Made by a program: the position numbers and the translations under genes
Origin: a virus
Length of the DNA stretch: 47,747 bases
IMG/VR virus record: IMGVR_UViG_3300030104_000089
Location: 1-47,747 of that record
Reading direction: 5' to 3' (one strand)
Part shown: positions 1-47,747 of the stretch, in pieces
How the letters are laid out: each line of letters starts with the position of its first letter
Position numbering within the stretch: the stretch's first letter is position 1
The notes under the pieces: generated by a model
What the model was told of the DNA's origin: nothing
Seen by the model: only the letters and a program-made list of their open reading frames with translations
Database searches by the model: none

Positions 1-6
1 GAGACT

Positions 7-2466
7 ATGGCTATAGAAAAACAATTTGTTCCTGCTACACCAGTAGATGGATTAGTAGAAATGGAACCAGAAGTAGAGGTTGAAACAACAGAAACCGAAG
101 ATGGTGGCATGATTGTTGATTTTGATCCAAATGCATCTGCAATGACAGATGCTAGCTTTGATTCTAACTTAGTAGATTTTATTGAAGAAGATGAACTTAC
201 TTCTATGGGCAATGAATTAGTAGGTGCTTATCAATCAGACAAAGATTCAAGATCAGATTGGGAAGAAACCTATGTTAAAGGTTTAGATCAACTAGGATTA
301 AAGATAGAAGAAAGAACTACGCCTTGGGCAGGAGCCTGTGGTGTATTTCATCCTATGTTAAGTGAAGCTGTAATAAAATTTCAATCCCAAGCTATATCAG
401 AGATATTTCCTGCTGCAGGTCCTGTAAGAACTAGGATAGTAGGCACAATAGATTCTGCTAAAGAAAAACAAAGTCAAAGAGTTCAAGATTATCTTAATTA
501 TCTTTTAACTTATGAAATGACTGAATATAGAAGTGAAACAGAAAAGATGTTATTTTCTTTACCACTTGCAGGTTCAGCATTTAGGAAAGTTTATTTTGAT
601 CCAACATTAAATAGACCAAGCGGTATATTTGTACCTGCTGAAGATGTAGTAGTTAATTATGGAGCAAGTGATTTAGAGACTTGTGAAAGAGCTACTCATG
701 TAATGAAGAAGTCATCTAATGATATAAGAAAGATGCAAGTCAATGGTTTTTATAGAGATATAGAGCTACCTGATGCTACACCATCATCGTCTGATATTAC
801 TAAGAAATATAATGAGATGACAGGTGAATCAGAGAGTTATGACTATGATACACGCCATACAATACTAGAAATGCAAGTAGATTTAGACCTTAAAGGGTTT
901 GAAGATAAAGATGCTAATGGTCAAAATACAGGTATTGCTTTACCTTATGTGGTAACGATAGATCATCCTTCTGGCATTATTCTTAGTATTAGAAGAAATT
1001 ATTACGAAGATGATTCTGCTAGATTAAGAAGGATGCATTTTGTTCATTATCAATACCTACCAGGATTAGGTTTTTATGGTTTTGGATTAATTCACATGAT
1101 AGGTGGATTAGCTAAATCAGCTACATCAATACTTAGACAGCTTGTAGATGCAGGTACTTTAAGTAATTTACCAGGTGGTTTAAAAGCTAGAGGACTGCGT
1201 ATTAAAGGTGATGATAGTCCGATTATGCCTGGTGAGTTTAGAGATGTAGATGTACCAGGTGGTGCTATTAGAGACAATATTACATTCTTACCTTATAAAG
1301 AACCTTCAGGAACGCTGTTTCAACTATTAGGCAATATAGTAGAAGAAGGTAAAAGATTTGCCAGTATATCTGATATGAAAGTATCTGATATGAATAGTCA
1401 AGCACCTGTTGGCACAACGCTAGCACTCTTAGAAAGAAACATGAAAGTTATGTCTGCTGTACAAGCTAGACTCCATGCTTCTATGAAAAGAGAGTTTGAG
1501 ATATTGGTTGGCGTAATTAAAGACTTTACTAATCCATCTTATCCATATGAAGTAGAAGAAGGACAACAAATAGCATTACAAGATTTTGATGCTAGAGTAG
1601 ATGTATTACCAGTATCAGACCCAAATGCAGCAACTATGGCTCAAAGAATTATGCAATATCAAGCTGCTATGCAGTTAGCACAACAAGCACCACAGTTATA
1701 TGATTTAGGTCAATTACATAGACAAATGCTTGAAGTATTAGGTATTAAAGATGCAGAAACAATAGTTCCACCACAAGAAGATGTACCGCCAGTTGATCCA
1801 GTTACTGCAGTACAAAATATACTTAATGGTAAACCTGTACAAGCATATGAGTTCCAAGATCACGAAGCTCATATCAATACATTGGTAGCTGCACAGCAAG
1901 ACCCAAATGTACAAGCAAAAGTACAGCAAAGTCCAAATGCACAAGTTATACAAAGTTCTGGATCAGATTACATAATGCAACATCTTTCATTGCAATTTAG
2001 AGATCAAGTTGAAAGAGAGATGGGTGTAGAGTTACCACCAGTTGGTGAACCTTTACCTGCAGATGTTGAGAAAAGAATATCTACTCTTGTAGCTGAAGCA
2101 GCACAAAGAGTGGCTACAACAAATGCTGCACAAGCAGAACAAGCTAGAATACAGGAACAAGCACAAGACCCATTAATACTTGCTAAACAAAAAGAACTTG
2201 AAATTAAAGAAAAACAAGTAGAAGGTAAATTAAAGATTGATGAAAGCAAGCTTGCTGTAGATGCTGCTAAAGCTGTAGCTAATAAAGAGTTAGAAGAAAA
2301 AAGAATTGAAGCTCAACAAGAAGCTAGTGGTTTAAAAACAGGTATGCAGATTGCTAGCGATTTGCTAGATAGACAAGAGAGATCAGAAGATAAAGTATTG
2401 GATGATTATAAAAAAGGTCTTGACATTGCTAAAGATTTAGTTGATGATAGCAAATTGAATGAGTAA
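7..2466 (+). CDS. Portal protein
   Basis: This 819-residue protein is the likely dodecameric portal through which DNA is packaged and to which the neck attaches. The N-terminal half carries segments typical of podovirus portal proteins, such as the GVFHPMLSEAVIKFQSQA stretch near residue 112 and the APVGTTLALLERN stretch near residue 465. The C-terminal 250 residues are Gln/Ala-rich and predicted coiled coil, as expected for a barrel and crown region. It is followed by co-chaperonin, scaffold and capsid genes, the usual head-gene order. The start lies only 6 bases from the window edge, so its ribosome site is mostly outside; a longer upstream start cannot be excluded. Confidence 0.88.
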   Translation: MAIEKQFVPATPVDGLVEMEPEVEVETTETEDGGMIVDFDPNASAMTDASFDSNLVDFIEEDELTSMGNELVGAYQSDKDSRSDWEETYVKGLDQLGLKIEERTTPWAGACGVFHPMLSEAVIKFQSQAISEIFPAAGPVRTRIVGTIDSAKEKQSQRVQDYLNYLLTYEMTEYRSETEKMLFSLPLAGSAFRKVYFDPTLNRPSGIFVPAEDVVVNYGASDLETCERATHVMKKSSNDIRKMQVNGFYRDIELPDATPSSSDITKKYNEMTGESESYDYDTRHTILEMQVDLDLKGFEDKDANGQNTGIALPYVVTIDHPSGIILSIRRNYYEDDSARLRRMHFVHYQYLPGLGFYGFGLIHMIGGLAKSATSILRQLVDAGTLSNLPGGLKARGLRIKGDDSPIMPGEFRDVDVPGGAIRDNITFLPYKEPSGTLFQLLGNIVEEGKRFASISDMKVSDMNSQAPVGTTLALLERNMKVMSAVQARLHASMKREFEILVGVIKDFTNPSYPYEVEEGQQIALQDFDARVDVLPVSDPNAATMAQRIMQYQAAMQLAQQAPQLYDLGQLHRQMLEVLGIKDAETIVPPQEDVPPVDPVTAVQNILNGKPVQAYEFQDHEAHINTLVAAQQDPNVQAKVQQSPNAQVIQSSGSDYIMQHLSLQFRDQVEREMGVELPPVGEPLPADVEKRISTLVAEAAQRVATTNAAQAEQARIQEQAQDPLILAKQKELEIKEKQVEGKLKIDESKLAVDAAKAVANKELEEKRIEAQQEASGLKTGMQIASDLLDRQERSEDKVLDDYKKGLDIAKDLVDDSKLNE

Positions 2467-2662
2467 TGATATAAATGAGCAATCACTATCAACTTACTTA
2501 ACTAAGAAGTTAAGAGAGATGATGAATGAATGTTCTGATCATATCTCAACAGGGAGTTGTAAAGACTTCCCTGAGTATAAAAGAATGACAGGAGTTATAG
2601 AAGGTTTAGCTCTTGCAGAGCGTGAAGTTCTGGATTGGAAGGAACGACACTTAAAAGAATAG
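2459..2662 (+). CDS. Small hypothetical protein after portal
   Basis: A 67-residue soluble, charged protein with no family I recognise. The start codon overlaps the last bases of the portal gene (8 nt), which suggests translational coupling. The middle contains Cys-Ser-Asp-His and Cys-Lys-Asp segments but no convincing metal site. Short proteins of this kind are common between portal and scaffold genes of marine podoviruses; the function is unknown. Confidence 0.65.
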   Translation: MSNDINEQSLSTYLTKKLREMMNECSDHISTGSCKDFPEYKRMTGVIEGLALAEREVLDWKERHLKE

Positions 2663-2681
2663 GAACTCGACACCTTATGTC

Positions 2682-3095
2682 GTGCAAAATATGGATAAGA
2701 ATAAAAAAATAGATATCCCAAAACCAGATAGCGTAGAAAAGCCAGAACCTAGTGATGATGTGAAAAGCCAACTACCTATACCTAAAGGTTGGAAAATACT
2801 TATAGCAATGCCTAAAGCATCAGAAACTTATGATGGTGGTATTATCAAACCTGCTCAAAGTAAAGTTGATGAAGAAACCTCTAATATTTGTGGCTATGTT
2901 TTAAAATTAGGAACAGAAGCTTATGCTGATAAAAAAAGATTTCCAACTGGAGCTTGGTGTAAAGAAGGTGATTGGGTAATATTTAGAGCTTATTCAGGTA
3001 CTAGAATGAAAATGTATGGTAAAGAGTTTCGTTTAATTAACGATGATACTGTGGAAGCAGTAGTAGATGATCCAACAGGAGTAGTTAGAGCATGA
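2682..3095 (+). CDS. GroES-like co-chaperonin
   Basis: A 137-residue protein whose residues 31-137 match the Cpn10 fold. PIPKGWKILIAMPKA is the first strand, DGGIIKP (51-57) sits where GroES has its mobile loop and GroEL-binding hydrophobic tripeptide, followed by GYVLKLG, GDWVIFRAYSG and a terminal strand. The family caps host GroEL, and phage versions (T4 gp31 and others) help capsid folding; the position between portal and scaffold fits that role. Residues 1-30 are a Pro/Asp-rich extension not found in host GroES. The start is uncertain: GTG at 2682, or ATG at 2691 three codons later; neither has a strong ribosome site. Confidence 0.8.
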   Translation: MQNMDKNKKIDIPKPDSVEKPEPSDDVKSQLPIPKGWKILIAMPKASETYDGGIIKPAQSKVDEETSNICGYVLKLGTEAYADKKRFPTGAWCKEGDWVIFRAYSGTRMKMYGKEFRLINDDTVEAVVDDPTGVVRA

Positions 3096-4114
3096 GTGAG
3101 AGCATAGAACAAGTCATAGATACAAACGCAGAACCTGTATCAGAACAAACATCAGAAGATAAGTTTTTTGGTGTTGCAAGTGAAATTAATACTGAAACCT
3201 CAAAAGATATTGAGGTAGAGGTAGTAGATGAAAGACCTGAAGAAGATAGGAGAGCACCTAAAGTTGAAACTACAGAAGAACCTGTAGATGATGATGCTTT
3301 AGATAAAGAAATAGCAGATTATAGTAAATCTGCTGGTGATAGGATTAATAAAATAAAATATGAATATCACGAAGAACGTAGAGCAAAAGAACAAGCTTTA
3401 AGAGAATCAAAAGAAGCTACAAAAGTTTTAAAAACCTTGATGTCTGAAAATCAAAAACTACAAAGCATAGTCAATCAAGGTGGCGATGTATTAAACCAAC
3501 AGGCACTTAATAATGCACAATGGGCAAGGTATAACGCACAAGAAAAGTTTAAAAAAGCCTATGAAGAAGGTAATGCAGAAGAAATGGCTGCAGCACAGGC
3601 TGAGTTAGCACAAGCTACCTTAGCTGAACAACAAGCAGGTAGTTATGCACAAAATTTACAAGATCAAGTTTCATCTCAATATGTAGAGCCTCAACAAGAG
3701 AATCGATCACAACCTGATCCAGAAATGGAAGCATGGTCAAAAAGAAATCCTTGGTTCATGGGTAGTGAGCCAATACATAAAGAGATGACATCATTTGCTA
3801 TGTATGTAGATCAATCATTGCAAGCAAATGGTATAGACCCAGAAAAAAATTCTGAAAAGTATTATTCTGAGGTTGATACAAAAATGAAACAACAATTTCC
3901 AAGTTTCTTTGGTGTATCTGAACAACAATCTGTGGAAACAGAACAAGTTGCAGAAACTCCAAGAAGGCAGGTAATTAATCCTGTCGCACCCGCTACGAGG
4001 AATAGCGGTAAAACCCCTCGCAAAATTCATCTGACACAGAGCCAAGTCGCTCTCGCAAAGCGACTAAATATAACGCCTGAGCAGTATGCAAATCAACTTT
4101 TAAAGGAGAACTAA
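3092..4114 (+). CDS. Scaffolding protein
   Basis: A 340-residue, strongly acidic and Gln/Ala-rich protein with long predicted coiled coil (about residues 80-200) and a basic C-terminus. Composition, length and position between portal and major capsid protein are those of phage scaffolds, which direct capsid assembly and then leave or are cleaved. The basic C-terminal helix (around residues 310-335) resembles the coat-binding segment of P22-type scaffolds. The start overlaps the co-chaperonin stop (ATGA), indicating coupling. There is no sequence motif that proves the assignment; it rests on composition and synteny. Confidence 0.75.
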   Translation: MSESIEQVIDTNAEPVSEQTSEDKFFGVASEINTETSKDIEVEVVDERPEEDRRAPKVETTEEPVDDDALDKEIADYSKSAGDRINKIKYEYHEERRAKEQALRESKEATKVLKTLMSENQKLQSIVNQGGDVLNQQALNNAQWARYNAQEKFKKAYEEGNAEEMAAAQAELAQATLAEQQAGSYAQNLQDQVSSQYVEPQQENRSQPDPEMEAWSKRNPWFMGSEPIHKEMTSFAMYVDQSLQANGIDPEKNSEKYYSEVDTKMKQQFPSFFGVSEQQSVETEQVAETPRRQVINPVAPATRNSGKTPRKIHLTQSQVALAKRLNITPEQYANQLLKEN

Positions 4115-4115
4115 G

Positions 4116-4625
4116 ATGTCAGATTTACCTGATAATCAAAATAGTATTGACGCTGAACAAGAATCAGCAGAGCGTACCCCTAGGGAGATAGAAAGCCGAG
4201 AGGCTTCCCAGCGTATTCAAAGTTGGGAAAATCCATCAAACTTACCAAACCCTGAACCACAAGAAGGATGGGTATTTAGGTATATCAGAACAAGCCTTTT
4301 AGGCAATGCTGATAATCCTAATGTATCAAGAAAACTTAGAGAAGGATGGCAACCTTGTAGATTAGAGGATCATCCAGAACTACAGATTCATATGATGGAC
4401 CATAATTCTGAGTGGTCAAAGAAAGGTAATGTTGAGATTGGTGGACAACTGTTATGTAAGATGCCATTAGAAAAAGCGAAAGCTAGAGACGAATATTTTG
4501 CTGAATTAGCACAGTCTCAAATGGAATCTGTAGATAACACTTATTTTAAGGATCAAGATTCAAGAATGGCTACCAAACAAGTATTTGAAAGAAAATCAAG
4601 AACGACATTTGGTAAAGATTCATAG
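4116..4625 (+). CDS. Hypothetical protein between scaffold and capsid
   Basis: A 169-residue soluble protein with an acidic N-terminus and a central segment (EGWVFRYIRTSLLGNADNPN, residues 50-69). That segment and the following REGWQPCRLEDHPELQ stretch recall conserved proteins that sit upstream of capsid genes in marine phage genomes. The start follows the scaffold stop closely, with a good AAAGGAGAAC ribosome site at about 4102-4111. Function unknown; a minor head or assembly protein is the most likely from context. Confidence 0.6.
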   Translation: MSDLPDNQNSIDAEQESAERTPREIESREASQRIQSWENPSNLPNPEPQEGWVFRYIRTSLLGNADNPNVSRKLREGWQPCRLEDHPELQIHMMDHNSEWSKKGNVEIGGQLLCKMPLEKAKARDEYFAELAQSQMESVDNTYFKDQDSRMATKQVFERKSRTTFGKDS

Positions 4626-4666
4626 TTTCTTGTTAGATTAATTTAATTTTTTTTTAGGAGAAAATT

Positions 4667-5254
4667 ATGGCATCAAGTGCAGCTCCACATGGAGCAAGAC
4701 CAGTTGGTACTGTAGTTGGAAGTCCATATCAAGGAAAAGTTACACATTACAAAATTAAAAATGCATATGGTACATCCATATTCTATGGCGATTTTGTAAA
4801 ATGGGGTGATGACAATCCAAATACCACTATCCAAAAAGATACTGGTACAACAGCTTGTACACCTATAGGTGTATTCCTTGGTTGTGCTTACACAGACCCA
4901 ACAACAGGTCAATTTACACCAAATCAATATTTCCCAGCTTCAACTGCTGCGGATGATATTGTTGCGTATGTTGCTTCTGACCCATTTATACTAATGCAAA
5001 TGCAATGTGATGGTGCAGCTGACCAAGATGATCTTGGTAAGAACTGTGCTGTTGTGCAAACTGCAGGAAGTACAGCAATAGGCACAAGCAAAAATTCGGT
5101 TGATATATCTACTGTAGCAACCACTAATACACTACCTGTTAAGATCGTTGACTTTGTTGACGGACCAGATAGTGCTGTTGGTGATTCTTACACAGATGTA
5201 TTAGTTATGTTTAATGTCGGACACCAGTTGTTAAATACAACAGGTATAGGTTAA
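4667..5254 (+). CDS. Capsid-associated (decoration or head) protein
   Basis: A 195-residue protein rich in Thr, Gly, Ala and Asp, predicted all-beta, placed directly before the major capsid gene. It begins MASSAAPHGARPVG, has no signal peptide and contains four Cys residues in an otherwise Cys-poor region. A strong AGGAG ribosome site at about 4657-4661 follows a T-rich spacer, implying high expression. A capsid decoration or stabilising protein is inferred from position and composition; I cannot confirm it by motif. Confidence 0.6.
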   Translation: MASSAAPHGARPVGTVVGSPYQGKVTHYKIKNAYGTSIFYGDFVKWGDDNPNTTIQKDTGTTACTPIGVFLGCAYTDPTTGQFTPNQYFPASTAADDIVAYVASDPFILMQMQCDGAADQDDLGKNCAVVQTAGSTAIGTSKNSVDISTVATTNTLPVKIVDFVDGPDSAVGDSYTDVLVMFNVGHQLLNTTGIG

Positions 5255-5265
5255 GGGAGTAAATT

Positions 5266-6180
5266 ATGGCAGCTATTTCAAGAGCTAACGAGTTAAAACA
5301 ACTCTTACCTGGTCTTAACGCATTATTCGGTGAAGAATATAATCGTTATGAAAATGAGCACGAAGAAATCTATGTAACTGAAAATTCTGAAAGAAGTTTT
5401 GAAGAAGAATTGAAGTTATCTGGTTTTGGAGCAGCTCCTGTGAAAGATGAGGGTGCAGCTATCACTTATGATACTGCACAAGAATCTTTTGTCGCTAGAT
5501 ATACGCATGAAACTATTGGTTTAGGATTCAGCATTACTGAAGAAGCTATGGAAGATAATCTATACGTTTCAGTATCAGCTAGATACACTAAAGCATTAGC
5601 TAGAGCTATGTCTTATACAAAGCAAGTAAAAGCAGCGTATCCATTAAATAATGGATTCTCAACTACTTTTTCTTCTGGTGATGGTGTCGCTTTATTTAGC
5701 ACAGCTCACCCGCTTGTAAACGGCAGTACAAATAGTAATAGACCATCAACAGGTGCAGACTTAAATGAAACATCTTTAGAAGATGCAATCATTCAAATCG
5801 GCAAATGGACTGATGAAAGAGGTCTTAAAATTGCAGCAAAAGCTAGGAAACTTATTATTCCTAGTGACCTACAGTTTGTAGCAACTAGATTGTTACAAAG
5901 TGATTATAGAGTAGGAACTGCTGACAATGACATAAATGCTGTGAAAACTAATGGTGTGATTCCAGAAGGTTATTCAGTTAATCATTATTTAACTGATACA
6001 AATGCTTTCTTTATCACAACAGATGTTCCAGATGGAATGAAGCATTTTGTTAGAGCACCTATGACTACTACTATGGATGGAGACTTCGATACTGGTAATG
6101 TTAGATACAAAGCGAGAGAAAGATATTCTTTCGGTGTATCTGACCCACTAGGTATCTTTGGTTCACCAGGTAGTTCGTAA
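5266..6180 (+). CDS. Major capsid protein (Mu gpT-like, HK97 fold)
   Basis: A 304-residue protein whose sequence resembles the Mu-type major head subunit group: an N-terminal helix region (residues 5-40), an acidic E-loop-like segment (GFGAAPVKDEGAAITYD), a central ALARAMSYTKQVKAA helix, a LFSTAHPLVNG segment, and a C-terminal RYKARERYSFGVSDP strand. It should form the icosahedral shell on the scaffold. The gene has an AGGGAG ribosome site and is followed within 10 bases by a strong intrinsic terminator, as expected for the most abundant virion protein. Confidence 0.88.
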   Translation: MAAISRANELKQLLPGLNALFGEEYNRYENEHEEIYVTENSERSFEEELKLSGFGAAPVKDEGAAITYDTAQESFVARYTHETIGLGFSITEEAMEDNLYVSVSARYTKALARAMSYTKQVKAAYPLNNGFSTTFSSGDGVALFSTAHPLVNGSTNSNRPSTGADLNETSLEDAIIQIGKWTDERGLKIAAKARKLIIPSDLQFVATRLLQSDYRVGTADNDINAVKTNGVIPEGYSVNHYLTDTNAFFITTDVPDGMKHFVRAPMTTTMDGDFDTGNVRYKARERYSFGVSDPLGIFGSPGSS

Positions 6181-6187
6181 GAACTTT

Positions 6188-6213
6188 AGGGGAGCACACG
6201 CTCCCCTTTTTTT
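6188..6213 (+). terminator. Intrinsic terminator after the capsid gene
   Basis: An 8-bp perfect stem (AGGGGAGC / GCTCCCCT) with a four-base ACAC loop is followed by a T tract of seven or more. It begins 8 bases after the major capsid stop codon. It is the clearest transcription signal in the window and separates the head genes from the next unit. Confidence 0.92.
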
Positions 6214-6309
6214 ATGTTATATTATTAATATCTAGGATTTTTAAATTGTTCTATAGACTGACCTAGCAGACAAGCCAAGACGATAGAACTTATTTTCGAG
6301 GAGAAAATT
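6214..6309 (+). other. Untranslated leader with inverted repeat
   Basis: This is the only sizeable non-coding gap in the plus-strand region. The first 30 bases are AT-rich. Then GTTCTAT (6248-6254) and ATAGAAC (6283-6289) form a 7-bp inverted repeat around a 28-base, less AT-rich segment containing GACCTAGCAGACAAGCC. An AGGAG ribosome site and the AAATTATGGC start context follow. A promoter and structured mRNA leader are likely because the gap directly follows a terminator, but I see no convincing sigma70 -35/-10 pair. Confidence 0.45.
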
Positions 6310-6816
6310 ATGGCAAAAACAACATTTTCAGGTCCAGTTAAGTCATTAGCAGGATTTATATCAGCAGGTAATGCAAATGTAGTTAGCTTAACAGCAGATA
6401 CTACACTTACTGTTGCAGCACACGCAGGAAAAATATTAACTTGTAATGATGCTGATGGTAAGTTTACTTTACCTAGCATAGTAGCAACAGCTCCAGGTGA
6501 AGATGGAGACCCAAATCAAACAAATAACTTAGGTGCATCTTTCTTTTTTGTAGTAGAAACAGCAGCTACTGATATGGACATACTTACAGATGGTACAGAT
6601 AAATTTGTAGGTGGTTTATATACAGGTGTTGATGATGCTACAGGTAAAACATTTATTTCTGGTGCAGCTAATGATGTCATTACATTAAATGGCTCAACTA
6701 AAGGTGGATTAGCAGGTAGTATTATTAAAGTAACTGCAATGGGTAGTGCTAAATACGCTGTAGAAGGAATCACTTTAGGTTCAGGCACTTTAGTAACTCC
6801 ATTTGCTAACGCTTAA
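6310..6816 (+). CDS. Putative structural protein downstream of capsid
   Basis: A 168-residue Thr/Gly/Ala/Val-rich protein, predicted all-beta, without signal peptide or membrane segment. The composition, strong ribosome site (GAGGAGAAAATTATG) and position right after the capsid terminator suggest an abundant virion component such as a decoration protein or fibre. No conserved motif was recognised. It heads the second late transcript. Confidence 0.55.
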   Translation: MAKTTFSGPVKSLAGFISAGNANVVSLTADTTLTVAAHAGKILTCNDADGKFTLPSIVATAPGEDGDPNQTNNLGASFFFVVETAATDMDILTDGTDKFVGGLYTGVDDATGKTFISGAANDVITLNGSTKGGLAGSIIKVTAMGSAKYAVEGITLGSGTLVTPFANA

Positions 6817-6829
6817 TAGGAGATAAATT

Positions 6830-7237
6830 ATGGCTGATGCAGTAACAACACAAACCATAATAGATGGTGAAAGAAATTGTGTTATGAAATTTACTAATGT
6901 TAGCGATGGCACAGGAGAATCAGCAGTAGCTAAGGTGGATGTATCTGCCTTAGCTTCTAACTCAGCAGGTACAGCTTGTTCTGAAGTTAGAGTAATGCGT
7001 GTTAGTCATGCTGTCGTTGGTATGTCTGTTCAACTTTTTTTAGATGCTACAAGTAATGTTTTATTAATGGAACTTGCTGAAAGCAGTAATGGACATATGG
7101 ACTTTAAAGACTTTGGTGGTTTATCAAATAACGCAGGTAGTGGTAAAACAGGAGATATTTTGTTTACTACTAAAGGTCACTCATCAGGAGATACTTATTC
7201 TATCGTTTTAGAAATGGTTAAAGTATATTCTGATTAA
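6830..7237 (+). CDS. Putative structural protein
   Basis: A 135-residue protein, mostly beta with Ser/Ala/Val-rich stretches and the segment SEVRVMRVSHAVVGM near the middle. It lacks a signal peptide. It follows the previous gene by 13 bases with an AGGAGATAAATTATG start region. Similar short beta proteins occur in clusters near marine phage capsid genes; a minor virion protein is inferred, function unknown. Confidence 0.55.
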   Translation: MADAVTTQTIIDGERNCVMKFTNVSDGTGESAVAKVDVSALASNSAGTACSEVRVMRVSHAVVGMSVQLFLDATSNVLLMELAESSNGHMDFKDFGGLSNNAGSGKTGDILFTTKGHSSGDTYSIVLEMVKVYSD

Positions 7238-7249
7238 TAGGTATTTATT

Positions 7250-7555
7250 ATGGCAAATTATATAATTTCAGAAACTGGTGAATTTCCACCACAATATAAA
7301 GTTTTAGAAGCTTCAGATGATGGTATTTGGAGACCAGTATTTGGTCCTGATCCTGATTTAGCAGATGCACAACGCAAGTGTGATGAGATGAATGGCGTAA
7401 GAGCTAGAGATGACAAAGGTCATTATGTAGCTGATGATCCATCTACACCTGATGTTAATGAAGCTTATGTTGGTGGTAAGAAACCAAAAAAGAAAACAGT
7501 TAAGAAAACAGCAGCTAAAAAAAGGGGTAGACCTAAAAAAGCTGCATCTAAGTAA
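7250..7555 (+). CDS. Small protein with Lys/Arg-rich tail
   Basis: A 101-residue protein with two parts. Residues 1-70 are a compact acidic domain (IISETGEFPPQYKVLEASDDG). Residues 74-101 are a histone-tail-like run of Lys, Ala and Arg with a KRGRPKKA AT-hook-like core. The tail suggests nucleic-acid binding. The gene lies in a run of structural and basic proteins, so a virion DNA-binding role is possible but unproven. Confidence 0.6.
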   Translation: MANYIISETGEFPPQYKVLEASDDGIWRPVFGPDPDLADAQRKCDEMNGVRARDDKGHYVADDPSTPDVNEAYVGGKKPKKKTVKKTAAKKRGRPKKAASK

Positions 7556-7567
7556 AGGTATAAAATT

Positions 7568-7801
7568 ATGGCAAAAATGAAAAGTAAGATGGGTTATAAA
7601 GGTGGCAAACAACCAAAAGCAACCGAAATGGGAGCTGAATATAATAAAAATTATGTTAGAAGAATGTTTGGTTCTGGTGGCAATACTAAAATGACTAACG
7701 ATTTACCTAAAGAAAGTAAATATGGCACAGGTAGAAAAGTTATGATGAGAAGTAAAATGTCTACTAAAGGTGGTATGAAAGGCGGTAAAAAAACTAAGTA
7801 G
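7568..7801 (+). CDS. Small basic Gly/Lys/Met-rich protein
   Basis: A 77-residue protein unusually rich in Lys, Gly and Met with repeated KGG motifs (YKGGKQPK, TKGGMKGGKKTK). It starts 12 bases after the previous gene with the same AAATTATGGC start context. Low complexity and high charge suggest nucleic-acid or virion-interior binding. No family recognised. Confidence 0.55.
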   Translation: MAKMKSKMGYKGGKQPKATEMGAEYNKNYVRRMFGSGGNTKMTNDLPKESKYGTGRKVMMRSKMSTKGGMKGGKKTK

Positions 7802-7806
7802 TAAAT

Positions 7807-8097
7807 ATGCCAATGAGAAAACAGGCGAAGATGCCGCCTAGAAATAAAAAAAACTTTCGCTCTACTAAGTCTGGAGCTGGAATGACTAAAGCAGGAGTTA
7901 AAGCTTATAGGCGTTTAAATCCTGGTTCTAAGTTAAAAACAGCAGTAACAGGTAAAGTTAAGAAAGGTAGTAAGGCAGCAAAACGCAGAAAGTCTTATTG
8001 TGCAAGGTCTTTAGGGCAACTTAAAAGAAGTTCAGCTAAAACTAGAAATGATCCTAATTCAAGAATTAGACAGGCTCGTAGAAGGTGGAAGTGTTAA
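7807..8097 (+). CDS. Small basic protein, DUF6321-like
   Basis: A 96-residue, very basic protein. The stretch MTKAGVKAYRRLNPGSKLK followed by GSKAAKRRKSYCARSLGQL and a terminal RRRWKC resembles, from memory, the phage family DUF6321. The family function is unknown. The strongly conserved-looking SYCARS and terminal WKC segments suggest a folded domain rather than a random basic tail. It sits between other basic proteins and the connector genes. Confidence 0.65.
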   Translation: MPMRKQAKMPPRNKKNFRSTKSGAGMTKAGVKAYRRLNPGSKLKTAVTGKVKKGSKAAKRRKSYCARSLGQLKRSSAKTRNDPNSRIRQARRRWKC

Positions 8098-8110
8098 TAC
8101 AGGATAAACA

Positions 8111-8806
8111 ATGGCAACAAGTGGAACAACAGCATTTACATTAGATTTAGGCGATATTATGGAAGAAGCCTATGATTTGTGTGGTAGTGAGTTGCGTTCA
8201 GGCTATGATTATAAAGGAGCAAAGCGTGCTCTTAATCTTATTTTTTTAGAGTGGCAAAACAAAGGATTAAATTTGTGGAAGATAGAACAAGCTACTCAAA
8301 CACTTACTTCTGGTACTAATACATATACTTTAGAATCTAGTGCTTTAGAAGTTGTAGATGCTTTTATAAGAACAGATGCAGGTGATACAGATAATCAGTT
8401 TGATCAAAGATTAAATAGAATATCAAGAACAGAATATAATCATCAAGCTGTTAAATTATTAGAATCAAAACCAACTCAGTTTTTTATTGATAAAGGCACA
8501 AGTTCTAATAGTATAGTTTTGTGGGCAACTCCTGATTCTGCAGAAACATATACATTGGTATATGACTATATTAAAAGAATAGAAGATGCTGGTAATGTTG
8601 CAAGTAATAATGCAGATGTGCCTAGTAGATATTTACCATGTTTAACATATGCTCTAGCTTATAATTTAGCTTGTAAAATACCTGAAGCACAAAATAGAGT
8701 TGGAATGATTAAACAAAGATATGACGAACTTTGGAATGATGTAAGCGATGCTGATAGAGAAAGAGCATCAGTAAAATTTGTTCCTGATGTAAATTTATAT
8801 AGATGA
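8111..8806 (+). CDS. P22 gp4-like head-completion / tail accessory protein
   Basis: A 231-residue protein that begins with a helical segment (DIMEEAYDLCGSELRSGYD) and continues with ALNLIFLEWQNKGLNLWKIE, characteristic of the P22 gp4-like tail accessory or connector family. These proteins bind beneath the portal and prepare the head for tail attachment. The later YALAYNLACKIPEAQ helix also fits. The next gene starts within its stop codon region (4-nt overlap), and an SU10-type adaptor follows one gene later, forming a neck module. Confidence 0.75.
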   Translation: MATSGTTAFTLDLGDIMEEAYDLCGSELRSGYDYKGAKRALNLIFLEWQNKGLNLWKIEQATQTLTSGTNTYTLESSALEVVDAFIRTDAGDTDNQFDQRLNRISRTEYNHQAVKLLESKPTQFFIDKGTSSNSIVLWATPDSAETYTLVYDYIKRIEDAGNVASNNADVPSRYLPCLTYALAYNLACKIPEAQNRVGMIKQRYDELWNDVSDADRERASVKFVPDVNLYR

Positions 8807-9117
8807 GTTACGCAGTAGGTAAAAAAGCTTTAGGCGATTGTGATAGATGTGGATTTACTTATAAATTAAAAGATTTAAAATATGAAATACAAGACAGTAT
8901 TCGTAATGGATTAAGAGTTTGTCCTGAATGTTTTGATATTGATCATCCACAATTAAAGATTGGTGAGGTAGATTCATCTGATAATCAATCATTATTTAAT
9001 CCAAGACCTGATAGAGGTAGAAAATCATCTACTGAATACTATGGATTTAATCCTGTATCAGGAACAGGATTAGTATTAAGAACAGAAATTGGGAAAGTTA
9101 AAGTGAGTACAGGATAA
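8803..9117 (+). CDS. Zinc-ribbon-like protein
   Basis: A 104-residue protein with two paired-cysteine motifs, CDRCGF near residues 13-18 and CPECFD near residues 40-45, spaced about 24 residues apart as in zinc ribbons. The C-terminal half is Arg/Ser/Gly-rich and probably disordered. It is co-encoded with neck proteins (4-nt overlap upstream, 1-nt overlap downstream), so it is probably a structural or assembly protein using zinc for folding. Confidence 0.65.
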   Translation: MSYAVGKKALGDCDRCGFTYKLKDLKYEIQDSIRNGLRVCPECFDIDHPQLKIGEVDSSDNQSLFNPRPDRGRKSSTEYYGFNPVSGTGLVLRTEIGKVKVSTG

Positions 9118-9758
9118 TGGCTTGGACATTTACAACATTAAAAACAGCTATACAAGATTACACTAATAATACAGAAACTACTTTTGTAAATAATTTAGAT
9201 GAATTTATAGTTAATACAGAAGATAGAATACAAAAACTTGTATCGCTTCCAGTATTTAGAAAAAATGTTACAGGGACTTTAACATCAGGTAATCAATATT
9301 TATCTACTCCTACTGACTTTTTATCATCACATTCTTTAGCTGTAGATAATAGTGGCTATGAATATTTATTATTTAAGGATGTAGCTTTTATAAGAGAAGC
9401 TTATCCTAATAGTTCTACAACAGGTGTGCCAAAATATTATGCTAGATTTGACGAAGATAGTTTTATTGTTGCACCAACACCAAATGCAAATTTTACTGCA
9501 GAACTTCATTATGAATATACACCAACATCTATTACAACAAGTGGTGATGGAACAAGTTATATAGGCACAAATGGACCAGATTGTTTATTATATGGGTCTT
9601 TAGTAGAGGCTTATACATTTATGAAAGGTGAACCAGATATTATGGTTAATTATGAAAAAAGATTTCAAGAAGCTGTATCAAGATTCAAAGTATTTGCTGA
9701 AGGTAAAAACACTAAAGATAACTACAGGACAGGTCCTGTAAGACAACAGGTAACATAA
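9117..9758 (+). CDS. SU10-type adaptor / neck protein
   Basis: A 213-residue protein starting with a helix (TFTTLKTAIQDYTNN), then FIVNTEDRIQKLVSLPVFRKN, and a beta-rich core with PTDFLSSHSLAVDN and YYARFDEDSFIVAPTP. This arrangement is that of the phage SU10-like adaptor family, rings that join portal to nozzle in short-tailed phages. It overlaps its neighbours by single bases on both sides, consistent with a coupled neck operon. Confidence 0.75.
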   Translation: MAWTFTTLKTAIQDYTNNTETTFVNNLDEFIVNTEDRIQKLVSLPVFRKNVTGTLTSGNQYLSTPTDFLSSHSLAVDNSGYEYLLFKDVAFIREAYPNSSTTGVPKYYARFDEDSFIVAPTPNANFTAELHYEYTPTSITTSGDGTSYIGTNGPDCLLYGSLVEAYTFMKGEPDIMVNYEKRFQEAVSRFKVFAEGKNTKDNYRTGPVRQQVT

Positions 9759-10048
9759 TGTTTACAGTAGATGTATCAACAAGTTTGGGTAATATTGACG
9801 TTAAAACAACTCAAAACAAAGGATTAAGTCCTGAACATTGGACAGAAAGAATAATGGAAAAGTTAATTTCTATTAGTGATAATGCTGATCCAATGGTAAG
9901 AGCACAGGCACAAGCTTTTAAAGATAATATGACAAATGTTGTATTATTTTATTTAAAACAAGCTATAGCTAGCGATAGAGCTACTGTAGCAGGATTATTA
10001 GAAAAACAAGGTCATAAAGATATGGCTGAAATTATTAGGAGACTTTAA
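9758..10048 (+). CDS. Hypothetical protein in neck operon
   Basis: A 96-residue protein, mostly alpha-helical after residue 28, without membrane segment. The helix AQAFKDNMTNVVLFYLKQAI is amphipathic. It starts on the last base of the adaptor gene and ends on the first base of the next gene, so it belongs to the structural transcription unit. No family recognised. Confidence 0.6.
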   Translation: MFTVDVSTSLGNIDVKTTQNKGLSPEHWTERIMEKLISISDNADPMVRAQAQAFKDNMTNVVLFYLKQAIASDRATVAGLLEKQGHKDMAEIIRRL

Positions 10049-10479
10049 TGGCAATTTCACAAGCAATGTGTACATCATTTAAACAAGAATTATTAGAAGG
10101 AGTACATAATTTTAAAAATAGTGGTGGTAGCACTTTTCAATTAGCTTTGTATACAAGTTCTGCATCATTAGGTGCATCTACAACAGCTTATACTACTTCA
10201 AATGAAGTTAGTGGTACTAACTATACTGCTAAAGGCGGAACTTTAACTAGAGTTGATCCTAGTACATCAGGAACTACTGCATTAACAGATTTTGCAGATT
10301 TAACATTTAGTACAGCTACTGTTACTGCTAGAGGTGCTCTTATATTTAATGATAGTGCATCAGGAGACCCAGCAGTTGCTGTGTTAGATTTTGGTGGAGA
10401 TAAAACTTCTACAGCAGGAGATTTTACTATTCAATTTCCAGCAGCAGATGCATCAAACGCTATTATAAGAATAGCTTAA
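10048..10479 (+). CDS. Putative virion structural protein
   Basis: A 143-residue, Thr/Ser/Ala-rich protein with an N-terminal helix (AMCTSFKQELLEGVHNF) and a beta-rich remainder. The pattern resembles small tail or tail-fibre-proximal proteins seen in marine phage genomes. It precedes the repeat protein and the giant tail fibre, suggesting a tail-tip or fibre-attachment role. Not confirmed by motif. Confidence 0.55.
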   Translation: MAISQAMCTSFKQELLEGVHNFKNSGGSTFQLALYTSSASLGASTTAYTTSNEVSGTNYTAKGGTLTRVDPSTSGTTALTDFADLTFSTATVTARGALIFNDSASGDPAVAVLDFGGDKTSTAGDFTIQFPAADASNAIIRIA

Positions 10480-10485
10480 TAGCCT

Positions 10486-11181
10486 GTGGCTAATATAACT
10501 GGTTGGGGTCGAGGGACCTGGGGACAACTTACTTGGGGTGAGCCTATACCAGTTGTCGTTACTGGAGTTGCAGGAACTACTGCACTTGGTAGCGAAACAG
10601 TAATAGCTAAAGCTTTAGTATCAGTTACTGGAGTAAGTGCTACATCAGCTTTAGGAAGTGAAACTGTAACAGGAACAGCTAATATTTCTGTTACAGGAAA
10701 TGTAGGTACATCAGCATTAGGCGATGAAGTCGTTGCTGCTGATGCAAATACTTCAGTTACAGGTAATACTGGAACTTCAGCTTTAGGTAATGCTATTACA
10801 ATGGGAGCTGCTGTTACAGGAGTTTCTGGTTCAGCATCAGTAGGAACTCTTGGTGATGAATCGGTATCTGCAGCAGCTAATGTTGCTATTACTGGTATTT
10901 CTGCTACAAGTTCTTTAGGAAGTATATCTTTAGTAACAAATAATATACTTTCAGTTACAGGTTTATCAGGAACTACAAGTTTAGGATCAGAAACTGTAAT
11001 AGCTAAAGCAGATGTATCTATAACTGGTTTATCTGCTACTGGAGAAATACAAGGCGTTAATATTTGGTCTATAATAGATGATTCACAAACAGCAAGTTAT
11101 AGTAATATATCAACAACACAAACAGCAAATTATTCAGAAATTTCTACTTCGCAAACACCAGATTGGAGTGAAGTAGCATAA
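10486..11181 (+). CDS. Beta-repeat structural protein with Trp-rich N-terminus
   Basis: A 231-residue protein starting with a Trp/Gly-rich segment (GWGRGTWGQLTWGEP), followed by about seven imperfect repeats of VTGVSATSALGSETV type with spacers of about 25-30 residues, and a C-terminal region with repeated TANYS/TASYS elements. The repeats are predicted beta and may form an extended fibre. The start is GTG at 10486, since no ATG or strong ribosome site is available. It lies immediately upstream of the tail fibre gene. Confidence 0.55.
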   Translation: MANITGWGRGTWGQLTWGEPIPVVVTGVAGTTALGSETVIAKALVSVTGVSATSALGSETVTGTANISVTGNVGTSALGDEVVAADANTSVTGNTGTSALGNAITMGAAVTGVSGSASVGTLGDESVSAAANVAITGISATSSLGSISLVTNNILSVTGLSGTTSLGSETVIAKADVSITGLSATGEIQGVNIWSIIDDSQTASYSNISTTQTANYSEISTSQTPDWSEVA

Positions 11182-11205
11182 TAAAATTATAAAGAGGAAT
11201 ATATA

Positions 11206-14200
11206 ATGGCAAGTTCATATGTAAATGATTTAAGATTAAACGAGATGGCTACTGGTGATGCTAGTGGTACATGGGGTGAAACTACAAATACTAATCTTGA
11301 ATTAATAGCAGAAGCTTTTAGTTATGGCACAGAAGCCATTACTACAAATGCTGATACGCATACTAGCACTATAGCTGATGGTGCTACAGACCCTGTTAGG
11401 TCCATGTTTGTTAAATATACAGGCACATTAGATTCTACTTGCACTATAACTATAGGACCTAATACTGTATCTAAATTATGGGTTATAGAAAATGGAACAA
11501 GTGGTTCTCAATCTATAATTATTAAACAAGGTACTGGTGCTACAGTAACAATACCTACTGGTAAAACTAAAGTAGTTTATTCAGATGGAGCAGGTTCTGG
11601 TGCAGCAGTTGTGGATGCTTTTGCTTCTTTAAATTTAGAAACAAGTGGAATTATAGAAAGTAGTTCTTCTATTCAAACACCTCTTATAGAATATACAGAT
11701 GGTGATGATGCCATGACCATAGCAGATGGTGGTGGTGTTACCTTTGCACAAACAGCTACTTTTAGTGGTGATATAGATTTAGCTGGCTCAATAGATGTAG
11801 ATGGCACAGCTAATCTAGATGTAGTAGATATAGACGGAGCTGTAGATATGGCTTCTACATTAGCTGTAGGTGGTGTTGTAACTGCAAACGCAGGTGTAGT
11901 TGTAGATACAATGACACTTGATGGTTCTACGCTTACATCTACAGATGATTTTATTGTTGATGCAGCATCAGATATTAATTTAGATGCAGCAGGGGGTCAA
12001 GTTAGATTAAAAGGCAGTGGTACTACTTATGTAACTTTTAACGTAGATGCAACTCCAGAAATTTTATTAGCTGGTGGTAATTCATTTATAAAAACTTCAA
12101 CATCTGATGCAGACTTGTCATTTATAGGTAATGATGGTGGTTCAGATGTAACAGCCCTTACCCTTGATATGTCAGATGCAGGTACTGCAACTTTTAATCA
12201 CGATGTTTTATTAGGTGATGCAAGTAGAATAAAACTTGGAGCTGGTAATGATTTACAAATTTACCATGATGGTTCAGATAGTTTAATTTTAGATTCTGGT
12301 ACAGGTGATTTAAAAATATTAGGTTCTTCAAATGTAAGATTGCAAAATCAAGGCGATAACCAAGATATGTTAGTTGCAACAAGTGGTGGTGCAGTAGAAC
12401 TGTATCACAATGCTAGTAAAAAAATAGAAACAACAAGTTCAGGTGTAGATGTTACAGGCACAATCAATGGTGCAGGTATCCTAGCCGACACTACTAACTT
12501 TGTAGACAGTATATTAATAAGCCAAGGTGCAAATACAGGTACTTTATCTTCTGCATCGCATAATACAGGGCTAGGAGATAGTGTTTTTAATGCTTTAACT
12601 TCTGGTATAAATAATACTGGGATTGGTGCAGATGCTTTGAAGCAACTGACATCTGGAAATCAAAATACAGTACTAGGTACTGTAGCAGGACAAGCTCTCA
12701 CAACAGGAAGTTTTAATGTATTTATAGGTGATGCAGCTGGAGATGCTGTAACTACAGCAGATAGTAATGTAGCTATTGGACAAAACGCTTTAACTAATAC
12801 TACTACTGGTGCTACAAATACAGCTGTAGGTAGACAAACTTTACAAGCTAATACTACAGCTTCACATAACACAGCTGTTGGTAATCAAAGTCTTTTAAAC
12901 AACACTACAGGTACAAAAAACACAGCTGTTGGTAGTTTAGCTTTAGATGCTAATACAACTGCAGATGCAAATACAGCAATTGGTTATGCTGCTTTAAGTT
13001 CGAACACAACAAACACTAGAAATACTGCTGTAGGTTATCATGCAGGATTAAATGCAATTGCAAACGATAATACTCTTTTTGGTTTTGCAGCAGCAGAGAA
13101 CCTTACAACAGGTAGTAGCAATATAATTATTGGAAGTAAGTCTGGTCAAAATTTAACTGAAGGTAATAACAATATAGTTATGGGTAGTGAAGCATTAGAT
13201 GCTGATACTTTGGGTGATAGAAATATTGCTATTGGTAGTCAAGCATTATCTGCACAAAATTTTACAACAAGCACAGATGTTTATAATGTTGCTGTTGGGC
13301 ATCAAGCAGGAAGCTTAATAACAACAGGTAGTAAAAATACAGCTTTAGGTGGATTAGCATTGCAATCTACTACAACTGGTACAGATAATGTAGGCGTAGG
13401 TTATGGTTCTTTAAATGCAAATACCACAGCCTCAAACAACACAGCAGTAGGCAATAAAGCCTTATTATCAAACACTACAGGTGCTCAAAATACTGCTGTT
13501 GGTGGTAATGCAGCAGATGCTGTTACAACTGGTTCTAACAACACAGCAGTAGGATATGAGTCAGCAGGTAAACTAACAACAGGTACGGATAATGTTGCTA
13601 TAGGTAGAGCAGCTTTACTGGATACTACAACACATAGTGGTAATGTTGCTGTAGGGGTTGAAACTTTAGAAAACAATACAGCTGATGACAATACAGGAGT
13701 TGGTAAACATTCTTTAAGAGCAAATACTACAGGAGCTAATAATGTTGCTATTGGTAGAGATGCTTTATTATCAAACACCACAGCCTCAAACAACACAGCA
13801 ATAGGTCAAGCTGCACTAGATGCTAATACTACAGGTGGTTCTAACGTAGCTGTTGGAAGAGATTCACTTGGTGCTAATACTACAGCAGATGCTAACACAG
13901 CTTTAGGGTATGGTTCTTTAAGAGATAATACAACAGGATCAGCTAATGTAGGTTTAGGGTATTTAGCATTAGAAGAAAATACAACTGGCGGTAATAATGT
14001 AGCAGTGGGTTTTGAAGCTTTAGAAGAAAATACCACAGCTAGTAATAATACGGCAGTAGGTTATCAAGCTATGGCAGCAAACACTACGGGTGCTAGTAAT
14101 ACAGCTGTTGGTTATGCAGCTTTAGACACCAACACTACAGGTGCACAAAATACAGCAGTAGGCTATGCTGCTTTAGACGCCAACACAACAGGTGGTAACA

Positions 14201-15810
14201 ACGTAGCAGTAGGTATGTCTGCACTTGATGCGAATACTACAGCTGACAATAATACAGCTATAGGTTATGAGGCTTTAACTGCTAATACTACAGGTGCTAA
14301 CAATACAGCAGTAGGTTTACAATCTTTAGCAGCAAACACTACAGCGGACAGCAACACGGCAGTTGGTAAAGACTCTTTAAAAACTAACACAACAGGAGCA
14401 CAGAATAGTGCTTTAGGTCATTCTTCCTTAGAACTAAATACTACAGGTAATTACAATGTTGCAGTTGGAGACTTTGCTTTGTATAACAACACCACAGCAA
14501 ATTACAATACAGCAGTCGGTAAAGATGCCTTATTATTAAACACTACAGGAACAGAAAATACAGCAGTTGGTAGTTTATCGTTAGATGCTAACACTACAGG
14601 AGATACAAACGTAGCGTTAGGGTATGCAGCACTTTCAGCTAATACAACAGCAGACCAAAATACTGCTATAGGAGCAGTTGCTTTATTAGCTAATACTACG
14701 GGAGCAGCAAATACTGCTGTAGGTAGAAGTGCTTTAACAGCAAACACTACAGGCACAAGAAACGTAGCAGTTGGAGCTTTATCTCTAGACGCTAATACTA
14801 CAGCTAACGACAATACAGCAATCGGATATGATGCTATGAGTGCTAATACTACTGGTGAAAAAAATGTTGTAGTCGGTACTTATGCTTTTGACGCTAATAC
14901 TACAGGAAGTTTTAATGTTGTTGTAGGTAGAGCTGCATTAAGTTCTAATACTACAGCAGACCACAATACTGCTATAGGTTATCAAGCTTTAGATGTAAAC
15001 ACGACAGGTGCTGAAAATACAGCAGTTGGTTCAGCAGCATTAGATGCTAATACTGTAGGAGAATATAATGTAGCAGTAGGAAGAAATTCTCTTGGTACTA
15101 ACATAGACGGTAGTAGAAGTACAGCAGTCGGATATGCTGCACTAGCAGCACAAGAGCCTGCATCTGCTGCAAATGTAAACAATGTAGCAGTTGGTTTTCA
15201 TGCACTAAATGCAAGTACCACAGGTACTAACAATACAGCTTTAGGTGCTTTAGCAGGTGATGCTATAACAACAGGCTCAAACAATATTATGATTGGTTAT
15301 CAAGCAGAAGTTAGTGCTGCTACAGGAGATAATCAAATATGTATAGGTATTGATATAAATGCTGGTGGAGATAATAATTTTAGTTTTGGTAAAGCAAGTA
15401 ATGTTGTTACTAACGATTTTGATACTGACGCTAATTGGTCTAGAAGTTCAGATATCCGTAAGAAAAGAAATGTTAAAGATGATAATTTAGGTTTATCTTT
15501 TATTAATAATTTAAGACCTGTAACTTTCCAATGGAAACCAAGTAATGAATTTCCTAAAGAATGGAATGAATACAGCGAAGAAAATAACATGAATCTTGAA
15601 GCAATTATGCATGGTATGATTGCACAAGAAGTTAAAGAGGCATTAGATAAAGAAGGTGTTGATACCTTTGCAGGTTGGTCTGTAAACGATGATGGTATGC
15701 AACGTCTTTCAAGAGAGATGTTTGTTACACCTTTAATTAATGCAGTTCAAGAACTGTCTACGCAAGTAGATGAATTAAAAGCCGAAATACAAACTTTAAA
15801 GGAGGAATAA
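11206..15810 (+). CDS. Giant tail fibre with S74 autoprocessing domain
   Basis: A 1534-residue trimeric fibre candidate. The N-terminal ~120 residues are the likely virion-attachment domain. Residues about 150-450 are beta-rich with alternating Asp/Thr/Ala. Residues about 454-1397 contain about 55 tandem 17-residue repeats of the form T-A-V-G-x(2)-A-L-x-x-N-T-T-x-x-x-N, like YadA-head or adhesin beta rolls. From about residue 1410, SDIRKKRN starts a peptidase S74 intramolecular chaperone domain, which trimerises and then cleaves itself off; it ends in a coiled coil. The protein should recognise the host surface. A GAGG ribosome site precedes the start. Confidence 0.9.
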   Translation: MASSYVNDLRLNEMATGDASGTWGETTNTNLELIAEAFSYGTEAITTNADTHTSTIADGATDPVRSMFVKYTGTLDSTCTITIGPNTVSKLWVIENGTSGSQSIIIKQGTGATVTIPTGKTKVVYSDGAGSGAAVVDAFASLNLETSGIIESSSSIQTPLIEYTDGDDAMTIADGGGVTFAQTATFSGDIDLAGSIDVDGTANLDVVDIDGAVDMASTLAVGGVVTANAGVVVDTMTLDGSTLTSTDDFIVDAASDINLDAAGGQVRLKGSGTTYVTFNVDATPEILLAGGNSFIKTSTSDADLSFIGNDGGSDVTALTLDMSDAGTATFNHDVLLGDASRIKLGAGNDLQIYHDGSDSLILDSGTGDLKILGSSNVRLQNQGDNQDMLVATSGGAVELYHNASKKIETTSSGVDVTGTINGAGILADTTNFVDSILISQGANTGTLSSASHNTGLGDSVFNALTSGINNTGIGADALKQLTSGNQNTVLGTVAGQALTTGSFNVFIGDAAGDAVTTADSNVAIGQNALTNTTTGATNTAVGRQTLQANTTASHNTAVGNQSLLNNTTGTKNTAVGSLALDANTTADANTAIGYAALSSNTTNTRNTAVGYHAGLNAIANDNTLFGFAAAENLTTGSSNIIIGSKSGQNLTEGNNNIVMGSEALDADTLGDRNIAIGSQALSAQNFTTSTDVYNVAVGHQAGSLITTGSKNTALGGLALQSTTTGTDNVGVGYGSLNANTTASNNTAVGNKALLSNTTGAQNTAVGGNAADAVTTGSNNTAVGYESAGKLTTGTDNVAIGRAALLDTTTHSGNVAVGVETLENNTADDNTGVGKHSLRANTTGANNVAIGRDALLSNTTASNNTAIGQAALDANTTGGSNVAVGRDSLGANTTADANTALGYGSLRDNTTGSANVGLGYLALEENTTGGNNVAVGFEALEENTTASNNTAVGYQAMAANTTGASNTAVGYAALDTNTTGAQNTAVGYAALDANTTGGNNVAVGMSALDANTTADNNTAIGYEALTANTTGANNTAVGLQSLAANTTADSNTAVGKDSLKTNTTGAQNSALGHSSLELNTTGNYNVAVGDFALYNNTTANYNTAVGKDALLLNTTGTENTAVGSLSLDANTTGDTNVALGYAALSANTTADQNTAIGAVALLANTTGAANTAVGRSALTANTTGTRNVAVGALSLDANTTANDNTAIGYDAMSANTTGEKNVVVGTYAFDANTTGSFNVVVGRAALSSNTTADHNTAIGYQALDVNTTGAENTAVGSAALDANTVGEYNVAVGRNSLGTNIDGSRSTAVGYAALAAQEPASAANVNNVAVGFHALNASTTGTNNTALGALAGDAITTGSNNIMIGYQAEVSAATGDNQICIGIDINAGGDNNFSFGKASNVVTNDFDTDANWSRSSDIRKKRNVKDDNLGLSFINNLRPVTFQWKPSNEFPKEWNEYSEENNMNLEAIMHGMIAQEVKEALDKEGVDTFAGWSVNDDGMQRLSREMFVTPLINAVQELSTQVDELKAEIQTLKEE
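12565..15396 (+). repeat. 51-bp coding repeat array in the tail fibre gene
   Basis: About 55 tandem units of 51 bp encode 17-residue repeats with consensus T/V-A-V/I-G ... A-L ... N-T-T-x-x-x-N. Units vary in nucleotide sequence while the glycine and the NTT/N positions are nearly invariant. A few units are shorter or longer (for example near 13260 and 15150). The array invites recombination and length change, which could alter fibre length or receptor display. Confidence 0.9.
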
Positions 15811-15811
15811 A

Positions 15812-16144
15812 ATGGCAGTAAGTAAAGTAATAACAAAATGTGTTCCGTATGTAAACTCATCTAGTAAAGTAGATAAGTGGGATATAGAGATGACATATAC
15901 AAATGATAGTGAGGGTGACAGCACTTACTATGTTTCTACTTTTAACACTACAGTTCCACAACTTGATAGTGCTGGTAACGCTAATTTTACATTAAAAGCT
16001 AAAAGTAGTTGGACTAACGCTAATTTAGTGGCTATCTGTCCTGTATCTCATTGGGATACAGTATTTGCTAGTCAAGTAGATAGCGTTATTACTAACCCAC
16101 CTGTTGAGAGCACGCCAGACCAAGCATTTAGCGTACCTAGTTAA
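15812..16144 (+). CDS. Hypothetical protein after tail fibre
   Basis: A 110-residue protein, predicted beta-rich, with no signal peptide. It starts MAVSKVITKCVPYVN and has the central segment WDIEMTYTNDSEGDSTYYV. It begins 2 bases after the tail fibre stop and its stop codon overlaps the next start. Position suggests a fibre-associated protein or chaperone, but nothing in the sequence proves it. Confidence 0.55.
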   Translation: MAVSKVITKCVPYVNSSSKVDKWDIEMTYTNDSEGDSTYYVSTFNTTVPQLDSAGNANFTLKAKSSWTNANLVAICPVSHWDTVFASQVDSVITNPPVESTPDQAFSVPS

Positions 16145-16839
16145 TGATGGATAATGGGGAAGCAAAAGTAGAATATAAATTCCATAATATGCCTGCGGTA
16201 TATGTCTTAGAAACACAGATGCCGCAAGACATGATTGATGATGTCAACGACTATATGGATGAATATAGAGAAAGTAAAAATAAAGAGTCATTAGCTAAAA
16301 CATTAGTTGGTCAAATACATAGTGGAGAACAATTATTATTAGATCACACAGACAAGCGTTTGATTGCATATAATGATTTTGTATGTAGTTTGGGTGCTGA
16401 ATATATTAGAAACTTTGCTAATATGGGTAATAAATTAAAAAATGCAAAAAGAGTTGAAATTGATGAAACTTGGTCAGTTCATAGTTATGATGGTGACTAT
16501 AATCCTATTCACGATCATGGCACTAAAACTCTTATGGGTATATCTACTACAGCTTGGACTAAAGTACCTTCACAAATAGGCAAAAAAGCTACAGCTAATA
16601 GTCCAACTTATTCTTTGTATAATGAATCAGGACATTCAGACGGCTGTATAGCTTTTCAATATGGACAAGTTTCAGTTATAGATAGTGATAGACTTAAACC
16701 AGCACAATCATTTGTAATGACACCAGAAATAGGCAAGTTGTTGATATTTCCATCTTGGTTACAACATATGGTTTATCCTTTTAAAGGTGAAGGTGAAAGG
16801 CGAACAATAGCTTCTAACCTTAATTGTTGGGATGCATAG
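16144..16839 (+). CDS. 2OG-Fe(II) oxygenase-like protein
   Basis: A 231-residue protein with features of the phage 2-oxoglutarate/Fe(II) oxygenase family (2OG-FeII_Oxy_5 type). An N-terminal helix pair is followed by YNPIHDHGTKTLMGIS, whose His123/His125 would bind iron. Near the C-terminus GKLLIFPSWLQHMVYPF supplies the distal His208, and the following Arg219/Arg220 would bind 2-oxoglutarate. Such enzymes hydroxylate proteins, nucleotides or other substrates; the substrate here is unknown. Its place right after the tail fibre suggests modification of a virion protein. A second methionine two codons in is an alternative start. Confidence 0.7.
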   Translation: MMDNGEAKVEYKFHNMPAVYVLETQMPQDMIDDVNDYMDEYRESKNKESLAKTLVGQIHSGEQLLLDHTDKRLIAYNDFVCSLGAEYIRNFANMGNKLKNAKRVEIDETWSVHSYDGDYNPIHDHGTKTLMGISTTAWTKVPSQIGKKATANSPTYSLYNESGHSDGCIAFQYGQVSVIDSDRLKPAQSFVMTPEIGKLLIFPSWLQHMVYPFKGEGERRTIASNLNCWDA

Positions 16840-16864
16840 ATTTCAGTTTGATTGCATTATGCAT

Positions 16865-16870
16865 TATAAT
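16865..16870 (+). promoter_or_regulatory. Possible -10 promoter element
   Basis: A perfect TATAAT lies 29 bases upstream of the 16899 start codon in a 59-base non-coding gap. The best -35 candidate (TTTCAG at 16841-16846, 18-base spacing) is poor. The surrounding sequence is AT-rich, so chance occurrence is possible. Confidence 0.3.
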
Positions 16871-16898
16871 TAGTTATTAATTTTTAACAGGGAATATT

Positions 16899-17117
16899 AT
16901 GACAGATAAAGAGCTAACTAAAGAACAACAATATTGTAAAGCACAAATAGAAGATTTAACTACTAAAGAATCACAATTAAATTTTCAGCTTGATCAGGTA
17001 AAAGCAAGCAAATCAGTTTTTACTAATCTTCTTGCAGAATATACTAAAGATGCTGCAAAAAAAGTTGTAGAAAAAAATAAATCTAAAAAAGAGGAAAATA
17101 AAAATGACAATACTTAA
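16899..17117 (+). CDS. Small coiled-coil protein
   Basis: A 72-residue, highly charged protein with a continuous predicted coiled coil (residues 5-55) and a Lys-rich tail. There is no membrane segment. A GGGAATATT ribosome-site region precedes the ATG. The next short gene overlaps its last 14 bases. Function unknown; it may partner the small membrane proteins that follow. Confidence 0.55.
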   Translation: MTDKELTKEQQYCKAQIEDLTTKESQLNFQLDQVKASKSVFTNLLAEYTKDAAKKVVEKNKSKKEENKNDNT

Positions 17118-17277
17118 TATATTAATGTGGATTACAGCTATTATTTCTATAGCTTCTGTTATAGCAGCAATTACACCTACTCCTAAAGATGATGTATGGT
17201 TTAGTAAACTATATAAAATTATAGATTGGTGTGCATTGAATGTTTATAAAGCTAAAGATAAAGCACCAAAAAAATAA
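17104..17277 (+). CDS. 57-residue membrane protein, holin-like
   Basis: A short gene encoding MTILNILMWITAIISIASV and onward. One hydrophobic helix (residues 4-24) is followed by TPTPKDD and a basic tail ending KAPKK. It overlaps the preceding gene by 14 bases (ATG inside AAAATGACA), and its TAA stop shares a base with the next ATG at 17277, so it fills the space exactly. Small single-helix proteins with a TPTPKDD segment are common in marine phages. A holin or membrane-accessory role is possible. Confidence 0.7.
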   Translation: MTILNILMWITAIISIASVIAAITPTPKDDVWFSKLYKIIDWCALNVYKAKDKAPKK

Positions 17278-17462
17278 TGGCAACAATTAAAGATGCTTTA
17301 AATGCTATAGAATCTCACGAAAGAGAATGTAAAGCATTATATAAAAGTATTGATAAAAGATTAGAAGATGGCTCAAAGCGTTTTGATAAAATTGAAATGA
17401 TGATATGGGCAGTTTATCCATTTATAGTAGCTACTGTAATAACAGCAGGATTTTTATCGTGA
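17277..17462 (+). CDS. Small tail-anchored membrane protein (XhlA-like layout)
   Basis: A 61-residue protein with an amphipathic, charged helix (residues 1-40) and a C-terminal membrane helix (about 41-60, MIWAVYPFIVATVITAGFLS). The layout is like haemolysin XhlA-type lysis proteins, although sequence identity cannot be claimed. Start and stop are interlocked with both neighbours (TAATG upstream, GTGA downstream), indicating coupled translation. Confidence 0.65.
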   Translation: MATIKDALNAIESHERECKALYKSIDKRLEDGSKRFDKIEMMIWAVYPFIVATVITAGFLS

Positions 17463-17641
17463 GTAGGCAAAAAAAATCAACAGTTAATAAAGCTGGCAAT
17501 TATACAAAACCAGGTATGCGTAAGCGTATTTTTAACAGAATAAAAGCTGGTAGCAAAGGCGGTAGACCTGGACAATGGTCAGCTAGAAAAGCACAAATGC
17601 TTGCTAAAGCTTATAAAAAAGCAGGTGGTGGATATAAATAA
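17459..17641 (+). CDS. Small basic protein, DUF5872-like
   Basis: A 60-residue basic protein containing KPGMRKRIFNRIKAGSKGG and GQWSARKAQMLAKAYKKAG, which from memory matches phage family DUF5872. Function unknown. The preferred start is the GTG at 17459, forming a GTGA overlap with the upstream stop. An in-frame ATG at 17405 would add 18 residues wholly inside the preceding gene and breaks the family's usual start. Confidence 0.7.
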   Translation: MSRQKKSTVNKAGNYTKPGMRKRIFNRIKAGSKGGRPGQWSARKAQMLAKAYKKAGGGYK

Positions 17642-17662
17642 TTAAAACTAAGGGAAAGAGTT

Positions 17663-18343
17663 ATGGCTTATTTACAAAGCAATATACCACATTTTAAATG
17701 TTGGGTTAGAAAAGAATACACACATAATCACGAAAAATATCATGGAGAATTTTTACACGCTATGGCAATAGCTGTAACTACAATGCCATGTCGTTGTTTG
17801 AGTTTTCAAGTAATATTTACAGGTGCAGAAACTTACGATGATCCTGATCAAGATAATTTTTATGGTGGAGCTATGTGGGCAAGGATGCCTATAACAGCTT
17901 TAGTTGCAGATATACCAGTAGATGAATGGGCAGAACCAATGCCTGTTTGGGCAGCACAACCTTGGGATTGTTCTTCTTATAATCATTCAGTATATGTTTT
18001 AGATAGAGCAACACCTTCTCCTTGGTTAGCTAAGATAGATGGTGATATGTATCCTGCTAGATATTTATTTACAGTAGACTATGCAGAAAATGAAATAGCA
18101 GATGATCCAGCACAACATAAACAAAGTCATGTATTAGAGTTGTTAGATGCTGGTAAATGGACTGGTAATATTGTAGCTTTACCAAATAATAGAGTTAGAG
18201 TAACACATCCAGCTTGGTTTGAAGCTGGTCATGGAGCACCAGATTTTAAACCATCTCAACATATACACTATAGTAGAAATGATTTAGATTATGCTTTAGA
18301 TGTAAATCAAGTATTTGATAATTTATATAATGAGGAAAATTAA
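17663..18343 (+). CDS. Conserved hypothetical protein
   Basis: A 226-residue Trp/His/Tyr-rich soluble protein beginning with HFKCWVRKEYTHNH. Residues 40-110 contain several Cys, and the MPVWAAQPWDCSSYNHSVYV segment looks like part of a compact beta fold. There is no signal peptide. I recall similar proteins in marine phages annotated only as hypothetical. It follows a gap of 21 bases with an AAGGGAAAG ribosome site. The function is unknown. Confidence 0.6.
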   Translation: MAYLQSNIPHFKCWVRKEYTHNHEKYHGEFLHAMAIAVTTMPCRCLSFQVIFTGAETYDDPDQDNFYGGAMWARMPITALVADIPVDEWAEPMPVWAAQPWDCSSYNHSVYVLDRATPSPWLAKIDGDMYPARYLFTVDYAENEIADDPAQHKQSHVLELLDAGKWTGNIVALPNNRVRVTHPAWFEAGHGAPDFKPSQHIHYSRNDLDYALDVNQVFDNLYNEEN

Positions 18344-18585
18344 TGCCCTTAAAAAAAACGCAAAAAAGTCTAAAGAATTGGACAGATCAAGATTGGACTA
18401 CTCCTAGTGGTAAAAAATCTAGCGAAACAGGAGAGGTATATGCTCCTAAAAAACAAATACAAAGATTAAAATCAACAAAAAAAGGTAGAAGAAAATTAGC
18501 AGCAGCAAATAGAAAAAAGAGAGCAGCTACTAGAAAAGGTAAACAACACGCAAAACATGGATTACATAAAGGAAAAAAAAGATAA
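18343..18585 (+). CDS. Small basic protein
   Basis: An 80-residue protein rich in Lys, Arg and Gly. The N-terminal half contains KNWTDQDWTTPSGKKSSETG and the C-terminal half is a Lys/Arg/Ala helix ending KHGLHKGKKR. It resembles the small, conserved basic proteins found in phages (DUF5872/DUF6321-type grouping, from memory). It is coupled to both neighbours by TAATG overlaps. Nucleic-acid binding is likely. Confidence 0.6.
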   Translation: MPLKKTQKSLKNWTDQDWTTPSGKKSSETGEVYAPKKQIQRLKSTKKGRRKLAAANRKKRAATRKGKQHAKHGLHKGKKR

Positions 18586-18965
18586 TGGCTAAAGCACCAG
18601 ATGCATTTGTTTATAATGCAACATTAGAAAGAATAGTAGACGGAGACACTTTTGATTGTTGTCTTGATTTAGGCTTTAGTGTAAAGCTACATAAACAAAG
18701 AGTAAGATTATCTGGCATAGATACACCTGAATCAAGAACAAGAGACAAAGCAGAAAAAGTTTTAGGTTTAGCTGCAAAAGAAAGATTAAAAGAGCTTTGT
18801 TTTGGCAATATAAAAGTTAAATCTTTAGGTAAAGGAAAGTATGGTCGAATACTTGGAATACCTTATACAGAAGATGGCAAAGATATTTGTCAAATATTAA
18901 TTAAAGAAGGTCATGCAATAGAATATCATGGCGGTAAAAAAACTAAAATATGGGGTGATTACTAA
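18585..18965 (+). CDS. Staphylococcal nuclease-like endonuclease
   Basis: A 126-residue thermonuclease-family (SNase) protein that hydrolyses DNA or RNA with calcium. The catalytic set is visible: Asp19/Asp21 in VDGDTF, Arg41 in QRVRLSGID, Asp46 and Glu49 in DTPES, and Arg88 in KYGRIL, corresponding to Asp21, Arg35, Asp40, Glu43 and Arg87 of the Staphylococcus enzyme. No signal peptide is seen, so it acts in the cytoplasm or is packaged. It is encoded late, next to the lysis genes; roles in host or competitor nucleic-acid degradation are possible. Confidence 0.85.
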   Translation: MAKAPDAFVYNATLERIVDGDTFDCCLDLGFSVKLHKQRVRLSGIDTPESRTRDKAEKVLGLAAKERLKELCFGNIKVKSLGKGKYGRILGIPYTEDGKDICQILIKEGHAIEYHGGKKTKIWGDY

Positions 18966-19354
18966 TGAATGATGGACAAGGAAGATTTGGAGGAGACATG
19001 GATCGTAACGAAGTCGAAATGGACTTAAATAAGTTTATGGCTATGATCCAAGAAATAGGTGAATTAAAAGATAAAATTAGGGAACTAGAAGATGTTACTA
19101 ATGTAAATCCACATCAAAAGTGGATTCATTTAGCACAAGCTGTAGATTCATGGCGTATTTTTCCAAGAGCTTTTTTAACTGTTTATATTTTTTTACTTTA
19201 TTATACAGTGATGTGGTTTATGGAATTGCCTGAACCAAGTTTTGAACAATCAGGTCTTATATCAATTATTGTTGGAGCAGGTGCTGCTTGGTTTGGTTTA
19301 TATGCAGGAACATCAGGATCATCTAAAAGTTTTAAAGGAGAAGGTAAAGATTAA
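18965..19354 (+). CDS. Two-helix membrane protein, holin candidate
   Basis: A 129-residue protein with a charged, coiled-coil N-terminus (residues 20-45), two predicted membrane helices (about 69-87 and 97-115) and a short, charged Gly/Ser/Lys tail. This layout fits class II-type holins. It starts a run of three interlocked membrane-protein genes (TAATG overlaps) directly before csgF. A Gly/Ala-rich second helix (IIVGAGAAWFGLYAG) is typical of helix packing in pores. Confidence 0.6.
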   Translation: MNDGQGRFGGDMDRNEVEMDLNKFMAMIQEIGELKDKIRELEDVTNVNPHQKWIHLAQAVDSWRIFPRAFLTVYIFLLYYTVMWFMELPEPSFEQSGLISIIVGAGAAWFGLYAGTSGSSKSFKGEGKD

Positions 19355-19650
19355 TGAATCAAGCCATTAATTTAGTTGGTGAAGTAGGATTGCCAATAGC
19401 TAGTGGTTTGATAATGGGATATTTTATTTTTCTTATAATAAGACAGCTTATGAATAATCTTGTTTCTGATATTAAATCGGTGCAAGGTATAACTAAAATG
19501 CTTATTACTAGAGCTTCAATAATGAATAACGATATAATACGCATTGATACTGTTGTATCAAGTGCCTTAAATATACCACCAGATTTAGATAGAATAGCTA
19601 GAGCAGAAAATTTTGTAGAAGATGGGAAAATAGACGCAAGGCGTGATTAA
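19354..19650 (+). CDS. Single-helix membrane protein
   Basis: A 98-residue protein with one membrane helix near the N-terminus (about residues 13-32, LPIASGLIMGYFIFLIIRQL) and a long polar C-terminal helix. It resembles the following gene in layout: a short N-terminal segment, GLP/GFP, a Gly-containing membrane helix, then a coiled-coil-prone region. The two may be diverged duplicates. A holin or antiholin role is possible. Confidence 0.55.
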   Translation: MNQAINLVGEVGLPIASGLIMGYFIFLIIRQLMNNLVSDIKSVQGITKMLITRASIMNNDIIRIDTVVSSALNIPPDLDRIARAENFVEDGKIDARRD

Positions 19651-19895
19651 TGGATATAGTTGTATTAGTGCAAAAATTTGGTTTTCCTACTGTTATGGTT
19701 ATGGGTTTAGGGTATTTTGTATTTTTTGTTTGGCAAACAATAACAAAAACTATTGATCCATCTGTTAGTGAAATGAAAACAACAATTATTAGATTAACTG
19801 ATCAACTTCGTTTACTAGATCAAGATATGATAAGGTTAAAAGAAAAAGTTGATACAATTGTAAAACTTAAAGAAAATGATAAAAATAAAAAATAA
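19650..19895 (+). CDS. BhlA/UviB-like holin candidate
   Basis: An 81-residue protein with one membrane helix (about residues 12-32) preceded by LVQKFGFPT and followed by a coiled-coil helix rich in Lys and Asp. The layout matches small holin-like proteins of the BhlA/UviB type. It is coupled to the previous gene by TAATG and overlaps the csgF start by 20 bases. Confidence 0.55.
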   Translation: MDIVVLVQKFGFPTVMVMGLGYFVFFVWQTITKTIDPSVSEMKTTIIRLTDQLRLLDQDMIRLKEKVDTIVKLKENDKNKK

Positions 19896-20364
19896 AATAC
19901 CTCTACATTACAAAATAGTTATTATTTGGGCATTAACTTTGTTTATTGGAATTACAGCAGAAAATATAAAAGCAGATCAAATAACTTTTAAATTTAAGTC
20001 TCCATCTTTTTCTGGAGTTGGAACTAGCTCACATTATCTTACTATTGAGAATCAAGAGCATATGCGTAAGATGACTATAAAAGAAGAAATAAAAGCATTA
20101 CAAGATGAATTAGAAAGAGATGCTGAGAATACTACATTAGCAAGATTTATAAGAAATTTAGAAAGTCGTATTTATGCACAAATATCCAGACAGATTGTAG
20201 AAAATATGTTTGGTGAAACACAATCAACGGAAGGCACATTTGAACTAGAAGGTAATATCATCTCATATAAAATAGAAGATGGTATGATAATACTAACAAT
20301 TTTTAATACTAATGATGGTACAACAACTGAAATATCTTTGCCTCTCGGGGATTTTTCTTTCTAG
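19876..20364 (+). CDS. csgF: Curli assembly protein CsgF homologue
   Basis: A 162-residue CsgF family protein. In bacteria CsgF is exported, inserts its N-terminus into the CsgG channel and anchors the curlin fibre at the surface. Residues 11-33 form a signal peptide with probable cleavage after Ala33. The mature N-terminus DQITFKFKSPSFSGVG matches the conserved CsgF start (TMTFQFRNPNFGG in E. coli). The C-terminus (NIISYKIEDGMIILTIF to LGDFSF) matches the family's beta domain. The gene overlaps the upstream holin-like gene and the next gene (csgG) by 53 bases. The charged insert at residues 58-85 is longer than in E. coli. Confidence 0.88.
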   Translation: MIKIKNKIPLHYKIVIIWALTLFIGITAENIKADQITFKFKSPSFSGVGTSSHYLTIENQEHMRKMTIKEEIKALQDELERDAENTTLARFIRNLESRIYAQISRQIVENMFGETQSTEGTFELEGNIISYKIEDGMIILTIFNTNDGTTTEISLPLGDFSF

Positions 20365-21124
20365 TTGCAGTCTTATAGATGTAGTTAGAGAAACAAATCC
20401 AAAAACCTTAAATTTAGAAGGTAGAGAAACTTTTAGTATCTATGATCTACAATCAAAAGATTTAGCAAATATACAACCACCTTTAGTAAAACCAGTTGTA
20501 GCTGTATATCCTACTGCATTTACTGATCAAACAGGACAAAGAAAAAGTAATAGTGAGTTTGCTATGTTTTCATCAGCAATAACACAAGCACCAAATACTA
20601 TACTTATAAGGTCATTAAAACACGCTTCAGATGGAAATTTTTTTCGTGTAGTAGAAAGAGTAGGACTTGATAATCTTACAAAAGAAAGACAACTTATAAG
20701 ATCAACGAGAGAACAATTAGATGATCAAAGCATCTTATCACCTTTACTTTTTGCAGGTGTATTGTTAGAAGGTGCAGTTGTATCTTATGATAGTAATATA
20801 TCTACTGGCGGAATAGGTGCAAGATATTTAGGCATTGGCTCTAGTATGCAGTATAGAGAAGATTCTGTTAGTGTAAGTTTGCGAATGGTATCAGTAGCAA
20901 CAGGTGAAATATTAATAGAAGTTATGTCGCAAAAAATAATATATAGTTATGGACAGTCTCAGGATGTCTTTAAATTTATAGAAATGGGAACTGAGCTTGT
21001 AGAGGTAGAAATAGGTTCTGCCTCGAATGAGAGTACTACTTTAGCTTTAATGAAAGCTATTGAGGGTGCAGTTTTACAACTTATAAATATAGGGTACGAG
21101 AGAGGGTACTGGAAATATGAATAA
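20312..21124 (+). CDS. csgG: Curli secretion channel CsgG homologue
   Basis: A 270-residue CsgG family lipoprotein. In bacteria nine CsgG subunits form an outer-membrane channel that secretes unfolded curlins. The N-terminus is a lipoprotein signal with lipobox L16-S17-S18-Cys19. Conserved segments include VAVYPTAFTDQTGQ (64-77), the GGIGARYLGIG loop (166-176) and SVSLRMVSVATGEIL (187-201), which align closely with E. coli CsgG. At the pore constriction Phe86 aligns with E. coli Phe56, while positions matching Tyr51 and Asn55 are Ser81 and Met85. The start overlaps csgF by 53 bases; a second Met follows directly. Confidence 0.92.
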   Translation: MMVQQLKYLCLSGIFLSSCSLIDVVRETNPKTLNLEGRETFSIYDLQSKDLANIQPPLVKPVVAVYPTAFTDQTGQRKSNSEFAMFSSAITQAPNTILIRSLKHASDGNFFRVVERVGLDNLTKERQLIRSTREQLDDQSILSPLLFAGVLLEGAVVSYDSNISTGGIGARYLGIGSSMQYREDSVSVSLRMVSVATGEILIEVMSQKIIYSYGQSQDVFKFIEMGTELVEVEIGSASNESTTLALMKAIEGAVLQLINIGYERGYWKYE

Positions 21125-21842
21125 ATTATTAAATATTTTTTTATTTTTATCATTGTCTGTTTTTGCAGATAATGAAATATATGTAGATCAGTCAGGCAAT
21201 TCAGCTACCATTGATTTAGAACAACTTGGGTCATCAAACTTAATAGGTGGAACACAAGCTACATCTGGAACAATGACTGCTTTAGACCTTGATGGTGTGT
21301 CAATGACACTTGACATTAATCAAATAGGTAGTTCTAACATATTTAGATCAGATGCTATTGATGGTGATAATTTTACTGGGTATTTTGAGTGGAATGGTGA
21401 CTCTAATATTATGGATATACTTATGAATAGCACAGGTCTTATAAGTGCTGATTATGTAAATCTTAATATTGATGTTACAGGTTCAAGCAATGAATTTGAT
21501 TTATCTATAGCAGAAAATGCTGATTCTTCTTATCTTGATTTAGACTGGGTTATTTTAGGTGATAGCAATGTTTTAGATTTTGATATTGATTATGAAAATG
21601 CAATTAATTATCTTGATATCAATGGAAGTTCAAATGCGATAGATTTTACAGCTAGTGGGTATTCAGGAACAACATCTGCTGATTCTGGATATTTTTACCT
21701 AGATTTAGATGGGAGTTCAAATGATATTGATATTACGCAATCATCTACACTTGCAAGGGATTATCTTAAAATTATTAGCAATACTTCTAATTCCAATATT
21801 TGTGTCGTTCAAGACGATCAAGGCACAACCACAGGATGTTAA
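21117..21842 (+). CDS. Secreted curlin-like repeat protein
   Basis: A 241-residue exported protein with a signal peptide (residues 1-17, cleavage after SVFA). The mature part has about nine imperfect curlin-type repeats centred on x-G-[SD]-S-N: QSGNSA, QLGSSN, QIGSSN, NGDSN, TGSSN, LGDSN, NGSSN, DGSSN and TSNSN. Only the first three keep the curlin Gln before Gly. The protein is Asp-rich and Lys-poor, predicted beta-solenoid, and ends in an isolated Cys. Its place directly after csgF and csgG (8-nt overlap) argues that it is their secretion substrate. The last 122 bases also encode the start of the next gene in another frame. Confidence 0.8.
   Translation: MNKLLNIFLFLSLSVFADNEIYVDQSGNSATIDLEQLGSSNLIGGTQATSGTMTALDLDGVSMTLDINQIGSSNIFRSDAIDGDNFTGYFEWNGDSNIMDILMNSTGLISADYVNLNIDVTGSSNEFDLSIAENADSSYLDLDWVILGDSNVLDFDIDYENAINYLDINGSSNAIDFTASGYSGTTSADSGYFYLDLDGSSNDIDITQSSTLARDYLKIISNTSNSNICVVQDDQGTTTGC
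21711..21715 (+). promoter_or_regulatory. Ribosome site for the FecR gene inside the curlin gene
   Basis: GGGAG lies 5 bases before ATG at 21721. The same bases encode Gly-Ser of a curlin repeat (GSSN) in the upstream gene's frame. This site favours the 21721 start over the ATG at 21709. Confidence 0.5.
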
Positions 21843-22872
21843 TATTGGAGACATATCTGAACTAAGAGGTAATGCACAAATAGTAAGGGATAAACCCTTA
21901 GATGCTTTTGTAGATTTTGATATACAAAGCAATGATGAAGCCATAACTTCTAATGGTCGTATGGCTATAACATTTCTTGATGATTCTACAGTTAGACTTA
22001 CAGAACACAGTCAATTGTTAATAGACGAGTATATATATGATCCAGACCCAAGCAAATCTAAAATGGCACTTACATTTGCTATTGGAACAACTAGATTTAT
22101 TTCTGGGAATATAGATAAACTTAATAAAAAGAATATATCTTTAAAAACTCCTACTGCTAATATAGCTATTAGAGGAACAGATTTTACAGCTACAGTAAAT
22201 GAATTAGGTGAATCATTAATAATACTTTTACCAGATCAATATGGATTATCTAGTGGAGAAATAGAGGTAATAACAGCAACAGGAAGTGTCATACTAAATA
22301 AACCTTTTGAAGCTACTACTGTATCTGTATTTGAAAATGCACCAAGTAAACCAGTAGTATTAGATTTATCTCTTGATTTAATTGATAACATATTAATAGT
22401 ATCACCACCCAAAGAAAAAGAATTAAAACAAGAAGAAGTTGTTGCACAGTCAAATACTATTTTAGATTTTAATGATCTTGATATAGATTATTTAGAAGAA
22501 GATTTTTTAGATAATGAAGCTGATTTAGAATTTACTGAACTTGATATTAATTATTTAGATGTTAATTTTTTAGAAGATTTATTAGATGTTCTTGATGAAT
22601 TAAATATACAAGAAGAACAGGATCAATTACAAGCAGATGTATCATCCATAGCTATTTCAGGAACTAAATTTGGTCAAGATTTAGACACTCAGATTACTAC
22701 TTTTATTACAGGTGAAAAACTTACTATATTAAGAAGTGTAAATAATACAGCAAGGGTTGATATAGATTCAGATGGTAGCTATACAGTAATTTTAATACAA
22801 GATGGTGTTTCAAGAACTATTAAGATAAATGGTGGCAGTAGTAGTATTATAAGAATTAAACAGGAAAGCTAA
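21721..22872 (+). CDS. Secreted FecR-domain protein
   Basis: A protein of about 383 residues. Residues 1-35 look like a signal peptide (hydrophobic core about 18-30, cleavage after TIKA). A FecR domain follows (about 55-160), with MAITFLDDSTVRLTEHS and the family hallmark KTPTANIAIRGTDF (142-155). Residues 240-295 are an acidic Asp/Leu repeat region (DLDIDYLEEDFL, ELDINYLDVNFL), and residues about 300-383 a second beta domain. FecR domains act in the periplasm as signal relays. The next gene begins in its TAATG stop, so it probably partners the CHASE2 cyclase. Any start after the curlin stop would remove the signal peptide. Confidence 0.82.
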   Translation: MILILRNHLHLQGIILKLLAILLIPIFVSFKTIKAQPQDVNIGDISELRGNAQIVRDKPLDAFVDFDIQSNDEAITSNGRMAITFLDDSTVRLTEHSQLLIDEYIYDPDPSKSKMALTFAIGTTRFISGNIDKLNKKNISLKTPTANIAIRGTDFTATVNELGESLIILLPDQYGLSSGEIEVITATGSVILNKPFEATTVSVFENAPSKPVVLDLSLDLIDNILIVSPPKEKELKQEEVVAQSNTILDFNDLDIDYLEEDFLDNEADLEFTELDINYLDVNFLEDLLDVLDELNIQEEQDQLQADVSSIAISGTKFGQDLDTQITTFITGEKLTILRSVNNTARVDIDSDGSYTVILIQDGVSRTIKINGGSSSIIRIKQES

Positions 22873-24614
22873 TGAAAAAACTAATATTGCCTATAGTTAT
22901 ATTATTGTTATTGCCATTAATATATCAGTCAACGCCAACAGAAATATTAAAACTTAGAGTGTATGACACTTTTATAAAAACACCAGAACCATCAGGAAAC
23001 TTTGTAATATTAAATATAACTGAAGAAGATGTAGAGGTTGAAGGTGGTTATCCTTTGCCAAGACAAAGACTTGCAGAAATAAATATAGAGTTATTAGCTA
23101 AAGGTGCTATAGGAGTTGGTTGGGCAATATCATTTCCACAAGCTGATAGATTTGGTGGTGATAAAGATTTTGCTAGATCGCTTGGTTATGCACCTTCAGT
23201 AATAGCTATGTTTGAGGATGGTAAAGGTAATTATCCTAAACCTACAGGGACAGTAGTGAAAGGCGAAGATAATGGTGGTATAGTAAGTTTGGGAGTTAAG
23301 GAAAACCTGAACACTCTTACAGATAATACATTGCAGGGTCTAGCCATTGCTCCCACTGAAGTAGACCAACTTGTAAGAAGAATACCTCTTTTAGTTAAAA
23401 CTCCAGAAAATCAATGGATTCCTAGTTTTGGCACACAAATATATAAATCAATATTTGATGTTAAAACATACATTATAAAAACTAGTGATAATGGTATAGA
23501 GGAAATATCAATACGAGGAATACCACCTGTTAAAACAGATACTTTAGGTCGTAAATGGATTAGTTGGGTAGATACACCACAAACAGATTTACAAGAAATG
23601 GATGTTAATGGAAAGTTTGTTATTGTTGGCGTTACTGCAGCTGGTGTTATGCCACAGATAGCAACACCTGTGGGTTTATTAGAGCCACATAAAATACAAG
23701 CTGCATTAGCAGAATCTATTTTAATACAAGATAGTCCTTATATTCCTGACTGGCATTTAGCTGTTGAATTATTAATTCTAGTGATAACAGTAACTTTTGT
23801 TTGGTTTTTAATAAATATTTTTGGAATAACGCTAGGAATAACATTTACCAGTCTATTATTTTTATTAACAATATTTTCTGGATACTATTTAATACAGCGT
23901 GGAATACTTATAGATGTTAGTTGGACTTTAATATCTCAATTTATAACTGCTTCTATAGGTTTCTATTTACGATTTAGAGAACAATACAAACTAAGACAAC
24001 AAATTAAAAAACAATTTGAACACTATCTTGATCCAAGACAAGTTAAAAAACTACAAGATGATCCAAGTTCTTTAGTATTAGGTGGAGAACGTAGATATTG
24101 CACGTTTTTATTTACAGATGTAAGAGGATTTACTTCTATGTCTGAAAAATTAGAACCTGAAGAAGTAACAAATATAATGAATAAAGCTTTAACAATACAA
24201 GCAGATGCAGTTAAAAAGTATGGTGGTATGGTAGATAAATATATTGGTGATGCAATGATGGCTATATTTAATGCTCCAATAGACTTAGAAGAACATGAAA
24301 CTGTTGCTGTTAATTGTGCTAAAGAAATACAAGATAATATAAAACAAGCAAATTTAGGTGTTGAAATTGGCATAGGTGTTAATACTGGATATGCTGTTGT
24401 AGGCAATATGGGAAGCGAAACAAGGTTTGATTATACAGCTATAGGTGATGCTGTTAATCTTGCAGCTAGATTAGAAAGCTCTACTAAAGAAGTCGGAGAA
24501 GATATAGTCATAGGTTATTCTACAAAGAAAGAATGTAAACATAAGTTAAAGTTATTAAAACCAATATCTGTTAAAGGTAAACAAAAAAAGGTAACAATAT
24601 ATACATGGAATTAA
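22872..24614 (+). CDS. CHASE2 sensor-adenylate cyclase
   Basis: A 580-residue membrane enzyme. Residues 2-19 are a membrane helix, 20-295 a periplasmic CHASE2 sensor domain, and about 298-365 three membrane helices. Residues 400-580 are a class III nucleotide cyclase domain. Metal-binding Asp416 (LFTDVRGF) and Asp460 (YIGDAMMAIF) are present, as are the base-selecting pair Lys456/Thr522, as in Lys/Thr adenylate cyclases, and transition-state residues Asn529 and Arg533. It should make cAMP in the host cytoplasm in response to an envelope signal. The start shares a base with the FecR stop, indicating 1:1 coupling with that partner. Confidence 0.92.
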   Translation: MKKLILPIVILLLLPLIYQSTPTEILKLRVYDTFIKTPEPSGNFVILNITEEDVEVEGGYPLPRQRLAEINIELLAKGAIGVGWAISFPQADRFGGDKDFARSLGYAPSVIAMFEDGKGNYPKPTGTVVKGEDNGGIVSLGVKENLNTLTDNTLQGLAIAPTEVDQLVRRIPLLVKTPENQWIPSFGTQIYKSIFDVKTYIIKTSDNGIEEISIRGIPPVKTDTLGRKWISWVDTPQTDLQEMDVNGKFVIVGVTAAGVMPQIATPVGLLEPHKIQAALAESILIQDSPYIPDWHLAVELLILVITVTFVWFLINIFGITLGITFTSLLFLLTIFSGYYLIQRGILIDVSWTLISQFITASIGFYLRFREQYKLRQQIKKQFEHYLDPRQVKKLQDDPSSLVLGGERRYCTFLFTDVRGFTSMSEKLEPEEVTNIMNKALTIQADAVKKYGGMVDKYIGDAMMAIFNAPIDLEEHETVAVNCAKEIQDNIKQANLGVEIGIGVNTGYAVVGNMGSETRFDYTAIGDAVNLAARLESSTKEVGEDIVIGYSTKKECKHKLKLLKPISVKGKQKKVTIYTWN

Positions 24615-24835
24615 AACTAAAATTATTATTAGATTGGATTTTAAGTTTATTTAGAACTAGATATAAAGTTACTGTTTCTTTTAATAAAGAATATGGTGAT
24701 GCAGATGATAGAAATTATGTTGCTAAAAAAATAATTATACAAAAAGAAAAACATCTTAAATTTAGAGATGAAGAAAATAAAATAGTAGAATATAGAAGTG
24801 CAGCAGGTTTAAATTATATTATAGAGGATATGTAG
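24605..24835 (+). CDS. Small hypothetical protein
   Basis: A 76-residue protein with an N-terminal amphipathic or membrane-peripheral helix (LKLLLDWILSLFRT), followed by a beta-rich, Lys-rich part. It overlaps the cyclase end by 10 bases and the spanin start by one base, so it belongs to the lysis operon. I recall similar unnamed proteins in marine phage lysis regions. Function unknown. Confidence 0.55.
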   Translation: MELKLKLLLDWILSLFRTRYKVTVSFNKEYGDADDRNYVAKKIIIQKEKHLKFRDEENKIVEYRSAAGLNYIIEDM

Positions 24836-25230
24836 TGCAACAAATATTAATAGGAATAATATTAATTTTAGGTTTAAGTAGTTATTGGTTATATCAAGAA
24901 AATAATACTTTAAAAGCAAATAATATTGCTTTAGAAGGAGCAATAGCTACACAAGAAGAAGCAATAGAAACTTTACAAAATGATTTTGCTTTACAAACTA
25001 CACAACTGCAAGATATGACTAAGAAAAGTCAAGAAGCACAACGAGAGCTTAATAGATATACTCAATTTATACAGAATTATCAATTAACAGCAAAAATATT
25101 AACTGATCCTACAGAAATGCAAAGGAAGATAAATAATGGTACAAAACACATTATGGAAGATATTGAGAAAATCAGCGTTACAGTTGACGATCTTGATGAT
25201 GGTTTGCAGTTGCAGCCTAATTCCAACTAA
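24835..25230 (+). CDS. Inner-membrane spanin (Rz-like)
   Basis: A 131-residue protein with an N-terminal membrane anchor (residues 3-20) and a long periplasmic coiled coil (about 22-95). This is the layout of Rz-type i-spanins, which join the outer-membrane partner and fuse membranes at lysis. The start is GTG at 24835, overlapping the preceding TAG (TAGTG). The gene overlaps an Rz1-like lipoprotein gene in another frame for 95 bases, the classic spanin arrangement, and an endolysin follows. Confidence 0.8.
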   Translation: MQQILIGIILILGLSSYWLYQENNTLKANNIALEGAIATQEEAIETLQNDFALQTTQLQDMTKKSQEAQRELNRYTQFIQNYQLTAKILTDPTEMQRKINNGTKHIMEDIEKISVTVDDLDDGLQLQPNSN

Positions 25231-25519
25231 ACAAATAGAAGTTACTGCAAAACCTATGGACAGGACTATTATTCAGCCTGTTATGCCAAGAGAGATTGAT
25301 TTGAAAGAGGTAAGATGGTTAACAATAACACCAGAAAACTTTGAAGAACAGTTTAAAGTTATAGAAAACCAAGAAGGAGAGTTAGTATTTTTAGCTATGA
25401 CTGTCCCTGATTATGAAGTCATGGCATATAATATGCAAGAAATTAAACGATACATAACAGAATTAAAAGATGTTGTGGTGTATTACAGAGAAGTTACCAC
25501 AAAACAAGAGGAGAACTAA
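25136..25519 (+). CDS. Outer-membrane spanin lipoprotein (Rz1-like)
   Basis: A 127-residue lipoprotein. A basic N-terminus and hydrophobic stretch (residues 13-25) lead to a lipobox-like V23-C24-S25-Cys26. The mature protein begins with a Pro-containing linker (IPTKQIEVTAKPMDRTIIQP) and continues with a helical region. At more than 100 mature residues it is longer than lambda Rz1. The N-terminal 32 codons lie within the i-spanin gene in another frame. It should pair with the i-spanin across the periplasm for the last step of lysis. Confidence 0.75.
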   Translation: MVQNTLWKILRKSALQLTILMMVCSCSLIPTKQIEVTAKPMDRTIIQPVMPREIDLKEVRWLTITPENFEEQFKVIENQEGELVFLAMTVPDYEVMAYNMQEIKRYITELKDVVVYYREVTTKQEEN

Positions 25520-25520
25520 T

Positions 25521-25976
25521 ATGAATATTTCACAAGAAGGTATAAGCTTAATAAAAAAGTTTGAGGGTTGTGAGTTTAAAGCCTACAAGTGTGCTGCAGG
25601 AAAATGGACAATAGGATTTGGCAGAATTAAAAATGTAAAAGAAGGCGATACTTGTACACAAGAACAAGCAGAAGAATGGTTAAAAGAAGAATTATTAGTC
25701 TATGGTTCTTATGTAAATAGTGCTGTAACTGTGCCATTAGAACAAAATGAATTTGATGCTTTAGTAGCTTGGACTTATAACTTAGGTCCTACAAACCTAA
25801 ATAGTAGCACTATGTTAAGAGTTTTAAACGAAAATAAAAAAGATGAAGTTCCACATCAAATGCGTAAATGGAATAAAGCAAGAGTAAATGGAGAAAAAGT
25901 AGTTTTACCAGGTTTAGAGCGAAGAAGATTAGCAGAATCTTTACTATTTGAAGGTAAAGAATGGCATGAGGTTTAA
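25521..25976 (+). CDS. Endolysin, GH24 muramidase
   Basis: A 151-residue T4-lysozyme/lambdoid-type muramidase that cleaves the glycan of peptidoglycan. The catalytic E-C/D-T triad is visible: Glu15 in FEGCEF, Cys24 in AYKCAAG (Cys in place of Asp, as in several lambdoid endolysins), and Thr30 in WTIGFG, with the family spacing of 9 and 6. There is no signal peptide or SAR segment, so release needs a holin. The start at 25521 has a strong GAGGAG ribosome site 7 bases upstream; a start at 25470 would extend into the spanin gene and is disfavoured. Confidence 0.92.
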   Translation: MNISQEGISLIKKFEGCEFKAYKCAAGKWTIGFGRIKNVKEGDTCTQEQAEEWLKEELLVYGSYVNSAVTVPLEQNEFDALVAWTYNLGPTNLNSSTMLRVLNENKKDEVPHQMRKWNKARVNGEKVVLPGLERRRLAESLLFEGKEWHEV

Positions 25977-25978
25977 AT

Positions 25979-27832
25979 ATGCCATTAAGAAAGTATGTAT
26001 TTAGACCAGGAATAAACAAAGAAGGCACCAACTATAGTAATGAAGGTGGATGGTTTGATGCAGATAAAGTTAGATTTCGTAAAGGTAGACCTGAAAGAAT
26101 AGGTGGTTGGCAAAAACAAAGCACTGATAGTTTTATTGGTACATCAAGAAAAATTTATTCTTATAAAGCTGCTAGTGGTACAAATTATATAACTCTAGGT
26201 ACTCATCAAAAATTTTATGTATTAGAGGGTAATCAATATGCTGATGTAACTCCTATTAGAAGCACAACATCTGCAGGAGATGTAACATTTGCAGCAACAA
26301 ATGGAAGTTCAACTATTACAGCAACTGATACTTCTCATGGTGCAGTAGCAGGAGATTTTGTTACATTTAGTAGTGCTGTTAGTTTGGGTGGTAATATTAC
26401 TGCTACAGTTTTAAATCAAGAATATCAAATAGATACTGTTCCAAATGCTAATACATTTACTTTTACAGCTACTGCAACAGCTAATTCAAGTGATACTGGC
26501 AATGGTGGTAGTTCTATAGTTGGTGTATATCAATTAAATTCTGGATTAGATTCTTATGTATCATCAACAGGATGGGGTGCAGGAACATGGAGTGCTGGGA
26601 CTTGGGGTTCTACAACAGCTTTATCTTTTGCTAATCAACTTAGATTGTGGTCAATAGATAATTTTGGTGATGATACAGTTTTAAATCCAAGAGCTGGTGG
26701 TCTTTTTTACTGGGATGAATCATCAGGAACTAGCACTAGAGCAGTAAATGTAACAACAAAAGCTGGAGCTAGTGATGTCCCTACGATAGCATTACAAACA
26801 ATGGTTTCTGATGTAGATCGTCATGTAATTACTTTTGGTTGTAATCCTGTAGGATCATCAACTTTAGACCCTTTATTAGTAAGATTTTCAGATACAGAAA
26901 GTATTACCGATTGGACACCAACTGCAACAAATCAAGCTGGTGGTGTGCAATTATCTATGGGCTCTACAATTATAGGAGCTTTACAAACAAGGCAAGAAAT
27001 ACTTATTTGGACAGATGCAGGTATTATTTCTATGAGATTTGTAGGAGCACCATTTGTTTTTTCTTTTAATGAAGTTGCACAAGGTCCTTCTTTAATATCT
27101 CCAAATGCAGCAGTTAGTGCAAACAATAGTGTTTATTTTATGGATAATGGTGGATTTTATGTTTACTCAGGTTCTGCACAAAGATTGCCATGCACAGTTT
27201 TAGATTATGTTTTAAGTGATTTTAATCAAGGACAAGCATTTAAAATATTTGGTGCTGTAAATGATAGTGCTAATGAGATTATGTGGTTTTATCCTTCAAA
27301 AGATAGTTCAGAAATAGATAGATATGTTTTATATAATTATTTAGAACAGGTATGGTCTATAGGAACTACTGCAGATAATTTTGTAAGAACAGCTTGGGAT
27401 CAAGCATTAATATTAACTAATCCTATAGCTGCAAGTAAAAATAGTAGCACAAGCAATAGTAACTATATTTTTAGACATGAAATAGGTCATAGTGATGATG
27501 GTGCTGATTTTACTGCATTTATAGAATCAAGTGATTTTGATTTAGACCCAGATGGAGAAAAATTTATAGCAGTTAATAGTATAATACCTGATGTACAGTT
27601 TAGAGATCAGCAATCAACAACTGATGATGTAACTATTACTATAAAAGGTAGAAACTATCCTTTAGAAGATTTATCAACATTATCTACTGTTTCAGTTACT
27701 CCAGCTTCTACATTTACTAATACTAGAGCTAGAAGTAGACAATGTGCAATAAGAGTATCTAATTCATCAAATGACTATGGTTGGCGATTAGGTGATGTAA
27801 GATTAGATATAAGACCAGATGGTAAAAGATAA
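25979..27832 (+). CDS. Tail nozzle protein (P22 gp10 / T7 gp12-like)
   Basis: A 617-residue beta-rich protein. The start MPLRKYVFRPGINKEGTNYSNEGGW with FRKGRPERIGGWQKQ and the central VYFMDNGGFYVYSGSAQRLP resemble propeller-fold nozzle or tube proteins of short-tailed phages (P22 gp10, T7 gp12). The C-terminus, GWRLGDVRLDIRPDGKR, matches the strand that ends such proteins. It would form the distal tail tube for DNA passage. Residues 85-170 look like an inserted Ig-like domain. It starts 2 bases after the endolysin gene. Confidence 0.72.
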   Translation: MPLRKYVFRPGINKEGTNYSNEGGWFDADKVRFRKGRPERIGGWQKQSTDSFIGTSRKIYSYKAASGTNYITLGTHQKFYVLEGNQYADVTPIRSTTSAGDVTFAATNGSSTITATDTSHGAVAGDFVTFSSAVSLGGNITATVLNQEYQIDTVPNANTFTFTATATANSSDTGNGGSSIVGVYQLNSGLDSYVSSTGWGAGTWSAGTWGSTTALSFANQLRLWSIDNFGDDTVLNPRAGGLFYWDESSGTSTRAVNVTTKAGASDVPTIALQTMVSDVDRHVITFGCNPVGSSTLDPLLVRFSDTESITDWTPTATNQAGGVQLSMGSTIIGALQTRQEILIWTDAGIISMRFVGAPFVFSFNEVAQGPSLISPNAAVSANNSVYFMDNGGFYVYSGSAQRLPCTVLDYVLSDFNQGQAFKIFGAVNDSANEIMWFYPSKDSSEIDRYVLYNYLEQVWSIGTTADNFVRTAWDQALILTNPIAASKNSSTSNSNYIFRHEIGHSDDGADFTAFIESSDFDLDPDGEKFIAVNSIIPDVQFRDQQSTTDDVTITIKGRNYPLEDLSTLSTVSVTPASTFTNTRARSRQCAIRVSNSSNDYGWRLGDVRLDIRPDGKR

Positions 27833-28035
27833 TGGCACATCCTAAAACTATAGTACTACCAATACCTAGACAAGAATATGATGCTACAGAAGAAACAGTA
27901 TCAAGAAGAATTACAGAACAAGCTATACAGGATTTAGCTACTGAAGTTAGTAGATTAAGTAGATTGCAAGATGTTGTATCAAGCAAAGCTGTAAAGAGAC
28001 AACAATTTTTATTAATGGGAATGAAGCATGGCTGA
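27832..28035 (+). CDS. Small helical hypothetical protein
   Basis: A 67-residue mostly alpha-helical, basic protein with a coiled-coil-prone middle (EETVSRRITEQAIQDLATEV). It is coupled to the nozzle gene (TAATG) and overlaps the next gene by 8 bases. A tail-assembly or virion accessory role is inferred from position only. Confidence 0.55.
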   Translation: MAHPKTIVLPIPRQEYDATEETVSRRITEQAIQDLATEVSRLSRLQDVVSSKAVKRQQFLLMGMKHG

Positions 28036-28369
28036 TAATCTAAAAGTTTTAGGTCAAGTAGACCCAGCAGCAACTACAACTACTACACTTTATACCTGTC
28101 CTGATATGACACAAACAACAGTAAGTTCAATAGTTGCAGCAAATAGAACAGGATCAGCAATAACATTTAGATTAAGTGTTCATGTTGCTGGTGCAACTGC
28201 TGATGATAAGCAGTTTCTTTTTTATGATAAGTCAGTAGCAGCAAATGATTCTTTTACTATTGTTTTAGGCATAACCTTAAATCAAACGGATGTAGTAAAA
28301 GTTTATACAAGTGCAGTTGACATGAGTTTTAATATGTTTGGCTGTGAAACTAAAGAGGAAGATAGATAG
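28028..28369 (+). CDS. Small beta-sandwich-like virion protein
   Basis: A 113-residue Thr/Ala/Val-rich protein, predicted beta throughout, with AANRTGSAITFRLSVHVAG and FYDKSVAANDSFTIVLG segments that resemble small phage capsid- or tail-surface proteins. No signal peptide. It ends one base before the large Pro-rich protein begins. Function inferred from composition and context. Confidence 0.55.
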   Translation: MADNLKVLGQVDPAATTTTTLYTCPDMTQTTVSSIVAANRTGSAITFRLSVHVAGATADDKQFLFYDKSVAANDSFTIVLGITLNQTDVVKVYTSAVDMSFNMFGCETKEEDR

Positions 28370-31300
28370 ATGGATATAAAACAACAAACTAAGAACGTAG
28401 CAGCACAAGGTCGTTTTGGCGATTCTATGTTACTTCATGTTAATCCTGCAGAAGTTAAAGGATTAGCATCTGCTGTGCCATTGACAGTAAATCCAGAAAC
28501 AGGACAACCTGAAGCTTTCTTACCTTTCTTAGCACCTATGTTAGGAAGTTTATTAGCACCTACTTTATTAGCTGGAACAGGTTTATCAGCAGGAGCCATG
28601 GCTGGAATAGGAGCAGGTTTAGCCACTTATGCACAAACAGGTGGTTCTGGTTCTAAAGCATTACTATCTGGTCTTACAGCAGGATTAGGAACAAAAGCTT
28701 TAAGTGGTGCAGCAGAAACTGCAAAAGGTGTAGATGCAGCAACACAAGCAGCAACTACTGGAGCAGATATAGCAACACAAACAGCAGCAAAAGATGCTGC
28801 AATACAAGCTGCACAAGAAGGCTCTAAGCTTGGATTTAATGCTGCAGGTGATTTTAGAGGATTTACACCTCGTGAATCATTTGGAACTATGTTTGGTGAT
28901 AGAGGTCTTGATGCAGGTATGCAATCATTAGCAGGAGCTGCAATGACCCCAAGTGGTATGTTAGCAGGAACTGCAGCAGGTACAGCAGGCGTTATACAGT
29001 CACAAGAAGAATTTGAAAGAATGTTAGCTCAAATGGATATTGATGAAGAAGAAAGAAAAAGATTAATGTATGAAAGATATCCTGAACAAATACCTATGGC
29101 TAGTGGTGGTAAAACAGGTTATCTAAGAGGTCGTAATGTTTATTTTAATGGCGATGATGGGAATGTTGGTGTAGGTAATAATCCTTTTCCTCTAACAGGT
29201 GGATATAATCTACCTGCTCGTAGGGCACCAAGACCTATTCCTAGAGGTTTTATGCCAGGTTTTCAACCTGAGTTTTCATATTTTGAATCAATAAATCCAA
29301 CTGCAACTGATTTAGGTTTTAATCAGGGTCAAGAACAAAATCAAGGTTTTAATTCTTTTGCACCACCTAGAAGGGGTGGATTTGGTGGTTTGTTTGGACA
29401 AAGAAGGAGACCAATGGGAGGTGGAGATGTTGCGTACCTAGGTGGTAGTCCTAATTTTAATTTTAGAGGACCTAGATTTGGTGGACCGCCTAGGTTTTCA
29501 GGATATGGTAATCCATTTATGCAATCACCTAGTTATCAAGGATTTTATGGTGTACCACAAATGCAACAAATGTTAAATCCATATGCTAGATTTGTACAAC
29601 AACCTATGCCATTTCCAGGATTTTATGGCAGACCAACACCACCACCATCAATAGGTGGACCAGGACCAGGACCAGGACCAGGAGGTGGAGGAGGTCCAAG
29701 ACCTGATCCAGAACCAAGACCTGATCCAGAACCAAGACCTGATCCAGAACCAACTCCTAATCCAATACCAGACCCAATAACACCACCACCAAATGTTGGT
29801 GGACCAGTACCATCTCCAAAAGGTGGAGCTTTTAATCCTACTCCAGTTGATCCTGGTGATAATTTTGTAAATCCTGTTGTTGGTGGTGGACCAGCACCTG
29901 ATCCTATGCCTACACCAGGGTTGCCTAATCCAAGTGAGTTACCAGTAACTGGACCAGGAGATCAAGATATATTTGGTGGCAAACCACCAAGTATGCCTAA
30001 ACCTAATCCAATAGATTTTGCTAAACCTTTACCAGGTGGTGGAACTATATATGATGATTTACCAGAACCTGTTAGAATTGATGTAGCAGAACCAGTACCA
30101 GCACCACAGCCAGAGCCTGTTCCTACACCACAGCCTCCAGTTGCTGCACCACAACCTCCATTTGTTCCACCTGTACCGCAGCCTCCTATATCAGAACCTG
30201 TGCCAACTCCACAGCCTCCTGTAACAATACCAAAACCACCTGAAACAATTACTATACCTATTGAAGGTGGAGCAGATGTAACTATACCTATTAATAGACC
30301 AGAACCTCCTATATCTATAGGTCGCCCTGTAGGTCCAGGGATACCATTTACACCACCAAATCAAAGACCTCAACCTACTATAGCTTTGCTTCCACCAGAA
30401 TTTAGAGGTACGCCAGTTGATAAAGGACCAAGACCTGAGCCTATAAATCGTATTTCTAACTATTATACAGATAAACTAAAACCTAGACCTATTATTCCTA
30501 TTCCTGGCATACCAGTAACAGGACCTATTGATGTACAACCTGTAGCAGGTGGAGGTATGCCAATACCTTCATTTGATCCAGCACCACCTTCAGTGCCAAT
30601 AGAAGGACCACCAATAAAAAATGTTATTTTACATGGAGATGGTAGACAATCTATTTTAGATAGAAATATGGGACCAAATGGTGGAAGATTAGGTAGTGGA
30701 GTTTTTGGTTCGGCTAATTTACCTTCAGCACCAACAGCTCCTACTGGACCTGTACCTATTGCTAGACAAATACCACAAGGACCAAATACAGGATTTGGAA
30801 CTCCTGCTAACCCTATAAATCTTAATGTACCAAGTAAATTTGGTGGTCCATTATTTGCAGAAGGTGGAGATACCGATAAAGAATTACCTAATGAAGGATT
30901 AAAAGCTTTAGCTAAAACAGAGAAAGGTAGAGAAGCTATAGAAGCAATGGGTTATAAAGGAGGTAAAGATGTAAATCAAGGAGGTAAAGATGTAAATATG
31001 TCTACTGGTCAACCAACAGATATGATGCAAGACCCTATAGTACAAGAAACTATACAGTTTATTTTAGGAGAAACTGATAATAGTGATGTTGTAAATGAGT
31101 TTATTGTTAAGTATGGACAAGAACAATTTATAATATTGAGAGATCAAATACTAAGACAAGCTGCAGGCAATTTAGATGTACAAACTGAAGGTTTAATTAG
31201 AGGCAATGGCAATAGTGGCATGGCTGATGATTTACCTATGTCAATAGGAGCAGATACAACTGCTGCTGCTGTATCACAAGATGAATATATTATTCCTGCA

Positions 31301-31444
31301 GATGTTGTATCTATGTTAGGAGATGGTAGTTCTGATGCTGGTTCTAAACAATTAGATGCTATGTTAGATAGAGTTAGAACAGAAAAAACAGGCACGACTA
31401 AACAAGCAGGTCGTATAAATCCAAATAAAGTATTACCAGTATGA
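28370..31444 (+). CDS. Pro-rich internal virion protein
   Basis: A 1024-residue protein. Residues 40-150 contain hydrophobic Gly/Ala-rich stretches (FLPFLAPMLGSLLAPTLLA) that may insert in membranes. Residues about 240-520 are Gly/Pro/Phe-rich. Residues about 430-780 are extremely Pro-rich with PEPRPD and PxPQPP repeats, resembling periplasm-spanning linkers. The C-terminal ~180 residues are acidic and helical, ending KQAGRINPNKVLPV. No enzyme motif was found. Its place among internal virion genes suggests ejection into the host envelope. The motif MASGGKTGY (residues 243-251) recurs in the 33500 gene. Confidence 0.6.
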   Translation: MDIKQQTKNVAAQGRFGDSMLLHVNPAEVKGLASAVPLTVNPETGQPEAFLPFLAPMLGSLLAPTLLAGTGLSAGAMAGIGAGLATYAQTGGSGSKALLSGLTAGLGTKALSGAAETAKGVDAATQAATTGADIATQTAAKDAAIQAAQEGSKLGFNAAGDFRGFTPRESFGTMFGDRGLDAGMQSLAGAAMTPSGMLAGTAAGTAGVIQSQEEFERMLAQMDIDEEERKRLMYERYPEQIPMASGGKTGYLRGRNVYFNGDDGNVGVGNNPFPLTGGYNLPARRAPRPIPRGFMPGFQPEFSYFESINPTATDLGFNQGQEQNQGFNSFAPPRRGGFGGLFGQRRRPMGGGDVAYLGGSPNFNFRGPRFGGPPRFSGYGNPFMQSPSYQGFYGVPQMQQMLNPYARFVQQPMPFPGFYGRPTPPPSIGGPGPGPGPGGGGGPRPDPEPRPDPEPRPDPEPTPNPIPDPITPPPNVGGPVPSPKGGAFNPTPVDPGDNFVNPVVGGGPAPDPMPTPGLPNPSELPVTGPGDQDIFGGKPPSMPKPNPIDFAKPLPGGGTIYDDLPEPVRIDVAEPVPAPQPEPVPTPQPPVAAPQPPFVPPVPQPPISEPVPTPQPPVTIPKPPETITIPIEGGADVTIPINRPEPPISIGRPVGPGIPFTPPNQRPQPTIALLPPEFRGTPVDKGPRPEPINRISNYYTDKLKPRPIIPIPGIPVTGPIDVQPVAGGGMPIPSFDPAPPSVPIEGPPIKNVILHGDGRQSILDRNMGPNGGRLGSGVFGSANLPSAPTAPTGPVPIARQIPQGPNTGFGTPANPINLNVPSKFGGPLFAEGGDTDKELPNEGLKALAKTEKGREAIEAMGYKGGKDVNQGGKDVNMSTGQPTDMMQDPIVQETIQFILGETDNSDVVNEFIVKYGQEQFIILRDQILRQAAGNLDVQTEGLIRGNGNSGMADDLPMSIGADTTAAAVSQDEYIIPADVVSMLGDGSSDAGSKQLDAMLDRVRTEKTGTTKQAGRINPNKVLPV
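29657..29680 (+). repeat. Hexanucleotide tandem repeat
   Basis: Four perfect copies of GGACCA encode Gly-Pro dipeptides inside the Pro-rich virion gene. The array is prone to slippage in steps of two residues without frame change. Confidence 0.9.
29701..29754 (+). repeat. 18-bp tandem repeat
   Basis: Three near-perfect copies of ACCTGATCCAGAACCAAG encode the PDPEPR repeat of the Pro-rich virion protein. The third copy diverges at its last bases (CAACTC). Confidence 0.88.
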
Positions 31445-31908
31445 ATGAAGTAGCAGAAAAAATAAAAGAAGAATTTGATATATCATTGATGCCAAGCGAT
31501 AGAATTACTTTGGTATGGGATGATTGTGAAAAGTTTTTACAAAAATCTTGTAATCGTTCTAATGGTAGAGCAACTACTAAAGATATATTTTATGATTGCA
31601 TAAGAAATGTTTGTTCTTTATGGATTATATTTGATACAGAAACTTTAAATATTATAGGTTGTGCTATTACTAAAATAAGTCAATATCCTACTGGCAAAAG
31701 AATGTTAAATATTGATCATGTAGCTGGTAAAAAAATGAATGAATGGGCAGACAGAAGTTTAGAAGTTATATATAAATGGGCAAAAGTTAATGACTGTGAT
31801 GGCGTAGAAGGCGTTGGCAGAGAAGGTTTTTGGAATTGGATAAAATCAAAAAATAATTGGCAGAAAACATCAATATTTTTTGAATATGAATTTGAGGATA
31901 GTAAATAA
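31441..31908 (+). CDS. GNAT-fold virion protein (T7 gp13-like)
   Basis: A 155-residue protein with the pattern of phage GNAT-fold proteins: a helix-loop start (ITLVWDDCEKFLQKS), a central LWIIFDTETLNIIGCAITKI strand pair, LNIDHVAG, and a C-terminal GVEGVGREGFWNWIKSKNNW. The family lacks clear acetyl-CoA residues in many phages and includes T7 gp13, needed for internal core assembly. It lies between two large internal virion genes (ATGA overlap upstream), which supports a structural role over enzymatic acetylation. Confidence 0.65.
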   Translation: MNEVAEKIKEEFDISLMPSDRITLVWDDCEKFLQKSCNRSNGRATTKDIFYDCIRNVCSLWIIFDTETLNIIGCAITKISQYPTGKRMLNIDHVAGKKMNEWADRSLEVIYKWAKVNDCDGVEGVGREGFWNWIKSKNNWQKTSIFFEYEFEDSK

Positions 31909-33500
31909 TGGGTGGTAGAAGTAGAAGTGCACCAGCAGCACCAACAGAAACAAGGGTAACTCAGACTGATTTACCAGAATATGTACAACCTTATTTTGAG
32001 AGACTACTCAAAAGAGGAGAAGCTGAATCTAATCAGCCATATACACCTTATGGTGGCGAAAGAATAAGTTATTTTTCACCAGATGAATTAACATCACAGG
32101 CTATGACTAGAGGTTATGCTCAAGCAGGAACTCCTTTTGAATATCAATTAGCTTCACAAAGAGCTTCTATGCTAGGTGGACCATATGGTTCTGGATATGA
32201 TGCAGGATTTTTAGGTAACACTTATGATGCACAAGGATATGGTTCTGGTTATCAAGCAGGATTAGTAGATTCTGGTTATCAAGCTAGGGACCTTGGATTA
32301 GATTTTGGAGCAAGAGGATTACAATCTGGTTATCAAGCAAGAGATGCTTTTTCTACTTATGATCCTTTAGCTAGAGATTCACAATATAGAGCTGGTCAAT
32401 TAGATCAAAATTATGTTCCTTTAAGCTATGAAGAAAACTTAGAAAGATTTATGTCTCCATATCAACAAAATGTTGTAGACATACAAAAAAGAGAAGCTCT
32501 AAGACAATCAGAAATGTTAGGTGATAAAACTGCAGATGCAGCTACTAGATCAGGTGGTTTAGGTGGTTATCGTGAAGCTATAATGCAGGCAGAAAGAGAA
32601 AGAAATCTTGGACAACAATTAGATGATATACAAGCAAGAGGTAGTCAAGCTGCTTTCCAATCAGCACAACAACAACTTGAAAGAGAAAGAGCTGCTGGAT
32701 TAGGTGCAGCACAGTTTGGATTACAAAAATTTGGTATTGAAGAAAGAGGTAGACAAACAGAAGAACAGCTTGATCAAAGAGCTTTTGATGCAGGTGAAAG
32801 AGCTAGACAAGAAGCAGCAAGACTTGGATTGACTGCAGCTCAACAAAATGAAGCTGCTCAACAAGCACAAGAAAAATTTGCACAGTCTGCATTTGCACAA
32901 ACAGAACAATCAAGACAAGCACAAGAGAAGTTTAGACAATCTGCATATCAAGCTGGTGAAGCAGCAAGACAACAAGCAGCTAAACTTGGTCTTACAGCAG
33001 CACAGCAAAATGAAGCAGCTAGACAAGCACAAGAAAAATATATGCAAAGTGCATATGTTGCAACAGAAAAATCTTTTCAAGAACAAGGTAGACAAGATAT
33101 TGAAGCATTTAAAGCTCAGGAAGCAGCTAGACAAGCTCAGGAGCGTTTTGATCAACAAGCTTATGATATGTCGCAACGATATGGTCTTTCATCTATAGAT
33201 GCTCTTAGAGGTGTTGGTGGTGATATACAAGATGATGTAAGACAAAGAATTGCAGCATTACAAGGTATTGGCTCACAACAAAGAGGTATGCAACAAGCTT
33301 CTTTAGATATGGGTTATCAAGACTTTTTAAGGCAACAAGGATTTACCAGAGATCAGTTAGGTTTCTTAGGTGGATTACTAAGAGGTGTGCCTGTTCAACC
33401 ACAGCAACAAATAAGCACTTATCAACAACAACCAGGATTATTCCAGTCAGCTTTAGGTATGGGACTGCAGGGACTGGGACTTTATAAGGGATTATCATAA
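31908..33500 (+). CDS. Gln/Ala-rich internal virion protein
   Basis: A 530-residue protein. The N-terminus has TDLPEYVQPYFERLLKRGEA and PYTPYGGERISYFSPDE, a signature seen near the start of many podovirus internal/ejected proteins. A Gly/Tyr-rich region with SGYQARD/SGYQAG repeats (about residues 95-160) follows. Residues about 230-410 form long Gln/Ala/Glu-rich helices with an internal duplication around LGLTAAQQNEA. The C-terminus contains FLRQQGFTRDQLGFLGGLL. It is probably ejected with DNA. Start and stop are interlocked with neighbours. Confidence 0.62.
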   Translation: MGGRSRSAPAAPTETRVTQTDLPEYVQPYFERLLKRGEAESNQPYTPYGGERISYFSPDELTSQAMTRGYAQAGTPFEYQLASQRASMLGGPYGSGYDAGFLGNTYDAQGYGSGYQAGLVDSGYQARDLGLDFGARGLQSGYQARDAFSTYDPLARDSQYRAGQLDQNYVPLSYEENLERFMSPYQQNVVDIQKREALRQSEMLGDKTADAATRSGGLGGYREAIMQAERERNLGQQLDDIQARGSQAAFQSAQQQLERERAAGLGAAQFGLQKFGIEERGRQTEEQLDQRAFDAGERARQEAARLGLTAAQQNEAAQQAQEKFAQSAFAQTEQSRQAQEKFRQSAYQAGEAARQQAAKLGLTAAQQNEAARQAQEKYMQSAYVATEKSFQEQGRQDIEAFKAQEAARQAQERFDQQAYDMSQRYGLSSIDALRGVGGDIQDDVRQRIAALQGIGSQQRGMQQASLDMGYQDFLRQQGFTRDQLGFLGGLLRGVPVQPQQQISTYQQQPGLFQSALGMGLQGLGLYKGLS

Positions 33501-34882
33501 TGGCAAATTTAGTAGAACTATCAAATGATTTAGAGTTTGTTCCAAAAGAACAATTAATACAGATGTCACAAGACCCTAACTCTCAATATCCTTCTTTTTT
33601 AGTATTATCTGAAATACAAAGACGAACACAAATGGAAAAAATGTATGATGCTCAACAACCTAAACCACAAACATCTGTGGCTGAGGAGTTAGTAGCAGAA
33701 TTTGCTGACAGTCCATCTGGTTTAGGAGCTATGGCTCAATCATCTGATTTACAACAAGCTTTCCCATCTGGTGATATGAGTAACATGGCTCCGCCTTCTC
33801 CTATGCAGATGATGGCTAGTGGTGGTAGAACTGGTTATCAAGTAGGTGGTATGTCTGAACAAGAAATGTTAAAAAATCAATTTTTACAAAGTGCAGGAAT
33901 AGGTGGTGGCATAGAATCAACACTTAATAATCCAATGCAAGAACAAATAACACAAGAACAAAAAAACTTTTTTAAAGAAAGATATACAAAACCAGATGGT
34001 AGTATTGATTTTGGTAGAGCAGCATTAGATGGTTTTAATGCTGCAACATTATCAATGATATTAGCTCCAGAACCGACAACAACTGTTGTAGGTGGTGCTT
34101 TAAGAGGTATTGCTGGTGCTGGTAAAGGATTATTTAATCTTGTAAGAAATCCTAAACAAACTATAGATAAAGGTTTATCTGCTATAGGTAGACTAAAATC
34201 TAGAATTACAGAAGGCAAAAGATTTAATAATCCAATATCTAAGCCTCAATCTACAAGCAATCTTCCAGTACCTGCAGATAAATTTAAAGATATGGGAATA
34301 GAAGTTATAAAAGATGTAGGTCCAAGAATTGTTGGAGGTGCAATTATAGTTCCTCAATTATTACCTGAAGGTGTTGAAAAAGAAATAGATAATAAAGATG
34401 TTACTAAATCAGCAGAACAATTAGAAATTGACAGATTAAATGCATTGTTAGAAGAAATGAGAAACAAAGATTCTAAAACTGTTGATACATCTAAAGATAG
34501 AAGAAGAAATGCAGACCTATTAATAGGTCTTGGTGGTGCTATAGCTTCAGCTAGAAATGTAGGTGAATTAGGTAGTGGTATATCTAATGCATATAGAGGA
34601 GTTATGGCAGATAGAGCTGCTGTAGATCAAGCAGGTTTACAAGGTAGATTATTAGAAGCACAGATTTCTAAAATTGAACTAGAAGTAGCTAATATGCCAT
34701 TGAATATTGCTATTAAACAGTATGAGTCTTTGAATGATTTAGTTGATTCTGGAGTATTAACTGCAGAAGAAGCAAAAATAAGAGAAGCTGCATTAATGAC
34801 AAGAATACAACAATTACAAGGAATAACAGTTGCTGAGAAAAGTGAAAGAGATAAATTATTAGGTTTAACTAAAGTAGTATAA
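33500..34882 (+). CDS. Internal virion protein candidate
   Basis: A 460-residue protein with a helical acidic N-terminus, the motif MASGGRTGY near residue 105, a hydrophobic Gly/Ala-rich segment (about residues 180-215), a second hydrophobic stretch (VGPRIVGGAIIVPQLL, about 275-290) and a helical coiled-coil C-terminus. Two potential membrane segments and its position between other ejected-protein candidates suggest a role in envelope penetration. No family name can be given. It precedes the giant polyvalent gene by 3 bases. Confidence 0.58.
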   Translation: MANLVELSNDLEFVPKEQLIQMSQDPNSQYPSFLVLSEIQRRTQMEKMYDAQQPKPQTSVAEELVAEFADSPSGLGAMAQSSDLQQAFPSGDMSNMAPPSPMQMMASGGRTGYQVGGMSEQEMLKNQFLQSAGIGGGIESTLNNPMQEQITQEQKNFFKERYTKPDGSIDFGRAALDGFNAATLSMILAPEPTTTVVGGALRGIAGAGKGLFNLVRNPKQTIDKGLSAIGRLKSRITEGKRFNNPISKPQSTSNLPVPADKFKDMGIEVIKDVGPRIVGGAIIVPQLLPEGVEKEIDNKDVTKSAEQLEIDRLNALLEEMRNKDSKTVDTSKDRRRNADLLIGLGGAIASARNVGELGSGISNAYRGVMADRAAVDQAGLQGRLLEAQISKIELEVANMPLNIAIKQYESLNDLVDSGVLTAEEAKIREAALMTRIQQLQGITVAEKSERDKLLGLTKVV

Positions 34883-34885
34883 ATT

Positions 34886-37800
34886 ATGACTGAATATGAT
34901 ATTGGTGGTGGGGAAAAAATACAAATCCCAGATAATTTAGATGCTGAGACAAGACTAAAATTAGCTGAAGTTATAAAAGATGAATATGGAATAGATATAA
35001 ATCAAACATCAGCACTAGAACAAGCAAAAGAATTTGGTAAAGCGATACCTAGAGGTATTGCTAGTTTAGCTTTAGATGTGCCTACAGGTATTGTTGGTTT
35101 ATTTGATATTGGCAACGATAGTAACTTATATAAAGGTCTTGAAGGTTTACAAGATAGACTAAGACAAGATTCTGTATTAGCAGCAGACCCACGATATGCT
35201 GATAAATTTTCTACAAAACTAGGAGAAGGCGTAGGATCGTTTGTTCCTTTCTTAGGTGCAGGTATGGTAGGTAGAGCTCTAGCAAAGGCACCAGGAGCAG
35301 CTAAAGGCTTTTTATCACCAACATTTACAGCACCAACAGCTTTAGCAATACCAACAGGTATAGCAGCACAAGGCGATAGACTGCAGATGGCTAGAGAGAT
35401 GGGTGAAGATGTAAGTGGTCTTACTGAAACTACTGCTGAATTATTTGGTGGTCTTATAGGTATAACTGAAGTAGTGCCTATTGCTAGTATATTAGGTAAA
35501 GTTCACAAAAACGCACCATTATCTTATAAAGAACAATTAGTATCAGCATTACAATCAGGAGCTCTTGAAGGTGGTCAAGAAGTTCTTGCTTCAGTATTAC
35601 AAGATGGTGTAGCAAGAGGTCTTTATAGTGAAGATTTACCTATGGCTGATAGTATGTTTGAAGAATTTACTATTGGTGGCATTATTGGTGGTGCTGCTGA
35701 TTTAGTTGTTACTAGCATGGCTGGTAAACAGTCTGCAAGAAGAAAACGATTAGAAGAAGATAATTTAAGGTCCCAAGAAAATAAAGAAAAATTAATACTT
35801 GCTAAAAAACAAAAACAAGCTGTTCAGCAAGGTGTACTTGAAGAAATGCAAGACATACCATCTGTTACAGTTCCACAATTAATACCAGAAGAAGAACTAG
35901 GACCAGAACCATCTGTAGAAGTTATAGTTACACCACAAGAACAATTTGCTGTTGTTGATATTAGTAATCCTGAAGCTCCAGTACAAATTGATATAAAAGA
36001 AAAAGAAATAGATGCTATTAAAAAAAGAGATGAAATAACAAAAAATTATAATTTTAAAAAGTTAAAATCAAAATTAGATAACGATACTTATAACTTAGGA
36101 TTAATTAATAGTAAAGCTGCTTATGATTTAGGACAAAGTTTAGAAGATAACAGAGCTAGTGGTGTATCTATTCAAGATTTAATTGATAGTGTGCCTAAAG
36201 ATTCTAAACAAGAGGTAAATCTTAGAGGTTTAGTAAATGGTTTTGTTGCACAAAATCCAGGTAAGACATCTCGTAGTTATCCTAGATTATCTATGGCAGA
36301 AGCTAAAAAATTATTAACTGCAAAACAATTTAATGAATTTACATCTGCAGTTGCACAAGGAGCATTTACACATTCTGAAAATAATGGCAAACCTTCTATT
36401 ATTGCAGATAAAGATACAATAGATACATCAGCTAAATATGTAAAAGAAATAGCTGCATCTAAAAATATAGATTTAAACTTTCAATCACCTGCTGTTCAAT
36501 ATGCAGCAGAAAAATACACAGGTACTCCTGAATTCAGTAAGATGAAGAAAGGTCAAAAAGAATTATTTTTGGCTAGAATTCATGCACTTTCTCCGTTCAA
36601 TTCAAGAACAACTTTCCCAGACTTTAGACCAAGAAACTATACTGCACAAGAAATGGCAGATTTTGTTGCTAATGCAAAAAGCAACAATATTATTTTTGAT
36701 AAAAATACTTTATTAAAAGTTGGACCAGATTCTATTAGAAAAAATGAGGTTGCTACAAAACAATTTATAGATGATTTAATTTATAGTGGCAGAGCTCAAC
36801 AAGTAGAAGGCACTAATAATTATAAGATTAGAGATAACTTTGAGTTTGATATAGCTAGAAAAGCAGAAGGGTTTAATGAGACACCAGAGGAATTTGGTGC
36901 AAGACTTACTGCAGAAGGTGTATTACCTGCAGAAACTATTGCAGATTTAGTAGAAAAAGAAAGAACGAATCAAGAAAATTTATTACCACCTGTAGAGATA
37001 GAACCTAAATTTATTAACTATGCTGAGACTTTGCAAGAAGGTAAGGTTAGCAAGTTTGCAAAAGAACTTAGAAAAAGATTAGATGGCGTTGGTTTAAAAG
37101 ATACTGGTATTGTTGTAAGTGATGACATAATTTCTACTACTACATTAAGGAGAGTAGATGGAGAAATAAAGTATGATCCAAGAAGATTAATTGATCCTAG
37201 AACTGGTGATAAAGCTAGAGGAGAATATGATAAAAATACAGATACTATATTTATATCTTTAAATGCAGTTAATCCTGATGGTGGTGCTACAGAAGTAGAG
37301 ATAATAGAGAGACTTAGAGGTGTATTAGACCATGAGATGATTCACGCTCTTAGAGCAAAAGATTTAATTACTGAAGCAGAATATCAATATCTTAAAAAAC
37401 AAGTAGAACAACAAAAAGTTCCTAATACTAATACTACTTTTCTTGCACAAGCACAAGGTACTTATTCAGATATTGCTGCAAAAACAAGAACATCAGCAGA
37501 AGCTACAGAATTTCTTTACGAGGAAGCTATAGCAGAACTATTTAGAAAGAAAGATTTATTGGTTAATACTCCTCCTAAAGTAGATGGCATCTTTAATAAG
37601 ATAATTCAGTTCTTTAAAACTGCAGGACAAGCAATGCGTAGCTCAGGCTACAAGAGTGCTACAGAAATATTTAATAATATAGAATCTGGCAGGGTTGGTG
37701 CAAGAGAGAGAGGAGTTGTGCGAACTACAAGACTTGTAGATAAGGGTCTTATTCCTGCTAATTTTCTTACAACAGAAGAACGAGATGAAGTTATAAGAAC

Positions 37801-40800
37801 ACCAGAGCCAATTCCTGGTGATGAGATAAGACAAACTATAGGACCTAAGGGTATAAGACCTAAAGCTGTACCAAAACGCAAACGAACAGGAACTACTAAA
37901 CCACCTGCATCAACAGGTCCTGCTACTCCACCTACTACACCTACAACTATTTATAATTCTCGTACATTATCTAATGCACAATATAATTCTGAAAGAGAAA
38001 AAATAATTAAAGGTTTACAAGATGCAAAAATATTAGATAAAGATGTTTTTGATAAAGATGGTAATGTAACTAAAACTATTAAAGGTAATAATGATTCTGT
38101 AAAAATGATGAAGTGGTTAATAGATAATTCACCAAGTCAAGATTATAAAATTATTGCACAGAAAGTTCATAAATCTTTATTAGCATTAAAAAAACAAGGT
38201 AGATCATTTCCTTTAAATTTTAAAGTAGGAGATACAAATGGTTTAACAGGGCGTATTAGAGGTCAAATTAGTCCTAGTGGTAAAGAAGATAAATTTGGTC
38301 AACCTTTTACTTATTCTATGTCGTTAAATGATGATGGCAAAGGATTTAATTCTGTTCCATTGGCTAGAGATCAAGCTTATAAAGATTGGAAATCAAAAAA
38401 TGGTGTAAATTTTGAAACTATATTACATGAAAGCATACATCAAGCTACTTTAGCTCAAATTTATGCTGCATCAGGTAGTCCAAGTATACTAGCTAAATTA
38501 TCTCCTGATGGTGGTTCTAAAGCACTAAAAGCACAAAAAGAATTAAGAAATCAAGCTAATAGAATTAAAAATCATTACAGAAGTAAGATGAGATTCTATG
38601 AAGATTTATCAGATAAAATACTTCAAGATGTTAGCACTGGTGATCAGACAAACTTAGAAATATATAAAGAGGCTTATGCTAAAGCTCCTGAAATAGAAAA
38701 AACAATAGCAGATATATATATACGAGAATATAGTGATGGAATTATTACTAGAACAGAAAGTGGTTTAAGAAAAGATAGAAAAAGAAATTTTGAAAATTAT
38801 CATATTAAATATCAGTTATATGGTCAACAACCTCAAAATAGAGGTGATGTTTCAGAACTATTAACATTTGGTTTAACTAATAGAAATTTTCAAGAAATGC
38901 TTGAATCTATACCATTAGGTAAAGATGCTACTGATAATTTATGGAATAAATTTGTAGAAGTAATTAGAGAATTATTAGCTGTGCCTGCAAAACTTAATAC
39001 AGAATTATCTGCATTTCTTAAAAATGCTTCTACAGTATTAGACTTACAAACAACTGGCATAAATCTTGATACAAGAGATGTTAGAGATGTGCCTCTATTT
39101 AGTAGACCACCAAGAGATGAATCATCTGGTCATGTAGCTGATGGTGTGCCTGCACAATATGGTCCACCTGCACATGACTTAAATGCAAAACCTAGTCAAG
39201 AAGAATTTACTCCTGAAGGTTATTCTACTTTTGATGTGACTGTAGATTACAATCGATTGAGAGAGTACAGCACAGCTAGACCTCAAGAAAGAGCTGAAGA
39301 ACAAAGATTTTTGAATAAATTAAAACAAATTAAAGGTAATCCAAATGCAGAAATAACTATGTATCAAGCTGCACCACAAAGAGATTTAAGAGAAGGAGAT
39401 TTAATAACTCCATTCTTAAGTGAAGCTGAAGCTCTTGTAGAAGATTCTAAAGTTACACAACAAGAAATTAGAGATGCAGAATTACAACAACTTAAACAAG
39501 ATTTAGGTTTAGATAAAGACACAACACCAAATATTAATTTGGTTAAATATTACAATGAAAGAAAAAAAATGTATTCTCAAATGGATGGCATTATGGATGT
39601 ATTTGGTGCACCTCAAACAACTCCATCAAAAATACATACTTTTAAATTAAAAGCAGGTGATGTTCGTTGGGATGGTAATAATGGTTGGGCACGATGGGGT
39701 TATTTCCCATCAAAAGTAAAAGATATAAGTGGAGATATACCTACCTTTAGTAGAGCACCAAGTAGATTTCCAACAACACAAGAACAAATAAATAATGCCT
39801 CTCAACAATTATTAGAAGATAGTCTTAGCTATTATAATAATTTAGTAGAAAAAACAGAAAAAGAATTATTCCAAGATGTATTAAGACCTGATGAAAGAAC
39901 TACTCTTGAAAGAAGGCGTTATAATGCAGAAGCTGTTGTTGCTAAAACAGAAAGAAGATTAGAAGAATTACGAACTGGCACAGGACAGTTACCTTTATTT
40001 AGTAGAAAAAGGAGAGATGATACAGGCACAAACTCACAAGAAAATATACAATTAAGAGAAGCTTTAGAAGAAGCCGAAGAAACAGTTAAACAGACACCTA
40101 GGGGTTCAATACCTTATTACAATTTAAACGCCTCAGATACAGCCTTAAAGGCTGCTATAGACTTTAATAGAGACCTATCTGCTACAGCACCAGATGATAT
40201 ACCTAAATTTTCAAGACCTACACTTGATGGATTAGATAATAATTTACAAGAGTTTATTAAAAGAACAGGTGGAGAAGTATTGCCTGATCAATCTTGGGGT
40301 GCAAGGTTAATAGAAATTGTTAAAGACCCTATAACAGCTATTAAAAACTTTTTTATTAATTTTAGACAAAGATATATTGACCAATATGATGATCCTACTA
40401 AAACAATATTAGCAGGTAAAACTACAGAATGGTATTTAGGAATAGATGAAAGAACAGATAAATTAAGAATAAATCCTAAAACTAAAAAACCTTGGACACA
40501 AGAAGAAGCTGAAATAGCAGCAAAAGATGTAACACTTGCTAATATGTTTGCAAATACAGGTGCAGAACAATCATTAAGAATGTCTGATAAATCAAGAGGT
40601 GTATTTCAAGGTATGCTTACAAGAGGTATTGCTGTTGATCAGATAGATGATGTTGATTCATTAGTAAAAACAATACCTTTAGAGCTTGTTGATGCTGATG
40701 GCAATAAAACTGGAAAAACAGGTGGTCTTATACAAATACTTGCACCATTATTTTCTAATGTTGATGTTAATTTAGAGGCTGTTTTTAAAAGTTATGCCAT

Positions 40801-43030
40801 ATTAAAAAGAGCAAAAAATCTTGATGAAAGTGGTAGAGAAATAGATACACCTGTGCAACCTAATGACTATGCTCTTATAGAACAAATAGAACAGCAACAC
40901 CCAGAAGTAGTAGAGGTTTATCGTAATTATCAAAATTGGAATAATTCTTTAATTCAACTTGCAGAAAGAAAAGGTATTTTAAGTACAGAACAATCTGCAT
41001 TATGGAGAGAACATTCTGTTTATTATCCTTTTTATAGACAAATGGTTGATGATAGTGGTATTAAAGGACCTGCAATCGCAGGTGGTTCACTACCAGGAAA
41101 TCCATTAGATATAAAGATAGAAGGTTCAGAAGAAATTATTGATGCAGACCCAATAGAAGCTATATCAAGAAACTCATTATCTATTCTTACAGCATCACTA
41201 AAAAATGATGCTATGGGTAAAATAGTTAAAAATTTAGAAACAATGGGATTGGCTAAATCAATATCTGCAAAAGATGCAGGTAAAGCTGATAGTTTATTTT
41301 TCTTTGAGAATGGCATTAAAAGGCATTATCAAGTAGATGATCCTAGACTGGTCTATGGTTTACAAAATATTGGTGGAGTAGCTCCAGGTGCTATAGGAAA
41401 ATTTTTAGCAATACCAGCAGGGCTTCTTAGAGATACAGTTACAAGAGACCCAGGCTTTGTTGTTATAAATATTTTAAGAGATACCTTATCTTCTGCTGTA
41501 ACAAGTGGTGCACCATATACACCTATTATTGATTCAGTTAAAAATATGTTTGGCAGCATGGAAGAATTAGAGCAGTTTGGTGTGCTTGGTGGTTATGATT
41601 ATTCTATTGATGAAGGTAGTGTAAAACAATTTATTACTAAAACAATGAGACAACAAGGATTAACACCAAATAATGCAATGTCTCCTACAGGTGCTTTCTT
41701 TAAATTATGGGATGGTCTTGGAGCACTTACCACTAAATCTGATGGTGCAACTCGTAAAGCAGTTTATGATGTTGTTTATAAACAACTAAAAGAAGATGGT
41801 TATTCTGAAGCAGTAGCACAATCAGAAGCAGCTTATCAGGCACAAGAAATAATTAATTTTGGAAGGCGTGGGTCTGATCCATTATTTAGAATTATTACTG
41901 CTGCAATACCATTTTTAAATGCAAGAATACAAGGTCTTGATGTATTGCATAGAGGATTAACTGGTAAATATTCTGCTGTAGAAAAACAACAGATGGGAGA
42001 ATCACTAAAAGAAGTGCAATCAAGGATACTTAGAAGAACAGCTTTAAATGCTTCTTTACTTGTAGGTCTAACAGCACTTTACTATATGATGGTAAGTGAT
42101 ACAGATGAATATAAAAATCTTAAACGAGAAGTAAGAGATGATAACTGGATATTTCCAACACCATTTGATTATGCAATTAAGATACCAATACCATTTGAAG
42201 TAGGTATGTTATTTAAAGCTATACCTGAAAGAGTATTTGATATGACTATGGGAGATGATGCTTTTACAAGAAAGTCTGTTGATGAAGCTTTAACATCTAT
42301 TGAAAGACAGGTTAGTACATCTTTTAATATTCCATTTTTAGGTCCTGGTTCTGGAATACAATTATTAAAGCCAATAGCAGAAGTAATGAATAATAGAAAT
42401 ACTTTTACTGATACAGAAATTGTACCTTATTATCAACAACAAAAAGAACCTGGATTACAAGCAAGGGCAACTACCAATGAATTTGCAAGAATATTAGGTG
42501 AATCACTTAATATTTCACCTGCAAAGATAGAACACATAATGAGAGGTTATACAGGAACTCTTGGTGGATATGTGTTAGCTGTTATAGATACTATCACTAG
42601 AGGAGCTACAGGAAGTCCTCTACTACCTTCTAACTTTGAATTATCAAAGATGCCTGTATTTAATAGACTATTACTTGATTTAGATAAGTCTGGTGGCTAT
42701 CAGCAACAATTCTATGAGCTAAGAGGTGAGGTTGACAGGGCAGTAGCAACTATCAACTCGCTACAGAAACAACAACGATTTGATGAGCTATCAGCTTACA
42801 GAAGCAATATGCAAGGCGTGTTGAATGTCAAAGGTCAAGTAAGAGCGATTGAGAGATACTTAGACAACTGGAGAAAGCGTAGAGATAGACTGATGAGAGA
42901 TGAGAACATATCTGTATCAGTTAAGTCAGATATGCTTCGTGAACTAGAGCTAGAAAGAGATATGAGACTAGCTATGGTGCCAGAACTAAGAAAGAGAGCT
43001 AATATACCTGTTCTAAGCCTTAACCTTTAA
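34886..43030 (+). CDS. Giant polyvalent virion protein with two HExxH motifs
   Basis: A 2714-residue protein. Residues 1-300 are Gly/Ala-rich and partly hydrophobic. A first zincin motif HEMIH lies at 816-820, and a second, HESIH, at 1181-1185, each in a helix typical of metallopeptidases. Residues about 1440-1610 (ITMYQAAP, GDLITPFLSEAEA, ARWGYFP) resemble the ADP-ribosyltransferase-like domains of phage polyvalent proteins. The C-terminal ~450 residues contain ITAAIPFLNARIQGLDVL and a basic helical tail, like large polyvalent-protein domain LPD38. Such proteins are packaged and injected to act on the host early in infection. It is the last plus-strand gene. Confidence 0.75.
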   Translation: MTEYDIGGGEKIQIPDNLDAETRLKLAEVIKDEYGIDINQTSALEQAKEFGKAIPRGIASLALDVPTGIVGLFDIGNDSNLYKGLEGLQDRLRQDSVLAADPRYADKFSTKLGEGVGSFVPFLGAGMVGRALAKAPGAAKGFLSPTFTAPTALAIPTGIAAQGDRLQMAREMGEDVSGLTETTAELFGGLIGITEVVPIASILGKVHKNAPLSYKEQLVSALQSGALEGGQEVLASVLQDGVARGLYSEDLPMADSMFEEFTIGGIIGGAADLVVTSMAGKQSARRKRLEEDNLRSQENKEKLILAKKQKQAVQQGVLEEMQDIPSVTVPQLIPEEELGPEPSVEVIVTPQEQFAVVDISNPEAPVQIDIKEKEIDAIKKRDEITKNYNFKKLKSKLDNDTYNLGLINSKAAYDLGQSLEDNRASGVSIQDLIDSVPKDSKQEVNLRGLVNGFVAQNPGKTSRSYPRLSMAEAKKLLTAKQFNEFTSAVAQGAFTHSENNGKPSIIADKDTIDTSAKYVKEIAASKNIDLNFQSPAVQYAAEKYTGTPEFSKMKKGQKELFLARIHALSPFNSRTTFPDFRPRNYTAQEMADFVANAKSNNIIFDKNTLLKVGPDSIRKNEVATKQFIDDLIYSGRAQQVEGTNNYKIRDNFEFDIARKAEGFNETPEEFGARLTAEGVLPAETIADLVEKERTNQENLLPPVEIEPKFINYAETLQEGKVSKFAKELRKRLDGVGLKDTGIVVSDDIISTTTLRRVDGEIKYDPRRLIDPRTGDKARGEYDKNTDTIFISLNAVNPDGGATEVEIIERLRGVLDHEMIHALRAKDLITEAEYQYLKKQVEQQKVPNTNTTFLAQAQGTYSDIAAKTRTSAEATEFLYEEAIAELFRKKDLLVNTPPKVDGIFNKIIQFFKTAGQAMRSSGYKSATEIFNNIESGRVGARERGVVRTTRLVDKGLIPANFLTTEERDEVIRTPEPIPGDEIRQTIGPKGIRPKAVPKRKRTGTTKPPASTGPATPPTTPTTIYNSRTLSNAQYNSEREKIIKGLQDAKILDKDVFDKDGNVTKTIKGNNDSVKMMKWLIDNSPSQDYKIIAQKVHKSLLALKKQGRSFPLNFKVGDTNGLTGRIRGQISPSGKEDKFGQPFTYSMSLNDDGKGFNSVPLARDQAYKDWKSKNGVNFETILHESIHQATLAQIYAASGSPSILAKLSPDGGSKALKAQKELRNQANRIKNHYRSKMRFYEDLSDKILQDVSTGDQTNLEIYKEAYAKAPEIEKTIADIYIREYSDGIITRTESGLRKDRKRNFENYHIKYQLYGQQPQNRGDVSELLTFGLTNRNFQEMLESIPLGKDATDNLWNKFVEVIRELLAVPAKLNTELSAFLKNASTVLDLQTTGINLDTRDVRDVPLFSRPPRDESSGHVADGVPAQYGPPAHDLNAKPSQEEFTPEGYSTFDVTVDYNRLREYSTARPQERAEEQRFLNKLKQIKGNPNAEITMYQAAPQRDLREGDLITPFLSEAEALVEDSKVTQQEIRDAELQQLKQDLGLDKDTTPNINLVKYYNERKKMYSQMDGIMDVFGAPQTTPSKIHTFKLKAGDVRWDGNNGWARWGYFPSKVKDISGDIPTFSRAPSRFPTTQEQINNASQQLLEDSLSYYNNLVEKTEKELFQDVLRPDERTTLERRRYNAEAVVAKTERRLEELRTGTGQLPLFSRKRRDDTGTNSQENIQLREALEEAEETVKQTPRGSIPYYNLNASDTALKAAIDFNRDLSATAPDDIPKFSRPTLDGLDNNLQEFIKRTGGEVLPDQSWGARLIEIVKDPITAIKNFFINFRQRYIDQYDDPTKTILAGKTTEWYLGIDERTDKLRINPKTKKPWTQEEAEIAAKDVTLANMFANTGAEQSLRMSDKSRGVFQGMLTRGIAVDQIDDVDSLVKTIPLELVDADGNKTGKTGGLIQILAPLFSNVDVNLEAVFKSYAILKRAKNLDESGREIDTPVQPNDYALIEQIEQQHPEVVEVYRNYQNWNNSLIQLAERKGILSTEQSALWREHSVYYPFYRQMVDDSGIKGPAIAGGSLPGNPLDIKIEGSEEIIDADPIEAISRNSLSILTASLKNDAMGKIVKNLETMGLAKSISAKDAGKADSLFFFENGIKRHYQVDDPRLVYGLQNIGGVAPGAIGKFLAIPAGLLRDTVTRDPGFVVINILRDTLSSAVTSGAPYTPIIDSVKNMFGSMEELEQFGVLGGYDYSIDEGSVKQFITKTMRQQGLTPNNAMSPTGAFFKLWDGLGALTTKSDGATRKAVYDVVYKQLKEDGYSEAVAQSEAAYQAQEIINFGRRGSDPLFRIITAAIPFLNARIQGLDVLHRGLTGKYSAVEKQQMGESLKEVQSRILRRTALNASLLVGLTALYYMMVSDTDEYKNLKREVRDDNWIFPTPFDYAIKIPIPFEVGMLFKAIPERVFDMTMGDDAFTRKSVDEALTSIERQVSTSFNIPFLGPGSGIQLLKPIAEVMNNRNTFTDTEIVPYYQQQKEPGLQARATTNEFARILGESLNISPAKIEHIMRGYTGTLGGYVLAVIDTITRGATGSPLLPSNFELSKMPVFNRLLLDLDKSGGYQQQFYELRGEVDRAVATINSLQKQQRFDELSAYRSNMQGVLNVKGQVRAIERYLDNWRKRRDRLMRDENISVSVKSDMLRELELERDMRLAMVPELRKRANIPVLSLNL

Positions 43031-43348
43031 CATAGCTATATCTTTTTCTTCTTTCAATGGTTTTAGTGTAAAGAAGTCTTTGTGTTGTGGATGCCTTGCG
43101 TGGAATAGTCTTGCATAGAAACCTATGTAATCATTACTAATCTTAAACTCACCACCCTTTGTTTCTATCTCATTGTGCCAACGAATACGATTTATGATCG
43201 CCCATTGTGAGTATTTTTTTCTCCCACTATGGATAGCCTCTAATGTGTATTCCTCAAACTTATCCCAAACCTGTGGATTCTTTTTGTGCCATTCCCACCA
43301 CTTCCTTTTTCTTTTATCTAACTTTTCTTGTAGTATATCAACTAGCAT
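43013..43348 (-). CDS. Conserved phage hypothetical protein
   Basis: A 111-residue protein with KNPQVWDKFEEYTLEAIHSG, SQWAIINRIRWHNEIETKGG and NDYIGFYARLFHARHP, a conserved phage pattern of unknown function that I recall from phage early regions. The C-terminal end overlaps the giant virion gene by 18 bases on the opposite strand. A strong GGGGGAGA ribosome site (43351-43358) precedes the start. It is the last gene of the minus-strand module. Confidence 0.72.
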   Translation of the reverse strand: MLVDILQEKLDKRKRKWWEWHKKNPQVWDKFEEYTLEAIHSGRKKYSQWAIINRIRWHNEIETKGGEFKISNDYIGFYARLFHARHPQHKDFFTLKPLKEEKDIAMLKVKA

Positions 43349-43380
43349 TTTCTCCCCCGATTACAATAGACTGGTAAATA

Positions 43381-43773
43381 TTATTTTATGCTGCAGCTAA
43401 CGGCTGCGATTACCAATTCACATCTAGGATTGTCTTTATCAATCCCACCAAATTTATAGATCACTTCTTTGATCTGTTTAAAACTATCATCCTCTAATAC
43501 ATTCGCTTTAACTAATGCATCACAAGTAAACTTATCAATAATAGAGCAAGGATTACTAACATCTAACCTTCTCTTGGTTTTGGCGTAGTATGTATAGGTT
43601 AGTATCACAGGCTCCTCGTATTTAGGATGGCTAATCCTATCAACTAAATTTTCTGCATAAATCTTTTTGGCACTAGCTAACACTCTATAATGTGCGTTGC
43701 GATAGTTATTCAAGTTCAAGATAAACTTCTTATTCTTTGTGTAGTAAACCTCTAAAGGTAAATCAATCTTCAT
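43381..43773 (-). CDS. RusA-like Holliday junction resolvase
   Basis: A 130-residue protein of the RusA family, which cuts four-way DNA junctions. The hallmark is RRLDVSNPCSIIDKFTCDAL (69-88) followed by LEDDSFKQI (94-102), giving acidic residues Asp71, Asp80, Asp85, Asp95 and Asp96 with Lys81. The segment is a few residues longer than in E. coli RusA, as I recall for a marine phage subgroup. The N-terminus FILNLNNYRNAHYRV fits the family. It overlaps the Ref-like gene start region by 11 bases and acts with recombination proteins of this module. Confidence 0.78.
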   Translation of the reverse strand: MKIDLPLEVYYTKNKKFILNLNNYRNAHYRVLASAKKIYAENLVDRISHPKYEEPVILTYTYYAKTKRRLDVSNPCSIIDKFTCDALVKANVLEDDSFKQIKEVIYKFGGIDKDNPRCELVIAAVSCSIK

Positions 43774-44074
43774 TCTTCAGTATGTTATTAACTTGCTCTA
43801 ATAACTTTTCTTCTGTGCCATAAGCACTCTCAAATCTTCTTTTGTATGGATGTCTGCTAATCATTGGCTCAAACCTACCACCTTCTCTATGATGCCCAAA
43901 ACATAAGGGTAATACTTTAAAGTGTGCATTATCATTTGTCTTGCCTTCTATGTGGTGTATTTCAGCAGGAACTATACCTAAACCCATATTTCTACAGACA
44001 ATGCAACCTAACTCGCTTACCTTGTCCATGTGTTCAGTTTCTTCTTTTGTTGGGTTTCTACCCTTTATTGACAT
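43763..44074 (-). CDS. Ref-like HNH nuclease
   Basis: A 103-residue protein like Ref of phage P1, a RecA-dependent nuclease. Metal ligands are visible: Cys24 and Cys27 (GCIVCRNMG), a His40-His41 pair (AEIHHIEGK), then LPLCFGHHREGG with Cys58 and His61/His62. A C-terminal YGTEEKLLEQVNNIL matches the family ending. It would cut DNA at RecA filaments or repair intermediates. Its start overlaps the end of the GIY-YIG gene. Confidence 0.75.
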   Translation of the reverse strand: MSIKGRNPTKEETEHMDKVSELGCIVCRNMGLGIVPAEIHHIEGKTNDNAHFKVLPLCFGHHREGGRFEPMISRHPYKRRFESAYGTEEKLLEQVNNILKNED

Positions 44075-44522
44075 CTATCTTGTTTTTTTTTGTTTTATTA
44101 AGCTGTGGCTGATAATAATCAATAAATTTAGCTTCCCAATATAATGCTCTTTTTGGTGAGCAATGTAGTATTCTAAATTCATCAAAAAGTTTTTGGTTTT
44201 TGTGTTGAAATATCCTGTTATAAGGACACATAGATTGACCAACATAAACGACCTCTTTTTTATAGTAAAGAAGATATATGCCATGTCTTAAATACTCTCC
44301 TATCATTGTGTTTTTAGGAAACATCCTTTTACATATTTTAGGTCTTGATCTTTCTGCAAGTTCCTTAGCAGTAACTTTCTTGGTAACACCAACTGGAAAA
44401 GCTGATGTTGATCCTATGAATGTGGAATCAAATAGTGACATATTTGCACCATTCGTTATATTTACACCATTCGTTGTAGATGGTTTGCTTGTAAGTGTTC
44501 CTTTTGTTACTAATCCAGACAT
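44058..44522 (-). CDS. GIY-YIG endonuclease
   Basis: A 154-residue protein with a GIY-YIG nuclease domain: GIYLLYYK (81-88), VVYVGQS (91-97), catalytic Arg103 (NRIFQHK), and metal-binding Glu130 (YWEAKFIDYYQPQLN). The N-terminal 70 residues are Ser/Thr/Asn-rich and resemble no DNA-binding domain I know. It could be a homing-type or repair nuclease; the neighbours favour recombination. Its start overlaps the next gene upstream by 13 bases. Confidence 0.8.
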   Translation of the reverse strand: MSGLVTKGTLTSKPSTTNGVNITNGANMSLFDSTFIGSTSAFPVGVTKKVTAKELAERSRPKICKRMFPKNTMIGEYLRHGIYLLYYKKEVVYVGQSMCPYNRIFQHKNQKLFDEFRILHCSPKRALYWEAKFIDYYQPQLNKTKKNKIDVNKG

Positions 44523-44671
44523 TTGTGATTCTTAATATCTTCTATCGCTACATCTTTGCCACACTTCTGACAATAAGTTCTTATAGGTTTCTTGTTATTC
44601 TTAAATATCCTATCAAAGCTTTCATTAAAACTATCTCTATCGTATGGTCTTTGTCTACTTCCCTTTGTCAT
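44510..44671 (-). CDS. Short zinc-finger-like protein
   Basis: A 53-residue protein read from ATG at 44671: MTKGSRQRPYDRDSF, then FDRIFKNNKK, and a terminal TYCQKCGKDVAIEDIKNHKC. The Cys34-x2-Cys37 and His49-x-Cys51 residues form a plausible zinc site. It fills the gap between two genes with short overlaps on each side (13 bases with the GIY-YIG gene). The RPYDRDSFNESFDRIF segment is familiar from short phage proteins. Function unknown. Confidence 0.65.
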   Translation of the reverse strand: MTKGSRQRPYDRDSFNESFDRIFKNNKKPIRTYCQKCGKDVAIEDIKNHKCLD

Positions 44672-44795
44672 GGTTTGTCATTCTATCTTCTTGTTTTTGC
44701 AATGATTTCTCAACACACCTATCAACTTTTTTTTCTAATATTTCTTTTATTGTCTTGTTGTATTTTTTAATTCTCTCTAACAAAGTAATCCTCAT
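44655..44795 (-). CDS. Short charged helical protein
   Basis: A 46-residue protein read from ATG at 44795, almost entirely Lys/Glu-rich helix (ERIKKYNKTIKEILEKKVD). It overlaps the upstream gene by 29 bases and the downstream one by 17. The ribosome site is weak. It is supported only by the fact that it spans an otherwise empty 95-base gap. Confidence 0.42.
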   Translation of the reverse strand: MRITLLERIKKYNKTIKEILEKKVDRCVEKSLQKQEDRMTNHDKGK

Positions 44796-45000
44796 TGTGT
44801 CTATCTATAGATTGATATTTATCCTCTAGCTTTTCTACTTCTTCTACTGTATCTGCAATATTCTTATTAGACCAATCCTCTACATCATCCCATATAAAGG
44901 TCACAGAAGTTAAACCATAATCTTGAAAGTCCATTTTACTTATCCTAAAAGGACAAGTCCCTAACCATTTATGAAATGCCTTATTCTTACTTATACTCAC
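44767..45000 (-). CDS. Small hypothetical protein
   Basis: A 77-residue protein beginning with basic residues (SISKNKAFHKWLGTCPF) and ending acidic. SVTFIWDDVEDWSNKN is a hydrophobic-acidic core. The start overlaps the previous gene's stop by 4 bases. No family recognised. Confidence 0.58.
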   Translation of the reverse strand: MSISKNKAFHKWLGTCPFRISKMDFQDYGLTSVTFIWDDVEDWSNKNIADTVEEVEKLEDKYQSIDRHNEDYFVREN

Positions 45001-45335
45001 GCTCCATACCTCTTTCTTTCTTCTCTTGCATTGACCATCTTAGTTCGCCATTCTTCAAAGCCAACCTCTAATGATCTTAATTCAACCTTAACAGCACTCA
45101 ACTGACCTTTGGCAACTGCAACAGCCAACCTAGACTTATATACTTCTTCTTGATTTTCAGCATAGTTATCTTGCCCACTTGCAGTTTTAATGCCTTCAGA
45201 AAGAGCAACAGCCTTACATAAGGCTACTACTCTTTTGACATCTGCTTCTGCTTTCAACAGTTCGTATTCAGCAGTTTGCATTACTGGTGCTACATCTCTA
45301 ATTCTACTTTGCCAACTTTCTATCTGCTCATCCAT
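44997..45335 (-). CDS. Coiled-coil early protein
   Basis: A 112-residue all-helical protein with heptads rich in Ala, Glu and Arg (ESWQSRIRDVAPVMQ, YELLKAEADVKRVVALCKAVA, FEEWRTKMVNAREER). I recall proteins of this pattern next to phage annealing-protein genes. It has overlaps with both neighbours and probably acts in the recombination module. No catalytic motif. Confidence 0.62.
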   Translation of the reverse strand: MDEQIESWQSRIRDVAPVMQTAEYELLKAEADVKRVVALCKAVALSEGIKTASGQDNYAENQEEVYKSRLAVAVAKGQLSAVKVELRSLEVGFEEWRTKMVNAREERKRYGA

Positions 45336-45445
45336 GTAAACCTTCCCTTAAAAAGTCCTTGTAATGCTTTTAATCTTCTATCTGATAGATGTCTTAAATG
45401 CACAGGTATTTGAGTTCTATCAACATAATTTTTCTCTTTAATCAT
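45320..45445 (-). CDS. 41-residue basic protein
   Basis: A short basic protein, MIKEKNYVDRTQIPVHLRHL and onward, ending GRFTWMSR. I choose the start at 45445 because a GGGGGG ribosome site (45451-45456) lies 5 bases upstream and the TAATG overlap joins it to the small membrane gene. A start at 45529 would cover that gene. Function unknown. Confidence 0.58.
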   Translation of the reverse strand: MIKEKNYVDRTQIPVHLRHLSDRRLKALQGLFKGRFTWMSR

Positions 45446-45573
45446 TAAATCCCCCCTATGTAAAATGGTGACATATAAGCTTTCGCCATGAAGATTAACA
45501 AAGATAGTCCTAGTGTAAGCGTTAAACATACAAGGAATAAGTCTGCTAATCTTCTAATCTTTCTTGTATTCAT
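45445..45573 (-). CDS. 42-residue single-helix membrane protein
   Basis: Read from ATG at 45573: MNTRKIRRLADLFLVCLTL and onward, a basic N-terminus followed by one membrane helix (about residues 11-30), ending FYIGGI. Its ATG forms an ATGA overlap with the upstream stop and its TAA shares a base with the next ATG, so it fits the gap exactly. Small early membrane proteins of phages often affect host envelope functions, but nothing specific can be said. Confidence 0.68.
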   Translation of the reverse strand: MNTRKIRRLADLFLVCLTLTLGLSLLIFMAKAYMSPFYIGGI

Positions 45574-45821
45574 TCAACACCAAGCTTTTCTTTTAGGTGT
45601 TCATCTCTAGCTTCATCAAGTTTGTATGATAGATAATCCATCAACAACTGATGTGCTGTAGATTTCATTCCATCATCAACATCTCGCATTTGTTGGATCA
45701 GAGTTCTGTAGGTAGACATAAACTCAAAAAATATATACTCGTCTATGTTCTCCTCAATCGTTGTGATCAAGTCCTTGCCATAAGTGTACTTATCGCATTT
45801 GTTGTGTTGTGTATTCTCCAT
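45570..45821 (-). CDS. Small acidic hypothetical protein
   Basis: An 83-residue helical, acidic protein (TIEENIDEYIFFEFMSTYRT, MDYLSYKLDEARDEHL). A strong AGGGAGGAGA ribosome site precedes the start, suggesting good early expression. It follows the SSB-like gene by 9 bases and overlaps the small membrane gene by 4. No family recognised. Confidence 0.62.
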   Translation of the reverse strand: MENTQHNKCDKYTYGKDLITTIEENIDEYIFFEFMSTYRTLIQQMRDVDDGMKSTAHQLLMDYLSYKLDEARDEHLKEKLGVE

Positions 45822-45830
45822 ATCTCCTCC

Positions 45831-46130
45831 CTAAAATGGAATGTCATCTTCACCAAAAGTTTCTTCCTCTTGGTTAGAGTCAACAACTGGTTCTTCTTTC
45901 TTTTGTGGTATATCTATTCTGCAATACTTGTATTCGTTGCCATTCTTAGATGTTCTATCCCATAAAGCTACTCTTAGGTCTAGTTTGCCACCATTCTTAA
46001 CAATAGTGACTAACTCTTTAAGCATCTCCTTGTTCATCTCTATACCACCTGTCCAGTCTGGTTGCTTCTCAGTTTTCTTAAAATTATTAGTGTAGATTGC
46101 TCCATCACATTGATTTTTATTGTCATACAT
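45831..46130 (-). CDS. SSB-like protein with DDIPF tail
   Basis: A 99-residue protein whose last residues, FGEDDIPF, are the C-terminal interaction tail of bacterial single-stranded DNA-binding proteins. The preceding part contains ALWDRTSKNGNEYKYCRIDI, a beta segment resembling short OB-fold or phage SSB-like proteins, and an acidic linker. The position directly after the annealing protein (2-base gap) strongly suggests a ssDNA-binding partner that recruits host repair proteins. A strong AGAGGAGGAA ribosome site is present. Confidence 0.68.
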   Translation of the reverse strand: MYDNKNQCDGAIYTNNFKKTEKQPDWTGGIEMNKEMLKELVTIVKNGGKLDLRVALWDRTSKNGNEYKYCRIDIPQKKEEPVVDSNQEEETFGEDDIPF

Positions 46131-46132
46131 AG

Positions 46133-46858
46133 TTATTCCTCCTCTTTTGTATTTGCAATTTCTTTTACTTGTGCATTAAGCTTGTCTTTAATTTCTGGAA
46201 AATTAACCCTTAGTGTTGCTAAGTCTTTCTGGTTAGCATCCCAAAAATCTGTCATAGCTTTTTTAGTTTTATGACTTTCCATCATTTCAATAAAGCTTTT
46301 GGCAAAAAGTTCTGCCCAAGCTTCACTTCCATAACCCTTATCATCTTTTTCAACTGGTTTGGTTTCTTCTTTTACATTTGTCATGGCACTTCCACCAACT
46401 GATCTTGGCTCTACCTTCTTTGGTTTAGCTTTCACAACAGTATCTTCATCTTCACTAGGAACATCCTCACCTGCATATATATAATGACCTAAGCCAAACA
46501 TACCTAAACACTTAGTAAGACATCTCATCTTTGCTTTATTGACTTGTGTGCTATTAGGATTCTGTACAGCATTGTTCTTAAAATCCATGACTGGAAGCCA
46601 CATCTCTCTTGATAGATTGTCAATAGAAACTCTACATCTAACCTCAGCAGTCCCATCTGGAAACTGAACATAAGGCACATCACTATCACCTTGATAGAAG
46701 ATATATTGTGCCTGTGGATAATGTTCTTGTAGAACACCCCACGCCCACGCCCAAGATAAGTAAGATAAGTTCATCTTCTTTTCTATCTTGTCTGAACAAT
46801 CTATCTTAGATAGCTTGTCCCATACTTCTTTATAAGTAAGTTCTTTATTATCAGCCAT
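46133..46858 (-). CDS. DUF1071 single-strand annealing protein
   Basis: A 241-residue protein with the signature NLSYLSWAWAWGVLQEHYP, then PDGTAEVRCRVSID, and MRCLTKCLGMFGLGHYIYAGED, all typical of the DUF1071 (Sak-type) family of phage annealing proteins. These pair complementary single strands during phage recombination. The C-terminal half is a charged linker plus helical domain. It is encoded with an SSB-like protein and a PD-(D/E)XK nuclease, the usual trio. An AAAGGAGGAAG ribosome site lies inside the upstream gene. Confidence 0.86.
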   Translation of the reverse strand: MADNKELTYKEVWDKLSKIDCSDKIEKKMNLSYLSWAWAWGVLQEHYPQAQYIFYQGDSDVPYVQFPDGTAEVRCRVSIDNLSREMWLPVMDFKNNAVQNPNSTQVNKAKMRCLTKCLGMFGLGHYIYAGEDVPSEDEDTVVKAKPKKVEPRSVGGSAMTNVKEETKPVEKDDKGYGSEAWAELFAKSFIEMMESHKTKKAMTDFWDANQKDLATLRVNFPEIKDKLNAQVKEIANTKEEE

Positions 46859-47102
46859 TACTTGCTTCCTCCTTTACTGGAAAAAGATGATCACAATGAC
46901 ATTCTAAAGTTTCCCAACAAACACCTAAAGAAGCATCATGTTTTCTATCTACATAATCTAATACTTCCATACATTCATCATCAGTTAAATCTAATCTTAT
47001 GCTCTTAACATCATCTATTGCCCAAATAATAGCTATAGAGTTGGTTTCGTTATAACCATATCCATAATCAAGTTTAGGCTTTTCTTTATTTTCAATACTC
47101 AT
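46851..47102 (-). CDS. Small hypothetical protein
   Basis: An 83-residue protein with AIIWAIDDVKSIRLDLTDDE and CMEVLDYVDRKHDASLGVCW, resembling short conserved phage proteins of unknown function found in recombination modules. It overlaps both neighbours (8 bases with the annealing gene, 4 bases with the nuclease). The three Cys residues and terminal CHCDH could bind a metal. Confidence 0.6.
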   Translation of the reverse strand: MSIENKEKPKLDYGYGYNETNSIAIIWAIDDVKSIRLDLTDDECMEVLDYVDRKHDASLGVCWETLECHCDHLFPVKEEASNG

Positions 47103-47747
47103 TTGCTTTCCTCGTTATATTGATTACAAAATTCTGCCACATCACAATAGTTTGCACATCTTACGCACTCGCCTTTGGCTAATACAATTTTAAGCAACTT
47201 ACTGTCTTTGTGACCCCCCACATACTCATCAGCTTCTTCTTGGGTATCAAGCACTCTAACAGCAGTCTTTCTACCTTTCTTTTCCACTCTATAAGTATCT
47301 TTTCTTCTCCACCTTTCTTCATCTGTGCAGAATGGAAGCTTATCATTAATCAGATAATCAACTTCTGCTTCTTGGTGAATTGAAACTCTTTGCTTGATGA
47401 AGTCCTCTTGTTCTTCATCACTCCATAAATCTATGTCTAATACTGTGACTGGTGATGGTGGATAGTCGCCACCACTACGAAGATACTGGTTTTTGTTCCA
47501 GTCCCGAGCTATCGCAATAATATTTAACTGGTCTATTGTTTTCCCTGTCGTCTGCTTGTAGAGGTAAGCATAGATATTAAGCTGTTGTTCCCACTCTACT
47601 TTCCCCTCTTTCAAAGCAGAAACAATTGACCATACACTAGTGACCTTATAATCCTTTAGTGTATTGCTCTTAACATCTATGCTATCTGTCTGACCACTAA
47701 CAGTCCAGTCGTTGACAACTGTAAACATACGCTGTTCTGTGATCATA
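47099..47747 (-). CDS. PD-(D/E)XK exonuclease with Cys cluster (partial)
   Basis: At least 215 residues of a RecB-like PD-(D/E)XK nuclease. Gly18-x-x-Asp21 (VSGQTDSIDV) and Asp32-Tyr-Lys34 form the active-site pair, followed by WEQQLNIYAYLYK with the conserved Gln and Tyr. Four Cys residues near the end (194, 197, 201, 207; CVRCANYC and EFC) could hold an iron-sulfur cluster as in Cas4/AddB-type nucleases. The usual N-terminal 60 or more residues are missing because the gene runs off the window. It probably resects DNA for the annealing protein. Confidence 0.8.
   Translation of the reverse strand, partial: MITEQRMFTVVNDWTVSGQTDSIDVKSNTLKDYKVTSVWSIVSALKEGKVEWEQQLNIYAYLYKQTTGKTIDQLNIIAIARDWNKNQYLRSGGDYPPSPVTVLDIDLWSDEEQEDFIKQRVSIHQEAEVDYLINDKLPFCTDEERWRRKDTYRVEKKGRKTAVRVLDTQEEADEYVGGHKDSKLLKIVLAKGECVRCANYCDVAEFCNQYNEESK

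Follow-up and report, generated by a model that had tools for sequence, protein, structure and literature searches.

The window, that is, the whole stretch of DNA analysed here (47,747 nucleotides), is a portion of a 48,257-base virus record (IMGVR_UViG_3300030104_000089) whose source is a marine virus infecting bacteria; its capsid protein shares 62-64% identity with its counterparts in pelagiphages HTVC023P and HTVC027P and 71% with cyanophage records. The plus strand carries a structural cassette (portal, GroES, capsid and virion proteins), with the GroES-like co-chaperonin (phrog_3188) at 2682-3095 (+); the last gene of this cassette, at 34886-43030, has an ATG start and zero internal stops and encodes the 2714-residue protein considered here (Table 1). 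Elsewhere the window encodes a 1534-aa protein with TAVGYxAL-type repeats and a Peptidase_S74 chaperone domain at its end (11206-15810, +), a 2OG-Fe(II) oxygenase (PF13759; 16144-16839, +) and, at 20312-24614 (+), CsgG (PF03783, E=1e-48), a curlin-repeat-like protein, FecR and a CHASE2-adenylate cyclase, which make up a phage curli (T8SS) cassette as already described in pelagiphages (PMC9599517).

The 2714-residue product is an LPD38-type phage polyvalent protein and as such of an already known kind: a very large chain with an LPD domain of the phage type, in which at least two unrelated domains are joined (here two zincins, LPD38 and an ART-like module, with 16 module types in relatives). 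LPD38, near the C-terminal end, is its one clear Pfam domain (122 bits against a cut-off of 27). PHROGs matches fall in the C part only, and 52 annotated phage records match the protein, among the matches listed in the C part only and at 22-28% identity. The N-terminal frame contains a glycine-rich hydrophobic stretch at about residues 110-275. The extreme C-terminal end (42995-43027, +) reads NIPVLSLNL in the window and NIPIFSLNL in several relatives, and resembles the core of the junction tag described below.

Table 1. Features of the polyvalent-protein gene, with residues of the product, positions in the window and basis of the assignment.
Feature	Residues	Positions	Strand	Basis or remark
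Whole ORF, LPD38-type polyvalent protein	1-2714	34886..43030	+	ATG start, ORF call, Pfam, PHROGs
Constant N-terminal frame	1-689	34886..36952	+	conserved among relatives, used for trees
Zincin 1 domain	690-960	36953..37765	+	alignments A1 and A6, AF2 secondary structure
HEMIH, zincin 1 active-site motif	816-820	37331..37345	+	motif scan; intact in 47/54 relatives
E880, candidate third zinc ligand of zincin 1	880	37523..37525	+	co-loss with HExxH
Zincin 2 domain, optional in family	1028-1400	37967..39085	+	alignment A2, 9sfn_G profile, phrog_2206
HESIH, zincin 2 motif	1181-1185	38426..38440	+	motif scan, alignment A2
E1324, candidate third ligand of zincin 2, in SELLTFGLT	1324	38855..38857	+	invariant in alignment A2
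Tag DVPLFSR	1401-1407	39086..39106	+	
Module G, ART-like candidate	1408-1623	39107..39754	+	alignments A4 and A7, AF2
Tag DIPTFSR	1617-1623	39734..39754	+	
Module C, helical spacer	1624-1707	39755..40006	+	type 2, 14 copies
Tag QLPLFSR	1701-1707	39986..40006	+	
Module A, last before C part, contains PRGSIPYYNLNASD	1708-1777	40007..40216	+	type 0, 26 copies
Tag DIPKFSR, C-part junction used in co-loss test	1771-1777	40196..40216	+	
Constant C-terminal frame	1778-2714	40217..43027	+	alignment A3
LPD38 domain	2407-2578	42104..42619	+	Pfam PF18857, E=3.9e-35

The original prediction had placed two HExxH motifs in this chain, and both lie exactly where it put them (HEMIH, 816-820; HESIH, 1181-1185); in shuffled versions of the protein HExxH occurs 0.008 times on average, and two were never reached in 2000 trials. 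Both motifs are conserved in homologues, the first in 47 of the 54 relatives that are readable both there and at the junction with the C part, the second in those relatives with a zincin 2 that were read (the corresponding region of L150 fails to align to a zincin). The third zinc ligand that the prediction had proposed to seek has a conserved downstream Glu as its candidate in each domain: E1324 in zincin 2 and, in zincin 1, the helix YEEAIAELF (E879/E880/E884). In the other seven of the 54 relatives the HE of the first motif is replaced by GQ, AQ, GN or GD, and in all seven E880, which is E in the intact relatives, has become S, N or D; this co-loss points to E880 as a candidate for the third ligand of zincin 1.

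Zincin 1 is found throughout the protein family, its active site destroyed in these seven members. The alignments and the AF2 model, which covers both zincins (mean pLDDT 69), place strands, HExxH helix and Glu helix in this order, with HExxH on a helix and Glu on a later helix, as expected of a zincin. Structure prediction by domain, suggested as a check at the outset, recovers the helix order of zincin 1, without a significant PDB match in Foldseek either for the zincin pair (none under E=0.1; a weak one to the zincin-like 3e11 at E=3.1) or for module G (none at E <= 0.001; mean pLDDT 71). Searches of zincin 1 with Pfam and tblastn gave no match, at E<1 it is absent from 50,697 annotated phage records, cultured phages included, and hhalign detects no similarity between zincin 1 and zincin 2.

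Zincin 2 combines HExxH and a downstream Glu with homology to known zincin-bearing families. Its profile finds chain G of 9sfn in the PDB (E=4.2e-19), where the aligned sequence is gp37, an internal virion protein of LUZ19-like Pseudomonas phages, and where VKELVAWGLTD matches the E1324 segment; it also matches 21 of the 46 members of phrog_2206 (virion RNA polymerase; best 6.3e-15), and its structure finds an internal core protein (E=1.4e-7) and a Vibrio virion RNA polymerase (E=2.2e-4) in BFVD. The phiKMV/LUZ19-type gp37 (9sfn_G) shares with the window protein a homologous zincin-2 region, with HEAVH and KELVAWGLTD, whereas gp37 has 1337 aa and the homology is confined to this region; N4-type virion RNA polymerase (phrog_2206) likewise carries a zincin-2-type domain in a giant ejected protein (PMC12633501), whereas no polymerase match was found in the window protein. 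This homology of zincin 2 with the zincin region of both internal virion proteins and virion RNA polymerases, solved and annotated, makes ejection along with the DNA the natural reading for the protein; its place as last gene of the structural cassette, together with this kinship to internal virion proteins, provides the context for packaging. Two peptidase domains in one such protein, a combination called uncommon in the prediction, are not very rare: Iyer et al. (2017) report MPTase domains in about 36% of polyvalent proteins, with more than one in about 8% of that subset (PMC5512222).

Scans of IMG/VR yielded 19 loci that encode the protein entirely or in large part, 59 with zincin 1 and 75 with the N block, many of these loci lying on the same contigs; full-length relatives have about 2230 to 3250 aa. 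The scan of bacterial-genome contigs returned a single locus (L186), on an 8.9 kb contig of a Candidatus Pelagibacter MAG, with zincin 1 intact and tags present, which is a weak hint as to the host. Across relatives it is the middle that varies: it forms a rack of modules that can replace one another, flanked by a constant N block (residues 1-960) and a constant C part (1778-2714), with zincin 1 and usually also zincin 2 on the N-terminal side. The whole of zincin 2 is missing in about ten relatives (L010, L014, L050, L069, L071, L081-L083 and others), in which tags are still present.

Nearly all module junctions of the rack bear a short tag, D-[ILV]-P-x-F-S-R (consensus [DEQ]-[ILV]-P-x-F-S-R); split at this tag, the family proteins give 125 internal modules, with 16 recurrent types. 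Among 70 tags from the relatives found first, the positions P, F, S and R hardly vary, and the flanks are poorly conserved. Four tags are observed in the window against 0.0045 expected from shuffles, none of the consensus type were found in its other ORFs, and every one of the 129 strict tags counted across the family follows zincin 1 in the chain. Selection on the tags acts at the protein level: the Ser is retained whether its codon is TCN or AGY, and F, Y and W alternate at the aromatic position. L053, which has no FSR, is no exception, as it carries PLFSK and DIPNWSK. In both AF2 models (zincins, module G) the tag regions are of very low confidence, as for linkers, and the tags apparently sit in unstructured linkers. 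Distant LPD38 phages have no tags in series; a single LPDVTFSR is found in Vibrio D274.

Modules of the same type occur beside different neighbours and in very different frames. Module 1 of L083 and L052 is 97.6% identical, and module 4 of the same pair 94%, where the N parts are 40% identical; module 7 of L058 and L077 is 93.7% identical (N parts 42%), and module 12 of L082 and L032 93.1% (N parts 37%). Near-identical modules in frames that are only about 40% identical have thus been exchanged between these frames, together with their tags. The last module before the C part is an instance of strong conservation, its stretch PRGxIPxYNxNASD being retained even in tag-less proteins.

Candidate identities of the modules rest on inspection by eye and on weak profile matches. 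Module 9, the module H of relatives, matches ART-PolyVal (PF18760) at E=1.8e-4, with 22.7 bits against a cut-off of 31.2; module 14 has a GNAT-like profile match (E=0.058); module 5 looks ParB-like by eye, with a HEGRHR pattern; module 1 shows, again by eye, the letters R, STT and ExE, like those of R-S-E ARTs; and module 6 is perhaps another ART type. Neither for module 1 nor for module 5 did a sequence profile find a relative of solved structure. The HEGRH of module E was considered as a third zincin and rejected; it has a ParB-type look by pattern only, and PDB and Pfam gave no support.

The ADP-ribosyltransferase-like segment of the original prediction exists, as module G, with its putative catalytic letters replaced and its fold without a PDB match. 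Module G is present in 17 proteins and in two subtypes, MYR/ITPS/LERWGY and MYQ/ITPF/WARWGY; the window copy is of the MYQ/ITPF/WAR subtype, in which Q, F and A take the place of the putative R, S and E that are present in the copies of L006, L018, L050 and L088. Because the three letters change together and are kept within the subtype, the Q-F-A form is a stable variant rather than a fresh decay, and it is perhaps non-catalytic. Comparison by hhalign with modules 1 and 9 gave no significant similarity, and in the absence of a solved-fold match the ART label itself is unproven.

The tags and the zincin 1 active site are lost jointly. Of the 47 proteins whose zincin 1 is intact, 46 have the tag core [ILVM]-P-x-[FYW]-S at the C-part junction, and of the seven whose zincin 1 is destroyed none has it (23/24 against 0/7 when the same proteins are grouped into 31 clusters at 85% N-part identity); at the junction preceding module A the tag is found in 29 of 40 proteins of the intact group and 0 of 6 of the destroyed one. 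The exception is L083, which has zincin 1 intact and DIPTFLK at the C-part junction, with tags elsewhere; its near relative L081 has DIPTFSK. L088, with zincin 1 destroyed, retains a module G with the R-S-E letters and has lost both tags flanking it. Zincin 2 was considered as cutter of the tags and rejected, since it is intact in all seven zincin-1-dead proteins and tags are kept in proteins that have no zincin 2. Five of the seven dead proteins are alike and two belong to another set; the tree, which holds four of them (L111, L115 and L173 were added later, outside it), requires two independent losses of the zincin-1 site, a single clade being rejected by an AU test made after the group had been seen (p=0.012). 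The association therefore rests on two events, and the protein counts overstate it. In evolutionary terms, zincin 1 seems to behave as a partner of the junction tags, as in processing.

We put it at slightly better than even that the ejected protein is a rack that dices itself, being cut at its tags, most likely by zincin 1. The constant N part, with zincin 1 and usually zincin 2, and the constant C part, with LPD38, would hold between them modules exchangeable between frames (ART-like, ParB-like, GNAT-like, coiled-coil and other domains), each ending in a tag; zincin 1, which we infer cuts, or once cut, at the tags to free the modules, would do so as the particle assembles, in the virion or once injected, yielding separate effectors, and zincin 2 would serve some other purpose, as it does in internal core proteins and virion RNA polymerases. 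The chain would be packaged and injected and zincin 1 would bind zinc; cleavage, the exact bond that would be cut and what becomes of the pieces are likewise conjectural. Against this stand the fold of zincin 1, with neither a Pfam match nor a PDB Foldseek match under E=0.1; the zincin-bearing N4 virion RNA polymerase, reported to be packaged unprocessed (PMC5512222); tags of a related form, DIRYSR, that end domains in other giant phage ORFs, some of them without HExxH in the part available; the dependence on two independent losses only; and the DIPTFLK of L083 despite its intact zincin 1. The similar tags in giant ORFs without HExxH, together with the few modules carried by zincin-1-dead proteins, would also suit another protease, of phage or host, that cuts the tags while zincin 1 does something else; lineages without a working zincin 1 would then have abandoned the cut rack altogether. 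We consider this unlikely, as two independent losses couple zincin 1 with the tags while zincin 2 stays, L088 retains its module and not the tags, and no separate head maturation protease is evident among the part of the window ORFs scanned, the capsid gene matching only the capsid half of capsid/maturation-protease fusions.

That a single conserved peptide recurs at module ends could also mean that it is a docking peptide, held by zincin 1 for packing or chaperoning the huge chain through the portal, rather than a cleavage site. Several zincin-1-dead proteins are 46-58% identical to one another and to the reference L075 over the N block; the destroyed zincin 1 is otherwise retained in sequence, so that the domain would have a structural role too. 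The letters lost, however, are the catalytic ones, HE of HExxH and E880, and the tags go with them, whereas binding alone needs none of these, which makes docking a distinctly improbable account. A tag that is mainly a recombination linker, a short shared DNA for module swaps with no protein role, would fit the alike DNA at many tags (TTTAGTAGA) and the swapping of modules exactly at tags, but it is harder still to credit: the amino acids of the C-part junction are kept while Ser codons and aromatic residue vary, and the joint loss with the zincin-1 active site is left unexplained. Lowest of all we rate the earlier reading, in which a single injected chain combines two zincin effectors with an active ADP-ribosyltransferase. 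Of the multi-enzyme effector it described, the giant phage protein with two conserved zincin-type motifs stands, and module H of relatives matches ART-PolyVal (PF18760) at E=1.8e-4, below the curated cut-off; zincin 1, however, tracks the tags, and in the module G of the window the putative R, S and E are replaced by Q, F and A, two findings that already weaken this reading; the module also has no solved-fold match.

Tags of the DIRYSR kind extend beyond the family. DNA patterns for DIRYSR have 79 matches in IMG/VR, 15 of them in frame in ORFs of at least 800 aa that look polyvalent by eye; in several giant ORFs the tag directly follows an ART-PolyVal-like end (e.g. QVKSATANVGTFDPADSDIRYSR), and it stands at domain ends in L106-L108, L192, L195, L198-L200, L203 and others. 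HExxH is absent from the available part of several of these ORFs and from L195 (2491 aa, both ends intact); the tag is therefore not always paired with an HExxH zincin in the same chain, and the cutter for DIRYSR ORFs, if any, need not share the chain. Tags like these may indicate where modules end in polyvalent proteins generally. The broader proposal, that phages use a rack in which an in-chain zincin cuts [DEQ]-[ILV]-P-x-[FYW]-S-R, into which any tagged module can be plugged and whose tag code is widespread (DIRYSR being related), we hold tentatively, at somewhat less than an even chance. Polymorphic toxins with autoproteolytic release offer a parallel to the proposed rack, with a fixed frame, exchangeable effector domains and release by an in-chain peptidase; they carry a single C-terminal toxin, whereas the phage protein has several internal modules in series.

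Neither tag was found mentioned in the open-access literature searched. Processing of polyvalent proteins by zincins was predicted on general grounds by Iyer et al. (2017; PMC5512222), and the LPD38 group described there resembles the window protein in its giant chain, unrelated domains, zincin MPTases, LPD38 and ART-, ParB- and GNAT-type modules; FSR, YSR and linker are unmentioned in that paper, and no junction tag, fixed frame with swappable rack, or joint loss of tag and active site was found in it. These three features set the family apart from the proteins described there, and what is new relative to known polyvalent proteins is, from the comparison of relatives, the tagged, swappable rack and the apparent evolutionary link between tag and zincin 1. 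Because no site was named, the processing idea was not directly testable; the tag gives sites, the natural losses make zincin 1 the probable cutter, and the ends of modules become readable from sequence. If this is true, the effectors of many uncultured phages would be parsable into single functional pieces.
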